From Oscillospiraceae bacterium (lineage in GTDB: Bacteria > Bacillota > Clostridia > Oscillospirales > Ruminococcaceae), in contig SVMX01000003.1 of NCBI GenBank assembly GCA_015067175.1, positions 32,457 through 96,456 of the forward strand: 64,000 nucleotides of DNA. Direction: 5' to 3'. A program made the position numbers and the translations under genes. Below, in pieces: positions 1 to 64,000 of this stretch. Each line of letters opens with the position of its first letter. Position 1 is the first letter of the stretch. The notes beneath the pieces are model-generated. The model was given only the letters and a program-made list of their open reading frames with translations. It was not told the origin of the DNA and did not search any database.

Positions 1-291
1 AATTGCGAAGCAATTGAAATAAGCTTGTTTTTATTATACCATGACCTCAAACACGCAGTGTTTGAAAGCTGCTTGAGCAGCATTGCCGCACAGCGGCAAG
101 GTCAGCCGTTCAATGAAAACAGCGCAATTGCGAAGCAATTGAAATAAGCTTGTTTTTATTATACCATGACCTCAAACACGCAGTGTTTGATAGCTGCTTG
201 AGCAGCATTGCCGCACAGCGGCAAGGTCAGCCGTTCAATGAAAACAGCGCAATTGCGAAGCAATTGAAATAAGCTGTTTTTATTATACCAC
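1..291. repeat. 125-bp tandem repeat, two full copies and a partial third
   Basis: Units start at 1, 126 and 251. The two full copies differ at one base (A66 versus T191); the third stops after about 40 bases with a one-base deletion. Each unit holds four short perfect inverted repeats, in copy 1 at 1-15, 47-65, 68-81 and 83-99, with loops of 3-4 bases. The last three are enclosed by a TGACC/GGTCA closing pair at 42-46 and 100-104, so a transcript could fold as a compact four-way junction. The repeats lie downstream of the minus-strand gene at 391-762. The array may continue to the left of the window. No open reading frame of interest is seen here. Confidence 0.9.
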
Positions 292-390
292 ATAATCGCC
301 CCGTTGTTAAGCCTTTTTTTGAAAAAATATGTGAATAAAAGCTGAAAAACTGCATATTAAAGCGATAAAAATGAAATCTTCCGCTTTATG

Positions 391-762
391 TCAGCTTATT
401 ACAGCGTCGAGGCTGCTTTCCTGCGCAGAGATAACGCGTATTTCAAGCCTGTGCGGCAGACATATTATCGGCACTATGCCGCTTGAAATAGCCCCTGTGT
501 TTACGCACACCTTATCGGGACAATCCGCTGAAACCACGGCTATCGCACCGTTTTCGACCTTTATCGTATTTGTACCGTGCTCGGTGCTTATCGTGAATTC
601 GCAGTCCTGCGACAGCGTTGCTGTGCGAAAAAGCTTGCCGTCAACGTATATCTCGGCTATCGGGTCGGCTGCGCCAATGTTTTTCATAATGATAAAGGCC
701 GCTATTCCCGCTATACAGATAAATGTCAGTGCTGCGACCGCTATTATATATCTTTTGTTCAT
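391..762 (-). CDS. NusG domain II-containing membrane-anchored protein
   Basis: The 123-residue protein has one N-terminal membrane segment (about residues 5-28) followed by a small extracytoplasmic beta domain. The stretch with CPDKVC and, about 20 residues later, CLPHRLEI is the signature of the NusG_II family found in many Firmicutes. I know no biochemical function for these stand-alone domains. The start is the ATG at 762, preceded by AGAGGTG at good spacing; the GTG two codons upstream lies inside that ribosome binding site. It sits 3' of the large gene at 825-3185, separated by a strong hairpin. The family call is firm and the role unknown. Confidence 0.75.
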   Translation of the reverse strand: MNKRYIIAVAALTFICIAGIAAFIIMKNIGAADPIAEIYVDGKLFRTATLSQDCEFTISTEHGTNTIKVENGAIAVVSADCPDKVCVNTGAISSGIVPIICLPHRLEIRVISAQESSLDAVIS

Positions 763-793
763 ATTCACCTCTGATATTGCTTAACAAGCCGAA

Positions 794-820
794 ATATCCG
801 CCCTTGTACAGGGCGGATAT
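794..820 (-). terminator. Hairpin after the 825-3185 gene
   Basis: Perfect 11-bp inverted repeat ATATCCGCCCT / AGGGCGGATAT around a 5-base loop, five bases past the stop codon. Only a short T run follows on the minus strand, so termination may be partial. Confidence 0.6.
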
Positions 821-824
821 CGTG

Positions 825-3185
825 TTATTTACCTATTATAGTGTCAAGCTTCCATGCGCCGTTCTCGAAAACAAACTTTACATCAACGGTGCGGTAGATC
901 GGAACTCCGCGAACATTGCCAAGATTGACATAAAGAGTACCTGCGGCACTGCTGCTGTCGCTGCTTGAAATCACAAGCTTTACACCAGAACTATTTATGC
1001 CGTCCAACCCACCATTTGTGTGGTAAAGTTTGCCGTTGCGGTTTTCAATGCTGCACAGTGTTTTAAGCTGAGCGCATATGCTTTCGGAATAGAATGCCGA
1101 TAAAGTGCTCTTGAGAGCCGTGATGTTTGTTATACCTGCCTGTTTACAGCCATCAGACGCAATCACATTGTTTACACCGATAGCGCCGTTAAGTGTCTGT
1201 GTCAAAGCGGAGTCAGCATTGGAAACTATTTCGCCAAGATACAGGACTGAAGTACGGTTCACATTAGAATAAATGCTGTCTGTGATGTATACACAGCCAT
1301 TTTTTGCGGAAGCTGCATAGTCTGCTGAGAAACTTCCTCTATAGTCGATAGAGGCTACCACGGAAGCCTTATCTGTAGGAACGATATCGCTGCCGTTTAT
1401 GGTGAAGAAGCTTCCGTTCACGCAGAAAGAGTTTTTGCTTGCTCCAAAGTTAATAGTTTCGTTGAAATATGGAGTAACGATAAAGCTCTCAGATTTTGGA
1501 TCAAATATCTCGACCGAGCCTGTTATAGCAGTGTTCGACGGAGAAATTATTCCGTAGGTAAATGCAAGGTTTTTGCTTATAACAGGGTTGTTGTCATAGG
1601 TCTTGATGATCTTTGAATTGCCACTGTTGATGTCAACGGCGCAGATTTGGGTCAACGAAGCGTCGTTCACTGCGAGATAAACGTTATTGCCATTGAAACC
1701 AAGCAACGAGATCTTGGCGGAAGTGCCAAACATTGTGTTTATCAAAGATGTATAACCGTCTCTGGTCGTTGACAGGGCACAAATGTAATATTTGCCGTTT
1801 TCATACAAATTATAGATGAGTTTTTGCGCATCGGGGTTATAGCCGACACCGACAAGAGCGCCATCCATCACTGTTTCCTCGGCACGCAGATCGAATATAG
1901 CTTTAGATGCAGCGTCTACGATCCACAGCTTGTTTCTGTTGCCGTTTTCGTTTGTGCCGGATACAATGACGCGTCCGCCGTTTTCGTCAACCCAATGCAC
2001 CTTGGGATCGTTACAGGGAACAGAAGTGAGAAGAGTTTCTTTTGCGCCGTCAAACTCGTACAGCGAAACATTATCGTCAAACATAACAACGAGTCTGTTG
2101 TCAGTAAGGAAATATGCGGATTTCGCGGTTGCTGCAACAAATTCATATTGCAGTGCTTCTACTCTTTCGGGAAGCTTTACGCCATCGGGAAGCCCGTCGG
2201 GCTTATCTTCTGTTTCGGGAACAGAAGGCTCTGTTTCCTCTGGCTCTGGGGTCGTGCCGCTGTCGGGAACAGATGTGCCGTCATCAGGAGAAGAAACCGT
2301 ATCGTCTGAAGGAACGTTTTCCGTTCCGTCATTGGGAACAGACGTGCCGTCGTCGGGGATAGAAGTGTTTTCGTCCTGTTCGGGAACAGAGGTCGTATCG
2401 TCAACAGTAGGATCGGATTCAGAAGTACCGCCGCTTGTTGTATCATCGGGAAGCACGATTTCGCCGCCTGCGGAATCACCGTTTTCGTCCTCGTTGGGTA
2501 TTACTATGATGTCGTCGGGTGTATCGTCAACATCGGGCTTGCTTACATCAGGCTTGTCGTCGGGCAAAACAGGCTTTTCAACTTCGCTCGGACTTATTGG
2601 AGCAACTGTATCGAAATCAGCCTCTGTCATAAGCTCCACAAGAAGAACCTCGGGTGCTGTCTGAAGCTGCGACATCACGGAGCCCTCGCAGTGAATACAA
2701 ATGGCCACTACGGAATATTCGCCGCCGAATATCTGTGCCACCTGCTCGCTGCCTGAAACCTTGCTGCCGTCAGCAAGATAAACAGCCTTAACAGGAACAC
2801 TGTCGTCGGTGTAGCTTGCGATTATAGATTGAGCCTGTGCCGAGGGCAGTGCCTGTGTAAATGTAACCAAAACATCGTGCTGCTCTGCGCTGTTGAGCTC
2901 TTTATTCTGCTGTTCTATGGCGTTCTTAACACGCTCGGACGAAGAGAGTGCCGACAGCGACAGATTTCCGCTGTCAACAAGGTCAACGCCGTTTTTGCCG
3001 TTTGTCATGCTCAGCACCAGCGTGCCGCACGCAACCGTACAAACAGCAACAGCCGCAGTAACGCCTATAATAAACGGGGAGATCTTCTGCTTTGCAAATC
3101 TGCCTTTTTTCGCATTATCAGCGATCTTTTCCATATCGAAAGTATATTCGCTCATAAGCTGTTTGTAAAAATCGTGTTTATTCAC
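825..3185 (-). CDS. Membrane-anchored sigma-factor partner with beta-propeller-like extracellular region
   Basis: The 786-residue protein probably acts with the sigma factor encoded just upstream. Visible parts are a cytoplasmic segment (1-35), one membrane segment (about 36-60), an extracellular stretch (60-220), a low-complexity linker rich in Asp, Pro, Ser, Thr and Glu (about 220-340), and a C-terminal region with repeated strands such as YFLTDNRLVVMF and KLIYNLYENGKYYICAL that looks like a WD40 or DUF5050-type propeller. The start is GTG at 3185: AAAGGAGGT sits just upstream, and the longer frame to 3278 would overlap the sigma gene. The anti-sigma role is inferred from order and topology; no classical zinc anti-sigma motif is seen. 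Confidence 0.7.
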   Translation of the reverse strand: MNKHDFYKQLMSEYTFDMEKIADNAKKGRFAKQKISPFIIGVTAAVAVCTVACGTLVLSMTNGKNGVDLVDSGNLSLSALSSSERVKNAIEQQNKELNSAEQHDVLVTFTQALPSAQAQSIIASYTDDSVPVKAVYLADGSKVSGSEQVAQIFGGEYSVVAICIHCEGSVMSQLQTAPEVLLVELMTEADFDTVAPISPSEVEKPVLPDDKPDVSKPDVDDTPDDIIVIPNEDENGDSAGGEIVLPDDTTSGGTSESDPTVDDTTSVPEQDENTSIPDDGTSVPNDGTENVPSDDTVSSPDDGTSVPDSGTTPEPEETEPSVPETEDKPDGLPDGVKLPERVEALQYEFVAATAKSAYFLTDNRLVVMFDDNVSLYEFDGAKETLLTSVPCNDPKVHWVDENGGRVIVSGTNENGNRNKLWIVDAASKAIFDLRAEETVMDGALVGVGYNPDAQKLIYNLYENGKYYICALSTTRDGYTSLINTMFGTSAKISLLGFNGNNVYLAVNDASLTQICAVDINSGNSKIIKTYDNNPVISKNLAFTYGIISPSNTAITGSVEIFDPKSESFIVTPYFNETINFGASKNSFCVNGSFFTINGSDIVPTDKASVVASIDYRGSFSADYAASAKNGCVYITDSIYSNVNRTSVLYLGEIVSNADSALTQTLNGAIGVNNVIASDGCKQAGITNITALKSTLSAFYSESICAQLKTLCSIENRNGKLYHTNGGLDGINSSGVKLVISSSDSSSAAGTLYVNLGNVRGVPIYRTVDVKFVFENGAWKLDTIIGK

Positions 3186-3246
3186 AAAGCTGACCTCCTT
3201 TCCGTGAATTTCGTTTTCAGAGAGCGTGGCTCTCTGTATATTATAT

Positions 3247-3792
3247 TCAGATGTCGAATTTTTTCTTCTGCTTTTCAAGCGTACGGTAAAGCTTAGTTTT
3301 TACCGTGGAGAGCTTGATATCCAGCTTTTTTGCGATCTCGTCAAGCTTCATATCGCAGACGAAATGCATATAAAAGATCTTTCCGACGGTCTCGTCCTGT
3401 GACATGATATCGTCGAAGATCTGTTTTGCAAGTATCTTGTCGGACATAACGTCCTCAAGGCGCTTCTGATCGCGTGAAAGCTCTGCTTCAAGGGAGGCTG
3501 TCTGCTCCTCGTCGAAGTCGGACATATTCATGACCTTATCCTTGCGCTTCATAAAGCCCGAGAAAAAGCTTCTGCATTCGAATTTCGCGATGTTTATCAC
3601 AAAAGCCTCAGTGTTGTCGATATCGTCGAAGCCCTTGTCTTTCAAGCGCTTGTAAAAGCGAGTGTACACGTTCTGAACGATATCTTCTGCGTCCTGAAAG
3701 CGTGCCGCGTGGCTCACAACATAGCGGGAAACGGCATTGAACGTTTCTGCATACACGGCGTCAAAAAAGCTGTCGATGTCAATATTCTCCAC
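3247..3792 (-). CDS. ECF-like RNA polymerase sigma factor
   Basis: The 181-residue protein has sigma region 2 (about residues 10-75, including DAEDIVQNVYTRFYKRL) and region 4 (about 125-178, with the helix-turn-helix LDEIAKKLDIKLSTVKTKLYRTL). It should direct RNA polymerase to a specific set of promoters. It starts at GTG 3792 after GAGGTGATC. The membrane protein gene follows 61 bases downstream, as expected for a sigma/anti-sigma unit. A perfect consensus promoter lies about 165 bases upstream, so the unit appears to be transcribed by the housekeeping sigma factor and not only by itself. Confidence 0.85.
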   Translation of the reverse strand: MENIDIDSFFDAVYAETFNAVSRYVVSHAARFQDAEDIVQNVYTRFYKRLKDKGFDDIDNTEAFVINIAKFECRSFFSGFMKRKDKVMNMSDFDEEQTASLEAELSRDQKRLEDVMSDKILAKQIFDDIMSQDETVGKIFYMHFVCDMKLDEIAKKLDIKLSTVKTKLYRTLEKQKKKFDI

Positions 3793-3869
3793 GCGGGATC
3801 ACCTCACTTGATCCGCTCACTTTAGAAGTCAGCGTTATTTTGAAAAAAGTTTCAGAATTTTTTAAAAAA

Positions 3870-3901
3870 ATTATACAAATTGTTGTTTACTATTTGTATA
3901 A
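3870..3901. promoter_or_regulatory. Inverted repeat in the leader of the sigma operon
   Basis: TTATACAAAT at 3871-3880 and ATTTGTATAA at 3892-3901 form perfect 10-bp arms 11 bases apart. They lie in the untranslated leader between the promoter and the GTG start. It could be an operator or an RNA hairpin. Confidence 0.4.
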
Positions 3902-3956
3902 ACGATTGTGATATATTTCCTTGCGGCTTTTTAACGCAATAAAGCATACATTATTA

Positions 3957-3985
3957 ATTATACACATTATGCGCATATTTGTCAA
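3957..3985 (-). promoter_or_regulatory. Consensus sigma-A promoter of the sigma operon
   Basis: Reading the minus strand: TTGACA (3980-3985), 17-bp spacer, TATAAT (3957-3962). The 334-bp gap 3793-4126 otherwise holds the inverted repeat at 3870-3901 and the terminator at 4087-4116. Confidence 0.75.
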
Positions 3986-4086
3986 ATCGTATTAATACAC
4001 CATATAATAAGACGAAATTTCTCTATATATAAAACAGGATTTAATGCAAAAAAGTGACATCGATTTAGTATTTTCTAGCATAATAT

Positions 4087-4116
4087 AAAAAATCGGAGGA
4101 AAATCCTCCGATTTTT
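4087..4116. terminator. Bidirectional-looking terminator after the HlyD-type gene
   Basis: Stem AAATCGGAGGA / TCCTCCGATTT flanked by A and T runs on both sides, 11 bases past the stop of the minus-strand gene at 4127. Confidence 0.75.
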
Positions 4117-4126
4117 GTATGTTTTA

Positions 4127-5257
4127 TCATCTGTCGCTGTGACGGTCGTCATTCCACTCGCCGCCCCAGTCACCGTTCCACTCGCCATTCCATTCACCGT
4201 TCCATTCACCACGCTGATCGTCCTCGGCGTTATCCTTTTTGTCTGTAGCAGAGGTGAATGTGCCGCTTCCGTCAGCGATCACGATATCGCCCTCGGAGAT
4301 ACCGTTCAGTATCTCGGTGTAGCCGCCAATGCTGACGCCGATAGTAACGGGAAGTCTGAAACGCTCTTCACCGTCTATCAGAGTAACTGAATTTACCGAG
4401 CCGCTGGATTTTATTGCGGAATTTGGAACCGCAAGCACATTTTTCTTTTCAGTGATGAGGTAGACGGTCGCCCAACCTGCGGATATAGCCATGGGATTTT
4501 CCTTGTATATCTCATCGATCACTCCCTCGCCGAGAGAGAAAACAGCACGTCTTGCGGCAGAGCCGTCTGCTGTAGCGGGCGCCACATCGGGGGCCATGGT
4601 TACTGTAGCTGTATATTCCTTGCCATCAAGCTTTACGATGACTTGCTGTCCGAACAAGAATTTGCTTGCATCGCCGCCATCGATGTATATTTCTACGGAG
4701 CTTTCATCGGCAATAACACAGCAAACATCGCCGCCTGTCACCTTGTCGCCGGCCCTGCTGCGGTTTACCTGTGTGATTATTCCTTTATACGGTGCGCGGA
4801 TAATATAGCTTTCTTTTTCGGCAATCATCATGTCAAGCTTGCTTTTTTCGATCTCATAATTAAGCTTGGCTATCTCGCCGCCGTAGAGCGATTTGGAATA
4901 TGCCGTGTCAACAATAGTCTGCTGATTGCTGATTTCATAATCGAGGTCGGAGGAGTCGAGCTGAGCAAGTATCTCGCCTTCTTCGACCGTTCTGCCCTTG
5001 ACAGCATTGAATTCTACCACCTGTGCGTTTGCGGGGTAATACAGATTTTGAGCATAAGGATAGCCTACAGTTGCGCCTATGCCCTTGCTTTCTGTGAGGT
5101 CCATATACTTTGCTGTTGCGACCTCGTAGGTGATCTCTTCAGCGCCGTATATAGGTATCTGTATCTCGGCTTGTGTGCTGCCGCTCTTGCTGCAGCCGAC
5201 TGCGGAGCAGACAATTATCCCAAGTACTGCTACAAGTGCTGTCACTTTTCTGAACAT
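4127..5257 (-). CDS. HlyD/RND-type efflux adaptor lipoprotein
   Basis: The 376-residue protein begins with a lipoprotein signal (cleavage before Cys about residue 22, SAVGC). It then has the barrel-sandwich hybrid and short coiled coil of a membrane fusion protein (about 50-160, including EEGEILAQLDSSDLDYEI and APYKGIITQVNRSRAGDKV) and a beta-barrel and proximal domain (about 170-335). Such adaptors couple ABC or RND pumps to export, but no pump gene is adjacent. The C-terminus carries Gly-Glu-Trp-Asn repeats encoded by a 12-bp DNA repeat. It starts 15 bp after the epimerase stop codon behind AGAAAGG, so the two are probably cotranscribed. The family is clear; substrate and partner are unknown. 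Confidence 0.75.
   Translation of the reverse strand: MFRKVTALVAVLGIIVCSAVGCSKSGSTQAEIQIPIYGAEEITYEVATAKYMDLTESKGIGATVGYPYAQNLYYPANAQVVEFNAVKGRTVEEGEILAQLDSSDLDYEISNQQTIVDTAYSKSLYGGEIAKLNYEIEKSKLDMMIAEKESYIIRAPYKGIITQVNRSRAGDKVTGGDVCCVIADESSVEIYIDGGDASKFLFGQQVIVKLDGKEYTATVTMAPDVAPATADGSAARRAVFSLGEGVIDEIYKENPMAISAGWATVYLITEKKNVLAVPNSAIKSSGSVNSVTLIDGEERFRLPVTIGVSIGGYTEILNGISEGDIVIADGSGTFTSATDKKDNAEDDQRGEWNGEWNGEWNGDWGGEWNDDRHSDR
4151..4210 (-). repeat. 12-bp tandem repeat encoding Gly-Glu-Trp-Asn units
   Basis: Five consecutive 12-base units differing by a few bases, all inside the 3' end of the efflux adaptor gene. They encode a Trp-rich tail of GEWN/GDWG units. Confidence 0.9.
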
Positions 5258-5272
5258 GATGCGACCTTTCTG

Positions 5273-6457
5273 TTACGCGTTGTTTTCCAGTCTTTCAATA
5301 GCCTCGATGCACATTCTGCCGTTGTGGTAGGGGCATTTCCAGGGGTCTACCACAGGCTTGAATTCAGCGTATTTCATGCTGTCGTCAAGCTGAGAGTGCC
5401 ACTCGCCGCCCTCGCGCTTGTCGACGATGTTTTCCTTGATGAAATCCCACACATTCGACGCGATGTCAAGGTATTCATCGTTGCCGTAGCCCCTCTGATA
5501 TGCATTAAGGAAGCCCACAACGGTTTCTGCCTGTACCCACCATATGCGCCATGTGTTTATCTTATCGTTCTCGCGCTCGTTGAGCAGAGAGCCTGTTTCC
5601 TTGTGATAAGCGATATCTGCGATATTGCGCACTATGCGTTTGTTCATTGCGCCGAATTTCTCGGATATCTCCTTGTCGCCGATAACATCGCAGGCGCGGT
5701 CGATGAGCCATGTGGCCTCGATATCGTGGCCGTAGGAGTGGATATCGCCGATAACGTCCATGTTCTTATCAAAGAACACCAGCAGCTTGTTGCCGTTTTG
5801 GTCGAATATCTTGTCGTATGTAAGCTGAAGCTGGAATTTAAGACGCTCCAGTACCTTTTCGTTTTTATCAGCGAGATAAAGCTCTGTGTAAGCTTCCATG
5901 AGATGGAGCGTTGTGTTCATGGTCTTGTCGGCCATAAGTCCGTTTTCGGAAAGCTCGTCGTTTGCAAGCACTGTTTTCCAGTCGCGAGAAAGCTTTTCAA
6001 GATATGCCACATCATCTGTCGCATTCTTTTCGATGAGGTCGACAACGCTGTAAGCAAGCTCCAGAGCCTGCTTGTCGCCGCTTGCTCTGTAGTAGCTTGA
6101 CAGCGCATACACAAAGAACGCCTGACAATATGTGTGCTTTATGTCGTCCTTTACACTGCCGTCATAGTTCATGGACCAGTAAACGCCGCCGTATTCCTTG
6201 TCAACGCACTTTTCTGTGAGGAACTTAAATGCGTGCTTTGCATTGTCGAGCAGCGCTTCGTCCTTCAGCAGCAGATATGCGTTGGAATAAAACCACAGTA
6301 TTCTCGAATGAAGAATAACGCCCTTTTCGCCCTTTTTGTCGATATTCAGTGCGCTGTCCATAAAGCCTGTGAAGCCGCCGTTTTCATCATCGCGAAGCTT
6401 GTTCCAGAAAGGGATTATGTGCTGTGTAAGCTCGCTGCGAAATTCTGTTGAAACCAT
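5273..6457 (-). CDS. ce: Cellobiose 2-epimerase (AGE family)
   Basis: The 394-residue enzyme should epimerise the reducing-end glucose of beta-1,4 disaccharides, turning cellobiose into 4-O-beta-glucosyl-mannose and mannobiose into mannosyl-glucose (EC 5.1.3.11). It is an (alpha/alpha)6-barrel of the N-acylglucosamine 2-epimerase family. The sequence closely follows the R. albus enzyme as I remember it: HIIPFWNKLRDDENGGF near the start, HSRILWFYSNAY about 50-61, GDIHSYGHDIEATWL about 236-250, and WKCPYHNGRMC near the C-terminus, with histidines expected to act as acid/base catalysts. It lacks a signal peptide, so it is cytoplasmic. In R. albus this step feeds a mannan pathway with GH130 phosphorylases, and one such gene lies at 17160-18158. 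Confidence 0.88.
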   Translation of the reverse strand: MVSTEFRSELTQHIIPFWNKLRDDENGGFTGFMDSALNIDKKGEKGVILHSRILWFYSNAYLLLKDEALLDNAKHAFKFLTEKCVDKEYGGVYWSMNYDGSVKDDIKHTYCQAFFVYALSSYYRASGDKQALELAYSVVDLIEKNATDDVAYLEKLSRDWKTVLANDELSENGLMADKTMNTTLHLMEAYTELYLADKNEKVLERLKFQLQLTYDKIFDQNGNKLLVFFDKNMDVIGDIHSYGHDIEATWLIDRACDVIGDKEISEKFGAMNKRIVRNIADIAYHKETGSLLNERENDKINTWRIWWVQAETVVGFLNAYQRGYGNDEYLDIASNVWDFIKENIVDKREGGEWHSQLDDSMKYAEFKPVVDPWKCPYHNGRMCIEAIERLENNA

Positions 6458-6476
6458 ATTTTTTCACCTTTGTCAA

Positions 6477-6714
6477 ACACACCGCGGCACAAGGTAATAC
6501 TGCACAAAGACCACTTTTGGTTTTGCACACATCTTGCTTGCATCTTTTCCGTTATATCGCACAAATTCTCCTGGACAGGCGTCAGCCTTGCTTGCGCAAG
6601 ACAAACGTAGTTTGTAGTATTGTCGCTTGCGACAATACTACAATCAAACGAAAAATCTGACGGCGCAATCTATGCGCAATTTTGTGAGGTGTTGCCTTAA
6701 AGCTGCGGTGTGTG
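6477..6714. mobile_element. MITE-like element with imperfect terminal inverted repeats and internal cloverleaf
   Basis: The ends match in inverted orientation over about 30 bases: ACACACCGC at 6477-6485 against 6705-6713, then AAGG-AA-AC-CACAAA further in. Inside, CGTCAG (6580-6585) and CTGACG (6657-6662) enclose three hairpins at 6587-6600, 6602-6614 and 6615-6640. There is no coding capacity. It fills most of the gap between secA and the epimerase gene. A non-autonomous transposable element is the simplest reading; a transcribed structured RNA is an alternative. Confidence 0.65.
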
Positions 6715-6724
6715 GTATTCTGTT

Positions 6725-9325
6725 TTAAGCCTTGTTTTCGGGTGCGGAGGGTCTGCGTACTCTTACGGGAACGGTCAGAACCATTCTTACAGTTTCCTCC
6801 TGAATAGCTGCGATCATATCGTCAAACATTGCAAAGCCCTCGAAGCGGTACTCAACAACGGGATCCTTCTGAGCGATACCACGCAGATAGATGCCGCGCT
6901 TTAGCTCTTCCATAGCGTCGATGTGATCCATCCAGTGCTTATCTACAGCATTCAGCAGACAGAGACGCTCAACCTCGCGCATACCCTCTGCACCGATCTG
7001 AGATTCTCTTGTGCTGAAGATAAGCTGTGCGCGATCCTTGATGAGCTTCGAAACATCTTTCTTTGTGAGGGTGTTCAGCTCCTCTGTGGAGTAACGCAGA
7101 TCGCTGTCCATAAGGAACAGATTGAGATAATGCGCGCGCAGACCATCAAGATTCCAGTTTTCTGCGATACTGTCAGCGCAGTACATATTTACATTAGCGT
7201 CGATGCTGTCGGTCATCATCTTCTGGATATTCTCGCTGATATCCTCGCCGTTAAGCACTCTTGTACGCTCGGTGTAGATGGTCATACGCTGCTGGGACAT
7301 GACATCGTCGAAGTCCAGCACGCTCTTACGGATAGAGAAGTTTCTGCCCTCTATCTTCTTCTGAGCAGACTCGATGGTGTTTGTTAGGAAACCTGCCTCA
7401 ATGGGCTGGTTCTCGTCAAAATTCATGGTCTCCATGAAGCGCATTACTCTGTCACCGCCGAACAGACGCATAAGATCGTCCTCGAGCGAGATGTAGAAAC
7501 GGCTTGCACCGGGGTCACCTTGACGTCCGGAACGACCGCGGAGCTGGTTGTCGATACGGCGGCTCTCGTGGCGCTCTGTACCGATTATGAACAGACCGCC
7601 TGCTTCGCGTACCTGCTCAGCCTCGGGTGCAATCTTCTCTTCGTATTTCTTGTTAAGCTCCTGATACTTGTTTCTTGCTTCGATGATAGCCTCGTCTGTG
7701 GTCTCAGCGAATCCTGTCGCTTCAAGAATAAGCTTGTCGGAGTAGCCCTGCTTCTTCATTTCGTGGCGTGCGAGGTATTCTGCGTTACCGCCGAGTTTGA
7801 TATCCGTACCACGGCCTGCCATGTTGGTAGCGATAGTAACAGCGCCCTTCTTGCCTGCCTGAGCGATGATCTCAGCCTCGCGCTCATGGTTCTTCGCGTT
7901 GAGCACCTCATGCTTGATTCCGCGTGCCTTAAGAAGCTTTGAGAGCAGCTCGGATTTTTCGATAGTAATAGTACCTACAAGAACAGGCTGACCCTTTGCA
8001 TGGCATTCCTCTACCTGATTGCATACAGCCTGGAACTTGCCGCGCTCGTTTTTGTACACCTGATCCTGATGGTCAACTCTGATAACAGGCTTGTTGGTGG
8101 GTATCTCAACAACATCGAGGTGGTAGATCTCGCGGAACTCGGACTCCTCTGTCATAGCTGTACCTGTCATACCCGACAGCTTTGCGTAAAGACGGAAGAA
8201 GTTCTGGAAGGTGATCGTTGCAAGAGTTTTGCTTTCGCGGTTTACCTTTACGCCTTCCTTGGCCTCGATAGCCTGGTGCAGACCCTCGTTGTAGCGTCTG
8301 CCGAACATAAGACGACCTGTGAACTCGTCAACGATAACGATCTCGCCGTCCTTGATAACATAGTCTATATCAAGCTTCATGATACCGTTTGCGCGGATAG
8401 CCTGATTGATGTGGTGGAACAGAGTTGTGTTGTCGGGGTCCATAAGGTTCTTTACGCCGAAATACTTCTCTGCCTTTGCAACGCCGCTGGGAAGCAGGTT
8501 ACAGGTCTTTGCCTTTTCGTCAACGATATAGTCGCCTTTGAAGGTGCTGTCATAATCGTCCTTGCTGTCAAGCTCGACAACCTTATCCATTACAAGAGTC
8601 TTTGCGAAAGCGTCAGCCTTTTCGTAAAGCTCGGTGGAGCGTGCGCCTCTGCCCGAAATGATAAGGGGAGTTCTTGCTTCATCGACAAGAATAGAGTCTA
8701 CCTCGTCAACGATAGCGTAGTTGGGTACGCGCATTACTCTGTCGTCCTTGCGCTTGCACATATTGTCACGCAGATAGTCGAAGCCAAGCTCGTTGTTGGT
8801 TGCGTAAGTGATATCGCACTTGTAAGCCTCGCGGCGCTCGTCGTTGTTCAGCTCGTGTGTGATAAGTCCTACGGTAAGACCGAGGAATCGGTGAACCTTT
8901 GCCATCCACTCACTGTCACGCTTTGCGAGGTAGTCGTTTACCGTTACGATGTGAACACCCTTGCCTGTCAGCGCGTTGAGGTATGCGGGGAGAGTTGCAA
9001 CGAAGGTCTTACCCTCACCTGTTCTCATCTCTGCGATACGTCCCTGATGCAGAACGATACCGCCGATTATCTGTACGGGATAATGACGGATACCGAGCAC
9101 TCTTGTGGAAGCCTCACGGCACACAGCGAATGCGTCGGGCAGGATATCGTCAAGAGTTTCGCCTGTTTCGAGGCGGTTTTTCAGTATATTTGTCTGTTCT
9201 TTAAGCTCGGCGTCGTCCATCGCTCCGTATTTGTCTGCGAGGTCAAGCACCGCCTGCTTTATCGGCTCTATCCTCTTTAATTCTTTACTGGAATATGTGC
9301 CGAACAATGATTTAAATAATCCCAT
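6725..9325 (-). CDS. secA: Preprotein translocase ATPase SecA
   Basis: The 866-residue SecA drives proteins through the SecYEG channel with ATP. Landmarks: Walker [21 protein letters not shown] about residue 100, the [16 protein letters not shown] box about 210, [13 protein letters not shown] about 500, and [22 protein letters not shown] about 590. The usual C-terminal zinc-binding tail (CxC...CH) is absent: the protein ends in a basic, proline-containing stretch. The length is otherwise normal. A consensus promoter lies about 60-90 bp upstream. The 3' side runs into the MITE-like element. Confidence 0.98.
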
Positions 9326-9385
9326 TTTAATTATCCCTTTCTTTGTATAATGTTTCTTATCGTGAAATATAAATACTCAACATAT

Positions 9386-9414
9386 ATTATACATCAATGC
9401 GGCGCGTTTGTCAA
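9386..9414 (-). promoter_or_regulatory. Consensus promoter of secA
   Basis: Minus strand: TTGACA (9409-9414), 17-bp spacer, TATAAT (9386-9391), about 60 bases before the secA start. Confidence 0.75.
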
Positions 9415-9514
9415 CTGCGCGAATTGAGAAACTTCTGTAAAATCGGCGCAAAATTTACCTTGCGCATATATCACACATAAGCCGCAAATGCTAATCCCGA
9501 AAGGAGCTGATACA

Positions 9515-9727
9515 ATGAACGACCGTCCGCTTATTCCCGAGGGTACCGATGAATTCAACCAGCAGGACTATATAAAAAGCGGCTCATCGAGCGACTGCAC
9601 GGGGCTGATTCCCTCTGCGCCGCTTGACGACGCGGAATTTGAAAGCTATCAGGACGTTTACAGCTTTCTGCCTCCTCCGCCCGACAGGCTCACTGAGGAG
9701 CAGCTACGTGAGGGAAAGGGATCGTAA
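9515..9727 (+). CDS. Small acidic hypothetical protein
   Basis: A 70-residue protein beginning MNDRPLIPEGTDEFNQQD. It is acidic and proline-rich near the end (FLPPPPDRLTEEQ), with one cysteine and no membrane segment. The start is ATG 9515 because AAAGGAGC lies 7 bases upstream; the frame also opens at 9488 without a site. I do not recognise a family. It stands alone between secA (divergent) and a convergent PH-domain gene. A hairpin follows the stop. Confidence 0.6.
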   Translation: MNDRPLIPEGTDEFNQQDYIKSGSSSDCTGLIPSAPLDDAEFESYQDVYSFLPPPPDRLTEEQLREGKGS

Positions 9728-9735
9728 AACAGCTT

Positions 9736-9767
9736 GCTCTGCCGTGTTGAATACGCGGCAGAGCTTT
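9736..9767 (+). terminator. Terminator after the small acidic protein gene
   Basis: Perfect 9-bp stem GCTCTGCCG / CGGCAGAGC with an 11-base loop, followed by TTTAT. Between here and 9860 there is only a further inverted repeat, GTTGAAAAC against GTTTTCAAC, downstream of the minus-strand PH-domain gene. Confidence 0.6.
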
Positions 9768-9860
9768 ATGCTTGCGAAGCACGTTGTTTTATTACAAATT
9801 GTTAAAAAGCGTGTTGAAAACGTTGAAAACATTTCGCTTTGCGCCGCGGTTTTCAACACT

Positions 9861-10202
9861 TTATAAACTTTCTGTTGAAAAGTGCGCGAATATAACAATC
9901 CCGCCCGAGGCGGTATAAACAACCGATAAAATGGTGTTTCTCCAAAAAACACATCTGAGGTGCATTACCCGCTGTATATTTTCCAGTGGCACTATCCGTC
10001 TTTTTTTAAACAGCACACCGCTGCAAAGCAATATGCTTTTGCCTTGAATACTGTAGCTGAGCGAGCGGAAATACAGCGCCCACCATAAAATGAGCGGTAT
10101 TGCCACCAAAAGCAGCCAAGCCGAGAATACCAGCGCAAGAGCTGCAGCAGAGGCAAGTATGGCGGCAGCGACTAAATAGAATGCACCGAGGCTTTTTTTC
10201 AC
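9861..10202 (-). CDS. Small membrane protein with bacterial PH (YdbT-like) domain
   Basis: The 113-residue protein has two closely spaced hydrophobic segments (about 7-45) followed by a bPH_2-type domain (about 46-113), recognisable by YSIQGKSILLCSGVLFKKRRIVPLENIQRV. Single bPH_2 proteins are common in Firmicutes, often in pairs; here there is only one. The function is unknown. It is divergent from the marR-like gene. Confidence 0.65.
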   Translation of the reverse strand: MKKSLGAFYLVAAAILASAAALALVFSAWLLLVAIPLILWWALYFRSLSYSIQGKSILLCSGVLFKKRRIVPLENIQRVMHLRCVFWRNTILSVVYTASGGIVIFAHFSTESL

Positions 10203-10293
10203 AGCTTATCACCTGATTTTCACATCTAAAATAGTATTATTTTGGCTTTGGTTGATTGTTTTTATGCAATACGCTGAATTGGGTTTTACTGTA

Positions 10294-10322
10294 TTGACAT
10301 ATTATTAACGTGGTGATAGAAT
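10294..10322 (+). promoter_or_regulatory. Promoter of the MarR/ABC operon
   Basis: TTGACA (10294-10299), 17-bp spacer, TAGAAT (10317-10322). Confidence 0.75.
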
Positions 10323-10324
10323 AA

Positions 10325-10346
10325 AACAAGGTTAGATAACCATGTT
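10325..10346. promoter_or_regulatory. Candidate MarR operator
   Basis: A 22-bp imperfect palindrome: AACA, one base, GGTTA-GA-TAACC, one base, TGTT. It begins 3 bases after the -10 box, over the likely transcription start. That is a natural place for autorepression by the MarR protein encoded next. Confidence 0.6.
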
Positions 10347-10371
10347 AAATTTATTTTTGGCAGGTGATAAT

Positions 10372-10890
10372 ATGTTTCCTATGTTTGAACTGCTAGCCAA
10401 AGAAAAGCCTGACCTTTACAAACGTCTTTCGCAGGAGCAGTACCTGCCGTTCTTCAAAAGTATGCAGAATATCTGCGGCGGCTGCTTTTCCGACAGGTCG
10501 GCGGATATGACGTCAAGCGAGATGTCGCTTTGCTATTGCGTGAAGCTTCATTCTCAGGAAAACGGCGGCGTGCTGCCAACGGTCGCAGAAACAGCGGCAA
10601 AGCTGAATGTTTCGGTGCCTGCGATATCGCGCACGCTGAAAAATCTTGAGGCAAAGGAATATATTCGGCGTGTTGCGGATAAGTCCGACAGGCGCATCGT
10701 GCATATTCTGCTGACAGAAAAGGGAGATACGCTGCTATTGGAAAACTTCCGTGCCGTATCTGAGGTAATGGACAGGGCGCTTGCGAAGTTCAGCGATGAG
10801 GAGCTTCGGCTTATGCTGGAGCTTCATGTTAAATTCACTAAAGCCGTCTCGCAGGCAGCAAGCGAGATGAATGAGACAAAACAGCATTAA
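10372..10890 (+). CDS. MarR-family transcriptional regulator
   Basis: The 172-residue protein has a winged helix-turn-helix (about 55-135). TVAETAAKLNVSVPAISRTLKNLEAKEYIRRVADKSDRRIVHILLTEKG gives the recognition helix and the wing with the typical D-x-R. MarR dimers usually bind palindromes and release on ligand binding. ATG 10372 is chosen because AGGTGAT precedes it; the earlier ATG at 10342 lies in the candidate operator. The exporter gene follows 15 bp downstream, so this regulator probably controls that exporter and itself. Confidence 0.85.
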   Translation: MFPMFELLAKEKPDLYKRLSQEQYLPFFKSMQNICGGCFSDRSADMTSSEMSLCYCVKLHSQENGGVLPTVAETAAKLNVSVPAISRTLKNLEAKEYIRRVADKSDRRIVHILLTEKGDTLLLENFRAVSEVMDRALAKFSDEELRLMLELHVKFTKAVSQAASEMNETKQH

Positions 10891-10905
10891 GAAAGGAACA
10901 ACGCG

Positions 10906-13806
10906 ATGCTTGAGATCAAAAATATAACCAAGGATTACGTTACAGGCGATGAGACCGTTCACGCGCTGCGCGATGTTACCATCAGCTTCCGCGAGAGCGA
11001 GCTTGTATCTATTCTCGGTCATTCGGGCTGCGGCAAGACAACACTGCTGAATATCATCGGCGGTCTTGACCGTTACACCTCGGGCGACCTTATCATCAAC
11101 GGAAAATCCACAACAAAATTCAAGGCTTCGGACTGGGATACATACCGCAATCACTCGGTAGGCTTCATTTTCCAGAGCTACAACCTTATTCCTCACCAGA
11201 CAGTTCTTTCAAATGTCGAGCTTGCGCTCACTTTGTCGGGCGTATCCAAGGCGGAGCGCCGTCAGCGTGCAAAGGAGGCTCTTGAAAAGGTAGGTCTCGG
11301 TGACCAGCTCAACAAAAAGCCTGGTCAGATGTCGGGCGGTCAGATGCAGCGTGTAGCTATTGCGCGTGCACTGGTAAACGACCCCGATATACTTCTTGCA
11401 GATGAGCCCACAGGTGCGCTTGATACCGAAACGAGTTTTCAGATAATGGAGCTTATCAAGGAGATAGCAAAAGACAGGCTTGTAATCATGGTAACACATA
11501 ACCCCGAGCTTGCGGAGCTTTACTCCACTCGTATAGTGCGCCTTGTTGACGGAAAGCTCACCGCCGACTCTGACCCGTTTGATGGTGAAGCTGAAAAGGT
11601 GAAGAAATCCGAGGTGCAAAAGGGCAAGAAAACATCAATGTCCTTTGGCACGGCGCTTTCACTTTCTCGCAACAACCTTATGACCAAAAAGGGACGTACT
11701 TTCCTCACATCTTTTGCGGGAAGTATCGGTATCATCGGTATTGCGCTGATACTGTCGCTGTCTAACGGCGTGCAGACCTATATTGATAATGTGGAGCGCT
11801 CCACGTTGTCGTCTTATCCTATCTCCATACAGCAGGAAACAGTCGACTACACCAGCCTTATCGGCTCAATGATGGACGTGCAGGAAAACGCAGAGAGCGA
11901 GCGCGATCCGAACCTTATCTATACAAATGATATCTCTACCGAAATGGTAAAGACGATGCTGTCTGAGATACAGACAAACAACCTTGAGGAATTCAAGTCT
12001 TATGTCGAGAGCAATCCCGACAATATACTTGACAGCATTCGCGAGATCAAATACAGCTATTCTCCCAACCTCTACATCTACGGCTATGATGTGAATGACA
12101 ATGTTATTCAGGTGAACCCCTCTACCGTTATGACGGCGATGATGGGTGACCAGATGGCTTCGCAGATGGATCAGATGACACAGAGCTACGGCTCTCTTAT
12201 GGGCGACGCGAGCAACGCTTATAACGCTTGGTCTGAGCTTCTCAGCACAGACGCACTGAAAGAGCAGTACGAGGTGCTCAGCGGTAAGCTTCCCGAAAGC
12301 TACAATGAAGTTGTTCTTATCGTAAACGAGGACAACGAGCTTTCTGATGTTACGCTTTACGCGCTCGGTCTGCGCGATCAGGAGGAGATCACAGGCATGA
12401 TGCAGAGCATCATGGCAGGTGAGACCTTTGAGCTTGAAACAGGCGACCTCACATTCACATATGATGATTTTATCGGCAGAAGCTTCCGTCTGCTGACCGC
12501 TCCCGATTTCTATCAGAAGAACGATGACGGCACATGGACCGATATGCGCGAGGATACCGAGTTTATTGAGGATAAGATGGAGTCGGCTCCCGAGATAAAG
12601 ATCGTGGGCATTATCCGCCCAAGCGGCGATTCGCTGCTGTCCACTGCAAACCAGTCGGGCGGTATCGGCTACACACACGCACTGACAGAGTTCATGATAG
12701 ACCGTGTGAACGACAGCGAGATAGTAAAGCAGCAGAAAGAAAACGAGCTTGTTGATGTGTTCACAGGCGTTGAATTCCCCGTTGAAGATCCCACAGAAAC
12801 TGCACTCGACAGAGTTACGGAGTATATTGAGGGGCTTACAGAGGAAGAAGCCGCAGCTATGCTCACTCAGATGTCGGGCATGATGGGCACAGGCGCAGCT
12901 CCCGAAGCAGGAGCAACTGAGCAGCCTGCGCAGGGCGAATCGGCAATTCCCGATGAGATAATGGCAATGCTCACTCCCGACGAGCTTATGGCGCTGCAGA
13001 GCATGACTCCCGATGAGCAGCAGATGTTCATTATGAACAAGATGGCTGAGCTTGGCATGATGCCCTCAGGCGGTGCAGCTCCCGAAGTAACCATGTCCTC
13101 TAAGGAAATGTTGCTTCAGAGCCTCTCCTCTATCCCTGAGGAGCAGCTGGAGATGTTTGAAAAGTACCTCCCAAAGACAGAGGCGACTTATGAAGGCAAC
13201 CTCACCACTCTCGGTGTTGCTGACCTTGCAAAGCCCAGCGCTATCAAGATTTACGCAAAGGATTTTGAGTCCAAGGAGAAGATAACAAACTTCATCGCCG
13301 CTTATAACGACGCAAAGAACGCCGAGGATAAGCAGGAGGACGTTATCAACTACACCGACTATGTGGGACTTATGATATCCTCCGTCAGTGATATCATTGA
13401 CGCTATTTCTTATATCCTTATCGCTTTCGTTGCGATTTCTCTGATAGTATCCTCTATCATGATAGGAATTATCACCTACATTTCCGTTCTGGAAAGAACA
13501 AAGGAGATCGGTATACTTCGTGCGATCGGAGCTTCCAAGCGCGATATCTCGCGCGTATTTAATGCCGAAACACTTATTGTTGGCTTCGCCGCAGGTGTGA
13601 TAGGTATTCTGGTTACGGTGCTACTGATAATCCCGATAAACATCATTATCGAGTATATCACAGGCATTGCGGGTATGGCAGTTCTGCCGTGGCAGGGCGC
13701 TGTGATTCTGGTTATTATCAGCATGGTGCTTACGTTTATTGCAGGTCTGTTCCCGTCGAGAATTGCCGCAAAGAAAGACCCCGTTGTGGCTCTCAGAACA
13801 GAATAA
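10906..13806 (+). CDS. MacB-type ABC exporter, fused ATPase and permease
   Basis: The 966-residue protein combines an ATPase domain (1-230; Walker A GHSGCGKTT, signature MSGGQMQRVAIARAL, Walker B ILLADEPTG, H-loop VTHN) with a FtsX/MacB permease: one membrane segment at about 265-290, a very large extracellular region (290-830), and three C-terminal membrane segments (about 835-960) with the ERTKEIGILRAIGASKRDI coupling motif. Such proteins export peptides, antibiotics or lipids or act mechanically. The extracellular part contains an unusual Met- and Ala/Pro-rich stretch (about 650-740). The MarR gene upstream suggests drug- or peptide-induced efflux. Confidence 0.85.
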   Translation: MLEIKNITKDYVTGDETVHALRDVTISFRESELVSILGHSGCGKTTLLNIIGGLDRYTSGDLIINGKSTTKFKASDWDTYRNHSVGFIFQSYNLIPHQTVLSNVELALTLSGVSKAERRQRAKEALEKVGLGDQLNKKPGQMSGGQMQRVAIARALVNDPDILLADEPTGALDTETSFQIMELIKEIAKDRLVIMVTHNPELAELYSTRIVRLVDGKLTADSDPFDGEAEKVKKSEVQKGKKTSMSFGTALSLSRNNLMTKKGRTFLTSFAGSIGIIGIALILSLSNGVQTYIDNVERSTLSSYPISIQQETVDYTSLIGSMMDVQENAESERDPNLIYTNDISTEMVKTMLSEIQTNNLEEFKSYVESNPDNILDSIREIKYSYSPNLYIYGYDVNDNVIQVNPSTVMTAMMGDQMASQMDQMTQSYGSLMGDASNAYNAWSELLSTDALKEQYEVLSGKLPESYNEVVLIVNEDNELSDVTLYALGLRDQEEITGMMQSIMAGETFELETGDLTFTYDDFIGRSFRLLTAPDFYQKNDDGTWTDMREDTEFIEDKMESAPEIKIVGIIRPSGDSLLSTANQSGGIGYTHALTEFMIDRVNDSEIVKQQKENELVDVFTGVEFPVEDPTETALDRVTEYIEGLTEEEAAAMLTQMSGMMGTGAAPEAGATEQPAQGESAIPDEIMAMLTPDELMALQSMTPDEQQMFIMNKMAELGMMPSGGAAPEVTMSSKEMLLQSLSSIPEEQLEMFEKYLPKTEATYEGNLTTLGVADLAKPSAIKIYAKDFESKEKITNFIAAYNDAKNAEDKQEDVINYTDYVGLMISSVSDIIDAISYILIAFVAISLIVSSIMIGIITYISVLERTKEIGILRAIGASKRDISRVFNAETLIVGFAAGVIGILVTVLLIIPINIIIEYITGIAGMAVLPWQGAVILVIISMVLTFIAGLFPSRIAAKKDPVVALRTE

Positions 13807-13826
13807 GTTTAATTTATACAGTAAAG

Positions 13827-13904
13827 CCGCCCTTGACATTAAGTCTTGGGCGGATTTTGCTATGATATGAAGCAGCCCCAAGGACTTTCAATGGTCGTTG
13901 GGGC
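13827..13904 (+). terminator. Two consecutive terminators after the ABC exporter
   Basis: First hairpin CCGCCC / GGGCGG (13827-13853) then ATTTTG. Second hairpin GCCCCAA...TTGGGGC (about 13875-13899) then GTTTTTGC. Both read best on the plus strand and separate this operon from the convergent transporter gene. Confidence 0.75.
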
Positions 13905-13913
13905 GTTTTTGCT

Positions 13914-15104
13914 TTAATTCACCTCAGCTTTTTTAGGCATGGGAGCGTAGCTGTTTTCAACGGTGATAACACAGAAGTGATCGGGGTGCGCAAGCTGAAC
14001 AAAGCGGCTTATCTCAGCTTTAAGCTCCTCCTCGCTCATTGAAAATTTATGCGGTACAACGCAGTCGAAAATGACGTTTGTATGAGTGGGGCCGGGAACC
14101 ATTCTGAGGTCGTGTATGGACAGGCGCTCATCTATGCGCTCTACTATCTGCGCGATCTCGTGGCGCATATCTCCCACAGCGGCGTCGGCGGTCACTATCG
14201 GGTCGAAGTGCACCACAAGATTTAATCCGCTTTGCAGAAAATCATGCTCGATATTGTCGATAACATCGTGGCTTTCAAGAACATCGCGCTCTGCCGCCAT
14301 CTCCACATGAACGCTTGCAAACATTCTGCCGGGGCCGTAATCGTGCACCATAAGGTCATGTGTGCCGAGCACTCCGTCATAGGTCATTATTTTGCGGCGG
14401 ATTTCTTCTACCATCTCCTCATCGGGAGCTTTTCCGAGCAGGGGACTCATAGCTTCGCGCACGAGGTTTACACCGCTGTATAAAATGAATGCAGCAACCA
14501 GCACGCCCATGTAGCCGTCAAGCTCCACGCTGCAAAAATGCGAAATAAGCGCTGCAGCAAGTACCACAAGCGTAGATATGGAGTCGTTGCGGCTGTCAGC
14601 GGCTGTCGCCTGAAGCGCGCCCGAGTCGATAAGCTTGCCTATCTTCAAGTTAAACAGCATGAGCCATAGCTTGATAAGGATAGAAGCGGCAAGTACGCCA
14701 ATCGTCACCCATGAAAATTCCACTGCTGTCGGAGAGATTATTTTGTCGATACTTCCGCGAAGCAGCTCAAAACCGATCATAAGCACCAGCACCGCGATAA
14801 TAAAGCCCGAAATGTATTCGTATCGCGCGTGGCCGTAGGGGTGCTCGTCGTCGGCGCTTTTTTCTGAAAGCTTAAAGCCCAGCAGGCTAATAATACTTGA
14901 AGCGGCGTCGGACAGGTTGTTTGCGGCGTCTGCTGCAACGGAAACACTGCCTGAGATAGCTCCCACAAAGAATTTTCCTGCGCACAGAATAAGATTGCAT
15001 ACTATGCCGACCCAGCCCGAAAGCTTGCCGTAGGCGGTGCGCACAGATGGCTCGCGCACATTTTTATGGTTTTTTATAAATGCTTTTATCAACAGCTTTG
15101 TCAT
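13914..15104 (-). CDS. Cation diffusion facilitator family transporter
   Basis: The 396-residue protein exports divalent metal ions (zinc, iron or manganese) by proton exchange. Six membrane segments lie at about 25-220. TM2 has DAANNLSDAASS, followed by EHPYGHARYEYISG, and TM5 has ADSRNDSIST, the usual metal-site aspartates. A long cytoplasmic domain (225-396) carries ferredoxin-like repeats, the second with a conserved His-Asp pattern (IHDLRMVPGPTHTNVIFDCV). The start is ATG 15104 after GAGGTTAAT; the open frame runs further into the next gene but without support. The metal cannot be read from sequence. Confidence 0.88.
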   Translation of the reverse strand: MTKLLIKAFIKNHKNVREPSVRTAYGKLSGWVGIVCNLILCAGKFFVGAISGSVSVAADAANNLSDAASSIISLLGFKLSEKSADDEHPYGHARYEYISGFIIAVLVLMIGFELLRGSIDKIISPTAVEFSWVTIGVLAASILIKLWLMLFNLKIGKLIDSGALQATAADSRNDSISTLVVLAAALISHFCSVELDGYMGVLVAAFILYSGVNLVREAMSPLLGKAPDEEMVEEIRRKIMTYDGVLGTHDLMVHDYGPGRMFASVHVEMAAERDVLESHDVIDNIEHDFLQSGLNLVVHFDPIVTADAAVGDMRHEIAQIVERIDERLSIHDLRMVPGPTHTNVIFDCVVPHKFSMSEEELKAEISRFVQLAHPDHFCVITVENSYAPMPKKAEVN

Positions 15105-15129
15105 GATTAACCTCGATGTCAGATGTTTT

Positions 15130-16200
15130 TTACAATGATGTGTAGTATTTTTCAAGCTCCGCGGCGACGGTGCGGATATCACGTCCTGCCTCAGCGGTTT
15201 GCTTTGCGGCTTTTTTGTTTCTGAGGTCGGCGCAGCAAAGTGCCGCGCAAGCCCAGTCCTCTGCGCTGCATTTCGGCGAAAGCGTCTGCACGCTGTCGGT
15301 GAATTTGGTTTCATGCGGCAGCTTGTCGCTTATCAGACAGTAAAGCCCAGCGCCTTGCGCCGAAACCGCAGCATACGGAAGCTCCGCTTGTCCCGATGTC
15401 ACGAGCAGACAGTCAAGCGCGCTGAAAAGGTTGTTATATTCGCAGCGCTTGTCGGCGAAAACTACTTTGCTCATACAGCCGAGCGCTATGGCGCGCGCCT
15501 GAATGTAGTCTGTGCTTTTGCTCGTGCCGTACAGCACCAGAACTGAGTTTTGGTGCTGATTAAGAAGCTGCTTGAAAATATCCATCAGAAAGGACTGGTC
15601 TTTCTGGCGATTAAGCTCACCAACGTGCCCGAATACTTTCATGCCGACGGGAATACCGAGCGCCTTTCGTGAGCGAGCGCGCTTTTCTGCAGAGAACGAA
15701 AGCGCATCGGTGTCGGCAGGGTCAGGCAGTATGCGGGCAACCTTTACGGGCGGCGCGGCTTCGTTTAGAGAGCATATGGGAATTGCACCGAAAGATTTTC
15801 GCGCGGCGTCCTCGCAGGTTGCAAGCAGATGGGTCGCAAGCTTACTTTTGACTTTTCCGCCGCGGCTGTAAAGTATCCTCACGGGAACTCCCGCTTTTTC
15901 GGCGGCTTTTAGAGAATCCCCGTCAAGCCGTCCCCCTATACACTGAACTACAGAATAACCATTGTCTTTCAGCAGCTCTGTAAGCACCTGTTTGTATCTG
16001 GATCGTTTTTTAGGCGATGGCAGCACGAATATGCGTCCGCCAAGCGCTTTTATCTCCTCGGCGGGAAGATACTCCGAGCCTTTGCATAAAAAGAAATCAA
16101 ACTGGACTTTTTCGCGGTCGATCGTGCGATAAAGCTCTGTTATCATGCGTTCATACGCGCCGTTTTTGGTCTTTCCGAGTATGTGAGCTATGCGGAGCAT
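15130..16200 (-). CDS. Glycosyltransferase family 4-like protein with altered catalytic motif
   Basis: The 356-residue GT-B fold protein starts MLRIAHILGKTKNGAYERMI. The C-terminal nucleotide-sugar domain begins with GHVGELNRQKDQSFLMDIF (about 187-206). In typical GT4 enzymes the motif E-x7-E reads EGLP....EAQAAGLP; here it reads AELPYAAVSAQGAGLY (about 281-297), so by my alignment both glutamates are replaced (Ala and Ser). The protein may be inactive, or use another residue. Surface polysaccharide synthesis would be the normal role. It has its own promoter at 16243-16271. Confidence 0.75.
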   Translation of the reverse strand: MLRIAHILGKTKNGAYERMITELYRTIDREKVQFDFFLCKGSEYLPAEEIKALGGRIFVLPSPKKRSRYKQVLTELLKDNGYSVVQCIGGRLDGDSLKAAEKAGVPVRILYSRGGKVKSKLATHLLATCEDAARKSFGAIPICSLNEAAPPVKVARILPDPADTDALSFSAEKRARSRKALGIPVGMKVFGHVGELNRQKDQSFLMDIFKQLLNQHQNSVLVLYGTSKSTDYIQARAIALGCMSKVVFADKRCEYNNLFSALDCLLVTSGQAELPYAAVSAQGAGLYCLISDKLPHETKFTDSVQTLSPKCSAEDWACAALCCADLRNKKAAKQTAEAGRDIRTVAAELEKYYTSL

Positions 16201-16242
16201 TCGGCATCTCCTTTCATGAGCGTATTTTATGGTCTGAATAAC

Positions 16243-16271
16243 ATTTTAGCAAACTTGCACTGAAAAGTCAA
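16243..16271 (-). promoter_or_regulatory. Promoter of the glycosyltransferase gene
   Basis: Minus strand: TTGACT (16266-16271), 17-bp spacer, TAAAAT (16243-16248). Confidence 0.65.
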
Positions 16272-16309
16272 TAAATATCATGCAAAGTGGGGATTTTTAG
16301 CCTTTGTGT

Positions 16310-16339
16310 GCATATTACGGAAAATTTCGGGCAAAAATA
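16310..16339 (+). promoter_or_regulatory. Candidate sigma-F/sigma-G promoter of the SpoIIQ-like gene
   Basis: GCATA (16310-16314), 15-bp spacer, GGCAAAAATA (16330-16339). This fits the forespore sigma-F type pattern (GYATA, about 15 bases, GGNNANANT). No good sigma-A promoter is seen in this gap. In Bacillus spoIIQ is transcribed by sigma-F. Confidence 0.5.
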
Positions 16340-16397
16340 CTGACACGATCCTGTATCGGGATCATTCCATACTCATGATCATGAAAGGAAAAACGCA

Positions 16398-17111
16398 ATG
16401 AAAAAGTCGAAAAAAACACTTCCCACAGGTAAGAGCATGGCGATAGCTGTTGTTCTGGGAGTGGCGGCAATAAGCGCCGCGTCGCTTGCAGCCTACAACA
16501 GCACCATGAACCGCCTTACCCCTACGCAGTCGGACAAGGACACGGAAAGCACTTGGGTGTTTGACGCGGATTCTGTCAGTGGCAGTGATGTTCCGGCAAA
16601 CAACAGCGCAGATGATGTTCCGAAGAATGATGAGGTGAAAGAGGCTGAAGCAGAGGTCTCCGCACCTGCTGAAGAGGTAAACAAGCCTGTTGTTATCGAA
16701 GCGCGCAACATCATGCCCGTAAACGGAGAGATCTCGCACCCGTTCAGCAACGGCGAGCTTGTAAAAAGCGAAACCCTCGGCGTGTGGAAAACACACGACG
16801 GCTGTGATATCCTGTGTGAGCTTGGAACGGACGTTCTTTCCATGTCCTCGGGCGTTATCAAGGAGATAGCCGAAGATCCGCTGTGGGGCGTTACCGTTAT
16901 CGTGGAGCAGGAAAACGGACTTGAGGTGCATTACTGCGGCCTTGCAAAGGAGCTTTCTGTAAAGACGGGGCAGAATGTTCAGGAGGGCGCTGTTATCGGA
17001 AAGATCTCCGATACCTGTCAGGCTGAAATACTTCAGCCGTCGCATCTGCACCTTGGTGTAAAGCAGGGCGGCAAATGGATAGATCCTATGTCAGTCATTA
17101 CGACCGAATAA
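16398..17111 (+). CDS. spoIIQ: SpoIIQ-like M23 (LytM) family membrane protein
   Basis: The 237-residue protein has one N-terminal membrane segment (about 14-33), an acidic linker (40-95) and a LytM domain (100-237). The zinc ligands appear intact: HDGCD at about 132 and HLHL at about 216. SpoIIQ sits in the forespore membrane and binds SpoIIIAH across the intermembrane space during engulfment. Topology, short length, the GVWKTHDGCDI style and the sigma-F-like promoter favour SpoIIQ over a general cell-wall endopeptidase. The ribosome site is GAAAGGAAAAACGC. It is convergent with the GH130 gene, sharing a terminator. Confidence 0.65.
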   Translation: MKKSKKTLPTGKSMAIAVVLGVAAISAASLAAYNSTMNRLTPTQSDKDTESTWVFDADSVSGSDVPANNSADDVPKNDEVKEAEAEVSAPAEEVNKPVVIEARNIMPVNGEISHPFSNGELVKSETLGVWKTHDGCDILCELGTDVLSMSSGVIKEIAEDPLWGVTVIVEQENGLEVHYCGLAKELSVKTGQNVQEGAVIGKISDTCQAEILQPSHLHLGVKQGGKWIDPMSVITTE

Positions 17112-17113
17112 AC

Positions 17114-17146
17114 AAAAAACGACCTGAGATTTCTCGGGTCGTTTTG
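17114..17146. terminator. Bidirectional terminator between spoIIQ-like and GH130 genes
   Basis: AAAACGACC / GGTCGTTTT stem with an inner GAG/CTC pair and T runs on both strands, placed between two convergent genes. Confidence 0.8.
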
Positions 17147-17159
17147 TTGTTGAAATGAA

Positions 17160-18158
17160 TTAATACTTGTTGGAGTGAGCCTTAACGTACTCAACAACTT
17201 CCTCGGCATAGCAGAATGCCATGGATACGCAGGTGTCTGCGCAGCCGTAGTAGATTGCAATTCTGCCTGTGTCCTTATCGCAGAGTGCAGCGCAGGGGAA
17301 TGCAACGTTCTGAACGTCGCCTACGCACTCATAGTACTCTCTGGGGTTGAGGAGGTATTCCTTGCAGCGATACTTAACCTTCCAGGGCTGATCCTTGTCG
17401 AGAATGCAAGCGCCGAAGCTGTATACAAAGCCGTTGCAGGACTCGAGAACGCCGTGGTAGAATACCAGCCAGCCCTCGCTTGTTTCGATCGGGATAGGGC
17501 CTGCGCCGATCTTCTTGGATTCCCAGCCTCTGTCGGGAGCCATAACGTGTCTGTGCTTGCCCCAGTATGTCATATCCTTGGAGTGAGAGAGGTACATATC
17601 ACCGAAAGGTGTGTGACCGCTGTCAGAGGGACGGGAGAACATTACATACTCGCCGTTTATCTTTCTGGGGAACAGAACGCCGTTTCTGTTGAAGGGGAGG
17701 TATGCGTTTTCGCACTGGTGGAACTCCTTGAAGTCCTTTGTCCAGCCCACGCCGATAGTGGGCTTCCAGCCGTATGCGTTGCACCATGTGATCCAGTATC
17801 TGTCTTCGATCCATACGCAGCGGGGATCGTAGCCGTACTGCCAGGGATTAGCCTCAGCGGTGAGGGGATCGTCGTTTATCCACTCAACCTTTTCGGGGTT
17901 GATGTTCCAGTGGATACCGTCATCGGAGAAGCCTGCATGGATTGCCATGTTTCTCTCCTTGTCGTCTACACGGAACACACCTGCAAACTTGCCCTCAAAG
18001 GGAACAACTGCAGAGTTGAAGATGGAGTTGCTTGTGGGAAGCAGGTCGCGGGGAATGATGGGGTTAGCGTCGCAGCGCCAGATAACGTCCTTGCAGCCCT
18101 CGGGACGATCCTGCCAAGGCATATTGGGAATGCTCTGTCCGATGATTTCTAAGCTCAT
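17160..18158 (-). CDS. Beta-1,4-mannooligosaccharide phosphorylase (GH130)
   Basis: The 332-residue five-bladed beta-propeller enzyme has no signal peptide and is cytoplasmic. It should release mannose 1-phosphate from the non-reducing end of beta-1,4-mannooligosaccharides (EC 2.4.1.319). Diagnostic parts: ANPIIPRDLLPTSNSIFNSA (31-50), the general acid Asp111 in YGYDPR, FNRNGVLFPRKINGEYVMFSRPSDSGHTPFGD (about 165-196), and KKIGAGPIPIETSEGWLVFYHG. The sequence matches R. albus RaMP2 (GH130_2) as I remember it, more than the mannosylglucose phosphorylase RaMP1. Together with the epimerase at 5273 it suggests mannan use. It stands alone, with its own promoter. Confidence 0.88.
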   Translation of the reverse strand: MSLEIIGQSIPNMPWQDRPEGCKDVIWRCDANPIIPRDLLPTSNSIFNSAVVPFEGKFAGVFRVDDKERNMAIHAGFSDDGIHWNINPEKVEWINDDPLTAEANPWQYGYDPRCVWIEDRYWITWCNAYGWKPTIGVGWTKDFKEFHQCENAYLPFNRNGVLFPRKINGEYVMFSRPSDSGHTPFGDMYLSHSKDMTYWGKHRHVMAPDRGWESKKIGAGPIPIETSEGWLVFYHGVLESCNGFVYSFGACILDKDQPWKVKYRCKEYLLNPREYYECVGDVQNVAFPCAALCDKDTGRIAIYYGCADTCVSMAFCYAEEVVEYVKAHSNKY

Positions 18159-18232
18159 GGTCTTTACCTCTCTTAATTTTTATTTGTTATATTTGATACA
18201 CACGGTCGCACCGCGCTGTACCTGTTGAGTTA

Positions 18233-18261
18233 AGTATATCAAATGACAGGCGAAATTTCAA
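18233..18261 (-). promoter_or_regulatory. Promoter of the GH130 gene
   Basis: Minus strand: TTGAAA (18256-18261), 17-bp spacer, TATACT (18233-18238). An inverted repeat, TTTGATACAC (about 18192-18201) against GTATATCAAA (18234-18243), overlaps the -10 region and may be an operator or leader hairpin. The rest of the gap 18159-18535 is AT-rich, plus the palindrome at 18485. Confidence 0.65.
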
Positions 18262-18484
18262 TAGACTTTTTGGATAAATATTGTGTATTTTTTTGGTGTA
18301 TGTTTACTTAAAAAACTTTGCTTAATTGTTTGTTTTTTACTTAAATTTTCGGCGCGTATACAAAAATGTTATGCAAAATCTGCTTTAGCTTTTAATTTGT
18401 GGTGTTTTATGGTATTATGTATAGTAGAATTTATGAACTGTTGGTAAAAAAGTGCGACTTGTGTTTGATTTTTCCGTCTGAATG

Positions 18485-18496
18485 TATGAGCTCATA
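18485..18496. promoter_or_regulatory. 12-bp perfect palindrome before the second sigma gene
   Basis: TATGAGCTCATA, 40 bases before the start codon. Its position matches that of the palindrome before the third sigma gene at 43291-43306. Confidence 0.35.
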
Positions 18497-18535
18497 AAAG
18501 CGGCGCAGCCCCGTGCCGCTGAAAGGGGAATTTTT

Positions 18536-19087
18536 ATGACAGATGAACAGATCGTGGAGCTTTATTTCGACCGCGACGAAGCGGCAATAACTGAAACTCG
18601 CTCGGCATACGGCAGACTTTTGCAGAGCGTTGCATTCAATATCCTGCGAAACAAGCAGGACGCTGAGGAGTGCGAGAATGAAGCGTGTCTGCGTGCATGG
18701 AACAGCATACCTCCGAACAGACCGCAGCGGCTTTGCGCATATCTTTGCAAGATAGCGAGGCGCCTGGCGCTGGACAGATACGACTATAACAATGCCGCAA
18801 AGCGAGGCACAGCGCTGCCTATCGAGGAGCTGGAGGAGTGTTTAGCCTCAGCGGGCTGTGCAGAGGACAGGCTGAATGAAAGTGCTTTCACCGAGCTTCT
18901 GAACGGATTTCTTGCCGCGAGCGACCGCGATACTTGCGTGATATTTGTAAGGAGATATTGGTTTGGCGACAGCATTTCCGATATTGCAAAGCGCCTGCAC
19001 GCAAGCGAAAGCAAGGTAAAGACGCGCATTTCGCGCACACTGAAAAAGCTTCGCGAATACCTCAAAAAGGAGGGCTATGACCTATGA
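18536..19087 (+). CDS. ECF-like RNA polymerase sigma factor
   Basis: The 183-residue protein has region 2 (about 10-80: DAEECENEACLRAWNSIPPNRPQRLCAYLCKIARRLALDRYDY) and region 4 (about 120-178: DSISDIAKRLHASESKVKTRISRTLKKLREYL). It is the same length as, and clearly paralogous to, the sigma factor at 42723, sharing ELYF, EAAI-ET, DAEEC and AWNSIPPNRP. The start is ATG 18536 after AAAGGGG; an upstream in-frame ATG at 18485 lies in a palindrome without a site. It overlaps the next gene by ATGA, so translation is coupled. Confidence 0.85.
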   Translation: MTDEQIVELYFDRDEAAITETRSAYGRLLQSVAFNILRNKQDAEECENEACLRAWNSIPPNRPQRLCAYLCKIARRLALDRYDYNNAAKRGTALPIEELEECLASAGCAEDRLNESAFTELLNGFLAASDRDTCVIFVRRYWFGDSISDIAKRLHASESKVKTRISRTLKKLREYLKKEGYDL

Positions 19088-20958
19088 AAAAGTTAAACAA
19101 TGCACTTAACGATATCAACGACAGCTACATAGAAGAGGCGGTGAAAGCAACACGCCTTGAAAACAAAACAGCTAGAATCGTGCGGAATATCGCTGTTCCG
19201 TTGGCGTCTGCGGCGGCTGTTGCGGGTGTTTGTATCGGACTTAACGGCTTGGGTGTGTTTGGAACAAAACCGCAGGGCGTTGACCTGCTTCCTGCTGATT
19301 CGACAAGCTCGGATATGACATCTGCGTCCACTTCGGTGTCTGTTGACGACAGATTTGAGATCCCGCATAGGATAGATTTCCCAGAAGAGCTGCCTGTTGT
19401 GCAGATGACGCAGGACGATATCATGAGCGTTAAGTTCAGCGATGAGCAAAGACCCGATATGGTGTATGCAAGCAATACCGACGTTATTTTCACGGACGGC
19501 AGCGGCGGCTTATACATCTATGATATCAGCACAGAGCAGATGAAGCTTGCGGTTGATATATGGGGAAGCTTCGGGCTATCGGTAGATGGACTTGTGAACG
19601 AGGATATCGACTATGAAGAGGCGTTTGATGTTTTCGCGCTGATGGACGGTAAGATATACTGCACCTATACTTATAATACGCTTACACTAACAGGCAAGGA
19701 TTCGCCGACCGCTATGGAAGACTATCTGCTGGACACCGAGAAGCTTACTCTTACCAGAGATGAAACCATGCAAACGGCAGAAGTTGCTGTATACGATGGG
19801 CTTTACCCTATACCTGATGAGCCGTTTTATCATGCGCTTTCACCAAACGCCGCACGGATAGGCGATACAGGCGATTATGTGTTTATCCGTAATTCCATGG
19901 CGGATATCGGCCTTTTCCCAAGCTGCGATCTTCTGTATATAGAGCTGCGCCGCATTTCCGAAAATGAAGAGCCTGAGGACTGCATGGACGGAGGATTTTT
20001 CCCATTCAGTGATACAAGCGGCACGGAGGAGGATTTTGACCGCGAAAGCCTTATTGAATACCTTAAAGAGCTGCACGCGGATTTCAGCGGCGAGATCGTT
20101 TGCCCCGAGTTTGTTCAGCCACTTGATCAGATATTTGTCACCACGGAATTTGGCTATGACGAGTGGAGGGGCAGCGGACACAGTGGCATTGACCTTGCGG
20201 CAGAGCTGGGCGACCCCATATATGCGGCGGCAGACGGAACAGCCTACACTCATAAGCAAGAGGACGGCTGGTTTGGCGGCTACGGAAACACTGTTATAAT
20301 TCAGCATGACGGTGGCTATTTCACGGTATATGCCCATGTAAATGAAATTCATGTAACAGACGGCGAAAAGGTAACTGCGGGGCAGCATATCGCAGACGTA
20401 GGCTCAACAGGTTGGAGCACAGGCCCGCATCTGCATTTTGAGGCTAGGGCCGGTCTTGAGCCGATACAGCCTAGCGCTTACACCGAGGGCTTTGGCTCAT
20501 GGGGCTGGTATTTTGAAGTTTCTCTGCCGTATGCTATTTATATGGCGTATTCGGGTGTATCCTACAACGGCGCTGATATAGCGCTTGAGTGTCCCGTAAC
20601 GGCAGTACACGTTGATGAAGCTGCGACAGAGGAGCCGCTTCTCGACAGAGAAAAGAGCGAGATAACGTATTTCGCGGCAAGCGACGAGCCCACTGTGAGC
20701 GCGTCTGCAGGCGGTCAAGTGATATACGTCGGCGGCTACATGGCTAAGGAAAAGGGAACTTGCGTTGCTGTAATGCACGATGACGGCTACGTTGTTGTGT
20801 ACCGCAGATTGTCCTCCGTAAGTGTGGAGGCTGGTGACATCGTCAGCACAGGCGATATTCTCGGTGAAGTCGGCGAGGAAAGCGAGTGCATTGTTGAGGT
20901 AATTATAAATAAGGCGTGCGAAAAAGTGCCTATCAGCTACATTACTTTTAAAAATTAA
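19084..20958 (+). CDS. Membrane-anchored sigma-factor partner with M23 peptidase domain
   Basis: The 624-residue protein has a cytoplasmic N-terminus (1-37), one membrane segment (about 38-58) and an extracellular region. An M23/LytM domain lies at about 355-470 with intact zinc ligands (HSGID about 366, HLHF about 451). A second, degenerate lysostaphin-like fold lies at 535-620 (VSASAGGQVIYVGGYMAKEKG) without the histidines. The N-terminal MKKLNNALNDINDSYIEEAVKA resembles the partner at 41317 (MKNNEKLLNIIGDMDEQLI). Fusing a peptidoglycan-binding domain to a likely anti-sigma tail suggests sensing of wall structure. The M23 call is firm; the anti-sigma role is inferred from operon order. Confidence 0.78.
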   Translation: MKKLNNALNDINDSYIEEAVKATRLENKTARIVRNIAVPLASAAAVAGVCIGLNGLGVFGTKPQGVDLLPADSTSSDMTSASTSVSVDDRFEIPHRIDFPEELPVVQMTQDDIMSVKFSDEQRPDMVYASNTDVIFTDGSGGLYIYDISTEQMKLAVDIWGSFGLSVDGLVNEDIDYEEAFDVFALMDGKIYCTYTYNTLTLTGKDSPTAMEDYLLDTEKLTLTRDETMQTAEVAVYDGLYPIPDEPFYHALSPNAARIGDTGDYVFIRNSMADIGLFPSCDLLYIELRRISENEEPEDCMDGGFFPFSDTSGTEEDFDRESLIEYLKELHADFSGEIVCPEFVQPLDQIFVTTEFGYDEWRGSGHSGIDLAAELGDPIYAAADGTAYTHKQEDGWFGGYGNTVIIQHDGGYFTVYAHVNEIHVTDGEKVTAGQHIADVGSTGWSTGPHLHFEARAGLEPIQPSAYTEGFGSWGWYFEVSLPYAIYMAYSGVSYNGADIALECPVTAVHVDEAATEEPLLDREKSEITYFAASDEPTVSASAGGQVIYVGGYMAKEKGTCVAVMHDDGYVVVYRRLSSVSVEAGDIVSTGDILGEVGEESECIVEVIINKACEKVPISYITFKN

Positions 20959-21005
20959 CGTGGCACTTCGGGCTTAATACCTATTAAATCGTATCCCAAA
21001 TAGCA

Positions 21006-21036
21006 AAACGGTATCGTCTTTTTGGCGATACCGTTT
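21006..21036. terminator. Terminator-like hairpin between convergent transcripts
   Basis: Perfect 11-bp stem AAACGGTATCG / CGATACCGTTT with a T-rich loop, between the sigma-2 operon and lysS. T runs are weak on both strands. A 10-bp direct repeat TTGGTCGTAA follows at 21067 and 21078. Confidence 0.55.
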
Positions 21037-21131
21037 ACTGTTATGTGTTTGAACGTGTTCCCTTTGTTGGTCGTAAATTGGTCGTAAGTTGTGCTGATAT
21101 CAACCAACAAATGGCTTAACCATCGGGTTTA

Positions 21132-22637
21132 TCAGCTTATAGGCTTCATTGTGGGGAACAGCAGAACATCTCTGATGCTTGCGGAGTCAGTCAGCAGCAT
21201 AACAAGTCTGTCGAAGCCGAAGCCAAGACCGCCTGTCGGGGGCAGACCGTACTCAAGTGCAGTGATAAAGTCCTCGTCAACCTGAGCGTCGTTGCCGCCC
21301 TGTGCGCGCTTTGCAGCAACCTGCTTAACGAAACGCTCGCGCTGGTCGATTGGGTCGTTAAGCTCGGAGAATGCATTTCCGAACTCTGTACCGTTGATGA
21401 AGTACTCAAAGCGCTCTGTGAATGCGGGGAAATCGGGCTTTCTCTTAGCGAGCGGAGAGTTTTCAACGGGATAATCATAAATAATGGTAGGCTGAATGAG
21501 TTTGTCCTCGACAAAAGCCTCAAAGAAAGCTATCAGAACGTGTCCCTTTGTGGAGTTATCATCAAGCTCGTCCTCAATGTGGTGCTCCTTAGCGCACGCT
21601 CTTGCAGCAGCGTCGTCAGCCCAGTCGAAGTAGTCAACACCTGCGTACTTCTTTACAGCCTCGATCATTGTAAGGCGCTCCCAGGGTTTGCCGACAGCGA
21701 TCTCATGACCCATGTAGGGAACAGTATCGGTGCCGCAGACATTCAGTGTAACTGTTCTGTAAAGATCTTCGATAAGATCCATCATTCCGAAGTAGTCGAT
21801 GTAAGCCTGATACATCTCGATAGAGGTGAACTCAGGGTTGTGAGTAGCGTCCATACCCTCGTTGCGGAAGATACGTCCTACTTCATATACCTTATCAAAG
21901 CCGCCGACGATAAGGCGCTTTAAGTACAGCTCTGTTTCGATACGCATATACATATCTATATCAAGAGCATTGTGGTGAGTCTTGAACGGACGTGCGGCAG
22001 CACCAATCTCCAGTGTGTGGAGAACAGGAGTGTCAACCTCGATATATCCGTGAGAATCAAGGAAGTGTCTTATCTCACGCAGAATAAGAGAACGCTTTAC
22101 GAAAGTATCCTTGTTTTCGGGGTTTGCGATAAGGTCGAGGTAACGCTTTCTGTAACGCTCCTCCTTGTCCTTTAAGCCGTGCCACTTTTCGGGCAGGGGA
22201 AGCAGGGACTTTGACAGCAGAACTATCTCCTCGGCGTGAACAGATATCTCGCCCATCTTGGTGCGGAACACCTTGCCCTTTATACCGATGATATCGCCGA
22301 TATCCCACTTTTTAAATTCAGCGTATACGTCCTCGCCGACATCGTCCTTGCGCACATATACCTGCATTCTGTCAGAGGCGTCGCGGATATCCATAAAGCT
22401 TGCCTTGCCCATGATGCGGCGGGTCATCATTCTGCCCGCGATGGTAACATCTGTGTTTTCAAGCTCGTCAAAGCGATCGCGTATTTCATTATTATAAATA
22501 GATACGTCGAATTTTGTTATCTTATAGGGATCCTTGCCTGCGTCTTTCAGAGCGGCAAGCTTTTCAAGTCTTACGCGGTGCTGCTCGTCCAGCTCCTCCG
22601 CGGTAAGCTCTGTCATTTCAAGCTGTTCGTCTGCCAT
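21132..22637 (-). CDS. lysS: Lysine--tRNA ligase, class II
   Basis: The 501-residue LysRS charges tRNA-Lys. The anticodon-binding OB fold is at about 55-155 (VTIAGRMMTRRIMGKASFMDI) and the class II catalytic core at 175-501, with motif 2 YEVGRIFRNEGMDATHNPEFT (about 255-275) and motif 3 GLGFGFDRLVMLLT (about 475-488). In the GGAAARPF loop the usual GGAA reads IGAA. It begins at TAATG overlapping the greA stop by one base, behind GGAGGAAGA, as the last gene of the ftsE-to-lysS run. Confidence 0.97.
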   Translation of the reverse strand: MADEQLEMTELTAEELDEQHRVRLEKLAALKDAGKDPYKITKFDVSIYNNEIRDRFDELENTDVTIAGRMMTRRIMGKASFMDIRDASDRMQVYVRKDDVGEDVYAEFKKWDIGDIIGIKGKVFRTKMGEISVHAEEIVLLSKSLLPLPEKWHGLKDKEERYRKRYLDLIANPENKDTFVKRSLILREIRHFLDSHGYIEVDTPVLHTLEIGAAARPFKTHHNALDIDMYMRIETELYLKRLIVGGFDKVYEVGRIFRNEGMDATHNPEFTSIEMYQAYIDYFGMMDLIEDLYRTVTLNVCGTDTVPYMGHEIAVGKPWERLTMIEAVKKYAGVDYFDWADDAAARACAKEHHIEDELDDNSTKGHVLIAFFEAFVEDKLIQPTIIYDYPVENSPLAKRKPDFPAFTERFEYFINGTEFGNAFSELNDPIDQRERFVKQVAAKRAQGGNDAQVDEDFITALEYGLPPTGGLGFGFDRLVMLLTDSASIRDVLLFPTMKPIS

Positions 22638-23125
22638 TATTCTTCCTCCTTTTTGCTGATGTTGAGAATTTCAAACTGGATCATGCCCGAGGGAGTTTCA
22701 ACGTCAACGACCTCGCCGATCTTTCTGCCGATGAGGGCTGCGCCAATAGGAGATTCGTCAGACATCTGACCCTTGTCGATGTTAGCCTCGCTTGTGCCAA
22801 CGATCTGGAATTCCATCTCCTCGTCCATATCCATATCAAGTATTTTAACAACTGTACCGATGCCGACCTTTTCTGTTGTGATATCGTCGGAATCAATGAC
22901 CTGAGCGTGAGCAAGTGTAGCTTCGATCTCTGCGATACGGGACTCTACGATACCCTGCTCGTTCTTTGCTTCGTCGTACTCACTGTTCTCGGAAAGGTCG
23001 CCGAATGAAAGGGCTACCTTGATCTTTTCAGCAACCTCACGGCGCTTGACGGTCTTGAGATTTTCAAGCTCCGCTTCAAGCTTTGCTACGCCGTCTTTTG
23101 TCAATACTGTAATAGGCTTGTTCAT
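22637..23125 (-). CDS. greA: Transcription elongation factor GreA
   Basis: The 162-residue protein has an N-terminal coiled coil (about 7-80; LEAELENLKTVKRREVAEKIKVALSFGDLSENSEYDEAKNEQ with the conserved acidic tip) and a C-terminal FKBP-like domain (85-160; SPIGAALIGRKIGEVVDVETPSG). It rescues backtracked RNA polymerase by stimulating transcript cleavage. It lies directly before lysS, an order common in Clostridia. Confidence 0.97.
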   Translation of the reverse strand: MNKPITVLTKDGVAKLEAELENLKTVKRREVAEKIKVALSFGDLSENSEYDEAKNEQGIVESRIAEIEATLAHAQVIDSDDITTEKVGIGTVVKILDMDMDEEMEFQIVGTSEANIDKGQMSDESPIGAALIGRKIGEVVDVETPSGMIQFEILNISKKEEE

Positions 23126-23170
23126 ATTAAGTTGTCCTCCGTTATATAAAAGTTAATAATTATATGCTGT

Positions 23171-24370
23171 TTATTGCGCTGCACTTGAGGCAGACATGAT
23201 CTCGATAGCTTTTTGAAGCTGTGTATCGTTTGCGTGGGTAAGATATTCGGGAAGAATATCCACATTGCGCTCTGCGGTATAGTCGGGCTTTATGCCTGTG
23301 CCGTCCCACGAGCCTGATTTTGAGAGATATATTTTTGCTGTGGAGATAGTGAGCGCGGTGCCGTCAGAAAACTCATAGGTGTTCTGCATAACAGCCTTGC
23401 CCACTGTCTGAGTGCCGACGATGATAGCGCCGTATTCGTCCTTCAACGCACCTGCGAAAAGCTCTGCGGCGGAGGCTGTGCCCTCGTCTACGAGTATCGC
23501 AGTTTTTGCTGTTATCGAAGTTTCTGCGCCTGTTTCAACGATCACCTTGCGGCTGCCGTCTGCATATTCTGCGGTTGCGATGACTGCCGAGGATATGAAT
23601 TTATCCAGTATAGGCTTCAGCGCACTTACAAGACCGCCGCTGTTCTGACGAAGGTCGATGATGAGCGAAGCTGTGTCAGCGTTTATAACTTCGTTCACGA
23701 CTGTGTTGAACTGCTCTGCGGTCTTTGCGTTGAAAGAGCTTATTCTGATATATGCGACATTGTTTTCAAGTATTTCACCTGTAACGGACTCTATATCAAG
23801 CTGCTGTCTGATAAGATTTACGGAGATCTCCTCGCCGTCGCGCAGAAGCTTCAGCGCAACGCGGGTTCCGACCTCGCCCGAAAGCTTTTCTTTTGCTGTG
23901 CCGGGTGCCATAGAGAGCAGGCTCTTGCCGTCTATCTCGGTTATCATATCGCCTGATTTCAAGCCATTGAGGTCAGCGGAGCTGCCGTTGTATACAGCGA
24001 TGATTTTGAGATAGCCGCTGCCGTCGTCCTCTACTTCAAAGCCTGCGCCGTGGATAACGCCGTTGTTTGCCTGCTGTATCTCATAATAAACGGAATCGGA
24101 CATATAGCTGGCGTATTTGTCACCGAGTCCTGAGATGTATCCGTCTATTACGCCGTTTTCGATGTTTTCTTCGCTGTAGTCGCCGATGAAATTCGTTCTA
24201 ACTGCTGCGTCTATCTCGCGCAGCTTAGCATACATACCCTCGTACTTTTCAGAGGTGCCTATCTTTGAATTATAGACATTCAGTGACACCGCCCATGTCA
24301 GCACAAAGGTTATTGCGCAGCCGATAGCAACAAGGCTTATCGCTACGCCGAGAGATATCTTTTTATTCAA
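23171..24370 (-). CDS. S41 family C-terminal processing peptidase
   Basis: The 399-residue exported serine protease has one N-terminal membrane anchor (about 7-30), an N-terminal helical region, a PDZ domain (about 95-185; GFEVEDDGSGYLKI, GLKSGDMITEIDGKSL) and an S41 catalytic domain (190-385). The Ser lies in EGTASAAELFAGAL (about 300) and the Lys in TVGKAVMQ (about 325). The start codon is TTG at 24370 with AAAGGA 9 bases upstream. It follows ftsX by 35 bp. Pairing of ftsEX with a CtpA-type protease is frequent in Firmicutes and suggests a link to septal wall hydrolysis. Confidence 0.88.
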   Translation of the reverse strand: MNKKISLGVAISLVAIGCAITFVLTWAVSLNVYNSKIGTSEKYEGMYAKLREIDAAVRTNFIGDYSEENIENGVIDGYISGLGDKYASYMSDSVYYEIQQANNGVIHGAGFEVEDDGSGYLKIIAVYNGSSADLNGLKSGDMITEIDGKSLLSMAPGTAKEKLSGEVGTRVALKLLRDGEEISVNLIRQQLDIESVTGEILENNVAYIRISSFNAKTAEQFNTVVNEVINADTASLIIDLRQNSGGLVSALKPILDKFISSAVIATAEYADGSRKVIVETGAETSITAKTAILVDEGTASAAELFAGALKDEYGAIIVGTQTVGKAVMQNTYEFSDGTALTISTAKIYLSKSGSWDGTGIKPDYTAERNVDILPEYLTHANDTQLQKAIEIMSASSAAQ

Positions 24371-24405
24371 GCTGAAGTTCCTTTCTTTCTGTTAAAGACT
24401 ATGGC

Positions 24406-25308
24406 TCAGACTTTGAGATGCTTTCCTGTGCTGATCACCGTACCTGCAGCACCGAGAAGCGCGCCTGCGGCACAGCTTATGCCGAGCACTGTCCATTTGA
24501 TGGAATCAAATGGGATAAGGTCGAAAAATCCGAACATCTGCCACAGTGTGATGTCGTTGCCGAACATGGAATATACAGCGTCGTAAATTACCCATGTAAG
24601 ACCCCAGGAGGCTGCTCCTGCAAGTATTCCTATAAACATACCCTCAACGAAGAACGGCGCCTTGATAAAGCCGTTTGTTGCACCGACATATTTCATGATG
24701 TTTATTTCGTTTCGTCTTGCGAAAACGCTGGTGCGTATGGAGTTTGACACTATAACTATACTTACTACGATAAGTGCGGCAAGCACTGCGATAGCAATAA
24801 CAGAGAAAGTGTTGCGGATATTCACAAGTATTCCCGCGAAGTCGTAGGGCGCCTGCACCTTTTCAACGCCGTCTATCTCAGATATCAGATTAACGACATG
24901 GCGGATTTTGGTGAGGTCTGCCGCACGCGCAAGGAACGTTTCGGGGATAGGGTTACGATCGAGATATTCAAGCAGCTCTGCCTGATCACCCATGTTCTCG
25001 CTGAAGTTTTTGAGACCCTCTTCTTTGGACACATACTGGATATCCATAAGGTCGCTGTTGCTTTCAAGAACGTTGCGTATATGGTCGATCTGACTTTGCT
25101 GAACATCTTCTTCGAGATATATTGCGATCTCGTTGGTATCTTCGATGTTGCCCATGATGATATTCACATTCAGCATGAGCAGTACTGTGCAGCCTACCAG
25201 CAAAAGACTTACCATCAGAATGCTGAAGCTTGCAAAGGACATGACGAAGTTTTTCCACACCGAGGATACGCCTTTTTTTACAAGGTATGTGACATTACTC
25301 GTCCTCAT
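24406..25308 (-). CDS. ftsX: Cell-division protein FtsX
   Basis: The 300-residue permease-like protein has four membrane segments (about 20-45, 170-200, 220-245, 265-290) and an extracellular domain between TM1 and TM2. With FtsE it transmits ATP hydrolysis across the membrane to activate peptidoglycan hydrolases at the septum. The start is ATG 25308 behind GGAGGTCAGA, overlapping the ftsE stop by 14 bp; an upstream in-frame ATG at 25332 lacks a site. Confidence 0.93.
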   Translation of the reverse strand: MRTSNVTYLVKKGVSSVWKNFVMSFASFSILMVSLLLVGCTVLLMLNVNIIMGNIEDTNEIAIYLEEDVQQSQIDHIRNVLESNSDLMDIQYVSKEEGLKNFSENMGDQAELLEYLDRNPIPETFLARAADLTKIRHVVNLISEIDGVEKVQAPYDFAGILVNIRNTFSVIAIAVLAALIVVSIVIVSNSIRTSVFARRNEINIMKYVGATNGFIKAPFFVEGMFIGILAGAASWGLTWVIYDAVYSMFGNDITLWQMFGFFDLIPFDSIKWTVLGISCAAGALLGAAGTVISTGKHLKV

Positions 25309-25981
25309 TCTGACCTCCGATATTCTCATCAAATGTAATGCTGCCGCCGTCGAGATTGATTATTCTGCCGCCGAAATGCTTTACGAGGTCGTGCTCGTGC
25401 GTTACCATTACAACGGTAGTGCCGCAGCGGTTTATTTCTTTCAGCAGCTCGACTATTTCATACGACAGCTTGGGGTCGATGTTACCTGTCGGCTCGTCTG
25501 CGATGATAAGTCCGGGGTCGTTTGCGAGCGCACGCGCGATTGCGACACGCTGCTGCTCACCGCCCGAAAGCTCCTTGGGGCGGCTTCTTGCCTTATGCGC
25601 AAGCTCTACAAGATTAAGCACATACGGAACACGCTGCTTTATAAATTTCATGGGCTGATCCGCGATGCGCAGAACGAACGCGATGTTTTCATACACGTTC
25701 AGCTCTTGGATAAGACGGAAGTCCTGAAACACCACTCCGATGGAGCGGCGGAATTTTGCTATCTTGTTGCCTTTAAGCTTTGACAGGTTATAGCCGTTGA
25801 CGAACACTCTGCCCGATGTGGGAGCCACTTCGCGCAGCAGCAGCTTCATCAGCGTGGATTTACCCGCGCCGCTCTCTCCGACGATGAACACAAATTCGCC
25901 GTCGTTTATCCTCAGGTTGATATCCTGAAGTGCGTCAACACCGCTTGAATAATGAACGTTGACGTTTTTTAGCTCTACCAT
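25295..25981 (-). CDS. ftsE: Cell-division ATP-binding protein FtsE
   Basis: The 228-residue ABC ATPase has Walker A GESGAGKSTLMKLLLREV, Q-loop VVFQDFRLI, signature LSGGEQQRVAIARAL, Walker B LIIADEPTGNID and the H-loop VTHEHDLV. It pairs with the overlapping ftsX. First gene of the ftsE-ftsX-ctpA-greA-lysS run; I see no clear promoter in the 130 bp upstream. Confidence 0.96.
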   Translation of the reverse strand: MVELKNVNVHYSSGVDALQDINLRINDGEFVFIVGESGAGKSTLMKLLLREVAPTSGRVFVNGYNLSKLKGNKIAKFRRSIGVVFQDFRLIQELNVYENIAFVLRIADQPMKFIKQRVPYVLNLVELAHKARSRPKELSGGEQQRVAIARALANDPGLIIADEPTGNIDPKLSYEIVELLKEINRCGTTVVMVTHEHDLVKHFGGRIINLDGGSITFDENIGGQNEDE

Positions 25982-26059
25982 GATAATACTCCTAACTTTA
26001 TGAATGGATACATTCCCCGACGGTGTTTATGTTTTTTTACCGCCTTAAATACATTCAAA

Positions 26060-26090
26060 GGCTGTCCCGAACGGTAAATTCGGGGCAGCC
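26060..26090 (-). terminator. Hairpin after the CdaR-type regulator
   Basis: GGCTG-x-CCCGAA against TTCGGG-x-CAGCC around a 6-base loop, 24 bp past the stop codon. There is no clean T run, so its terminator function is uncertain. Confidence 0.45.
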
Positions 26091-26113
26091 GCAGTTGTCG
26101 TTTTGTGTCGATA

Positions 26114-27199
26114 TCAGAACTTGGTCGGGTTAGCTGCGAGATATTTCTTTACCATAAGTGCGATCTTGAAGATGATTGCATGGTCAAATTCGCGCAGATC
26201 AAGTCCTGTAAGCTTCTTGATCTTGTCAAGACGATATACCAGGGTGTTTCTGTGAACGAACAGCTTTCTCGATGTTTCGGAAACGTTCAGGCTGTTCTCA
26301 AAGAACTTCTGGATAGTGAACAGTGTTTCGTGGTCAAGCGACTCGATAGAGTTCTTCTTGAACACTTCTTTGAGGAAAGTTTCACACAGGGTTGTGGGGA
26401 GGTGATAGATAAGTCTTGCGATACCGAGGTTATCGTAGCTTACGATATTCTTGTCGGTGTCGAATACCTTTCCAACTTCAAGTGCAGTCTGCGCCTCCTT
26501 GAACGAGCGTGCAAGGTCCTTTACGCCCATGATGGGAGTACCGATACCAACGTTCACCTTTGTGAAGAACTCGCTGGAAAGCGTGTCGGAAATGGAGCGC
26601 GCAAGCTTTTCGAGGTCGCGCACGTCGATGTTGTTCTTAACTTCCTTAACGAGAACGATGTCGTTTTCTGTGATATTGAACACGAAATCCTTGTTCTTGT
26701 CGGGGAAGAGGTTCTGGATAACATCGTAAGCAGATACGTCGTTGGAGCTTACAACGCTGATAAGGAACACCACTCTGCTGATATCCGCGTTGAAGTGCAG
26801 CTCGCGCGCCTTCAGGCTGATATCACCGGGGAGAACATTGTCCAGAATGATATTTTTAACGAAATTGTTTCTGTCGTATTTTTCATCGTAATACTGCTTT
26901 ATTCCCGAAAGAGAGATAGCAATAACGCTTGCATACTTTGCGGCAGGCTCGTCTGTGCCCTCAACAAAAACAGCGTAATCGGGCTTTACATGAACGCCGA
27001 AAGGCTTATAGGTGTAGCCGTCGCGGATAAACACCTCGTGGGAATCTCCCAGCTCGATAGAAAAGAAGTCGTTGCCGCCGCCTACTCTCGTGAGGTCGCT
27101 GCAGGCGATGATGGTGCCGTTTTCGTCGATAACGCCGATAACTCTGTTTACAGCGTCCTTCATCTGATGAACAATACCCTGGAACAATCTGTTGGACAT
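26114..27199 (-). CDS. CdaR/PucR-type transcriptional regulator
   Basis: The 361-residue protein has an N-terminal sugar-diacid/PAS-like sensor region (about 1-130; GVIDENGTIIACSDLTRVG), a central GGDEF-like fold (150-270) and a C-terminal PucR helix-turn-helix (290-355) with FFENSLNVSETSRKLFVHRNTLVYRLDKI. Such proteins are one-component regulators of carbon or nitrogen catabolism; the ligand is unknown. The preferred start is ATG 27199 after AAGAGGT. An in-frame ATG at 27256 with AGAGGGG upstream would add 19 residues. The leader is long (about 180 bases) and can form a stem. Confidence 0.8.
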   Translation of the reverse strand: MSNRLFQGIVHQMKDAVNRVIGVIDENGTIIACSDLTRVGGGNDFFSIELGDSHEVFIRDGYTYKPFGVHVKPDYAVFVEGTDEPAAKYASVIAISLSGIKQYYDEKYDRNNFVKNIILDNVLPGDISLKARELHFNADISRVVFLISVVSSNDVSAYDVIQNLFPDKNKDFVFNITENDIVLVKEVKNNIDVRDLEKLARSISDTLSSEFFTKVNVGIGTPIMGVKDLARSFKEAQTALEVGKVFDTDKNIVSYDNLGIARLIYHLPTTLCETFLKEVFKKNSIESLDHETLFTIQKFFENSLNVSETSRKLFVHRNTLVYRLDKIKKLTGLDLREFDHAIIFKIALMVKKYLAANPTKF

Positions 27200-27380
27200 T
27201 ATGTTTACCTCTTTCTGAATGTCGTCGGGAAAGCTTGTCCGACCGCCCCAAGCCATTTGCTGGACCCCTCTGGGTCGGCAGAGCGTACGAATCAGCCTCC
27301 GTCACGTTATGTGTTTGTGTGCGCAGCCGTCATTATCGTATCCCCAAAATGGCGCAGCAACGCATAAGGCTTAATACCCT
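27200..27380 (-). promoter_or_regulatory. Long structured leader of the CdaR-type gene
   Basis: The transcript from the promoter at 27388-27416 has about 180 untranslated bases. CCGACC (27271-27276 region) and GGTCGG (27239-27244 region) can close a stem that encloses the alternative upstream ribosome site and ATG at 27256. No known riboswitch consensus was recognised. The rest of the 375-bp gap to metG is AT-rich and holds the two divergent promoters. Confidence 0.35.
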
Positions 27381-27387
27381 AATCTAT

Positions 27388-27416
27388 ATTGTACTAAAAA
27401 AATCAAAAAAAATCAA
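27388..27416 (-). promoter_or_regulatory. Promoter of the CdaR-type gene
   Basis: Minus strand: TTGATT (27411-27416), 17-bp T-rich spacer, TACAAT (27388-27393). Confidence 0.65.
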
Positions 27417-27464
27417 GTCTTTTTTATATAATATGTAAAAGTTTCTTGATTTTTTTCTTCATAC

Positions 27465-27493
27465 TTGAAAATCTGCTGAAAAAGTAATATAAT
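27465..27493 (+). promoter_or_regulatory. Promoter of the metG operon
   Basis: TTGAAA (27465-27470), 17-bp spacer, TATAAT (27488-27493). No T-box leader is present between here and metG. Confidence 0.75.
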
Positions 27494-27574
27494 AAAATGG
27501 AATAGATATATTTCGGTGAGGAATATTTTGCCGAAATTATATTAAAATTTGTAGAAAAAGAGGTAGATTATACT

Positions 27575-29518
27575 ATGTGTAATTGCGAAAAGGAAAAGTT
27601 TTATATAACGACCCCTATCTATTACCCCTCGGGTAATCCTCATATCGGTCACTGCTACACTACAGTGGCGTGCGATACCATTGCGCGCTTCAAGAGAATG
27701 CAAGGCTATGACGTAATGTTCCTTACAGGTACGGACGAGCACGGTCAGAAGATAGAGAACAAGGCAAAGGAGATGGGCGTTACTCCCAAGGAGTACGTTG
27801 ACCCCATCGTTGACAATTTCAAAAAGCTTTGGAGCTTTATGAACGTAAGCTACGACCGCTATATCCGCACCACTGACGATTATCATGTTGAAACCGTGCA
27901 GAAAGTGTTCAAGACCCTGTTTGACAAGGGCTATATCTATAAGGGCAAGTACACGGGAAAATACTGCACTCCTTGCGAAAGCTTCTGGACAGAGAGCCAG
28001 CTTGTTGACGGCAAGTGCCCCGATTGCGGCAGAGAAGTAATTGACGCAGACGAGGAGGCTTACTTCCTGCGCCTTTCCGATTTCGCTGATAAGATCGAGA
28101 AGTTCCTTACCGAAACTGATTATCTCCAGCCCAAGAGCCGCGTGAATGAGATGGTGAACAACTTCATAAAGCCCGGACTTGAGGACTTGTGCGTTTCCAG
28201 AACAAGCTTCACATGGGGCGTTCCCGTTGATTTCGACCCCGGTCACGTTGTTTATGTATGGGTAGACGCGCTTACAAACTATATCTCGGCGCTCGGTTAT
28301 GAGAACAGCGCTTATGATGATTACGGCAAGTATTGGCCTGCCGATATGCACATGACAGCAAAGGAGATAGTACGTTTCCACTCTATCGTATGGCCCATCA
28401 TTCTGATGATGCTTGAGCTTCCGCTTCCCAAGCGCCTTTACGGTCATGGCTGGATAACCTTCAACGGTGCTAAGATGTCGAAATCACTCGGCAACGTTGT
28501 TGACCCGTTCATTCTTGGCGAGCGCTACGGCGTTGATGCGGTGCGTTATCAGATACTGCGTGATATGCCCTACGGCAGCGACTGCAACTTCTCCAACGAG
28601 ATAATGATAGGCAGAATAAACACAGACCTTGCAAACGACCTCGGAAACCTTGTTTCCCGTACCGTTGCGATGGTAGACAAATATTTCGGCGGTACTCTGC
28701 CCGCTGACAGACAGGCTGACGCTCTTGACGAAGAGCTTAAAGGCATGGCTTCGGCGCTGCGCGATAAGGTTACACCGCTCATCAATGACGCACAGCTTTC
28801 AAAGGCACTTGAGGAGATATTCAAGGTCGTTTCCCGTGCGAATAAGTATATCGACGAAACAGCTCCGTGGATACTTGCAAAGGACGAAGCAAACAAGACA
28901 AGACTTGCTACAGTTCTCTACAATCTGCTTGAAACTGTTCGCATCTGCTCGGGTCTGCTGTTCCCGTTCATGCCTACAACTATGCCCAAGGTTTGGGAGC
29001 AGATAGGCGCGTGCGAGAAGTGCACAGCATACGATACCCTCGCAACATTCGGCGGACTTTGTGAAACTGTAACAGTAACAAAGGGCGACGTTCTTTTCCC
29101 GAGAATCGACATGGAAAAGGAGATCGAGGCGCTCAACGAGATGCTGAAGCCTGCTGTAGAGATACGCGAGGACGAGGATCTCGATAAGGCTAATATAATC
29201 ACCATCGACAAGTTCTTTGAGGTGAAGCTGCGCAGCGGCGAGATAGTTGCAGCAGAGAAAATGAAGAAAGCGAAGAAGCTGCTGAAGCTGCAAATAGACG
29301 ACGGCAGAGGCGGCAGACAGATAGTATCGGGTATTGCAAACTGGTACACTCCCGAGGAGCTTATCGGAAAGAAGATAATTTTTGTTGCAAACCTTGCTCC
29401 GAAGCCTCTTTGCGGCGAGGACAGCAACGGCATGATACTTGCTGTTGAAGCGGGCGATAACGATGTGAGAGTTATCTTCCTTGACGACGATGTTCCGAAT
29501 GGCAGCGCTATAGGATAA
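27575..29518 (+). CDS. metG: Methionine--tRNA ligase
   Basis: The 647-residue class I MetRS charges tRNA-Met. HIGH motif PSGNPHIGHCYT at about 18-30; zinc knuckle CTPC...CPDC at about 130-150; KMSKS in GAKMSKSLGN at about 298; C-terminal EMAP/tRNA-binding domain (about 540-640; KFFEVKLRSGEIVAAEKM, IVSGIANWYTPEELIGKK). It leads an operon with an unknown gene and tatD; metG-tatD linkage is common in Firmicutes. The ribosome site is AAAGAGGT. Confidence 0.98.
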   Translation: MCNCEKEKFYITTPIYYPSGNPHIGHCYTTVACDTIARFKRMQGYDVMFLTGTDEHGQKIENKAKEMGVTPKEYVDPIVDNFKKLWSFMNVSYDRYIRTTDDYHVETVQKVFKTLFDKGYIYKGKYTGKYCTPCESFWTESQLVDGKCPDCGREVIDADEEAYFLRLSDFADKIEKFLTETDYLQPKSRVNEMVNNFIKPGLEDLCVSRTSFTWGVPVDFDPGHVVYVWVDALTNYISALGYENSAYDDYGKYWPADMHMTAKEIVRFHSIVWPIILMMLELPLPKRLYGHGWITFNGAKMSKSLGNVVDPFILGERYGVDAVRYQILRDMPYGSDCNFSNEIMIGRINTDLANDLGNLVSRTVAMVDKYFGGTLPADRQADALDEELKGMASALRDKVTPLINDAQLSKALEEIFKVVSRANKYIDETAPWILAKDEANKTRLATVLYNLLETVRICSGLLFPFMPTTMPKVWEQIGACEKCTAYDTLATFGGLCETVTVTKGDVLFPRIDMEKEIEALNEMLKPAVEIREDEDLDKANIITIDKFFEVKLRSGEIVAAEKMKKAKKLLKLQIDDGRGGRQIVSGIANWYTPEELIGKKIIFVANLAPKPLCGEDSNGMILAVEAGDNDVRVIFLDDDVPNGSAIG

Positions 29519-29562
29519 TTCGTTTCAAAATAATAATATCAACGATAAAGGGGGCATGAAGC

Positions 29563-30210
29563 ATGGATATATCAAGAATGGCGAATGTTGCCTCGGTAAA
29601 TCAGACAAATCTGACGAAATCCTCTGAGCACAGGACGATGGATAAAAGCTCCACGCTTGCCTCCGAGCATACCGACAGCTTTATAAAATCGCAAAAGGCA
29701 TTTACGCCCGCGTATACCAAAAGCTCCGCTAAAAAGCAGAACAGCGACAATAACCTTTTGCAGCGCGAGGACTCTGAGGATAAGGTAGGCGCGATAAAGC
29801 AGAGCGAGGGCAAGGGCAAGGCTGAGCTTATGGTAGAGGGTGTGCAGCACATTATCCGTGCTATGTTCGTGAAGCAGGGCGAGGTTCTGTCGGGAAATGT
29901 TCCGAGTGTTGGCGCAAAGCTTTATGCAGAGGAGCTTCTCGGTCAGCTGAGAAAGCTTTACGGTAACAGCGAGGCGGACGAAAACGATCCCGCGTATTGG
30001 CAGCCCGAGCCTACAGCGGAGCGCTTGATCCTGTTTTTTGAATGTGTCTCCATTGACGACGACAAGACTACCATGCTTGATCGCTCGTTCAGCGGAGCAT
30101 TCAAGGAAACAGAGGAGCTTTTCGGCGGCAGGGGAAGACTTCCTATCGAAAGCTACGAAACTAAGGCGCTGATACAGGAAAAGTATTTCAACGCAAAGGC
30201 GGCAGTGTAA
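29563..30210 (+). CDS. Conserved hypothetical protein, possibly DUF5610-like
   Basis: The 215-residue protein has no membrane segment. Residues 1-90 are Ser-, Lys- and Gln-rich and probably disordered. Residues 95-215 look folded: YWQPEPTAERLILFFECV, then SFSGAFKETEELFGGRGRLPIESYETKALI. This resembles the pattern of DUF5610 (a short helical domain with an xxTAERI motif and a Gly-Gly turn), but that is memory of a pattern, not an alignment. It lies between metG and tatD with a GGGGG ribosome site, 44 bp after metG. No function is proposed. Confidence 0.55.
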   Translation: MDISRMANVASVNQTNLTKSSEHRTMDKSSTLASEHTDSFIKSQKAFTPAYTKSSAKKQNSDNNLLQREDSEDKVGAIKQSEGKGKAELMVEGVQHIIRAMFVKQGEVLSGNVPSVGAKLYAEELLGQLRKLYGNSEADENDPAYWQPEPTAERLILFFECVSIDDDKTTMLDRSFSGAFKETEELFGGRGRLPIESYETKALIQEKYFNAKAAV

Positions 30211-30213
30211 TAT

Positions 30214-30972
30214 ATGGGTATTTTTGAAACGCACGCACATTATCTTAAAGAGGACTTCGGCGACGATCTCATTCCGCTGCTCGAAAGTATGCCGAGCCTT
30301 GGTGTTGAGAAGATAATCGCCGTAGGCTATGACCTGCGTTCCAGTGCGGAGGAGATAGAGCTTGCGCACAGATTTGAGTATATCCGCGCGGCGGCGGGAG
30401 TTCACCCCGAAAACTGCTACGAGCTTCCGACGGATTGGGTGAAACAGCTTGAAGCTATGCTAGCTGATGAAAAAGTGTGCGCGCTTGGCGAGATAGGGCT
30501 TGATTATCATTATGATAACACCGACAAAGCGGTTCAGGCTGAGGTTTTTGAACGTCAGCTCGAGCTTGCTCGAAGGCTGTCACTGCCCGTAATTATCCAC
30601 TCGCGTGATGCTTGCGAGGACACCATGAATATACTGAAAAAGCATAAGCCGCGCGGAGTTCTTCACTGCTTTTCGGGCAGCGCAGAGACCGCCGCTGAGG
30701 TAGTAAAGCTTGGAATGTACATCGGCTTTACGGGTGTGCTTACGTTTAAGAATGCGAAAAAAGCGCTTGCTGCGTGCGAGGCAGTGCCGCTTGACAGGTT
30801 GCTGCTGGAAACAGACTGTCCATATATGGCGCCTGTTCCGCACAGAGGAAAGCGCTGCGACAGCTCTATGATACAGTTCACCGCTGCAAAAATGGCGGAG
30901 ATAAAGGGCGTTTCTACCGAGGAAATGATAGATATTGCAAGGCAGAACGCGGAAAGGCTGTTCGGCGTATGA
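30214..30972 (+). CDS. tatD: TatD-family metal-dependent hydrolase
   Basis: The 252-residue TIM-barrel metallohydrolase is a putative Mg-dependent DNase. Metal ligands are visible: ETHAHY at 5-10, the Glu in ALGEIGLDYH (about 95), PVIIHSRDA (about 128), LHCFSGS (about 152) and LLETDCPYMAP (about 204). It starts 3 bp after the previous stop with only a weak ribosome site, so translation is likely coupled. It overlaps the next gene by ATGA. Confidence 0.93.
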   Translation: MGIFETHAHYLKEDFGDDLIPLLESMPSLGVEKIIAVGYDLRSSAEEIELAHRFEYIRAAAGVHPENCYELPTDWVKQLEAMLADEKVCALGEIGLDYHYDNTDKAVQAEVFERQLELARRLSLPVIIHSRDACEDTMNILKKHKPRGVLHCFSGSAETAAEVVKLGMYIGFTGVLTFKNAKKALAACEAVPLDRLLLETDCPYMAPVPHRGKRCDSSMIQFTAAKMAEIKGVSTEEMIDIARQNAERLFGV

Positions 30973-31421
30973 TAGATATAGTTAAGGTCGGTGAGGAACA
31001 CATCAGCGCGGCGCTTGATATGCGCATGGAAATGCTGAGCGTTGTAAACGGCGCTGCTGTGGATAACCTTGACAGAAAGCTTTTTGACCTTTCTGCCGAG
31101 TATTTCACAAACGGCGACCAAACAACCGTACTTGCCTATGATGGAAATACTGCGGTAGGCTGCGCTTCTATCTGCTATATCACACTTATGCCCACCTACA
31201 GCCACCCCACGGGCAAACGCGCGCACATCATGAATGTATACACGCGCGAAAGTCACCGCAGAAAGGGCATTGCTCGCAGAATGATGGCAGCGCTTTTGGA
31301 CGAAGCAAAGCAGCGCGGAGTTACCCATATAAGTCTTGACGCGACGGAGAGCGGAAAGCCGCTGTATAAGTCGCTCGGATTTAATACGTCAGGCGAAGCT
31401 ATGGGAATGAATTTAATATAA
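30969..31421 (+). CDS. GNAT-family N-acetyltransferase
   Basis: The 150-residue protein transfers an acetyl group from acetyl-CoA to an unknown amine. The acetyl-CoA-binding motif A is HIMNVYTRESHRRKGIARRMM (about 79-99, RRKGIA), followed by motif B ISLDATESGKPLYKSLGF. Its start overlaps the tatD stop. The substrate is not predictable. Confidence 0.88.
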   Translation: MIDIVKVGEEHISAALDMRMEMLSVVNGAAVDNLDRKLFDLSAEYFTNGDQTTVLAYDGNTAVGCASICYITLMPTYSHPTGKRAHIMNVYTRESHRRKGIARRMMAALLDEAKQRGVTHISLDATESGKPLYKSLGFNTSGEAMGMNLI

Positions 31422-31445
31422 ACAAACCAAAATAAAGGAGTTACT

Positions 31446-32420
31446 ATGGACGCGGACAGTCGAAGTACAAACACAACAGAAGCCACAGAAAAGCCGAGAG
31501 AGCATAAGGTGCGCAGATTTCTTCTGGGCTGGCTCATTGCGCTCAATAAAGGGATCACAAAGCTGCTGAAAAAGGCGCTTGGCAACGATTATATGGAAGT
31601 GACCGAGGACGAGGTTATGGATATGGTCGACGCACTCGCCAAAGCACCCAGCGATGACGGTGAAGAAAGCGGCATAGAGGAAGCGTCGGCTAAGATGATA
31701 AACAACATCTTCGAGTTTGATGACCTCACCGCCGAGGACGTAATGACCCACCGAACGAATATCGTAGGCGTTGAAAAGGGTGTTTCTCTGGACGATATCA
31801 TCTATCTTGCGCTGGACAAGGGCTTTTCGAGAATACCTGTCTATGACGGCAGTATCGACAAGATAATCGGCATAATTATCGTAAAAGACCTACTGTGTCT
31901 TGTGGGCGAAAAGGATCTTTCTTCCTTTACGCTGACGGATTTTATACGTGATGTTATCTTTATCCCCGAAGCCTGTCCCTGCTCTGATACGTTCCAATCG
32001 CTCACCTCACTTAAATCGGGCATGGCGGTCGTTGTGGACGAATACGGCGGCACTGCGGGCATAGTGACGCTTGAGGATATCATCGAGGCTGTAATGGGCA
32101 ATATTCAGGACGAGTACGACGACGAAAGCTCCGAGATAGTAAAGATAGGCGACGAGCAGTATGATATAGACGGCGAAACAGACCCCGAGGAGGTGCTTGA
32201 GCTGTTCGGAGTGCATCTGCCCGATGAGCACGAATATGAAACCATTGCGGGCTTTATGACAGACAAGCTCGGTTATATCCCCGAGGGTGATGAGATAGTG
32301 CCTCCGAACGTTGATTATGAGGGCGTACACCTTGTTGCACTCCATATCGAGGATAGATGTATCGTCAAAATACGCGCCTCAAAGGCTGAGCCTGTAGCGG
32401 AGAATAATGACGAAGAATAA
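31446..32420 (+). CDS. CorC/HlyC-like protein with paired CBS domains
   Basis: The 324-residue protein has an N-terminal region (1-65) with a weak hydrophobic patch (FLLGWLIALNKGI), two CBS domains (about 85-215; DVMTHRTNIVGV, GFSRIPVYDGSIDKIIGIIIVKDLL, GMAVVVDEYGGTAGIVTLEDIIE) and a C-terminal CorC_HlyC transporter-associated domain (230-310). The DUF21 membrane domain of full hemolysin-C/CorB exporters is missing, as in CorC. A role in magnesium or cobalt efflux is likely but unproved. It has a good AAAGGAG site and ends the metG operon before a terminator. Confidence 0.8.
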   Translation: MDADSRSTNTTEATEKPREHKVRRFLLGWLIALNKGITKLLKKALGNDYMEVTEDEVMDMVDALAKAPSDDGEESGIEEASAKMINNIFEFDDLTAEDVMTHRTNIVGVEKGVSLDDIIYLALDKGFSRIPVYDGSIDKIIGIIIVKDLLCLVGEKDLSSFTLTDFIRDVIFIPEACPCSDTFQSLTSLKSGMAVVVDEYGGTAGIVTLEDIIEAVMGNIQDEYDDESSEIVKIGDEQYDIDGETDPEEVLELFGVHLPDEHEYETIAGFMTDKLGYIPEGDEIVPPNVDYEGVHLVALHIEDRCIVKIRASKAEPVAENNDEE

Positions 32421-32425
32421 TAAGA

Positions 32426-32453
32426 CCGCCTGCGGTATAGCAGGCGGATTTTT
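32426..32453 (+). terminator. Terminator of the metG operon
   Basis: Perfect 8-bp stem CCGCCTGC / GCAGGCGG, 6-base loop, then ATTTTTG. Confidence 0.85.
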
Positions 32454-32458
32454 GTCGG

Positions 32459-32487
32459 TTGACTTTTGCAATGGTTGTTGGTATAAT
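32459..32487 (+). promoter_or_regulatory. Promoter of the 32573-37683 operon
   Basis: TTGACT (32459-32464), 17-bp spacer, TATAAT (32482-32487), directly after the preceding terminator. Confidence 0.75.
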
Positions 32488-32572
32488 TGGAACAGACAGA
32501 TACATTAATTACTCATTCCTAATTTCTAATTTATAATTTAAAAAAAGGGCTTTGCCTTGAAAGGATACAATA

Positions 32573-33685
32573 ATGACAAAATACAGATATATGGCGCCAT
32601 GCCATTTTGGCTTGGAAAAGACCCTCTCGTTTGAGGTGAAGAAGATAGGCGGCGAGGATATAACCGTCAGCGACGGACGTGTTATGTTCAGCGGCGACGC
32701 ATCGGTGTGCGTTAAGGCGAATTTGTGCCTGTCTACCGCCGAGCGCATCGGGATAGTTCTCGGTCAGTTCAAGGCAAAGACGTTTGACGAGCTGTTTGAG
32801 GGAGTGAAAAAGCTTCCGCTGTCGGAATATATAGGCAGATATGACGCGTTTCCGAACACGGGACATTCGCTTAATTCGGTGCTGAAAAGCGTCCCTGCCT
32901 GTCAGAAGATAATCAAAAAAGCCATGGCGGTAAGCCTGTGCAATTCCTATGGCTTGAACGCCATGCCTGAAAGCGGCGCGGTGTGTCAGATACGCTTTTC
33001 TATAATGAAAGACGAGGTGCTGCTCATGCTTGACAGCAGCGGTACTGGACTTCACAAAAGAGGCTATCGTCGCGAGAGCAACGCCGCACCTATAAAAGAA
33101 ACGCTTGCCGCAGGAATTATAGACATTGCAAGAGTGCGTGAGAATGATATCATCTGCGACCCGTTCTGCGGTTCGGGTACGCTGCTTATAGAGGCGGCGC
33201 TGAAAGCGCTCAATATCGCGCCGGGACTTCGCAGAGGCTTTGCGGCAGAAAAATTCGGATTTATCCCCGAAAAGCTGTGGCAGACGGCACGGGCCGAGGC
33301 AGTTGAGCAGATAAAGCGCGGCACGGAATTCAAGGCATACGGCTATGATATTGACGGAGCCTGTGTTGAGCTTACAGCGGCAAATGCGAAAAAAGCGGGT
33401 GTTAAGATAACCTGTGAAAAGCGCGCAATAAAGGACTTTTCTGCGCCCTCCGAAAACGTCAAGCTGATAACCAATCCTCCTTATGGCGAGCGTATGCTGG
33501 AAATATCCGAAGCGCGTGAAATATACCGCACCATGGGCGAAAAGCTTCTGCCGCTTGACGGAAAGCAGCTGTATATAATAACTCCCGATGAGGAATTTGA
33601 GGACACCTTTGGACAAAAGGCAGACAAAAACCGAAAGCTTTACAACGGAATGATGCTCTGCCGCCTTTATTCATATTTTAAGTAA
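32573..33685 (+). CDS. THUMP-domain class I RNA methyltransferase (RlmL/YpsC-like)
   Basis: The 370-residue protein has an N-terminal ferredoxin-like and THUMP region (1-160) and a Rossmann methyltransferase (165-370): SAM loop CDPFCGSGTLLIEAALKA (about 198-215) and catalytic TNPPYGERM (about 301), the signature of N2-guanosine methylation. It probably modifies 23S rRNA. Its stop overlaps the next start by one base (TAATG). Confidence 0.9.
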   Translation: MTKYRYMAPCHFGLEKTLSFEVKKIGGEDITVSDGRVMFSGDASVCVKANLCLSTAERIGIVLGQFKAKTFDELFEGVKKLPLSEYIGRYDAFPNTGHSLNSVLKSVPACQKIIKKAMAVSLCNSYGLNAMPESGAVCQIRFSIMKDEVLLMLDSSGTGLHKRGYRRESNAAPIKETLAAGIIDIARVRENDIICDPFCGSGTLLIEAALKALNIAPGLRRGFAAEKFGFIPEKLWQTARAEAVEQIKRGTEFKAYGYDIDGACVELTAANAKKAGVKITCEKRAIKDFSAPSENVKLITNPPYGERMLEISEAREIYRTMGEKLLPLDGKQLYIITPDEEFEDTFGQKADKNRKLYNGMMLCRLYSYFK

Positions 33686-35883
33686 TGATAACAAAAAAGC
33701 AAAAGATAAGATATGATGGCGCTCAGCCGCTTGGCGTGCTGCCGTATATCTGGGCGATAAGCATAGCGCTTATGTATACCATCTGCCGCGAGCAGATCGT
33801 GGTGTGCTCGCTTGGTATGGCGGGGCTTTCTTCGGCTGTGTATATGATTGTTTATTCGCTTAGAAAAAGACCGATAGGCGCTGCCGTGGTGACTTCGCTC
33901 ATGACGGCACTGTGTTTTTGTGCCATCGCGTTGGTAGCATGGTCTTTCATGGATTACGCCGCTAAGTCACAGCCAACTGAGGGCGAGCTTGAGCACACCT
34001 TTGTTGGATTTATCTTCTCCGCTTCGAGCTATTTCGATGCGGTGTACGCAGTGGGTGCTATAATGCTGTTTTCGGTCATAGTGGGCTTTGTATGCTGTTA
34101 CTTTTCTGCTCAGCTGCCGAGGGTATGCTTTCTGTTGCTACCTGCTTTTATTCCTCTGATATTGTCCGCAAGAACCGCGGGCGGGCTGCCTTTGTGGGCG
34201 CTTGCGCTGATGTTCGGCACGTTTATCCCTGCGGTGTGCTGTTCGGCGCGCCCTTGCACAAATGAAGATATTACGATCTTCGGTGAGGATAATGCCGCAA
34301 AAAAGCGATTTGCGGCTGCAATGTGTCTTGGTGTCGCGTCGATAGGCGTGGCATTGGCGATACCTAGGAGCGACAACACTGTTTTCGGTCAGTATCTTGA
34401 TTCGCTCATGAGTGACGGACGCGGCTTTTACCGCGCCGCTGAGAGCCTCGGAAACTTCGCATCTCATTCTTCTGTGAACACAGGCGACAACTCGCCATCG
34501 GATAGGGTGCTGTTTACTGCGCAGACCCCTGTTCCGCAAACTCTTGACCGCTGGACGTTTGATGTATACGAGGGCGCAGATGGCTGGACTTATGCCGAGA
34601 TATATAATACGGGCTACCCCGAGTGGGAGCTGTTTGCAAGATCACGCGGAATGGCGGCGCTTTTTGAGGACTTAAAACAAGGTGCGCGTGACGGTCTGCT
34701 TGACGAATATGCTGAGGAGCTGCTCAGCCTGCCTGATGTAAAGCCTGTAAATTCCGAGATATACATAAAAACTCTTGACGCAAGCTCTGCTACCGCAGTT
34801 ATAATTCACCCGATCGGCACTTATTCGGTGAATATCACCGATGACCCGCAGACGGTGTACCGCACATCAAAGGGCGAAATATTTTCGCGTGACGTTATGT
34901 TTAAGCCGAATTATCTGCTGAGATTCAATGCAGATGAGCCGTGTGCGGAGTATTCTGCTTTTGCAAATGACAATGATCTTCTTGCGCTGCTGGACGAGGC
35001 TGTACAGCGTGGCGCGGTATCGTCGACTGTCTATCTTGCGATAAAGGACGAGTATAACTATGCTAAGGCGTATAAAGAGATAACAGGTCTTGACGGAATA
35101 AGTGAGGAGATGCTGGCGCTTGCCGCAGAGATAACGCGCGGCTGTGAGAGCGACTTTGAAAAGGCTGCGGCGATAGAGCGCTGGTTTGCAGAGAACGATT
35201 TTGTGTATGACCTTGAGTTTGTTCCTAAGAGCAATGAAGCGGAGTATTTCGTTTTCGAGAGCAAACGAGGTATATGCAGTGATTTTGCAACTGCGACTAC
35301 GCTGCTCGCGAGGGCGGCGGGACTGCCTGCCAGATATACGGAGGGATTTGCGCTGTCCGCGGATTGCCTTGATGAGAACGACGTATATAATGTTACGGCA
35401 GCGAATGCTCATGCATATACTCAGGTGTATGTGATGGGCTGCGGCTGGATAAATATTGACGCGACAAAATATGTGCCAAAAGCAGAAGGTGTCAACGCTC
35501 TGATGCTGATGCTTATAATAGTCGGCGCGGCTGTTGCGGTAATTGCGGTTACGATCGTTATATATATCAACAGAAAGCGTTTGGCGCTGCTGGTGTTCGG
35601 ACTTACTTATCCCATGCGAGCAAAGAGCGATCGCATAAAATCGTTGTACCTGCATACAAGACGGATAGCCTGCGAGCTAAGCGGCAGGGATATCCCGTCT
35701 GCCACTGCGGGAGAAACGCAGAAGGTCATTTCAGATATGCTGTCCATGCATGACGACGCAGAGAAGATATGCTGCGCCGCAGACGAGCTTATGTATTCGG
35801 GCAATATCCCCGATGTTGATACAAAGGAGCTTTATCGCTGCTTTAAGCGTATATGCAAAAGAAGGAGGGTGCTGAAACGATGA
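33685..35883 (+). CDS. Membrane protein with transglutaminase-like domain
   Basis: The 732-residue protein has a block of six or so N-terminal membrane segments (about 15-225), an extracellular region (230-600) with a transglutaminase-like core, one more membrane segment (about 608-632) and a cytoplasmic tail (635-732) of the DUF4129 kind. The catalytic triad is visible as Cys in SKRGICSDFATATTLLAR (about 531), His in ANAHAYTQVYV (about 576) and Asp in GWINIDATKY (about 591). Such proteins normally occur with a MoxR ATPase and a DUF58 protein; the DUF58 gene follows but no moxR is near. Likely role: cell-surface protein processing or assembly. Confidence 0.82.
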   Translation: MITKKQKIRYDGAQPLGVLPYIWAISIALMYTICREQIVVCSLGMAGLSSAVYMIVYSLRKRPIGAAVVTSLMTALCFCAIALVAWSFMDYAAKSQPTEGELEHTFVGFIFSASSYFDAVYAVGAIMLFSVIVGFVCCYFSAQLPRVCFLLLPAFIPLILSARTAGGLPLWALALMFGTFIPAVCCSARPCTNEDITIFGEDNAAKKRFAAAMCLGVASIGVALAIPRSDNTVFGQYLDSLMSDGRGFYRAAESLGNFASHSSVNTGDNSPSDRVLFTAQTPVPQTLDRWTFDVYEGADGWTYAEIYNTGYPEWELFARSRGMAALFEDLKQGARDGLLDEYAEELLSLPDVKPVNSEIYIKTLDASSATAVIIHPIGTYSVNITDDPQTVYRTSKGEIFSRDVMFKPNYLLRFNADEPCAEYSAFANDNDLLALLDEAVQRGAVSSTVYLAIKDEYNYAKAYKEITGLDGISEEMLALAAEITRGCESDFEKAAAIERWFAENDFVYDLEFVPKSNEAEYFVFESKRGICSDFATATTLLARAAGLPARYTEGFALSADCLDENDVYNVTAANAHAYTQVYVMGCGWINIDATKYVPKAEGVNALMLMLIIVGAAVAVIAVTIVIYINRKRLALLVFGLTYPMRAKSDRIKSLYLHTRRIACELSGRDIPSATAGETQKVISDMLSMHDDAEKICCAADELMYSGNIPDVDTKELYRCFKRICKRRRVLKR

Positions 35884-36839
35884 TCGGTACAGTTTTGGGT
35901 ATAGTATATACTCTGCTGTCAGTCGCTGTCATGCTTATGTTTATTGACGGCGAAACGGGCTGGCTGCTGCTGTACACGATTGGTGCGGCACTTATCGCTT
36001 CATCGGTGCTCACAGCGATATCCAGAAACCGTGTAGAGCTTGTCGCAGAGGAGTTTTCGGGAGTATCCTCGGTAGGCGAGAAAACAGTTGTGCGCCTTAA
36101 TGTAAGAAAAAAAGGCTTTTGCTTTGCGCCTTTTGTTACTGTTTGCGGAGAGTTTTCGGGGCAGAGATTTGAGGCGAGAGCTTCGCTGATATTTAGTCGC
36201 GAGCAGACGATAGAGCTTGTGTTCAAGCCCATGGAATGTGGTATGCAGACGGTGCGTTTCAGCGAATATACGCTGACAGACTTTTTCGGACTTGCGGTGA
36301 TACGGCGAAATTCCGATCTGGTGTCAAAAATAGCCGTGCTTCCGCGTATTGTTGATTATTCAGGACCCGAGGTCACTCCGAGCCTTTATCCTGCCGAAAA
36401 CGAGCAGCGCGAGGAGGGCGCAACGGTGATGTTCGGCGGCTCTGCGGGATACGAGCACCGCGACTATGCTGCGGGAGATTCACCGAGGCGCATAAACTAC
36501 AAGCTTTCGGCGAAAAAACGCAGACTTATGGTTCGTATGGACGAGGGCGGAAGTATCGAAAGCACAAACATCGTGCTTATGCCCGACGCTGACGGAGCGT
36601 GTGCGGAGCAGGCGTTGGCGCTTGCAAAAAAGCTTGTGTCAAGCGGAGCAACGGTGACGGTGATACACGGCGAGGACAGCTTTGATGCGGCGCTCCCCGG
36701 GTCGGTGGATAAGCTGAGAGAGTGGCTGTCTTTCAGAGAACTGGGCGTGGCGCAGGCGTTAGAAACAACGCTACCCGAAAGAGGGACAAGTGTTGCGTTT
36801 TCTGCTGATGGCATAAAGGTTGTAAACGCCACAGTCTGA
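35880..36839 (+). CDS. DUF58 domain-containing protein
   Basis: The 319-residue protein has two N-terminal membrane segments (about 1-45), a beta-sandwich region (50-170), then the DUF58 / von Willebrand A-like region (about 185-310) with the marker GYEHRDYAAGDSPRRINYKLSAK. The start is ATG 35880 (GGAGGGT upstream), overlapping the previous stop by ATGA. It works with the transglutaminase partner by association; the MoxR ATPase usually found with the pair is absent here. Confidence 0.85.
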   Translation: MIGTVLGIVYTLLSVAVMLMFIDGETGWLLLYTIGAALIASSVLTAISRNRVELVAEEFSGVSSVGEKTVVRLNVRKKGFCFAPFVTVCGEFSGQRFEARASLIFSREQTIELVFKPMECGMQTVRFSEYTLTDFFGLAVIRRNSDLVSKIAVLPRIVDYSGPEVTPSLYPAENEQREEGATVMFGGSAGYEHRDYAAGDSPRRINYKLSAKKRRLMVRMDEGGSIESTNIVLMPDADGACAEQALALAKKLVSSGATVTVIHGEDSFDAALPGSVDKLREWLSFRELGVAQALETTLPERGTSVAFSADGIKVVNATV

Positions 36840-36855
36840 TAACTAAGGATTTTGT

Positions 36856-37683
36856 ATGAAAAAACGAAAGATAATAATTATATCCGCGGTTGTCTTGGGG
36901 GTGCTGCTTGTGATATGGATATTTATCACGAATATCACTGTTGGGCTTACCCGTTACACGATAGCCTATTCGTCGTTGCCCGAGCAGTTTGACGGTTTCA
37001 GAATAGCGCAGGTCTCTGATTTTCACAATGCTGACTTCTGGGGTGCCGAGGACGCGGTCGTTAATGCTGTTAAGGAGTCAAAGCCTGACATCATAGCCAT
37101 CACGGGCGACCTTGTTGACTCCACCTACCCTAATGTGGAGGTCTCGCTTTCGCTCATGCGAAGATTGTCTGATATAGCGCCTTGTTATTATGTAACTGGA
37201 AATCACGAGGCTTGGATAGGCGATGATAATTTTAAGCGGCTGACAGATGAGCTTTCCCGATATGGAGTTACGATACTGCGTGACAGCACGGCGGTGCTCG
37301 AAAAGAATGGCGCAGAGCTGCTTATAGCAGGCATTGACGACCCTGTTTTCTCCTATGGAATAGACAAGATTCCCGAAATAGCGGGAAATGATGAGCGTTT
37401 CACGGTGCTTTTGTCGCATCGTCCCGAGTGTTATGATGTTTATAAAGCCTCGGGAGTGCAGCTTGTGCTGTCGGGACACGCTCACGGCGGTCAGTTCAGA
37501 TTGCCGTTTGTTGGCGGACTTTACGCGCCGCATCAGGGTGTGCTGCCCGAATATGACTGCGGAATATATCAGGACGGAGATTTTGCGCTTGCGGTAAGCC
37601 GCGGAATAGGCAACAGCGTGTTCCCTGTGCGTTTCAACAATCAACCCGAAGTCGTGGCTATAGAGCTGCGAAAAGCATCATGA
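36856..37683 (+). CDS. Membrane-anchored metallophosphoesterase (YkuE-like)
   Basis: The 275-residue protein has one N-terminal membrane segment (about 5-27) and a calcineurin-like phosphoesterase domain with all metal motifs: QVSDFHNADFWG (D-x-H, about 52), ITGDLVDS (about 82), VTGNHEAW (about 115), LLSHRPE (about 190) and LSGHAHGGQ (about 211). The YkuE-type family in Bacillus is thought to act on lipid-linked phosphates at the membrane. Last gene of the operon, with a terminator 5 bp beyond. Confidence 0.88.
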   Translation: MKKRKIIIISAVVLGVLLVIWIFITNITVGLTRYTIAYSSLPEQFDGFRIAQVSDFHNADFWGAEDAVVNAVKESKPDIIAITGDLVDSTYPNVEVSLSLMRRLSDIAPCYYVTGNHEAWIGDDNFKRLTDELSRYGVTILRDSTAVLEKNGAELLIAGIDDPVFSYGIDKIPEIAGNDERFTVLLSHRPECYDVYKASGVQLVLSGHAHGGQFRLPFVGGLYAPHQGVLPEYDCGIYQDGDFALAVSRGIGNSVFPVRFNNQPEVVAIELRKAS

Positions 37684-37686
37684 TAT

Positions 37687-37717
37687 AAAGCCCTTGGCTT
37701 ATGCCGAGGGCTTTTCT
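37687..37717 (+). terminator. Terminator of the methyltransferase-phosphoesterase operon
   Basis: AAGCCCTTGGC / GCCGAGGGCTT stem with one mismatch, TTAT loop, then TTCTC. Confidence 0.8.
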
Positions 37718-37731
37718 CTACTTTCGGTAGG

Positions 37732-37760
37732 TTGCATACCCGAGAAAACGGGTGTATAAT
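37732..37760 (+). promoter_or_regulatory. Promoter of the HTH-desulfoferrodoxin gene with operator in the spacer
   Basis: TTGCAT (37732-37737), 17-bp spacer, TATAAT (37755-37760). Almost the whole spacer is an inverted repeat: ACCCG (37738-37742), 6 bases, CGGGT (37749-37753). A second inverted repeat, TTCAG / CTGAA (37760-37764 and 37775-37779), follows at the transcription start. A repressor bound here would block RNA polymerase directly. Confidence 0.65.
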
Positions 37761-37794
37761 TCAGTCATAAACAACTGAAAGAGAGGTAAATGCT

Positions 37795-38373
37795 ATGAGT
37801 TATGTAACAGGCGACACGATAAAAGCCTTGCGTACTAAAAGAAAGCTTACGCAAAAACAGCTTGCCGATGCACTGTTTGTAAGCGATAAGGCGGTATCTA
37901 AATGGGAAACAGGCAAGGGGCTTCCCGATATTTCGATATTGCCCGAGCTTGCGAAAGCGCTTTCTGTAAGCGTTTCGGAGTTGTTGACAGGCGAGCTTGC
38001 ACAGAACATGAACCGAAGCTGTGATATGACGAAGACTTTGTTTTACTGCTGTCCTGTCTGCGGAAATGTTATACTGTCCGTGGGCGCGGGAAGCTTCAGC
38101 TGCTGCGGCATAACACTCCCACCGCTTGAAGCGGAGGAGAGTGCCGACCATGCCATCGACCTGCAGATGATTGACGGTGAGCTTTATGTCAGCCTTAAAC
38201 ACCCGATGGAGAAAGAACATTATATCTCGTTCTTTGCCTATGTTACGTCAGATGGTGCAGAGGTGCGGAAGCTGTATCCCGAACAGGCCGCCGAGGCGAG
38301 GTTTTCCCGAAAGGGCAGCGGTATCATCTACGCCTATTGTAACCGCCACGGTCTGCAAAAATTGAAGCTTTGA
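37795..38373 (+). CDS. XRE-family regulator fused to a desulfoferrodoxin-like (superoxide reductase) domain
   Basis: Of 192 residues, 1-66 are a Cro/CI helix-turn-helix (LTQKQLADALFVSDKAVSKWETGKGLPDISIL). Residues 80-110 copy the desulforedoxin iron site: C86, C89, C103, C104 (CPVCG ... CCG). Residues 111-192 copy the superoxide-reductase beta-domain with its iron ligands H119, H136, H142, C182 and H185 (HPMEKEHYI, YCNRHG). The Glu-Lys pair that precedes the first histidine in active desulfoferrodoxin (EKH) is Ala-Asp here. I infer an iron-based redox or oxygen sensor controlling its own promoter; a genuine superoxide reductase is less likely but possible. Confidence 0.82.
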   Translation: MSYVTGDTIKALRTKRKLTQKQLADALFVSDKAVSKWETGKGLPDISILPELAKALSVSVSELLTGELAQNMNRSCDMTKTLFYCCPVCGNVILSVGAGSFSCCGITLPPLEAEESADHAIDLQMIDGELYVSLKHPMEKEHYISFFAYVTSDGAEVRKLYPEQAAEARFSRKGSGIIYAYCNRHGLQKLKL

Positions 38374-38417
38374 GCAGTGCCTGCTGTGCTTCGGTGCATA
38401 GCGGGCGCTGTTTTTTC
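38374..38417 (+). terminator. Terminator after the HTH-desulfoferrodoxin gene
   Basis: Long imperfect stem (CAG-GCC-GCT-TGC around TTCG) followed by TTTTTT at 38411-38416. Confidence 0.85.
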
Positions 38418-38487
38418 GCTTTGTTTCGCCAAAGAGCAAAAAAGTTTATGAAAAATTAAAAAAACACTAGCAATTTTCATAAATATC

Positions 38488-38496
38488 TGCTATAAT
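38488..38496 (+). promoter_or_regulatory. Extended -10 promoter of ppdK
   Basis: TGCTATAAT at 38488-38496 is an extended -10 element; the -35 region is weak. A leader of about 110 bases with a GC-rich stretch (38560-38590) precedes the AGGAGGAAT ribosome site. Confidence 0.6.
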
Positions 38497-38615
38497 AGAA
38501 TATGTAGCGGAGTATGCCTGTTTTCAGGAAAAATCTGGTACAAAGATGTTAAAAATGCCGCGTTTTGCCGTGCACGGCGGGCGGGGCGTAAATAAAATTC
38601 AGGAGGAATATTCCA

Positions 38616-41237
38616 ATGGCAAAGAAATATTGTTATCTGTTCTCCGAGGGTAATGCTGATATGCGTGAGATCCTCGGCGGTAAGGGTGCAAACCTCGCAG
38701 AGATGACCAACATGGGTCTGCCCGTTCCCCAGGGCTTCACAATCTCTACTGAGGCATGTACAGCTTACTATGATGATGGTCGCAAGATCAATGACGCTAT
38801 CCAGGCTGAGATCAACGAGTACATCACAAAGATGGAAGAGGTTACAGGCAAGAAGTTTGGCGACAAGACAAACCCCCTGCTCGTTTCCGTTCGTTCCGGT
38901 GCGCGTGCTTCCATGCCCGGTATGATGGATACAATCCTCAACCTCGGTCTTAACGAGGACGTAGTTGAGTACATGGCAGAGGCTTCCGGCAATGCTCGCT
39001 GGGCTTATGACTGCTACAGAAGATTTATCCAGATGTACTCCGACGTTGTTATGGAAGTTGGTAAGAAGTACTTCGAAGAGCTCATCGACGAGATGAAGGC
39101 TAAGAAGGGCGTTACACAGGACGTTGACCTGACTGCTGAAGACCTCAAGGAGCTTGCTAACCAGTTCAAGGCTGAGTACAAGTCCAAGATCGGTCAGGAC
39201 TTCCCCACCGATCCTAAGGAGCAGCTGATGGGCGCTGTTAAGGCTGTATTCCGTTCTTGGGATAACCCCAGAGCTAACGTTTACCGCCGCGACAACGATA
39301 TCCCTTACTCCTGGGGTACTGCTGTAAACGTACAGATGATGGCATTCGGTAACATGGGCGACGACTGCGGTACCGGTGTTGCATTTACACGTGATCCCGC
39401 TACAGGCGAGAAGAAGCTTATGGGTGAGTTCCTTACAAACGCACAGGGCGAGGACGTAGTTGCCGGTGTTCGTACTCCTATGCCTATCGCTCAGATGGCT
39501 GAGAAGTTCCCCGCTGCATTCGCTGAGTTCCAGAAGGTTTGCGCAACCCTCGAGAACCACTACAGAGATATGCAGGATATGGAGTTCACAGTTGAGCACG
39601 AGAAGCTCTACATGCTCCAGACCCGTAACGGTAAGAGAACAGCTCAGGCTGCTCTCAAGATCGCTTGTGACCTCGTTGACGAGGGCATGAGAACAGAGCA
39701 GGAAGCTGTTCTGATGATCGACCCCAGAAACCTCGACACACTGCTTCACCCCCAGTTCGACGCTGCTGCTCTCAAGGCTGCAACTCCCGCTGGTAAGGGT
39801 CTCGGCGCTTCCCCCGGAGCTGCTTGCGGTAAGGTAGTATTCACTGCTGAAGACGCTGTTGCTTGGGCTGAGCGTGGCGAGAAGGTTGTTCTGGTTCGTC
39901 TGGAAACATCTCCTGAGGATATCACAGGTATGAAAGCTGCTCAGGGTATCCTGACAGTTCGTGGCGGTATGACATCTCACGCTGCCGTAGTTGCTCGTGG
40001 TATGGGTACTTGCTGTGTATCCGGCTGCGGCGACATCAAGATGGACGAAGAGAACAAGCAGTTCACACTGGCTGGTAAGACATACCACGAGGGTGACTGC
40101 ATCTCCATCGACGGTACAACAGGTAACATCTACGATGGTCTTATCCCCACAGTAGACGCTACAATCGCTGGCGAGTTCGGCAGAATCATGGCTTGGGCTG
40201 ACAAGTACAGAGTTCTGAAGGTAAGAACAAACGCTGATACACCCGCTGACGCTAAGAAGGCTAGAGAGCTTGGCGCTGAGGGTATCGGTCTTTGCCGTAC
40301 AGAGCACATGTTCTTCGAGACTGACAGAATCGCTGCATTCCGCGAGATGATCTGCTCCGATACAGTTGAAGAGCGTGAGGCTGCTCTTGCTAAGATCGAG
40401 CCCATGCAGCAGGCTGACTTCGAGGCTCTCTACGAGGCTCTTGAGGGTAACCCTGTAACAATCCGTTTCCTCGATCCTCCTCTGCACGAATTCGTTCCCA
40501 CAGAAGAGGCAGACATTGCTGCTCTTGCTGCTACACAGGGCAAGTCTGTTGCTGACATCAAGGCTCTCATCGCTGGTCTGCACGAGTTCAACCCCATGAT
40601 GGGTCACCGTGGATGCCGTCTGGCTGTAACATACCCCGAGATCGCTAAGATGCAGACAGCTGCTGTTATCAAGGCTGCTATCAACGTTAAGAAGGCTCAT
40701 CCCGATTGGAACATCGTTCCCGAGATCATGATCCCCCTCGTTGGCGAGATCAAGGAGCTGAAGTACGTTAAGGACGTAGTTGTTAAGACTGCTGACGAAG
40801 TTATCGCTGCTGCTGGTGTTGAGCTGAAGTACGAAGTTGGTACAATGATCGAGATTCCTCGTGCAGCTCTCACAGCTGATGACATCGCTAAGGAAGCTGA
40901 GTTCTTCTGCTTCGGTACAAACGACCTGACACAGATGACATACGGCTTCTCCAGAGATGATGCTGGTAAGTTCCTGAACGCTTACTATGATGCAAAGATC
41001 TTCGAGAACGATCCCTTCGCTAAGCTCGACCAGATCGGCGTTGGTAAGCTGATGGAGACAGCTATCAAGCTTGGTAAGGCTACACGTCCTGAGCTCCACG
41101 TAGGTATCTGCGGCGAGCACGGCGGCGATCCCTCCTCTGTTGAGTTCTGCCACAAGCTTGGTCTGACTTATGTATCTTGCTCTCCCTTCCGTGTTCCGAT
41201 CGCTAGACTGGCTGCTGCACAGGCTGCACTCAGATAA
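38616..41237 (+). CDS. ppdK: Pyruvate, phosphate dikinase
   Basis: The 873-residue enzyme interconverts pyruvate + ATP + Pi and PEP + AMP + PPi; in cellulolytic anaerobes it runs toward pyruvate, saving energy. ATP-grasp domain (about 1-340, GGKGANLAEMTNMGLPVPQGFTIS at 22-45), phosphohistidine domain with the active His in GGMTSHAAVVARGMG (about 455), and PEP-binding TIM barrel (530-873) ending with the catalytic CGEHGGDPSS loop. Codon use is very strongly biased (GCT, GGT, ATC, AAC and AAG dominate) unlike the neighbours, marking it as highly expressed. Single gene with its own promoter and terminator. Confidence 0.98.
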   Translation: MAKKYCYLFSEGNADMREILGGKGANLAEMTNMGLPVPQGFTISTEACTAYYDDGRKINDAIQAEINEYITKMEEVTGKKFGDKTNPLLVSVRSGARASMPGMMDTILNLGLNEDVVEYMAEASGNARWAYDCYRRFIQMYSDVVMEVGKKYFEELIDEMKAKKGVTQDVDLTAEDLKELANQFKAEYKSKIGQDFPTDPKEQLMGAVKAVFRSWDNPRANVYRRDNDIPYSWGTAVNVQMMAFGNMGDDCGTGVAFTRDPATGEKKLMGEFLTNAQGEDVVAGVRTPMPIAQMAEKFPAAFAEFQKVCATLENHYRDMQDMEFTVEHEKLYMLQTRNGKRTAQAALKIACDLVDEGMRTEQEAVLMIDPRNLDTLLHPQFDAAALKAATPAGKGLGASPGAACGKVVFTAEDAVAWAERGEKVVLVRLETSPEDITGMKAAQGILTVRGGMTSHAAVVARGMGTCCVSGCGDIKMDEENKQFTLAGKTYHEGDCISIDGTTGNIYDGLIPTVDATIAGEFGRIMAWADKYRVLKVRTNADTPADAKKARELGAEGIGLCRTEHMFFETDRIAAFREMICSDTVEEREAALAKIEPMQQADFEALYEALEGNPVTIRFLDPPLHEFVPTEEADIAALAATQGKSVADIKALIAGLHEFNPMMGHRGCRLAVTYPEIAKMQTAAVIKAAINVKKAHPDWNIVPEIMIPLVGEIKELKYVKDVVVKTADEVIAAAGVELKYEVGTMIEIPRAALTADDIAKEAEFFCFGTNDLTQMTYGFSRDDAGKFLNAYYDAKIFENDPFAKLDQIGVGKLMETAIKLGKATRPELHVGICGEHGGDPSSVEFCHKLGLTYVSCSPFRVPIARLAAAQAALR

Positions 41238-41280
41238 GCGCTATCGACTCGGTAACAGAGTTGTGATCTAAACAAAAATG

Positions 41281-41316
41281 ACCTCCCCGTTCCGATTGGA
41301 ATGGGGAGGTTTTGAT
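41281..41316. terminator. Terminator between ppdK and the third sigma operon
   Basis: CCTCCCC-x-TTCC / GGAA-x-GGGGAGG stem, GATT loop, then TTTTGATTT. It serves ppdK; the convergent operon ends one base beyond. Confidence 0.85.
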
Positions 41317-42726
41317 TTACTTGTTAAAGACACCGTCCCAGACGGTAATGTCTTCAAGGTATTCAGAACTTACAGCGGGAACATAGTATAAACAGTATTC
41401 TTTCATATCGCCGCGGCGTTCAGCGTCAAGCAGGCTGCTGTCCGTGGTATCAACATAGTAACGGTAATAGGGCTGGATATATTCGTCCCTGCGATAGATA
41501 AGCTCTACCTTTGCAATGTCCTTTTCCTCAATACTCTCGCTAGAAACAGCAGGAATGCAGTTACCATTCAGCAGCAACTCGCGTGCTTCCGCCTCTGTGA
41601 TGATAGGGTAATCTCCGAGATACTCCGAGCAAGTTAGCACATCGCACATTCTGATGTGCCAAAACTCTCCATCATCATTTGGAGATATCCATGCAAATTT
41701 CAGATTGTAATTCAGTATGTCCTGAATGATATCATCAGAACTGTCGTACACATAATAACGTCTGCCCTGTCGCTGGTAGATATCGCGGTCGGTGTTGGTG
41801 TAGGATACAGGTTCGTCGTATTGCAGCAGACCTCTAAGCCTTTCAGCAATATATGCTATTGTTAATTCGCCCTGTTCATCGCTAGTGTCATGATGAGTGA
41901 AGCTGTAGTTGCCAGGAAGTCTGACAGGCTCTTTAAACTCCACTGTTATCTCGCCGTCGCCGTAGATGTTGATAGTCACTTCGCTGCATTCTGCAACAAC
42001 GCGGTACACAAGGTGAACCTTATCCGCATATTCGGGGGGCGGTACGCGCATTATATCTGATAGCTTTTCGGTTTCAGTGCTTTCCACTGTCATACCAAGA
42101 GATGATGCGACGTTCTCTGCCATTGTCAGCATTTGTTCTTCGGTCAGGTATATGGAAATTCCGCCTAAGCCTGTATACGAAAGATTTTTGAATACGGGAA
42201 GAGCCGAAAGCTGTGCAGCCTCTGACCATGGATTAGGCGTGTCATACTCCGAGATGTCATACACCCATATCGCGCCGTAGCCCATTCCGCCTTGCTGAAA
42301 TTCGGTTGTGATGTGCGGTAGATTAGCGTCCGTTTTAGTTGGAAGCTCATATTCGGGATAGATGCGGTGCTCTTCAAGTATCTTTGCATACTCCTCGTCA
42401 GAAATTATTGGCAAGCTGCTTTCCCCCGAAACATCAGGATCGTCGGGCGGTATTGTCGTGCTGCTGTTCGTTGCGGTCGGCTTTGGCGGCTCTGTATTAT
42501 CCTGTATTGAAGATGTTATTTCCAGAGTTACGTCACCTGTTGATGTGGGAATATCAGGTCTGTTGATACCATGCAGCACTATTGCGCCCATAAGCGCTGC
42601 CGCACATACACCTCCGCCTACCGCAAAGATGGCAGGTCTTTTTGATTTTTTTCTATGCGTCAGCTCAGGTATAAGCTGTTCGTCCATATCGCCTATGATA
42701 TTGAGAAGCTTTTCGTTGTTTTTCAT
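41317..42726 (-). CDS. Membrane-anchored sigma-factor partner with unknown extracellular region
   Basis: The 469-residue protein has a cytoplasmic N-terminus (1-30, MKNNEKLLNIIGDMDEQLIPEL), one membrane segment (about 31-53), a Thr/Pro/Ser-rich linker (55-105) and an extracellular domain (110-469) I do not recognise. Pattern: several acidic and aromatic-rich segments such as GGMGYGAIWVYDISEY and HIRMCDVLTCSEYLGDYPIITEAEARELLL; the latter resembles a PepSY-like or regulatory beta element but is not assigned. Its start overlaps the sigma stop by ATGA, so it is likely that sigma factor's regulator. Confidence 0.68.
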   Translation of the reverse strand: MKNNEKLLNIIGDMDEQLIPELTHRKKSKRPAIFAVGGGVCAAALMGAIVLHGINRPDIPTSTGDVTLEITSSIQDNTEPPKPTATNSSTTIPPDDPDVSGESSLPIISDEEYAKILEEHRIYPEYELPTKTDANLPHITTEFQQGGMGYGAIWVYDISEYDTPNPWSEAAQLSALPVFKNLSYTGLGGISIYLTEEQMLTMAENVASSLGMTVESTETEKLSDIMRVPPPEYADKVHLVYRVVAECSEVTINIYGDGEITVEFKEPVRLPGNYSFTHHDTSDEQGELTIAYIAERLRGLLQYDEPVSYTNTDRDIYQRQGRRYYVYDSSDDIIQDILNYNLKFAWISPNDDGEFWHIRMCDVLTCSEYLGDYPIITEAEARELLLNGNCIPAVSSESIEEKDIAKVELIYRRDEYIQPYYRYYVDTTDSSLLDAERRGDMKEYCLYYVPAVSSEYLEDITVWDGVFNK

Positions 42727-43274
42727 ATTCCAATACCCTCCGTTTCGAGAAAATGTCTAAGGGCTGCGCGGGTACGCTGTAACTGCATTTTGACAGCGCC
42801 CTCGCTGATATGACGGCTTTTGGCTATAGCTTTTATCGGCTGCATATACCAGTAACGCAGCATAAAAAGCTCTGCTGCATCGCACTTCAATTCGCGCAAA
42901 AAACGCTCGATTGCCTCTTTAAGTATGTAGTCATCAGCTATGCTTTGACTGGTGCTTACACATTCGGCAAGCTCGTCAAGGCAAAGTTTGACTTCTCCTC
43001 TTCCGCGCTTTTTGGTGTTGCATTTCCTGTATTTGTCGATAGCAAGCCCGCGTGTTATCCTGCCCAAATACACTGAAAGCTTGTTTGGGCGATTCGGCGG
43101 AATACTGTTCCACGCCTTGCTCCATGTGTCGTTTACGCACTCTTCCGCATCTTCGGCAGAGTGTAGGATATTACGCGCTATAGTGCCGCAGTAGCCGCTG
43201 TATTTGCGCTGGGTCTCTGCGATTGCAGCTTCGCTGCGCTGAAAGTACAGCTCTATTATATTATTGTCCTCCAT
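42723..43274 (-). CDS. ECF-like RNA polymerase sigma factor
   Basis: The 183-residue protein has region 2 (about 10-80; DAEECVNDTWSKAWNSIPPNRPNKLSVYLGRITRGLAIDKY) and region 4 (about 120-178; KAIAKSRHISEGAVKMQLQRTRAALRHFLETEG). It is a paralogue of the sigma factor at 18536, the same length and with the same ATGA overlap to its partner gene. The start is ATG 43274 after AAAGGAGGG; upstream in-frame codons cross a 16-bp palindrome and lack a site. Confidence 0.85.
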   Translation of the reverse strand: MEDNNIIELYFQRSEAAIAETQRKYSGYCGTIARNILHSAEDAEECVNDTWSKAWNSIPPNRPNKLSVYLGRITRGLAIDKYRKCNTKKRGRGEVKLCLDELAECVSTSQSIADDYILKEAIERFLRELKCDAAELFMLRYWYMQPIKAIAKSRHISEGAVKMQLQRTRAALRHFLETEGIGI

Positions 43275-43290
43275 ATCAGCCCTCCTTTGT

Positions 43291-43306
43291 ATGAAAGATC
43301 TTTCAT
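43291..43306. promoter_or_regulatory. 16-bp perfect palindrome before the third sigma gene
   Basis: ATGAAAGATCTTTCAT, 8 bases upstream of the ribosome binding site. It could be an operator or a hairpin close to the site. The second sigma gene has TATGAGCTCATA in a comparable place. Confidence 0.45.
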
Positions 43307-43403
43307 CCTTATAGACGTATTCTACAATAAAAGGGTAACGGTACGCGGTAATTGTTGTTTGTTCTTTTTTCAAAATTTATCTTTTGTCATTGAATAAGGT
43401 TAT

Positions 43404-43452
43404 AGAAAAAGCCGTGAAAAATCTCATTCCTGAGATATTCACGGCTTTTTGT
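43404..43452. terminator. Terminator of the duplicated lipoprotein genes
   Basis: Stem AAAAGCCGTGAA / TTCACGGCTTTT with an inner ATCTCA/TGAGAT pair and T runs on both strands, about 25 bp past the stop at 43478. Confidence 0.8.
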
Positions 43453-43477
43453 TAGTTAACCAGAGTGTACGGCTTTA

Positions 43478-43831
43478 TCAAGCGCGAACGTATGTAGCCT
43501 TTACAAAGCCCATATCAAGAATGATATTGGAGCCTGTGTATTCGCAAGTGATGGAAACACCGGATTCAGTGATGGTAAGCTCGCTGCCGTTGAGTGTCCA
43601 GTTTCCGGAGGTCTGACCAGCAGAAGTGATGGTGCCATCTTCGTTGAATGTCATTGTAGAAGCGTCATCACCATAGCCTGCAGCTGCAGGGTCAACAGTT
43701 GCGCCCATCATTTCAACGGAGCTGATCTTCCATGTGCCAACAGGGCTTCCGCCTGCACAGCCTGCAAGCAGACCGAGGCAGAGAGTAAGTACTACCATGA
43801 TTGCTGCGATAGATTTGATTGTTCTTTTCAT
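43478..43831 (-). CDS. Small lipoprotein, duplicated copy 1
   Basis: The 117-residue protein has a lipoprotein signal with cleavage before Cys about 25 (LLAGC), then a compact beta domain: VGTWKISSVEMMG, STMTFNEDGTITSAG and NWTLNGSELTIT, a lipocalin-like DUF4923/DUF5640 style pattern. Residues 1-30 and the upstream DNA are nearly identical to the neighbour at 43908-44279, while the mature parts have diverged. The start is ATG 43831 after GAGGTG. No function is known for the family. Confidence 0.7.
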   Translation of the reverse strand: MKRTIKSIAAIMVVLTLCLGLLAGCAGGSPVGTWKISSVEMMGATVDPAAAGYGDDASTMTFNEDGTITSAGQTSGNWTLNGSELTITESGVSITCEYTGSNIILDMGFVKATYVRA

Positions 43832-43907
43832 AATAAACACCTCAATAAATTTCTCGGCTAAATGCCAGGTTCAATCAATATGGCATTGATATGTACTGTT
43901 GGAGCTA

Positions 43908-44279
43908 TTACTTTGTGAAGATGAGAGCAGCGTCCATGCCCATAGCTTCGTATTCCATAACAAGTCTGCCGCCTTCGAGCTTCATATCCATACCGTTAAT
44001 GTTGTAAACGCCGTTGCCGGAATCAGTGTAATTTGTTACACCGTTGGATGTGCCATCCATAACCAGCTCTGCAGTGCCATCTTCATTGAAGGTGATGGTC
44101 ATATCAGGAACTGCGCCCATTTCTTTCAGATCAGCAACGCTGATTTCCTGATCACTGATCTTAGCTGCGGTAAGCTTCCAGCTGCCTATGATGCTTGTTG
44201 CTGCACAACCTGCGATCAGACCGAGACAGAGTGTAAGTACTACCATGATTGCTGCGATTGATTTGATTGTTCTTTTCAT
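43908..44279 (-). CDS. Small lipoprotein, duplicated copy 2
   Basis: The 123-residue paralogue of the previous gene has the same signal peptide with cleavage before Cys about 25 (LIAGC) and shares IGSWKLTAAKI and DMTITFNEDGTAELVMDG. It has an additional segment and a different C-terminus (GRLVMEYEAMGMDAALIFTK). The start is ATG 44279 after GAGGTG; the longer frame to 44324 is not supported. The pair arose by tandem duplication including about 25 bp of leader. No promoter was identified with confidence. Confidence 0.7.
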   Translation of the reverse strand: MKRTIKSIAAIMVVLTLCLGLIAGCAATSIIGSWKLTAAKISDQEISVADLKEMGAVPDMTITFNEDGTAELVMDGTSNGVTNYTDSGNGVYNINGMDMKLEGGRLVMEYEAMGMDAALIFTK

Positions 44280-44361
44280 AATAAACACCTCATTAATTTC
44301 TTGGCTTATGCCATATTTATACATAACTCATGCATCTTATCGCATGGGTAAGTACCGTGAT

Positions 44362-45219
44362 TTAGCGGAGCGAAAGTATATTTGTGCAAAGTGCGGAATA
44401 CTGCGCAAGAGTAAGCTCCTCTGCTCTTGCGGTCTGTTTTATTCCACTTTTGTCGAATACCTCTGCAAGGTCGGCTTTGGATATCGAAAGCTCACCCGAC
44501 AGCGGATTTATTATCTGCTTTCTGCGCTGCGAAAACGCTGCGCGAATTATACGGAAAAACAGCTTTTCGTCTTTAACGTCAAGATCGTTTTCCTGTTTTA
44601 TATCAAGTCGTATCACTGCGCTGTCAACATTCGGGGAAGGCATAAAACTGCCTCTGTTCACTTTGAACAGCATTTTCGGGTCGCTGTAGTATGAAACTCC
44701 GCAGGAGAGCGCGCCGCAGTCCCTTGTGCCGGGCTTTGCGCATATCCTGTCTGCTGCCTCTTTCTGCACCATGACGGTGAGTGCCTTTACGGGGAGCCGC
44801 TCCTCCAGCACGCGCATTATTACAGGCGAAGTTATATAGTAGGGGAGATTTGCACACACAACTACCTCGCTGTTACCGAATTTTTCGGCGATGAGCGATT
44901 TAAGGTCTGTTTCCATAACATCTGCAAACACCACTTCAACATTATCGAAGTCTGCAAGCGTTTCTTCGAGTATTGGTTTCAGCCCTGTGTCTATTTCGAC
45001 TGCGACCACCTTATCGCAGCGCTTTGCAAGCTCCTGTGTCAGCACGCCTACGCCTGTTCCTATTTCCAAGGCGCAAACGCCGCTTTTGCAGCCGCCAAGC
45101 TCTGCAATTTTCGGGCAGACCGCAGGATTTATCAGAAAATTCTGACCAAGCGATTTTGTGAATGAAAAGCCGTGGCGCTCAAAAAGGTCTTTTATCACGC
45201 CGATATTAGTAAGCTGCAT
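44362..45219 (-). CDS. rsmA: 16S rRNA dimethyladenosine transferase RsmA (KsgA)
   Basis: The 285-residue SAM-dependent enzyme dimethylates A1518 and A1519 of 16S rRNA, a late step in 30S assembly. Motifs: GFSFTKSLGQNFLINP (about 19-34), SAM loop LEIGTGVGVLTQELAKR (about 50-66), and the catalytic NLPYYITSPVIM (about 125-136). The C-terminal helical domain is complete. The start is ATG 45219 with GAGGGG about 13 bases upstream, 8 bp after the deaminase stop; the longer frame overlaps that gene. Confidence 0.95.
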   Translation of the reverse strand: MQLTNIGVIKDLFERHGFSFTKSLGQNFLINPAVCPKIAELGGCKSGVCALEIGTGVGVLTQELAKRCDKVVAVEIDTGLKPILEETLADFDNVEVVFADVMETDLKSLIAEKFGNSEVVVCANLPYYITSPVIMRVLEERLPVKALTVMVQKEAADRICAKPGTRDCGALSCGVSYYSDPKMLFKVNRGSFMPSPNVDSAVIRLDIKQENDLDVKDEKLFFRIIRAAFSQRRKQIINPLSGELSISKADLAEVFDKSGIKQTARAEELTLAQYSALCTNILSLR

Positions 45220-45226
45220 TATAGTA

Positions 45227-45715
45227 TCAATACCCCTCGCTGCCGACAAGGCTGTCGTCATTCTCAACCCAATCGTTTACGACGAGTGTTTTGAACTCGT
45301 CCTTTGCTGTGCGGATAACGACGCTTTCTATGCCTGCGTTGATTATCACACGCTTGCACATCGAGCACGGCTCCACATCGCCGAAAAGCTCGCCTGTTTT
45401 TGCGTCAAGGCAGGCAAGATACAGCGTTGCGCCTATCATTCTTGTGCGGGGTGCGCTTATTATGCAGTTTTGCTCTGCATGAACAGATCGGCAAAGCTCA
45501 TAACGTTGACCTTTAGGAATGTTGAGATTCTCGCGAGTGCAGCTTCCGACATCGGAGCAGTTTGCTCTTCCTCTCGGTGCGCCGTTGTAGCCTGTTGCGA
45601 TTATCTCGTCGCTCTGAACGATGATCGCGCCGAAATTTCTTCTTAGGCAGGTGCCGCGTTCGGCAACGGTCTGGGAGATATCGAGATAATAATTGGTCTT
45701 ATCGCGTCTTTCCAT
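45227..45715 (-). CDS. Deoxycytidylate deaminase-family protein (ComEB-like)
   Basis: The 162-residue zinc-dependent dCMP deaminase converts dCMP to dUMP for thymidylate supply. Zinc and catalytic motif CRSVHAEQNCI (His-Ala-Glu, about 78) and PCSMCKRVIINAGI (about 115). GTCLRRNFGAIIVQSDEIIATGYNGAPRG near the N-terminus is typical of the family. It precedes rsmA by 8 bp; probably cotranscribed. Confidence 0.92.
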   Translation of the reverse strand: MERRDKTNYYLDISQTVAERGTCLRRNFGAIIVQSDEIIATGYNGAPRGRANCSDVGSCTRENLNIPKGQRYELCRSVHAEQNCIISAPRTRMIGATLYLACLDAKTGELFGDVEPCSMCKRVIINAGIESVVIRTAKDEFKTLVVNDWVENDDSLVGSEGY

Positions 45716-45752
45716 GATGTCTACCGCCTTTCATCACAGCACCGCACAGATA

Positions 45753-46157
45753 TCAGCGGCGCTTTTTGCTCATCTGCTTAGAAATAAAGGATCTGTCCTG
45801 AACGGGCTTTGGTACCAGCGGAGCATAACCCGGACGCTTAGCTTTGGGTTCCTCCTTAAACAGTTCGTCTATTTTGTTTGTTTGATATGCGTACAAGATT
45901 TGGGTAGCTATTGCATTTTGCTTAGGAAGCGACTTGTTTTTGTCGCAGTATTCTTTTACGATAAGCAGCTCTTTGATAGCCTGCTCTTTCATGTCAAGGC
46001 GAGTGTAAAGCTCGCCGAGAACACATCTGTATTCTGTTGCGGCGTCATTGTTGCCTTCTGTTGTTTCGGTTTCAATTGCTCTACGCAGAGAGTCAACAGC
46101 CTTGGTGTAGTTGCCGAGATCGATATACTGCAATGCCATTTGAAAATCTATATTCAT
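45753..46157 (-). CDS. Small TPR-like protein
   Basis: The 134-residue helical protein has two tetratricopeptide-like repeats (about 4-32, MALQYIDLGNYTKAVDSLRRAIE; 42-72, YRCVLGELYTRLDMKEQAIKELLIV) and a basic, proline-rich C-terminal tail (95-134) ending KQMSKKRR. No signal or membrane segment. It has its own promoter and a GAGGTG ribosome site. The partner and function are unknown. Confidence 0.65.
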   Translation of the reverse strand: MNIDFQMALQYIDLGNYTKAVDSLRRAIETETTEGNNDAATEYRCVLGELYTRLDMKEQAIKELLIVKEYCDKNKSLPKQNAIATQILYAYQTNKIDELFKEEPKAKRPGYAPLVPKPVQDRSFISKQMSKKRR

Positions 46158-46200
46158 ATTTTCACCTCAAAATTAGCATGGTTTTTTCGCTATACGATAT

Positions 46201-46229
46201 TAGTATATCACAATTATAATATTTTGTCA
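46201..46229 (-). promoter_or_regulatory. Promoter of the TPR-like gene
   Basis: Minus strand: TTGACA (46224-46229), 17-bp spacer, TATACT (46201-46206). Confidence 0.7.
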
Positions 46230-46296
46230 AAACTTTTTTATAATTTCCTCATATTGACTAGTTTTTATCTTCTATTTCCTTTTTTTACAGCGCTAT

Positions 46297-46329
46297 ATGA
46301 CAATAACAATCCCTAAATTATGGTAATAT
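46297..46329 (+). promoter_or_regulatory. Candidate Spo0A-type promoter of spoIIE
   Basis: ATGACA (46297-46302), 21-bp spacer, TAATAT (46324-46329). The unusual 21-bp spacing is what the Bacillus spoIIE promoter shows, where Spo0A compensates for it. No 17-bp alternative was found, and no exact Spo0A box (TGTCGAA) was found either. Confidence 0.4.
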
Positions 46330-46386
46330 ATAGTTGCGGGATAAGGGGAAGCGGCATAAGACCGTAAACAGAAAGGAAGTTTAAAA

Positions 46387-48636
46387 ATGACAGAGAAAGC
46401 TATAAAAAGAGAAACTGTATGGGGAAGAGTATGGGAGTTTATCCGCGAAAATGCGGTGTGGGCAGGTGCAGGCTTTGCACTTGAGCTTGCGGCGGATACA
46501 TCGTCAGCTGCTGTCGGGGGAGCGGCGCTTGCGGCGGGACTCAGCGGAACGCGACGTTTATACGCGGCAGGCGGCGCGGTGTTCGGGGCGCTGCTGCATG
46601 GATTTCCCGAGGCGGTACATAGACTAGCTGCGTTGCTTGTGATAATTGCGGCACAGCTTATCCCCACGATAAATAATATGACAGTAGATGGCATAATACG
46701 CTGCTTTACAGCGGCGCTTGCGGTGTTTTTCACGAGAATCACAGCCGCAGCCGAGCCTACGCAGTTTTTGACTGCGCTTATAACCGCGACGGCGGCAGGT
46801 GTGTTTGCAATGTGCGTATATATGCTAGTTGAAACGGAAAGACTTCGCGGTTTTGACCTTTCACAGCCGCGCGACTGCACTTTAGCGGCCGCCGTATCGG
46901 CGCTGTGCTTTATGTCGATTGCAGCGCTTGATTATCCTGTGCTTAATTTCGGCAGGCTTGCGGCGGGACTTGCGGTGCTTGCGTTTACTGCGCGTAGGGG
47001 ACTTTCCGCAGCTGCGGTGATTGGGATACCCGCGGTGTTCGGTATGTGCGCTGCTGCCCCTGAGATTGGCGCAGGCGGAGCGGTTGCGGTTATGGCGGCG
47101 GTGCTCAGCGGCTGCCTTACCAAATACGGAAAACTCACTCGCGCGATAGGCTATCTGTTTTTCGGCTGTGCAGGGGTACTGCTGCGCGGAGCGGGCGGAG
47201 GCGAATGGTCGCTGTTTACAGAGCTTGCTGTGGGCGGTATGATGTTCGTGCTGCTTCCCGTGGAGAAGATTGGCGCGGGTGAGTCCGATTTCGCTGACAA
47301 AACGGTTGCGATGATGCTGCGCGAAAGGCTGTGCTTTGCGGCGGACGCAATCTCAGGCGTAAGCAGCGGACTTAACGCCGCGGCTGATACGCTGGAGCGC
47401 AGATATTCCGCCACGCTCGAACAAGTCGGCGAGGACGCCGCAGAGCGTGCCTGCCGCAACTGTCCAAACAATATGATTTGCTGGGGTGAAAAATATGAGC
47501 TGTTCCGCGCGGAGTTTAACAGACTTGTGAAGCTCCGCAGGAGCGGCGCGGAGCTTACGGAGCAGTCGTTATCGCCGCTTGTCGCAGAGGAGTGCATAGG
47601 CAGGACGGCTGTGATAAACAGTGTAAAAACAGCGTATGACAGGTATGTTTCCGCTTGTGCTGACGAGCGCAGGATACGTGAGCTTCGGCGTATATACACC
47701 GAGCAGCTTGCTTCGGTGCATGATATTTTGGAGGATATGGGATATTCCGCAGGGCGTGGCACAGGTAAAAACCGCACAGCCGAGAAGCGTGCAGAAAAAG
47801 CGCTTGCCGACTGTGGACTTAAAGCCCCGACTGCATTTGTCACAAGCGACAGACGCGGCAGACTGCTGCTTGAAGCTTACGGCAGCGGCGAGCTTCGCAC
47901 CGAAAAGGAATACCTCGGCGAGCTGCTGATAAACGCGCTTGGCAGAGAGCTGGAGCTTCCCGAGGTGAGCGGCAGCGGCGGCAGACTCCGCGTGACGACA
48001 GTGGAGCGCACGCAGTTTTCCGCTGACATCGGTGTTTGTCAGCTTTGCAAGGGCAAAAACAGGGTGTGCGGTGATTGCTGCGACAGTTTTACAGACCCGT
48101 CTGGCATACTTTATATTATACTCTCTGACGGAATGGGCAGCGGCAGCAGGGCGAGGATAGATTCTGCGCTTGCATGCTCTATGCTTTCTAAGCTGCTGAA
48201 AAGCGGAATTTCAATGGGCGCGGCACTTGAAACCGTGAACACCTCGCTGATGGTGAAATCCGCTGATGAAAGCTTTGCGACGCTTGATATATGCAAGATA
48301 GACCTCAACACAGGTGAATGTATGGTGTTCAAGGCGGGCGCCTCCACTACTTATATAAAATGTGCGGACAAGCTTGTGAGAGCTAGTCTGTCCTCACCGC
48401 CCGCGGGCACAGGCGGCAGACTTACAGTACCCGCGCAGCGCTTTACTGTCGGCAGCGGAGATGTGATAGTTATGACCACAGACGGCGCAGCACTGGACGA
48501 AAAATGGCTGTCACATGAGCTTTCTGCAAAATGCGGTGCACAGGAGCTTTCCGAGAAGATAGCACGCACCGCGCGCTCTGCCGAAAACGGTCGAGAGGAC
48601 GACATAAGCGTGATCACCGTTGCTGTGGGGAGATGA
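46387..48636 (+). CDS. spoIIE: Stage II sporulation protein E
   Basis: The 749-residue membrane serine phosphatase dephosphorylates SpoIIAA and so activates sigma-F in the forespore. About ten N-terminal membrane segments fill residues 20-300. A central region (300-540) has a cysteine cluster (RACRNCPNNMICWG about 355-368). The C-terminal PP2C domain (about 545-749) has the metal motif ILSDGMGSGSRA (about 578-589), TLDICKIDLNTGECMVFKAGA and VMTTDGA. It has GAAAGGAAG upstream. spoIIE is a strong marker for sporulating Firmicutes. Confidence 0.92.
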   Translation: MTEKAIKRETVWGRVWEFIRENAVWAGAGFALELAADTSSAAVGGAALAAGLSGTRRLYAAGGAVFGALLHGFPEAVHRLAALLVIIAAQLIPTINNMTVDGIIRCFTAALAVFFTRITAAAEPTQFLTALITATAAGVFAMCVYMLVETERLRGFDLSQPRDCTLAAAVSALCFMSIAALDYPVLNFGRLAAGLAVLAFTARRGLSAAAVIGIPAVFGMCAAAPEIGAGGAVAVMAAVLSGCLTKYGKLTRAIGYLFFGCAGVLLRGAGGGEWSLFTELAVGGMMFVLLPVEKIGAGESDFADKTVAMMLRERLCFAADAISGVSSGLNAAADTLERRYSATLEQVGEDAAERACRNCPNNMICWGEKYELFRAEFNRLVKLRRSGAELTEQSLSPLVAEECIGRTAVINSVKTAYDRYVSACADERRIRELRRIYTEQLASVHDILEDMGYSAGRGTGKNRTAEKRAEKALADCGLKAPTAFVTSDRRGRLLLEAYGSGELRTEKEYLGELLINALGRELELPEVSGSGGRLRVTTVERTQFSADIGVCQLCKGKNRVCGDCCDSFTDPSGILYIILSDGMGSGSRARIDSALACSMLSKLLKSGISMGAALETVNTSLMVKSADESFATLDICKIDLNTGECMVFKAGASTTYIKCADKLVRASLSSPPAGTGGRLTVPAQRFTVGSGDVIVMTTDGAALDEKWLSHELSAKCGAQELSEKIARTARSAENGREDDISVITVAVGR

Positions 48637-48665
48637 TTGACATTCCTGCAGAAAAATGCTATACT
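48637..48665 (+). promoter_or_regulatory. Promoter of the TetR-type gene
   Basis: TTGACA (48637-48642), 17-bp spacer, TATACT (48660-48665), directly after the spoIIE stop. Confidence 0.7.
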
Positions 48666-48688
48666 GAAAAAAACGCTGGGGGTGTAGC

Positions 48689-49285
48689 ATGGAAAGGCAG
48701 GAGGACCTGCGTGTTATCAAGACGCGCAGACTTATCAAAAACGCGCTTATCGAGCTTATGGCGGAAAAAGAGGTTGCCGCGATAACTATAACAGAGCTTT
48801 CGGCAAAGGCGCTGATAAACCGCAAAACGTTCTACCGTCATTATGAAACTGTGGCGGAGGTCGTGACCGAGCTTGAAAACGAGATCTTGTCGGAGTTTGC
48901 AGAGGCTTTGCGTAATGCGAACAAGAGCTGCCTTGACGTTGGCGGCGTTGTATCTGACATCAGTGCGCTTATTGTGCGCCGCAGGGATTATTTCGCAAAG
49001 ATGACAAAGCTTAATCCCGACCTTTTCAGTAAGGGCAGAATCAAGGCTATGCTCCGTCGTGCGGTCGAGGTGTCGCTGAGGAATTACGGCGGAATAACCG
49101 ACAGAGAAACACTTGCCGCAGTGTCGCAGTTTGCGGTGTCAGGTGTGCTGTCGCTTTACGCGGAGTGGTTTGACAACGGCTGTCACGGAAGTCTTGATTT
49201 TGTCACTGATGTCTGCCGCAGAATGTTGACCTCGGGGTTGAGTGCCTATGTAGAAGCAGACAAGCTTGCGGATATCAAGCTTTGA
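48689..49285 (+). CDS. TetR/AcrR-family transcriptional regulator
   Basis: The 198-residue protein has an N-terminal TetR helix-turn-helix (about 8-55; RRLIKNALIELMAEKEVAAITITELSAKALINRKTFYRHYETV) and a C-terminal ligand-binding helical domain of the TetR_C_8 style found in Firmicutes. No obvious target gene is adjacent: spoIIE is upstream with its own promoter and bioY is convergent. The ligand is unknown. Confidence 0.85.
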   Translation: MERQEDLRVIKTRRLIKNALIELMAEKEVAAITITELSAKALINRKTFYRHYETVAEVVTELENEILSEFAEALRNANKSCLDVGGVVSDISALIVRRRDYFAKMTKLNPDLFSKGRIKAMLRRAVEVSLRNYGGITDRETLAAVSQFAVSGVLSLYAEWFDNGCHGSLDFVTDVCRRMLTSGLSAYVEADKLADIKL

Positions 49286-49322
49286 TTTGTATAATTTTAT
49301 ACAAATATTACTGAATGTAATT

Positions 49323-49351
49323 AAAGCTGCTCGTTATGGGCAGCTTTTTTG
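49323..49351 (+). terminator. Terminator after the TetR-type gene
   Basis: AAGCTGC / GCAGCTT stem followed by TTTTTTG. Confidence 0.8.
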
Positions 49352-49374
49352 ATGATTATTTTAAATGAATTACT

Positions 49375-49407
49375 TATAAAAATATCCCCACAGCCTTTGT
49401 GAGGATA
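49375..49407 (-). terminator. Terminator after bioY
   Basis: Minus strand: ATCC-x-CACA / TGTG-x-GGAT stem followed by ATTTTTA. Confidence 0.7.
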
Positions 49408-49439
49408 TAACTTTGTATAAATTGGTTTCAATATTACGT

Positions 49440-49988
49440 TTAGTAATCTGATTTTAACATCGGCAACAGCTTTTTTCTGAGCGGCAAAGCAAGCGCACAG
49501 GCGGCGGCTATTTTGGCGATATCTCCGATGATGAACGGAATAATACAGACAGAGAGAGCTGCGAAAAGCTCCGAGCCAGTGCAGACGATAAACCAAGCAG
49601 TGCCGACGGTATAGAGCGCCACAGTGCCGAGCGTCATTCCGATAGCTATAGCCCATACTTTTGCGCCGAAGTGTTCGGTAAACATCGCCGTAAGAAACGC
49701 ACAGGGAAGATATCCTACGATAAATCCGCCTGTAAGCCCCGATATTACCGCAAAGCCTCCCATAAATCCCGAAAAAACAGGCACGCCAACAGCGCCGATA
49801 AGTATATACACTGAAACAGCGGCACAGCCCTTTGCCTTTCCGAGAAGCGCAGCGGCAAGATACACCGCGAATGTGGCAAGCGACAGCGGTACCGCGCCAA
49901 GCGGTATGCTGAACGGTGCGAAAACGCATATCACAGCTGCCGAAACGGCGGTGAATACCATGCTGCGCACAGATGTTTGTTTTGTCAT
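49440..49988 (-). CDS. bioY: Biotin transporter S component BioY
   Basis: The 182-residue membrane protein has about six hydrophobic segments. FAPFSIPLGAVPLSLATFAVYLAAALLG (about 23-50) and the Gly-rich GVPVFSGFMGGFAVISGLTGGFIVGYL (about 68-94) are typical of BioY, the substrate-binding subunit of the ECF biotin importer. Its start overlaps the recR stop (ATGA). Energy-coupling genes are not in the window, so a shared ECF module elsewhere is expected. Confidence 0.93.
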   Translation of the reverse strand: MTKQTSVRSMVFTAVSAAVICVFAPFSIPLGAVPLSLATFAVYLAAALLGKAKGCAAVSVYILIGAVGVPVFSGFMGGFAVISGLTGGFIVGYLPCAFLTAMFTEHFGAKVWAIAIGMTLGTVALYTVGTAWFIVCTGSELFAALSVCIIPFIIGDIAKIAAACALALPLRKKLLPMLKSDY

Positions 49989-50581
49989 ATCTCGTTGCGG
50001 TTTTCCAGCGCCTTTTGCAGTGTTACGTCATCGGCGAATTCAAGAGCTGAGCCTGCGGGCAGACCGTATGCAAGGCGTGATACCTTTATGCCCATCGGCT
50101 TAATAAGCCTGCTGATATAAACTGCGGTAGCCTCTCCCTCGACAGTCGGATTTGTTGCCATGATGACCTCTTTCGCGGTGGAAAGTCGGGACATAAGCTC
50201 CTTGATCTTAAGGTTTTCAGCGGTGATTCCGTCCATGGGAGAAAGAAGTCCGTGCAGCACATGGTAAGAGCCATCGTAGCCGCCCGAGCGCTCAAACGCA
50301 GAAACATCCTTGGGCGATTCCACAACGCAGATAACATCATTGTCGCGGTTGTCGTCTGCGCAAAGCTCGCACAGGTCGCGGTCGGTGAAGTTCTGACAGC
50401 ATTTGCAAAGCTGCACGCCGCGTCTTGCCTTAACGAGCGAGGAAGCAAAATCTTCTACCTCTTCGGCAGGAAGATTGAGCATATAATATGCGAGTCGCTG
50501 TGCGGTTTTTATGCCAACTCCGGGGAGTTTGGCAAACTGCTCCGCCGCAAGTGCGAGGGGAGCGGAAATAAATTCAGCCAT
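49985..50581 (-). CDS. recR: Recombination mediator protein RecR
   Basis: The 198-residue protein has helix-hairpin-helix LPGVGIKTAQRLAYYML (about 19-35), zinc finger CKCCQNFTDRDLCELC (about 57-72) and a Toprim domain (80-175; VCVVESPKDVSAFERSG, IMATNPTVEGEATAVYI). It works with RecF and RecO to load RecA at gaps. It overlaps the comEC stop by 8 bp and is followed by bioY. Confidence 0.97.
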   Translation of the reverse strand: MAEFISAPLALAAEQFAKLPGVGIKTAQRLAYYMLNLPAEEVEDFASSLVKARRGVQLCKCCQNFTDRDLCELCADDNRDNDVICVVESPKDVSAFERSGGYDGSYHVLHGLLSPMDGITAENLKIKELMSRLSTAKEVIMATNPTVEGEATAVYISRLIKPMGIKVSRLAYGLPAGSALEFADDVTLQKALENRNEI

Positions 50582-52580
50582 AATAATTCTCCAGATCTAT
50601 TTCAAAATCGGTATCGTATATGTTTACTCCTCCGCGCGGAAGAAGCTCCTGTCGTGAGGATATGTAAAGCGGAAGTATGCCGCCGTGCTTTGGTACAGTC
50701 TGTTTATAGCCGCTGTAAAGTACGATGTCGGCGGTACATTCGGTGTCGTTGGTTTTGGCGCAGGCAATAGTAACTCCGTTTGCGTTGATGTGTGCTATTT
50801 TTTCAGTAGTTATCTCGGTATCGTGAAGTGCCGCTGACAGCACAGTTGCTGCGGGCTTGCTCACTGAGATGGTATCGGTAGGATAGAGTGCGCATATTTC
50901 TGCGAGGCTTTCGCAGCTTGCAGCACTCAGGTCGTAGGCGGCGATCAGCTCTATGCTTTGTATGCCGTGCGAAAGCAGACAATCCGAAAGCTTATTACCT
51001 AGCCTTGCGCCATCTCCGCAAATAAGTATCGTTGCTTCGCTTCTGTTGCATATAACAGCCGCACCGCTGGAGCCGTCCGAGATAAAATCTATCATTTTGC
51101 GGTCGTTCGCAGTGAAAAAGCACAAGGTAAGATTAAGTATTGCCGCGGCGGCAGCGGTAAAAGTGCCGACCGAAAGCAGCTTTCTCGGTATAAGCAGTGC
51201 TGCGGTAAGTGCTGTGGCACACAGCCAAGCTATGACGGGCGCATAGTTAAAATCCATCGAGAGCCACGCGCCTGTAAACTGCCCGAGAAACGCGATAATG
51301 TAGTATGCAACATTCATTAATACGCCAAGCGGCGCAATGAGTATTCCAAGACCTGTTACCGCAAAGCAGACCGCAACAGTAAGCGCCGCGGCGAAAACAG
51401 GCGAAAGTACTACAGTAGAAAGCGCGCCGAGCAGTGAGATACCTCCGAAAGCGGAAATGCTTATCGGTGCAATGCATATCACGGCACACGCTGAGGAAGC
51501 AATCGCGCCGATAAAGCTTTTAATTACAGCGGGCAGTTTGCGCAGGGCGCTGTTCAGCAGACGAACACAGCGGTTTCCTACCACTGAAACGCCGAAAACG
51601 CCCATGACCGACATCTGAAAGCCTATGTCGAGCATGACCTGCGGAGAAAACGCGGTCATAAGAAGCACTGCCATGCACAGCGAATTAAGACTATCGGCCT
51701 TGCGGCAAAAGAGCGGGCCTATGCTACATAAAAGCATCATTATTCCCGCACGAAGCACTGACGCATCGCAACCGAAAAACATCACCGCAAGCGGTATACA
51801 GGCTGCTGCCGCTCCCGCGCGAAGCCAAGCGTGCTTTGCACCGAGAAGCTCCAACAGCACCGACATTATTATCACAAAATGCATACCCGAAACGGCGGTA
51901 AAATGCATAACTCCGCTTATTTTTGCACTTCGGCGCAGCTCGGAGGAGAAATGTGACGTATCTCCGAACAGCATACCTTCGGATAATATTCCGCCGTTGC
52001 CGCCGATCCCCTTGGATATCTTTATCTCCAGCGTTTTGCGCCAGTCGTTCAGCGTTCTTGCAAGGCTGAAGTCGGGGCGCACCGTACTGCGGATATTTTT
52101 AAGCGTTCCGTGCATTTTCATGCGCTCGGCAGGCAGATCGCCCGAGCCTTTTGAAAGCATTATGTCGGCGGTGATGATATCGCCGATATTGTGTTCGCCG
52201 CTGTCGTAGAATGTAAGCTTTGTGCCTATGCTGCTGATGTGCGTGCTGCATTTGTATAGAGAATAGCCGCTGAAATCCTGTATTTCATTCACAGTACAGA
52301 CCAAAGTCTGTGTCGTTCCGTGAGAGGAGATAACAGGCTCGCATACAAAAACGCCGTAGGCGGTCATGCACGCCATTCCGAGAAACAGTGCAAGAGCACT
52401 GGGAAACAGCTTTTTCGCAAATGCTCCGACTATCGCGATAAGCACAGCGGATACCGCCAGCATTATCGCCGCAAACAGCGTATCCTGTGAGCAAAGCAGT
52501 ATTCCGACAGCGAAAAACGGCGCTGTTTTTACCGGCATCAGCTTGAAAGAGCTTAGCTCGTTATGTTTATTCATAATCAT
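50574..52580 (-). CDS. comEC: ComEC/Rec2-family competence protein with degenerate C-terminal domain
   Basis: The 668-residue membrane protein has an N-terminal DUF4131-like region (1-150) and a competence channel domain (about 195-460; LSEGMLFGDTSHFSSELRRSAKISGVMHFTAVSGMHFVII) with about ten membrane segments. The C-terminal part (490-668) aligns by order with the metallo-beta-lactamase domain, but the DVGQGDA and HxHxDH motifs are gone (FISDGSSGAAV, AAYDLSAAS). So the nuclease domain is probably dead. The start is uncertain (ATG 52580 or 52574, or TTG 52583); no good ribosome site is seen and a hairpin lies immediately upstream. Confidence 0.8.
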   Translation of the reverse strand: MIMNKHNELSSFKLMPVKTAPFFAVGILLCSQDTLFAAIMLAVSAVLIAIVGAFAKKLFPSALALFLGMACMTAYGVFVCEPVISSHGTTQTLVCTVNEIQDFSGYSLYKCSTHISSIGTKLTFYDSGEHNIGDIITADIMLSKGSGDLPAERMKMHGTLKNIRSTVRPDFSLARTLNDWRKTLEIKISKGIGGNGGILSEGMLFGDTSHFSSELRRSAKISGVMHFTAVSGMHFVIIMSVLLELLGAKHAWLRAGAAAACIPLAVMFFGCDASVLRAGIMMLLCSIGPLFCRKADSLNSLCMAVLLMTAFSPQVMLDIGFQMSVMGVFGVSVVGNRCVRLLNSALRKLPAVIKSFIGAIASSACAVICIAPISISAFGGISLLGALSTVVLSPVFAAALTVAVCFAVTGLGILIAPLGVLMNVAYYIIAFLGQFTGAWLSMDFNYAPVIAWLCATALTAALLIPRKLLSVGTFTAAAAAILNLTLCFFTANDRKMIDFISDGSSGAAVICNRSEATILICGDGARLGNKLSDCLLSHGIQSIELIAAYDLSAASCESLAEICALYPTDTISVSKPAATVLSAALHDTEITTEKIAHINANGVTIACAKTNDTECTADIVLYSGYKQTVPKHGGILPLYISSRQELLPRGGVNIYDTDFEIDLENYYG

Positions 52581-52586
52581 CAAGAA

Positions 52587-52608
52587 GCGGTCTTTGAAAA
52601 AAGACCGC
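52587..52608 (-). terminator. Hairpin between ybaB and comEC
   Basis: Perfect 9-bp stem GCGGTCTTT / AAAGACCGC around a 4-base loop. It lacks a long T run on the minus strand. It may attenuate transcription into comEC-recR-bioY or protect the upstream message. Confidence 0.5.
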
Positions 52609-52619
52609 CACAGTATTTA

Positions 52620-52967
52620 TTAGATGAAGCCGGGGAAAGAAACTCCGTCGGTAACCTTGCCCATCTCGGCAGCACCGTACTCGTCAACTTCCTTGAGTAT
52701 CTCGTTTACGCCGCTGATGATGAGATCCTGAAGCATCTCGATATCGTCGGGGTCAACTACCTCAGGCTTTAAAGTAACGGACTTGAGCTGCTTGTCGCCT
52801 GTCATAACAAGTTCCAGAGCACCGCCGCCAACCTGCTTTGTGAATTCCTTTTCAGCAAGCTCGTCCTGAACTCTTGCCATGTCCTCCTGCATCTTCTGTG
52901 CTTTCTTGACCATAGCGTTCATATTGGGAGCTGCGTTCTGATATTCCTTGGGTAATCTTGCTTTCAT
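52620..52967 (-). CDS. YbaB/EbfC nucleoid-associated protein
   Basis: The 115-residue protein is a DNA-binding dimer found between dnaX and recR in most bacteria. Typical features are the helical MNAMVKKAQKMQEDMARVQDELAEKEF (about 14-40) and GGGALELVMTGDKQLKSVTLKPEVVDPDDIEMLQDLIISGVNEIL. The start is ATG 52967 after AAAGGAAAT, which lies across the dnaX stop codon. Confidence 0.95.
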   Translation of the reverse strand: MKARLPKEYQNAAPNMNAMVKKAQKMQEDMARVQDELAEKEFTKQVGGGALELVMTGDKQLKSVTLKPEVVDPDDIEMLQDLIISGVNEILKEVDEYGAAEMGKVTDGVSFPGFI

Positions 52968-52981
52968 TTCGGTATTTCCTT

Positions 52982-54835
52982 TCACTTTTTGATTTCGATA
53001 TCTATTCCGAGCTGTCTTGCCTTTTGCAGCAGCTCCTTAACAGCGGGATATTCTTCCTCGGCTGTTTCTTCCTTGTTATCCTCGACCACGACAGCGCGGA
53101 TCGTTTTGCCCATTATTTTGCTTATTTCTCTTTCAATCTCGCCGTAGCCGTGCTCTTTCACTTGATTAAGCAGCAGCAGACTGCCCGAGCGTATCTCCAG
53201 CACGCCGTCAGCGTTTACGCTTGCTGTGGAGTCGTTCAGCATACTTCCGACCATTCCGGGGATAAGCTCCACACATGACTGCCAAAACTCGGGCGTTATA
53301 GGGTCAAGCTTTTCGGCAGTGGGAACGAGCGGTTCGTTTTCGGGAGCGGCTTCTGTCTGCGCGTTTTCAGCAGGCTGTGCCGCAGGCGCTTCTTCCGTGG
53401 GGAAGTTTGGCATAGCGGCAGGCTGTGCTTTTTCGCGCGGCTGCTCAAACTCTCTTGGGGGAATATATTCCTCGGGAGGCTCTTCGGGCGGAGGCGCTAA
53501 AAACTCCTCTTCAGCGGCGGGAGCGCTGTTTAAAACAGGCAGCGGAGCTTCGGAAACAGGTTCGGGCTTCGGTGCAGAGGGTTTTGACATCTCCTCACTC
53601 AGAGCCTTTGTTTTGTTTACTATAGCCGCTATCTGAGGCGGCAGTTTTTCGTCGGGGATAGGAGCGAATTCCTGTCCCATGGGCTTGCTTACGGGAGCCG
53701 GCGCAGGCGCTGTAACAGTGCGGCGCGGAGCTTCTTCCGAAACAGAGCTTCCGAGGCACATTCTTATCAGCGTCATTTCTGCCGCAGTTCTGCGGTGACG
53801 CGTTTTTCCTATGCTGTCGGCGCATTTCTGTAAAAGCTCCAGACAGCGGAGTATATCGTCAAGACTGTACATACCGCACAGCCGTTCAAGCTCGGGATAT
53901 TCATCGGGGAGCGCGGTGAGCAGTCCCTTGTCCTCGGGCACTGTTTTATACAGCATAAGGTCGCGGAAATGTCCGCTAAGCTCATCGATAAGACGCGCAA
54001 GGTCTTTTGAAGCGTTGTAAAGCTGCTGCATAAGGCTTAGGCAACCCGAAAGGTCTTTCTTCGCGATCATCTCGGCAAAGCTGAAAAGATGGCGGTTGTC
54101 AGCAACTCCCGCACAGCCTCTTACAGTATCGCAGGTTATCTCCTCGCCTGCTGTTATACAGCGGTCGAGAATTGAAAGCGCGTCGCGCATACCGCCGTCG
54201 GAAAGACGCGAGATAAGCTCTGCCGCGTCGCGTTTAAGCGGTATGTTTTCAGTTTCGGCAACGGACATGAGCCTGTCGGCGCTGTCCGAAATATCTATTC
54301 TTCTGAACTCAAATCTTTGGCAACGCGAAACGATAGTCGCGGGAACTTTATGAAGTTCTGTAGTCGCAAGTATGAATATAACGTGAGCTGGCGGCTCTTC
54401 CAGCGTTTTGAGCAGTGCGTTAAATGCCGCAGTGGACATCATGTGCACCTCATCTATGATATAGACGCGGTATTTGCAGCTTACAGGAGTGTATGCCACT
54501 TCGTCGCGCAGCATTCTTACGTCGTTTACGCCGTTGTTTGAAGCAGCGTCCATCTCAACGATATCGACCGCCGCTCCGCTTGCTATCTCGCGGCAAGCAG
54601 CGCACTCAAGACACGGGCTGCCGTTTTTGGGGTCAAGACAGTTCACCGCCATCGAAAGAATCTTTGCGCAGGTGGTCTTACCAGTTCCTCGGGAGCCTGT
54701 GAAAAGATATGCGTGACCATGCTTTCCGCCCATTATCTGGTTTTTCAGCGTGGTGGTGATATGCGGCTGCGATATAACGTCCTCGAAAGTTGCGGGACGA
54801 TATTTTCTGTACAGCGCAAGATACATATTTTCCAC
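52982..54835 (-). CDS. dnaX: DNA polymerase III subunits gamma and tau
   Basis: The 617-residue clamp-loader ATPase has Walker A TGSRGTGKTTCAKIL (about 47-61), a zinc module with four cysteines (about 67-83, CLECAAC), Walker B IIDEVHMMSTAAFNALLKTLEEPP (about 124-147) and the SRC sensor in ATIVSRCQRFEFRRI. Domain III continues to about 360; then a Pro/Glu-rich linker (370-505) and a tau-like C-terminal domain (510-617). The ribosome site is GGGAGGTGG. Transcribed after ffs from the same promoter. Confidence 0.97.
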   Translation of the reverse strand: MENMYLALYRKYRPATFEDVISQPHITTTLKNQIMGGKHGHAYLFTGSRGTGKTTCAKILSMAVNCLDPKNGSPCLECAACREIASGAAVDIVEMDAASNNGVNDVRMLRDEVAYTPVSCKYRVYIIDEVHMMSTAAFNALLKTLEEPPAHVIFILATTELHKVPATIVSRCQRFEFRRIDISDSADRLMSVAETENIPLKRDAAELISRLSDGGMRDALSILDRCITAGEEITCDTVRGCAGVADNRHLFSFAEMIAKKDLSGCLSLMQQLYNASKDLARLIDELSGHFRDLMLYKTVPEDKGLLTALPDEYPELERLCGMYSLDDILRCLELLQKCADSIGKTRHRRTAAEMTLIRMCLGSSVSEEAPRRTVTAPAPAPVSKPMGQEFAPIPDEKLPPQIAAIVNKTKALSEEMSKPSAPKPEPVSEAPLPVLNSAPAAEEEFLAPPPEEPPEEYIPPREFEQPREKAQPAAMPNFPTEEAPAAQPAENAQTEAAPENEPLVPTAEKLDPITPEFWQSCVELIPGMVGSMLNDSTASVNADGVLEIRSGSLLLLNQVKEHGYGEIEREISKIMGKTIRAVVVEDNKEETAEEEYPAVKELLQKARQLGIDIEIKK

Positions 54836-54854
54836 CTCCCGAAAAAATACAGAA

Positions 54855-54984
54855 AATGCTCTCGATTATGAGAACAGGCTTGCTGCGGCACACGGTGAGA
54901 TCCGCTTAATGCTGCTCGGTTCCCCGCCTGACATGGTTCACGGCACACCGTTGCACAGGGCCTGCCCCCATAAGCGAGAGCATT
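54855..54984 (-). ncRNA. ffs: Signal recognition particle RNA, small bacterial type
   Basis: On the minus strand the ends pair over 10 bases (AATGCTCTCG / CGAGAGCATT). The apical part contains the SRP54-binding elements GTCAGG ... GGAACCGAGCAGC ... AAGC, matching the conserved 4.5S domain IV loop. Its place directly upstream of dnaX is also the Bacillus and Clostridium arrangement. The length of about 130 bases is at the upper end for the Alu-less type; exact ends are estimated from the closing stem. Confidence 0.9.
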
Positions 54985-54995
54985 AACTCCTATAT

Positions 54996-55024
54996 ATTAT
55001 ACTCCATTACTTAAAAAAAATCAA
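54996..55024 (-). promoter_or_regulatory. Promoter of ffs-dnaX
   Basis: Minus strand: TTGATT (55019-55024), 17-bp spacer, TATAAT (54996-55001), placing the start a few bases before the SRP RNA closing stem. Confidence 0.8.
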
Positions 55025-55049
55025 GACCTTTTATGAAAAAAACGGGCGG

Positions 55050-55078
55050 TTGATTTTTGCGGCTGTATCTGATATAAT
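55050..55078 (+). promoter_or_regulatory. Promoter of the 55112 gene
   Basis: TTGATT (55050-55055), 17-bp spacer, TATAAT (55073-55078); divergent from the ffs promoter. Confidence 0.75.
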
Positions 55079-55111
55079 TTTAATGTAGAACTTGCGAAAG
55101 GAGCGGTGCTT

Positions 55112-55849
55112 GTGCGCGATTTTTTTCATTGTGACACGACGGTGTATAAAAAACGGCTGAAAACTGCTGTTGCGGCTGTGCTTATGCCTGTTATTGCGGT
55201 GTGCATATTCTGCGCCGCTAACATAATCTTCAATATGCGTGACGACGGCGACAAAGGCTTTGCACAGTTCATGCTGCTGCTTATGGCGGGCTGTATCGCG
55301 TTTGCGATGATCGCGTGCTTTCTGGGCGCGTATATCGCGGATAAAAAGTGCCGCCGTCATTCGAGATATACCTATTTTGATATTCTGCCAAAGGGTATGA
55401 TATACAGCCGCTATGCGGGAGAGCATTATCTTTACGGCGAGCGCACTATCTACCGCAGGCTTTACTATATCCCGTTTGAGGGATTTACCAACGCCTTGCG
55501 CGACCCGAAGGAGTCGCCGCGCTCGCTTACCGTAACGGGCGATATAAGGGAATATCTGCTGCCCTCGGATTATCTCGGTTATCATATCGACGAGGACGGA
55601 GAGCTTGTTTTTGATTATGCGGAGCTTTCAGAGCGGCATTTTGAGCGCCGCGAAAAGCTGCTTATAACACAGGATTTCGGTAGCACCAAGCGGCTTCAAG
55701 GCTCGATACTGCACTATTATGAGCAATTCAAGAATGCGCCCGAGAAAAAGCCTTTCAATATTGCGGATTATGTATCCCAGCGCAGCAAAAAGCCTATGCG
55801 CACATCAAATCCTGTTCTTGACGCGCCGAGCTTTGACCGCAAATGGTGA
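55112..55849 (+). CDS. Hypothetical membrane protein
   Basis: The 245-residue protein has two membrane segments (about 18-42 and 55-82) and a cytoplasmic C-terminal half that resembles bacterial PH / YcxB-like domains in pattern (YTYFDILPKGMIYSR, GERTIYRRLYYIPFEGFTNALRD). I do not assign a family firmly. The start is the GTG at 55112, 8 bases after AGGAG; the GTG at 55106 is too close to the site. Divergent from ffs-dnaX. Confidence 0.6.
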   Translation: MRDFFHCDTTVYKKRLKTAVAAVLMPVIAVCIFCAANIIFNMRDDGDKGFAQFMLLLMAGCIAFAMIACFLGAYIADKKCRRHSRYTYFDILPKGMIYSRYAGEHYLYGERTIYRRLYYIPFEGFTNALRDPKESPRSLTVTGDIREYLLPSDYLGYHIDEDGELVFDYAELSERHFERREKLLITQDFGSTKRLQGSILHYYEQFKNAPEKKPFNIADYVSQRSKKPMRTSNPVLDAPSFDRKW

Positions 55850-55895
55850 CCCTGCACTTAAAAGCAGAGAAAGTCGGGACATATTGCTTTGCGAG

Positions 55896-55913
55896 TGATA
55901 TAATGATATCACG
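55896..55913. promoter_or_regulatory. Inverted repeat over the -10 box of the AraC-type gene
   Basis: GTGATAT (55896-55902), 4 bases, ATATCAC (55907-55913): perfect 7-bp arms. The candidate -10 TATAAT (55900-55905) lies within it; the -35 (GGGACA) is weak. This fits an operator, perhaps for autoregulation. Confidence 0.5.
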
Positions 55914-55936
55914 GTCAGAGGAAAGGAAGTGTTTCA

Positions 55937-56779
55937 GTGAACGGCTGGACAGAAGGCATACAGAGTGCGGTGCAGTACATCGAGGATAACATCACCGAGG
56001 AGCTGCTTATCGAGGATATCGCGGCAAAGGCGTATGTTTCGGCGTTTCATTTTCAGCGAATCTTCGGGGTGTTGTGCGGCTTCACGGTCGGCGAATATAT
56101 CAGGTGCCGCAGGCTTGCGCTTGCGGGACAGGAGCTTTCTGCGCAGGGCGCTAAAGTCATTGACACTGCGTTGAAGTACGGATACGACTCGCCCGACAGC
56201 TTCACCCGTGCGTTCACTAAGTTTCACGGTATATCCCCCTCTGCCGCAAAGGAGAAAGGCGCAATGCTGAAAGCGTTTGCACCTTTAAGGATAAAACTGA
56301 CTTTGGAGGGTGGTACTATGATGGAGTACAAAATTGTTGAAAAAGCGGCGTTTACTGTGGTTGGAAAGGCGAGGAGCTTCAATACGGAAACCTCGTATTC
56401 CGAGATACCCAAGTTCTGGAATGAGCATTATCAGACTGGCGGCGGAGAAGTGATAAAGGGAATGTTCGGCGCGTGTATGGACAGCGACGGAACAAACTTC
56501 GAGTATCTTATCGCTGACTGCTATATGCCATGGAACGATATCCCCGAGGGCTGTGTGACAAGAACTATCCCTGCGGGCACATGGGCGGTATTTCCGTGCA
56601 GAGGCGCGCTTCCCAAGGCTTTGCAGGACGTAAACACAAAGATTTGGAGCGAGTGGCTGCCAAACTGTAAGGAATACAAGCTCACAGGCAACTACAATAT
56701 CGAGGTATATCTCACTCCTCCGCAGCCCAACCCCGATGACACCTACAGTGAGATATGGGTGCCTGTTGAAAAGCTGTGA
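55937..56779 (+). CDS. AraC-family regulator with GyrI-like effector domain
   Basis: The 280-residue protein has an AraC helix-turn-helix pair (about 8-105; LLIEDIAAKAYVSAFHFQRIFGVLCGFTVGEYIRCRRLALA and DTALKYGYDSPDSFTRAFTKFHGISP) and a GyrI-like / effector-binding domain (125-280; YKIVEKAAFTVVGKA, PAGTWAVFPCRG, YNIEVYLTPP, SEIWVPVEKL). The architecture is that of Rob/SoxS-type multidrug sensors. The start is GTG 55937 after GGAAG. Its target is probably itself or distant genes; dnaE follows with its own promoter. Confidence 0.88.
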   Translation: MNGWTEGIQSAVQYIEDNITEELLIEDIAAKAYVSAFHFQRIFGVLCGFTVGEYIRCRRLALAGQELSAQGAKVIDTALKYGYDSPDSFTRAFTKFHGISPSAAKEKGAMLKAFAPLRIKLTLEGGTMMEYKIVEKAAFTVVGKARSFNTETSYSEIPKFWNEHYQTGGGEVIKGMFGACMDSDGTNFEYLIADCYMPWNDIPEGCVTRTIPAGTWAVFPCRGALPKALQDVNTKIWSEWLPNCKEYKLTGNYNIEVYLTPPQPNPDDTYSEIWVPVEKL

Positions 56780-56784
56780 TATAC

Positions 56785-56813
56785 TTGATAATATTCGTGT
56801 TTTGATGTATAAT
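56785..56813 (+). promoter_or_regulatory. Promoter of dnaE
   Basis: TTGATA (56785-56790), 17-bp spacer, TATAAT (56808-56813), immediately after the AraC-type gene. Confidence 0.75.
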
Positions 56814-56861
56814 ATATCTTGATAAATACAATGCGATACATCAAATGAACGGAGAGGTATC

Positions 56862-59800
56862 ATGTCACAGCTTGTGCATCTTCATGTTCATACTCAGTAC
56901 AGCCTGCTTGACGGCGCTTGCCGTTTAAGCAGGCTTGTTTCGCGTGCAAAGGAGCTTTCTCAGCCCGCGCTTGCTATTACCGACCACGGTGTATTATACG
57001 GCGCAGTGGAGTTTTATGACGAGTGCAAGGCGGCGGGCATAAAGCCTATCATCGGGTGCGAGGTGTATGTAGCGCACGGCAGCCGCCTTGAACGCTCACG
57101 CACAGAGCGCGACCCGTATCATCTCACACTCTTATGCATGAATGAGGAGGGCTATCAAAATTTATGCCGCCTTGTTTCGGACGCTTCGCTGAATGGGCTT
57201 AGCGGCACGCCGCGCTGCGACCGTGAAACGCTGAAAAAATACAATGGCGGGCTTATTGCGCTTTCGGGCTGCACAAACGGCAAGATACCGCGGCTGCTTA
57301 TGCAGAACAGATTCCCCGAGGCGAAAGAGGCGGCGGACTGGTATCGCTCGGTCTACGGCGACGCGTTTTATCTTGAGCTTCAAAACCATGACACGGACAG
57401 CGAAAGGCAGCTTGTAATGCGGCTGAGGCAGCTTTCGGAGAGCACGGGTATTTTGCTTTGCCCGACTAACGATGTGCATTATGTGAATAGGGAAAATGCG
57501 AGGACACAGAAGATATTGTCTTGCATAGGGCTTAATAAGAGACTTTCAGACCCGAATCCCATGCAGCTTCCCACTGATGAATATTATCTTAAAAGCTATG
57601 ACGAAATGCGCAGTTTTTTTACGGAGGAGGAGCTTGCCAATACCGTAAAAATTGCCGAGCGCTGCAATGTGGAGTTTCAATACGGCGTGACGAAGCTGCC
57701 TCGTTTTACCGCGGAGGGTGTGACGGATAACGCCGCATATTTCCGAAAGCTTGTGCATAACGGCGCAAAAAAGCGCTACGGCTCGCTTACCGAGGATGTA
57801 ACCTCGCGGCTTTCTTATGAGCTTTCCGTCATTGAAAAGATGGGCTTTGTGGACTATTTTCTCATCGTGTGGGATTTTATCCGCTTTGCCAAAAAGCAGG
57901 ATATCCCCGTGGGACCGGGACGCGGCTCGGGTGCGGGAAGTCTGTGTGCTTACTGCATGGGAATTACGGACATCGACCCGCTGAAATACGACCTGCTTTT
58001 TGAGCGCTTTTTGAACCCAGAGCGTGTCAGTATGCCCGATTTTGATATAGATTTCTGCAACGAGCGCCGACAGGAAGTCATCGAGTATGTGCGCCGCCGC
58101 TACGGTGCGGACCATGTGGCGCAGATAATCGCGTTTGATACGATGAAAGCGAGGGGTGCGCTGCGTGACGCGGCGAGGGTCCTCGGCATATCATATTCTG
58201 CGGCTGACGCGGCGGCGAAGCTTATCCCGCATTTCAAGTCAACTCTTGAAGATGAAGCAGAGCGCGGAGAGCTTGCAAAGCTTTGCGCTTCAGACCACGA
58301 TATCCGTGCGCTTGTCAATGCCGCCAAGGAGATTGAGGGTATGCCGCGCCATACGACCACTCATGCGGCGGGTATCGTTATAACGCGCGAGCCTGCGGCG
58401 GAATATGTTCCGTTAAAGACAGAGGACGGCGAAACGGTAACACAGTATACGATGGGCATACTTGAAAAGCTGGGTCTGCTGAAGATGGACTTTTTGGGAC
58501 TCAGAAACCTCACCGTTATCAAACGCGCAGAGGACATGATAAGGGAGGATATCCCCGATTTCAGAGTTGACAAGGTAGACGAGAATGACGCGTACGTATA
58601 TAAAATGCTGTCCGACGGCGGCACAACGGGAGTTTTTCAGTTTGAAAGCGCGGGCATGACAGGCGTTCTACGCAGACTTCAGCCGCGTTCAATTGAAGAC
58701 CTTACAGCAGCGTTGTCGCTGTATCGTCCGGGGCCTATGGCGTCTATCCCGACATATATCGAGAACAGGCACAAAAAGCCCTCTGAGATAGCGTATCGTC
58801 ACCCGCTTTTAAAGGATATACTTTCTGTCACCTATGGCTGCATAGTGTATCAGGAGCAGGTAATGCAGATATGCCGCGTTATCGGCGGCTATTCCTACGG
58901 TAGAGCCGACCTTGTGCGCCGTGCCATGGCGAAGAAAAAGCACGATGTTATGGAAAAGGAACGCAGCGCGTTCATCTACGGCACCGACTCCAATTGTGGC
59001 GCGGTGAAGAACGGCGTTCCTGAGGATATTGCAGATCAGATATTTGATGAAATGAGCGCGTTTGCTTCTTATGCGTTCAATAAATCCCATGCCGCAGCGT
59101 ATTCCGTGGTTGCTTACCGCACAGCGTATCTAAGACGTCATCACTACACGAGATATATGACGGCGCTGATTTCAAGCGTGCTTGACTGGACGGACAAGAT
59201 GGTGGAGTATATCGGCGACCTTGCCGATAACGGAGTGAAGCTGCTGCCGCCCGATGTAAACAAGAGCTTCGCTGAGTTTTCTGTTGAGGGAGATAATGTT
59301 CGGTATGGTCTGCTTGCGGTGAAAAATCTCGGCAGAGGTTTTATTGCTCGTATAATTGATGAGAGAAATAACGGAGAGTATATTTCTCTCGCGGATTTCT
59401 GCGTAAGAACGGCGGGATTTGACAACAACCGCCGATATATGGAGGCTCTTATCAAGAGCGGCGCGCTTGACTGTTTTCCGCAAAGCCGCAGACAGATGAT
59501 GTTTGCCATGGATAAGCTGCTTGATATGGCTCAAGCGGAGCACAGCAGAGCAGAGAGCGGTCAGCTTGACCTGTTTTCGGGCGAAGAGAGCGGCACGTCA
59601 GATTTTGTTTATCCCGATGTGGAGGAATACAGCCGCGGTCAGCTTCTTGCTATGGAAAGGGAAATGATAGGGCTGTATATTTCGGGACACCCTGCGGACG
59701 AATATATCCCGAATGCGCCGGAGGACTGCCGATATATCGCCGACGCACTTGAAGCCGCGGACGGCTGTATGCTGTCGGTGGTGGGGATAATGACGGCGAA

Positions 59801-60248
59801 AAAGAACCACACTACTAAAAAGGGCAGGGTGATGGCTTTTACTGTCATGGAGGACAGCACCGCTTCGATGGAGGTCATGATATTCCCCGAGCTTTACGAC
59901 AGCAGTGTAAGGCTATTGAAAGAGGGCGAGGTTTTTTCAGTGCGCGGACGCATATCCCGCAAGGACGGAGCGGCAAAGCTGCTCGCGGAATCTGTTGTTC
60001 TTGCCGATACGCTTGCCCAAAAGAAGCAGCGGACGTTGTTTATAAATCTGCGCTCAGACGATACGCACAGAAAAGCGGCGGTTGCAGAGCTTCTGCGCAG
60101 ATACGCGGGAGTATCGCGGGTACGCCTGTGCTATATGGATACTCGGGCGGTGATGAAGCTCAATGATATCCGCGGTGTCAGAATATGCACAGAATTGACC
60201 GCAAAACTTGCCGAAATTTGTGGAAATAGCAACATTATTGTAAAGTAA
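56862..60248 (+). CDS. dnaE: DNA polymerase III subunit alpha, DnaE type
   Basis: The 1128-residue replicative polymerase has a PHP domain (about 4-270; HLHVHTQYSLLDGACR at 6-21, AITDHG at 38), a catalytic palm with VGPGRGSGAGSLCAY (about 350) and PDFDIDFCNERRQEVIEYV (about 392, metal-binding aspartates), a beta-clamp-binding motif (QLDLFSGEE, about 900), and a C-terminal OB fold (about 980-1060; VVGIMTAKKNHTTKKGRVMAFTVMED). Firmicutes usually carry PolC as well, with DnaE doing early lagging-strand extension; PolC is not in this window. Confidence 0.97.
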   Translation: MSQLVHLHVHTQYSLLDGACRLSRLVSRAKELSQPALAITDHGVLYGAVEFYDECKAAGIKPIIGCEVYVAHGSRLERSRTERDPYHLTLLCMNEEGYQNLCRLVSDASLNGLSGTPRCDRETLKKYNGGLIALSGCTNGKIPRLLMQNRFPEAKEAADWYRSVYGDAFYLELQNHDTDSERQLVMRLRQLSESTGILLCPTNDVHYVNRENARTQKILSCIGLNKRLSDPNPMQLPTDEYYLKSYDEMRSFFTEEELANTVKIAERCNVEFQYGVTKLPRFTAEGVTDNAAYFRKLVHNGAKKRYGSLTEDVTSRLSYELSVIEKMGFVDYFLIVWDFIRFAKKQDIPVGPGRGSGAGSLCAYCMGITDIDPLKYDLLFERFLNPERVSMPDFDIDFCNERRQEVIEYVRRRYGADHVAQIIAFDTMKARGALRDAARVLGISYSAADAAAKLIPHFKSTLEDEAERGELAKLCASDHDIRALVNAAKEIEGMPRHTTTHAAGIVITREPAAEYVPLKTEDGETVTQYTMGILEKLGLLKMDFLGLRNLTVIKRAEDMIREDIPDFRVDKVDENDAYVYKMLSDGGTTGVFQFESAGMTGVLRRLQPRSIEDLTAALSLYRPGPMASIPTYIENRHKKPSEIAYRHPLLKDILSVTYGCIVYQEQVMQICRVIGGYSYGRADLVRRAMAKKKHDVMEKERSAFIYGTDSNCGAVKNGVPEDIADQIFDEMSAFASYAFNKSHAAAYSVVAYRTAYLRRHHYTRYMTALISSVLDWTDKMVEYIGDLADNGVKLLPPDVNKSFAEFSVEGDNVRYGLLAVKNLGRGFIARIIDERNNGEYISLADFCVRTAGFDNNRRYMEALIKSGALDCFPQSRRQMMFAMDKLLDMAQAEHSRAESGQLDLFSGEESGTSDFVYPDVEEYSRGQLLAMEREMIGLYISGHPADEYIPNAPEDCRYIADALEAADGCMLSVVGIMTAKKNHTTKKGRVMAFTVMEDSTASMEVMIFPELYDSSVRLLKEGEVFSVRGRISRKDGAAKLLAESVVLADTLAQKKQRTLFINLRSDDTHRKAAVAELLRRYAGVSRVRLCYMDTRAVMKLNDIRGVRICTELTAKLAEICGNSNIIVK

Positions 60249-60271
60249 TAAAGCTAAAATTCAAAAATGAC

Positions 60272-60301
60272 TTGACGTTAAGGGCGCTTTTGTAGTAAAA
60301 T
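60272..60301 (+). promoter_or_regulatory. Promoter and inverted repeat upstream of pfkA
   Basis: TTGACG (60272-60277), 18-bp spacer, TAAAAT (60296-60301). A perfect TTACC-GTCA-GGTAA inverted repeat follows at 60323-60336 in the leader and may be an operator. Confidence 0.5.
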
Positions 60302-60368
60302 ATAATTTGAGTAAAAATAAACTTACCGTCAGGTAATGTATCACTATACAGAAACGGAGATTTTTAAA

Positions 60369-61334
60369 ATGCAGAAGACAATTGGTGTTTTAACAAGCGG
60401 CGGCGACGCTCCCGGCATGAACGCTGCGGTTCGTGCCGTAACAAGAGCCGCTATCGAAAAGGGCTTCAAGGTTATCGGTATCCGCAGAGGATATAACGGT
60501 CTGCTGAACGGTGATGTATTCGAGATGAACGCACGCGCAGTTTCCGACATTATCCAGAGAGGCGGCACAGAGATATTTACCGCTCGCTGCAAGGAGTTCA
60601 AGGATTGGGAATATGTTCTCAAGGCTAAGGATAAGTGCGTGGAGCTTGGTATTTCCGGTATCGTAGTTATCGGCGGCGACGGCTCTTTCAGAGGCGCAGC
60701 TGACCTTTCCAAGGCAGGTATCCCCTGTGTAGGCGTTCCCGGCACTATCGACAACGATATCCAGTGCACAGAGTATACCATCGGCTATGATACAGCTATG
60801 AACACAGTTATGGAGCTTGTTGACAAGCTTCGCGACACATCTCACTCTCACGAGCGCTGCGCTGTTGTAGAGGTAATGGGCAGAAACGCAGGTCACATCG
60901 CGCTCAATACAGGTATTGCGTGCGGTGCTACAGCGATCCTTGTTCCCGAGGTAGCTTATGATATCGAAAAGGACGTTATCGCAAAGATAAAAGAGGGTCA
61001 GGCTGCAGGCAAGGAGCAGTTTATCGTTGTTGTTGCTGAGGGTATCGGCGGCACAGAGGAGATCGCAAAGAAGATCGAGGCTGCAACAGGCGTTGAGTCC
61101 AGAGCTACTATCCTTGGTCACGTTCAGAGAGGCGGCTCGCCCACTGTACGCGACAGAGTAATGGCAAGTGAGATGGGCTATTACGCAGTAGAGCTGCTTG
61201 AAAAGGGTATCGGAAACCGCGTTATCGGTCTGCAGAACAGCAAGGTTTGCGATTTCGATATTCAGGAAGCTCTCAGCATGAAGAAGCCTTTCAACGAGCG
61301 TCTTTACAAGATCGCAAACGAGATCAGCCTTTAA
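60369..61334 (+). CDS. pfkA: ATP-dependent 6-phosphofructokinase
   Basis: The 321-residue enzyme phosphorylates fructose 6-phosphate to the 1,6-bisphosphate in glycolysis. GVLTSGGDAPGMNAAVRA (5-22), GGDGSFRGA (about 102; Gly at the position that marks ATP rather than PPi use), PGTIDNDI with catalytic Asp (about 124-131), and MGRNAGHIAL (about 169). The start is ATG 60369 after GGAG; an in-frame ATG at 60336 lacks a site. Its bias toward common codons suggests high expression. Confidence 0.97.
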   Translation: MQKTIGVLTSGGDAPGMNAAVRAVTRAAIEKGFKVIGIRRGYNGLLNGDVFEMNARAVSDIIQRGGTEIFTARCKEFKDWEYVLKAKDKCVELGISGIVVIGGDGSFRGAADLSKAGIPCVGVPGTIDNDIQCTEYTIGYDTAMNTVMELVDKLRDTSHSHERCAVVEVMGRNAGHIALNTGIACGATAILVPEVAYDIEKDVIAKIKEGQAAGKEQFIVVVAEGIGGTEEIAKKIEAATGVESRATILGHVQRGGSPTVRDRVMASEMGYYAVELLEKGIGNRVIGLQNSKVCDFDIQEALSMKKPFNERLYKIANEISL

Positions 61335-61349
61335 TTTTTTCAGTTGTTG

Positions 61350-61375
61350 ATGCTCCGTACTTATGTGCGGAGCAT
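61350..61375 (+). terminator. Hairpin after pfkA
   Basis: 11-bp stem ATGCTCCGTAC / GTGCGGAGCAT (one G-U pair) with a TTAT loop. It is followed by A/T-rich sequence without a clean T run. Confidence 0.6.
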
Positions 61376-61393
61376 AACATAAATTTTATTAAC

Positions 61394-61625
61394 AGAGTAG
61401 AGTTTTGAGCGTTAAGTGCCCTTTGGACGGAGAGTTGCTGAGGGGACGAAAAGATTACAATGGCGCTCGCTGCCCACGGTTTATATTTGGGCGGCGAGAA
61501 GTCTGCAGATGCAAGGAAACCGAATAACGGCTAGGCTTTGTGCCTGCCGTTATTCGGTTGACGAAGCAGATGCGGGCTTATTGCTGTCCGATCTTGCGGT
61601 TCGAAGCTCGCATCTCGCTGTACAT
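61394..61625 (+). promoter_or_regulatory. Tetrahydrofolate riboswitch upstream of folT
   Basis: The conserved core is AGAGTAGAG (61394-61402), then GAGCG TTAAGTG CC, GGACGGAGAGTTG and GGACGAAAAG (61409-61453), closed by CGCTC. This agrees with the THF riboswitch consensus (GCGUUAAGUG, GACGAAA). Downstream lies a 14-bp perfect stem (61518-61531 with 61546-61559) and a GATGC / GCATC pair that could switch partners (61508-61512 or 61569-61573 against 61610-61614). No T run follows, so control of translation start is more likely than termination. The whole 355-bp gap after pfkA is taken up by this leader. Confidence 0.75.
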
Positions 61626-61689
61626 AAAACCTATAAGTTTTTGCCATAACTTGTCCGTAATTTATGTATTGCGTAAAGGAGGATATTTT

Positions 61690-62517
61690 ATGGCAATTTT
61701 TAAAATGTTCAAAAGCTCCGCGCTGGAGCTGAAAAGTCTGCGCTGCCTTACTGTAACAGCGGTGCTGATAGCGCTTGACCTTGCGCTGAAATCCGTTACT
61801 ATAAACGTAACGGAGGAACTGAAGATATCGTTTGCGTTTCTTGCGCTTGCAACGATAGGTATGCTTTTCGGACCGACCGTTTCAATGCTTGCGGGTATTA
61901 TCACCGACCTTATCGGTTTTTTCACTGCACCGCAGATAGGCGCATTCAATCCGATGTACACCATTATCGAGGCAACGGGCGCTATGCTTTACGGTTTGTT
62001 TTTGTACAAGCTGCAGCCTGTCAAGCTCACAAAAGAGATGTTCAAACCAAATATCGAGCCTAACACGGCAGCGCTTAACGGAATAAATGCAAAGCTGCTT
62101 TCGGCGCTTATGATATTGTCAGCGTTTGTGCTGTATTCTATCTATAAGTTTAACGAGCTGTTTGTTCTTTACGTTGTGGTTATTGCGCTGCTTTATGGAA
62201 TTTTTCTGCATAAGCTTGCTGTGCTTCCGTGGAAGCAGCTTATGCGAGTTATCGGCGCAAAGGTTACGGTAGTTGTGATATGCAACCTTATCATGACGCC
62301 GCTTGCGAGCATCGTTACAAAGTTCTTCACCTACGGCACATGGATAGTTGAGCCTACGTTGCTTGCTTATCCTGCGCGACTGCTGAAGAATGCTATACAG
62401 TGCCCTGTGGATATAGTGCTGCTTACGTTGGTGCTGTTCCCGATAATGACCGCGTACAAGAGCATTTTCAAAGGTCAGAGTGCATCTAAAGGCAAAAAAG
62501 ATACCGCAAAGGTATAA
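61690..62517 (+). CDS. folT: Folate ECF transporter S component
   Basis: The 275-residue membrane protein is the folate-binding subunit of an ECF importer. LTVTAVLIALDLALKSVTI (about 18-36), FAFLALATIGMLFGPTVSMLAGIITDLIGFF (about 45-75) and a Pro-Ala-Arg-Leu-Leu-Lys motif near 230 are typical of FolT. About six membrane segments with a longer central loop (110-140). The start is ATG 61690 after AAAGGAGGA; the frame runs upstream through the riboswitch without support. The THF riboswitch agrees with the folate assignment. Confidence 0.92.
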   Translation: MAIFKMFKSSALELKSLRCLTVTAVLIALDLALKSVTINVTEELKISFAFLALATIGMLFGPTVSMLAGIITDLIGFFTAPQIGAFNPMYTIIEATGAMLYGLFLYKLQPVKLTKEMFKPNIEPNTAALNGINAKLLSALMILSAFVLYSIYKFNELFVLYVVVIALLYGIFLHKLAVLPWKQLMRVIGAKVTVVVICNLIMTPLASIVTKFFTYGTWIVEPTLLAYPARLLKNAIQCPVDIVLLTLVLFPIMTAYKSIFKGQSASKGKKDTAKV

Positions 62518-62529
62518 AGGAGTTATTTT

Positions 62530-63315
62530 ATGAATAAGCTTGGTATCCTCGGCACGGGAAATATGGGTGCCGCGATAATAAACGGAATTAAAAAGAGCGG
62601 CATGGACGCCGAGATGTTTGCGTATGACAAATTTACGGAAAAGCTTGCTTCACTGCCTGTTACTCCGTGTGATGATGAGATCAGCGTTGTGAAGCAGTGC
62701 AAATACGTTCTGCTGTCGGTAAAGCCGCAGATGCTTGGCGAGGTGCTTGACACCATCGCGCCCGCAGTGACCGAGGACACCGTGTTTATCTCTATCTGCG
62801 CTGGAATTTCTGCGGAGTTTATCAGAAGCCATACCATTCCAAATGCAAAGGTAGTGCTTGTTATGCCAAACACTCCCATGATGCTTGGCGAGGGCGCTTC
62901 GGCTATGAGCTGCGGCGAGGGCGTAAGCGACGAGGAGTTCGGTTTTGCGCGCGCTGTTATCGGAAGCTGTGGAATAACCGAGGTAGTTCCTACTGATAAA
63001 ATGAAAGAGGTCATTGCGATAAACGGCAGCTCACCTGCGTTTATATACCTGTATGCCAAAGGATTCATTGATTACGCTGACAGCGTTGGAATCGACAAGG
63101 AAGCGGCACTGAGATTGTTTGCGAAGTCGCTTATCGGCTCGGCTAAGATGCTTACCGAAAGCGGCATGACAGTTGACGAGCTGATAAAGCAGGTTTCTTC
63201 GCCCGGCGGCACGACTATTGCAGGTCTTGAAAAGCTGTATGAGGGCGATATTACAGGCGATGTTAAGCGCTGCTGCGAGGCTTGCACCAACAGAGCCTAT
63301 GAGCTGGGCAAATGA
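62530..63315 (+). CDS. proC: Pyrroline-5-carboxylate reductase
   Basis: The 261-residue enzyme makes proline from pyrroline-5-carboxylate with NAD(P)H. Rossmann motif LGILGTGNMGAAIINGI (3-19), SVKPQMLGEVL (about 62-72), VVLVMPNTPMMLGEGASAM (about 110-128), and the C-terminal signature about residues 215-237 (LIKQVSSPGGTTIAGLEKL). It follows folT by 12 bp and overlaps the next gene by ATGA. Confidence 0.96.
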   Translation: MNKLGILGTGNMGAAIINGIKKSGMDAEMFAYDKFTEKLASLPVTPCDDEISVVKQCKYVLLSVKPQMLGEVLDTIAPAVTEDTVFISICAGISAEFIRSHTIPNAKVVLVMPNTPMMLGEGASAMSCGEGVSDEEFGFARAVIGSCGITEVVPTDKMKEVIAINGSSPAFIYLYAKGFIDYADSVGIDKEAALRLFAKSLIGSAKMLTESGMTVDELIKQVSSPGGTTIAGLEKLYEGDITGDVKRCCEACTNRAYELGK

Positions 63316-63821
63316 TACTGCTTATTGCGGGAGTCTCGCACACGGGAAAAACTGCATTTGCGCAGAGGCTTCTTGAGAAATACAAAATTCCATATCTTTC
63401 GATAGACCATCTGAAGATGGGACTTATCCGCAGCGGACAGACAGCACTGACCGCGTATGATGACGATAAGCTGACGGAATATCTCTGGGGCATAGTCAAA
63501 GAGATGATAAAAACAGCTATCGAAAACGGTCAGAGCCTTATTGTTGAGGGCTGCTATATACCGTTCGACTGGAAAAAGGATATGGAGGAGAAATATCTCA
63601 AAGATATCAGGTACATCTGCCTTGTTATGAGCGAAAGCTACATCAAAAGTCATTTTGATGACATAAAAAAGCATGAAAATGTTATCGAAAAACGGCTTTA
63701 TGATGAATGTACGATGGAGCAGGTGCTTCAGGATAATATCAGTACGCTGGAGCAGTGCAAAAAGCACGGGCTTGAATACATATTGATAGACACCGACTAT
63801 AGTTTCGATTTGGAGCTTTAG
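63312..63821 (+). CDS. Small P-loop kinase-like protein
   Basis: The 169-residue protein has a Walker A GVSHTGKTAFAQRLL (7-21), a possible substrate loop (DHLKMGLIRSG about 32-42) and VEGCYIPFDW (about 79). The arrangement resembles adenylate-kinase or 2-phosphoglycerate-kinase-like P-loop enzymes. The substrate is unknown. Its start overlaps the proC stop (ATGA). Confidence 0.7.
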   Translation: MILLIAGVSHTGKTAFAQRLLEKYKIPYLSIDHLKMGLIRSGQTALTAYDDDKLTEYLWGIVKEMIKTAIENGQSLIVEGCYIPFDWKKDMEEKYLKDIRYICLVMSESYIKSHFDDIKKHENVIEKRLYDECTMEQVLQDNISTLEQCKKHGLEYILIDTDYSFDLEL

Positions 63822-63831
63822 TTGCAAATAA

Positions 63832-63863
63832 AACAGCCGCCTTTAACATAAAGGCGGCTTTGT
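63832..63863. terminator. Terminator-like hairpin, first of a pair
   Basis: AGCCGCCTTTA / TAAAGGCGGCT stem. T runs suit the minus strand (GGCTGTTTTATTT), so it probably ends the gene entering from the right. Confidence 0.75.
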
Positions 63864-63876
63864 TGCTTATTTGTGA

Positions 63877-63908
63877 CGACACCGTTAGTAACAGCGGTGT
63901 CTTTTTTA
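63877..63908 (+). terminator. Terminator-like hairpin, second of a pair
   Basis: GACACCG / CGGTGTC stem followed by TTTTTT on the plus strand; probably ends the folT-proC-kinase operon. Confidence 0.8.
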
Positions 63909-63912
63909 TGTA

Positions 63913-64000
63913 TCAGTGAGAGGGACGCTTCGAAACGGCGTCGATAGCTGCGGTAACAGCGATGTTGATGTCAACTGCGTTCTGACGAACAGCCGCGTCA
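63913..64000 (-). CDS. 3' end of an unidentified gene (partial)
   Basis: Reading the minus strand into the stop TGA at 63913-63915 gives 28 C-terminal residues, DAAVRQNAVDINIAV then TAAIDAVSKRPSH. The gene is cut by the window edge. The reading frame is open to the edge and a terminator follows at the proper distance, but the product cannot be named. Confidence 0.45.
   Translation of the reverse strand, partial: DAAVRQNAVDINIAVTAAIDAVSKRPSH

Follow-up and report, generated by a model that had tools for sequence, protein, structure and literature searches.

A helix-turn-helix (HTH) domain of the XRE type is fused to a desulfoferrodoxin-like iron module in the product of a gene at 37795..38373 (+ strand) of the window, the 64,000-nt stretch of DNA analysed here (Oscillospiraceae bacterium, assembly GCA_015067175.1, contig SVMX01000003.1, positions 32,457 to 96,456 of the forward strand). 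We give a slightly better than even chance to the reading that this protein functions as a one-component, iron-based regulator of the gene that encodes it, in which an XRE domain is combined with a superoxide reductase (SOR)-like domain lacking the catalytic Glu-Lys pair. The sequence evidence consists of the domains, the iron ligands, a conserved operator-promoter unit, the absence of any other target above control and a clade-wide loss of Glu-Lys; iron binding, a dimer, repression and a signal are what we infer.

The open reading frame encodes 192 aa plus the stop codon, with the XRE HTH at residues 9-63 and the desulfoferrodoxin-like part at residues 83-189. A sequence-only reading had placed the start at 37732; the gene is present, but its frame begins at 37795, and the earlier start takes in the promoter. 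HTH_3 matched residues 9-63 (E 9.7e-14, 51.6 bits against a Pfam cut-off of 23), which assigns the domain to the XRE / Cro-C1 type, and PF01880 (Desulfoferrodox) matched residues 130-188 with 27.7 bits, above the Pfam cut-off of 22.2. With both domains above their cut-offs and the ligand set complete, the fusion described by that reading is real. The centre I profile PF06397 scored 16 against a cut-off of 23, below the Pfam threshold. TIGR00320 (desulfoferrodoxin) covered residues 83-189 with an E-value of 4e-13, yet its 49.6 bits fall short of the curated cut-off of 146.9; any match passes this cut-off in just 6 of 76 fusion-holding class genomes, so many stand-alone desulforedoxin-SOR (Dx-SOR) proteins fail it too. 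The window protein has the fold of the Dx-SOR enzymes, the four His and one Cys of SOR centre II, and the architecture of the SORGOdb class HTH-Dx-SOR, an N-terminal HTH followed by a Dx-SOR module. One gene of its own assembly, which is 84% complete, reaches the Pfam cut-off, and the profile search found no other SOR gene there; a 16-bit SOR-like match was rejected as a second SOR because it lies in an unrelated frame.

At least 561 relatives were present in genome_contigs, and the best 80 were taken; these include Bacillota, Actinomycetota (Collinsella, Paraeggerthella, Gordonibacter) and Treponema. Together with the window protein they form a sample of 81 near relatives (the window protein and L001-L080), which leans towards the window protein because the scan was seeded with six of its peptides and only the best matches were kept. 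A second sample combined 29 family matches with loci, of 42 besides the window's own, with 60 chosen class matches of 76, partial and some mostly weak ones being left out; one of these 89 (L116) was dropped as truncated, and the remaining 88 are less biased, though not unbiased. By whole-genome search, the fusion occurs in at least 40 of 148 same-family genomes (E <= 1e-20) and in at least 76 of 393 class genomes (E <= 1e-25), mostly in single copy; both counts are lower bounds, at most 22 and 8 candidates having been scored per genome. Another SOR-like gene accompanies the fusion in 56 of the 76 class genomes (own reading of the matches), which is of the Dx type in 47 (in one case truncated where the contig ends) and shows a centre II match only in 9; the fusion is thus usually not the sole SOR of the cell.

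The nine ligands C86, C89, C103 and C104 of centre I (codons in the stretch 38050..38106, + strand) and H119, H136, H142, C182 and H185 of centre II (38149..38349, + strand) align with those of solved desulfoferrodoxins, as had been proposed. The accompanying claim that they stand in the known spacing held for CxxC, CC, Hx5H and Cx2H, but not for the other gaps, which are x13, x16 and x39. Published SOR gaps are x15, x19-27 and x40-63, with the motif (E)(K)H(x)19-27H(x)5H(x)40-63C(x)2H as given in the relevant passages of PMC11980386. The window protein reads ADH-x16-H-x5-H-x39-C-x2-H and so departs from the published Dx-SOR motif; x39 in the last long gap is found in 5 of 30 canonical proteins as well. 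Its centre I, Cx2Cx13CC, also differs from the CXXCX15CC given for HTH-Dx-SOR in the main text of the SORGOdb paper (PMC3116461), a mismatch that does not exclude membership, since the class is defined by architecture. The shortened gaps are shared by the fusions: Cx2Cx13CC was found in 168/169 of them, against x15 in 30/30 canonical Dx-SORs, and H119-x16-H136, counted by alignment columns, in 167/169, against x19 in 30/30.

The replacement of Glu-Lys by Ala-Asp before H119, also noted from the sequence, was borne out in the window protein. Among the 81 near relatives, Glu-Lys-His occurs once and the Lys three times (absent in 78); in the second sample, a Lys stands directly before the first His position in 7/88 and Glu-Lys-His is present in 5/88, the Lys being absent in 81. 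Among stand-alone Dx-SORs of fusion-bearing genomes, Glu-Lys-His was found in 30/30; these were the best-scoring of 52 (own count), second copies apart, a choice that favours Glu-Lys-His. By these counts, the catalytic Lys is missing across most of the fusion family and not just in the window protein. Lombard and colleagues reportedly addressed the roles of Glu47 and Lys48 in superoxide reductase catalysis in 2001. Nanoarchaeum equitans is said to have a SOR without the Glu, so that losing the Glu alone does not abolish activity.

All nine ligands were retained in 68/81 near relatives (window protein included) and in 52 of the 88 proteins of the second sample. Within the latter, C86, C89, C103, H136 and M138 are present in 88/88, C104 in 81/88, H142 and C182 in 79/88 each (lost in 9 each), and H119 and H185 in 64/88 each, H119 being lost in 24. 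The predicted centre I cysteines are nearly invariant, and predicted centre II ligands are missing in part of the family. Taken with the Lys counts, the ligand counts speak against superoxide reduction as the common function of the family; the losses also speak against centre II being essential everywhere, though the window protein has every ligand. A His at position 104 (centre I) is paired with Asp185 (centre II) in 12 of the 14 proteins that have His104; the same Asp occurs in 12 of 153 Cys104 proteins.

PerR is an iron-dependent oxidative-stress regulator and in this resembles the role proposed here, but it has the Fur fold, a different operator and a multi-gene regulon. The superoxide reductase of Treponema pallidum reportedly lacks the centre I iron. 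That enzyme (1y07) also differs from the fusion in having no HTH. The Dx-SOR / 2Fe-SOR desulfoferrodoxins (TIGR00320; 1dfx, 2ji1, 1vzg) share the fold and the nine iron ligands; from these the fusion differs by the added HTH, the missing Glu-Lys, x13/x16 instead of x15/x19, and its separate clade. The P22 c2 and 434 repressors (3jxb, 2r1j, 2or1) are alike in the XRE DNA-binding fold and in their short dyad operators, but carry no iron domain.

The architecture as such is already known and is common in the class. SORGOdb (PMC3116461) assigned 19 of 325 proteins to HTH-Dx-SOR in 2011, with the same N-terminal HTH followed by a desulforedoxin and SOR module; the main text of that paper gives no operator, Lys analysis or function for the class. 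In the open-licence literature, searched mostly by listing, no functional study of the class was found. The terms "desulfoferrodoxin" and "XRE" occur together in PMC6981617, and the main text of the XRE motif paper PMC12565409 contains none of the operator motif strings derived here. TrtA of Treponema denticola was rejected as a characterised relative: according to the sections of PMC12724145 that describe it, it has 104 aa, and it shows no other similarity after residue 81. The expectation that such fusions are annotated only as HTH proteins was confirmed by one relative on a 55-kb Monoglobus plasmid (L167, NZ_OY725727.1), recorded as "helix-turn-helix domain-containing protein"; a ZIP family metal transporter gene lies 100 nt downstream of it.

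Upstream of the gene, a -35 element TTGCAT (37732..37737, + strand) is followed after 17 nt by a -10 element TATAAT (37755..37760, + strand). The inverted repeat ACCCG-6-CGGGT that the sequence-only reading had singled out is present between them (37738..37753, + strand), but its proposed role as the operator did not hold. Best scores upstream of relatives were like those of shuffled sequence, and across the family the information amounts to 0.01-0.14 bit at 14 of the 16 positions, the exceptions being the final two (0.27 and 0.57 bit), which form the TG that precedes the -10. The genome search suggested for such sites returned one exact copy, the spacer of this gene. The spacer repeat was rejected as operator, being unconserved, and the real candidate lies just upstream of it, overlapping the -35. 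This likely operator, CTCTACTTTCGGTAGGTTG (37716..37734, + strand), agrees with the family consensus at 14/16 positions. Its dyad core, CTACT-TTC-GGTAG (37718-37730, + strand), has 4/5 complementary pairs here, and the operator runs into the TTG of the -35, the only part of that element conserved in the family.

A terminator-like hairpin (37687..37714, + strand) follows the upstream gene, which ends at 37683, and its tail runs into the operator. Another lies at the stop codon of the fusion gene (38372..38413, + strand), which therefore looks monocistronic in the window; such sites turn up in shuffles too, with a mean of 1.5 for the region versus 3 found. A TTCAGT-8-ACTGAA inverted repeat at 37760-37779 begins where the -10 ends and reaches into the putative 5' leader, ahead of the ribosome-binding site.

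The upstream regions of relatives have the consensus CTCTACGNNNCGTAGGTTG in common. A site scoring at least 12/16 was found within 130 nt upstream in 77/81 near relatives, compared with 0.2% of letter shuffles and 1/80 gene-body stretches. Three more near relatives carry the site further up (L057 at -231, L076 at -135, L006 at -1123); in L006, it precedes a 343-aa frame that lies between site and gene and ends at the gene. Within 200 nt in the second sample, 65/88 scored at least 12 (shuffles 0.3%) and 71/88 at least 11 (shuffles 2.7%), leaving 23/88 below 12; the shuffled controls preserve single letters only. Information reaches 0.9-2 bits at 15 site positions, falls to 0.01-0.14 over most of the spacer and is high again at the -10. 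TAnnnT follows the -35 at a distance of exactly 17 nt in 71/77 promoters by a fixed-distance count, which does not break ties towards 17, as another count of this spacing (68/78) does. Positions 4-6 of the -35 match ACA at no more than one place in 68/77, and TGn precedes the -10 in 35/77.

Paired half-site changes occur, CTATG..CATAG in L096, L105 and L106 and AAACG..CGTTT in L216, L224 and the plasmid copy. Many distant sites are asymmetric, with CTACG facing CGTTT or CGTGG, and distant members show drifted sites (CGTTTATTG, CGTGGATTG). Over 150 sites the dyad is imperfect, with complementary bases in 132, 94, 142, 147, 98 and 40 for the six mirrored pairs counted from the outside in. Members whose right half is other than GTAGG also differ in the HTH, including residues 3-5, 39 and 41, a putative co-variation that kinship alone could produce. 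The dyad operator expected at the own promoter of an XRE regulator is represented here by this conserved imperfect dyad as a putative site. The claim that the regulator acts on its own gene is strongly suggested by the conservation of this predicted operator (77/81; 65/88), albeit at a different site from the one first proposed.

The further suggestion of other targets found no support, as sites were not in excess over control in the own genome or in the family, class and 55-genome scans (control counts of the last three by own reading). In the own genome, CTACN5GTAGGTTG occurs exactly once, at the fusion gene; four copies with one mismatch fall inside long open frames, in one case at the end of the frame, and the reversed control gave 2. 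The 148 family genomes hold 11 exact sites, 7 at the fusion gene (in one case the contig ends inside the gene and the start was judged by eye), 1 at the gene of a different XRE regulator and 3 elsewhere, against 27 for the reversed pattern. Two of those elsewhere are in genomes that hold the fusion gene, one 163 nt before an ABC-transporter-like frame (G091) and one inside a long frame (G146). Across the 393 class genomes, the strict pattern CTACGNNNCGTAGGTTG was found in two, both times at the fusion gene, and its reverse gave 3. A site with a -10 at the right distance was sought in 55 genomes of about 115 intended, comprising 53 with a protein match, G018 with a cut copy and G101 with none found; it occurred at 24 places, 18 at the fusion gene, 1 at that other XRE gene and 5 elsewhere, against 12 in the reversed control. 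Many own promoters miss this strict pattern, so regulons with drifted sites may escape that scan. Among the consensus-like sites searched, the fusion gene itself is the only predicted target detected above control.

Control of stand-alone SOR genes was rejected: within 300 nt upstream of 30 such genes no operator motif was found, the best scores of 8-10/16 being background. A conserved operon partner was rejected as well, because the largest neighbour cluster among the 81 genes has 5 members, of which four belong to Treponema or Spirochaetaceae; neighbours were defined by a simple longest-frame rule, and they include some shadow frames. In 33/78 the frame that comes next shares the strand of the gene, and in 16 of these 33 it follows within less than 100 nt; with the L006 layout, such short gaps mean that the transcript sometimes covers more than this gene. 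The other XRE regulator (L130, G101:C43; its site at locus 1501-1517) is preceded by the same site with the same promoter spacing; its C-terminal part is hydrophobic, and its genome has no fusion match at E 1e-20. The HTH-operator pair may be common to XRE proteins with other sensor parts.

In a tree of 113 columns, the 81 fusion C-domains and 31 canonical ones were separate with 100/100 support. Many forks are open; the Actinomycetota proteins branch at three points among those of Bacillota, and five spirochaete proteins stand together, a placement that hints at transfer. One full-length relative (L228, MT835563.1 20215-23790; 51% identity, operator 15/16) comes from an unverified faecal bacteriophage record, which may be host DNA.

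If the protein is an iron regulator of its own gene, a dimer would bind CTACG-NWN-CGTAG overlapping its own -35, and the bound dimer would most likely block its own transcription. Desulfoferrodoxins are dimers, so this arrangement would place two HTH domains for the 13-bp dyad. Repression is the first guess because the site covers the -35; activation would likewise be compatible with a site centre near -43 (own reading) and with the poor -35. What the protein senses is most likely a change in the state of its iron centres: if these were oxidised, bound superoxide, NO or peroxide, or lost their iron, the dimer would be altered, and the altered dimer would change the synthesis of the regulator itself.

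Four other explanations were weighed. It seems unlikely that the protein has remained a superoxide reductase or scavenger and keeps its own level in check, with K140, K159 and R184 replacing the lost Lys. K or R is indeed characteristic of the fusions at these places (140 in 81/81, 159 in 80/81, 184 in 68/81), the canonical enzymes (n = 30) having mixed residues at 140 and 159 and Leu at 184 in 30/30; the nine ligands in 68/81, the own gene as the only target detected and the single gene above the Pfam cut-off in the 84% complete assembly also agree with an enzyme. Against this stand the rarity of Glu-Lys-His in the fusions (1/81 and 5/88, versus 30/30 canonical), the loss of centre II ligands in some members and the other SOR-like gene in 56/76 fusion genomes. 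Activation of the own promoter, in which the regulator bound near -43 by the poor -35 would recruit RNA polymerase, has an analogue in lambda cI, an activator recruiting RNA polymerase at PRM. The position of the site, the poor -35 positions 4-6 (68/77) and the TGn in 35/77 suit such a mode, but XRE regulators bound over the -35 usually repress, and we regard activation as improbable.

Control of other oxidative-stress genes through diverged sites missed by the patterns is doubtful. None of the family, class and 55-genome scans rose above control, the own genome has no further exact site, and none lies within 300 nt upstream of the 30 canonical SOR genes; on the other hand, the sites searched were consensus-like, those of distant members drift, and the exact site in G091 precedes an ABC-transporter-like frame. 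We consider it quite improbable that the iron domain serves chiefly as a structural or dimerisation module built on the centre I cysteines, holding iron or zinc, with something else as the signal: the constancy of C86, C89 and C103 (88/88) and C104 (81/88) beside partly lost centre II ligands would suit such a module, but H136 and M138 are equally constant (88/88), and the window protein and 68/81 near relatives have all nine ligands.

For the preferred reading, of an iron regulator acting on its own gene, a regulator targeting itself alone gives the cell nothing obvious unless the protein has a second job. As no target but itself was detected, the protein would also be a scavenger or buffer, or sites were missed by the patterns. 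We tentatively propose, as a possibility of somewhat less than even probability, that the superoxide reductases of a whole clade have turned into self-contained redox homeostats, each a sensor and repressor that may also scavenge and whose regulon is a single gene, with the gene-plus-operator cassette moving between Bacillota, Actinomycetota and Spirochaetota. Were this so, the drift of centre II in parts of the clade would make the step from enzyme to sensor visible in sequence. Bacteria with the fusion would, if the regulator reading is true, possess an iron-based regulator unlike PerR, OxyR or SoxR.

Two observations concern other parts of the window. Adjacent small ORFs at 43478-43840 and 43908-44324 (- strand) have a near-identical lipoprotein-like signal peptide (MKRTIKSIAAIMVVLTLCLGL.AGCA) and are likely tandem paralogs. 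An 887-aa frame at 38490-41153 (- strand) is open antisense to an 873-aa frame at 38616-41237 and is probably a shadow of the codon use of the latter.
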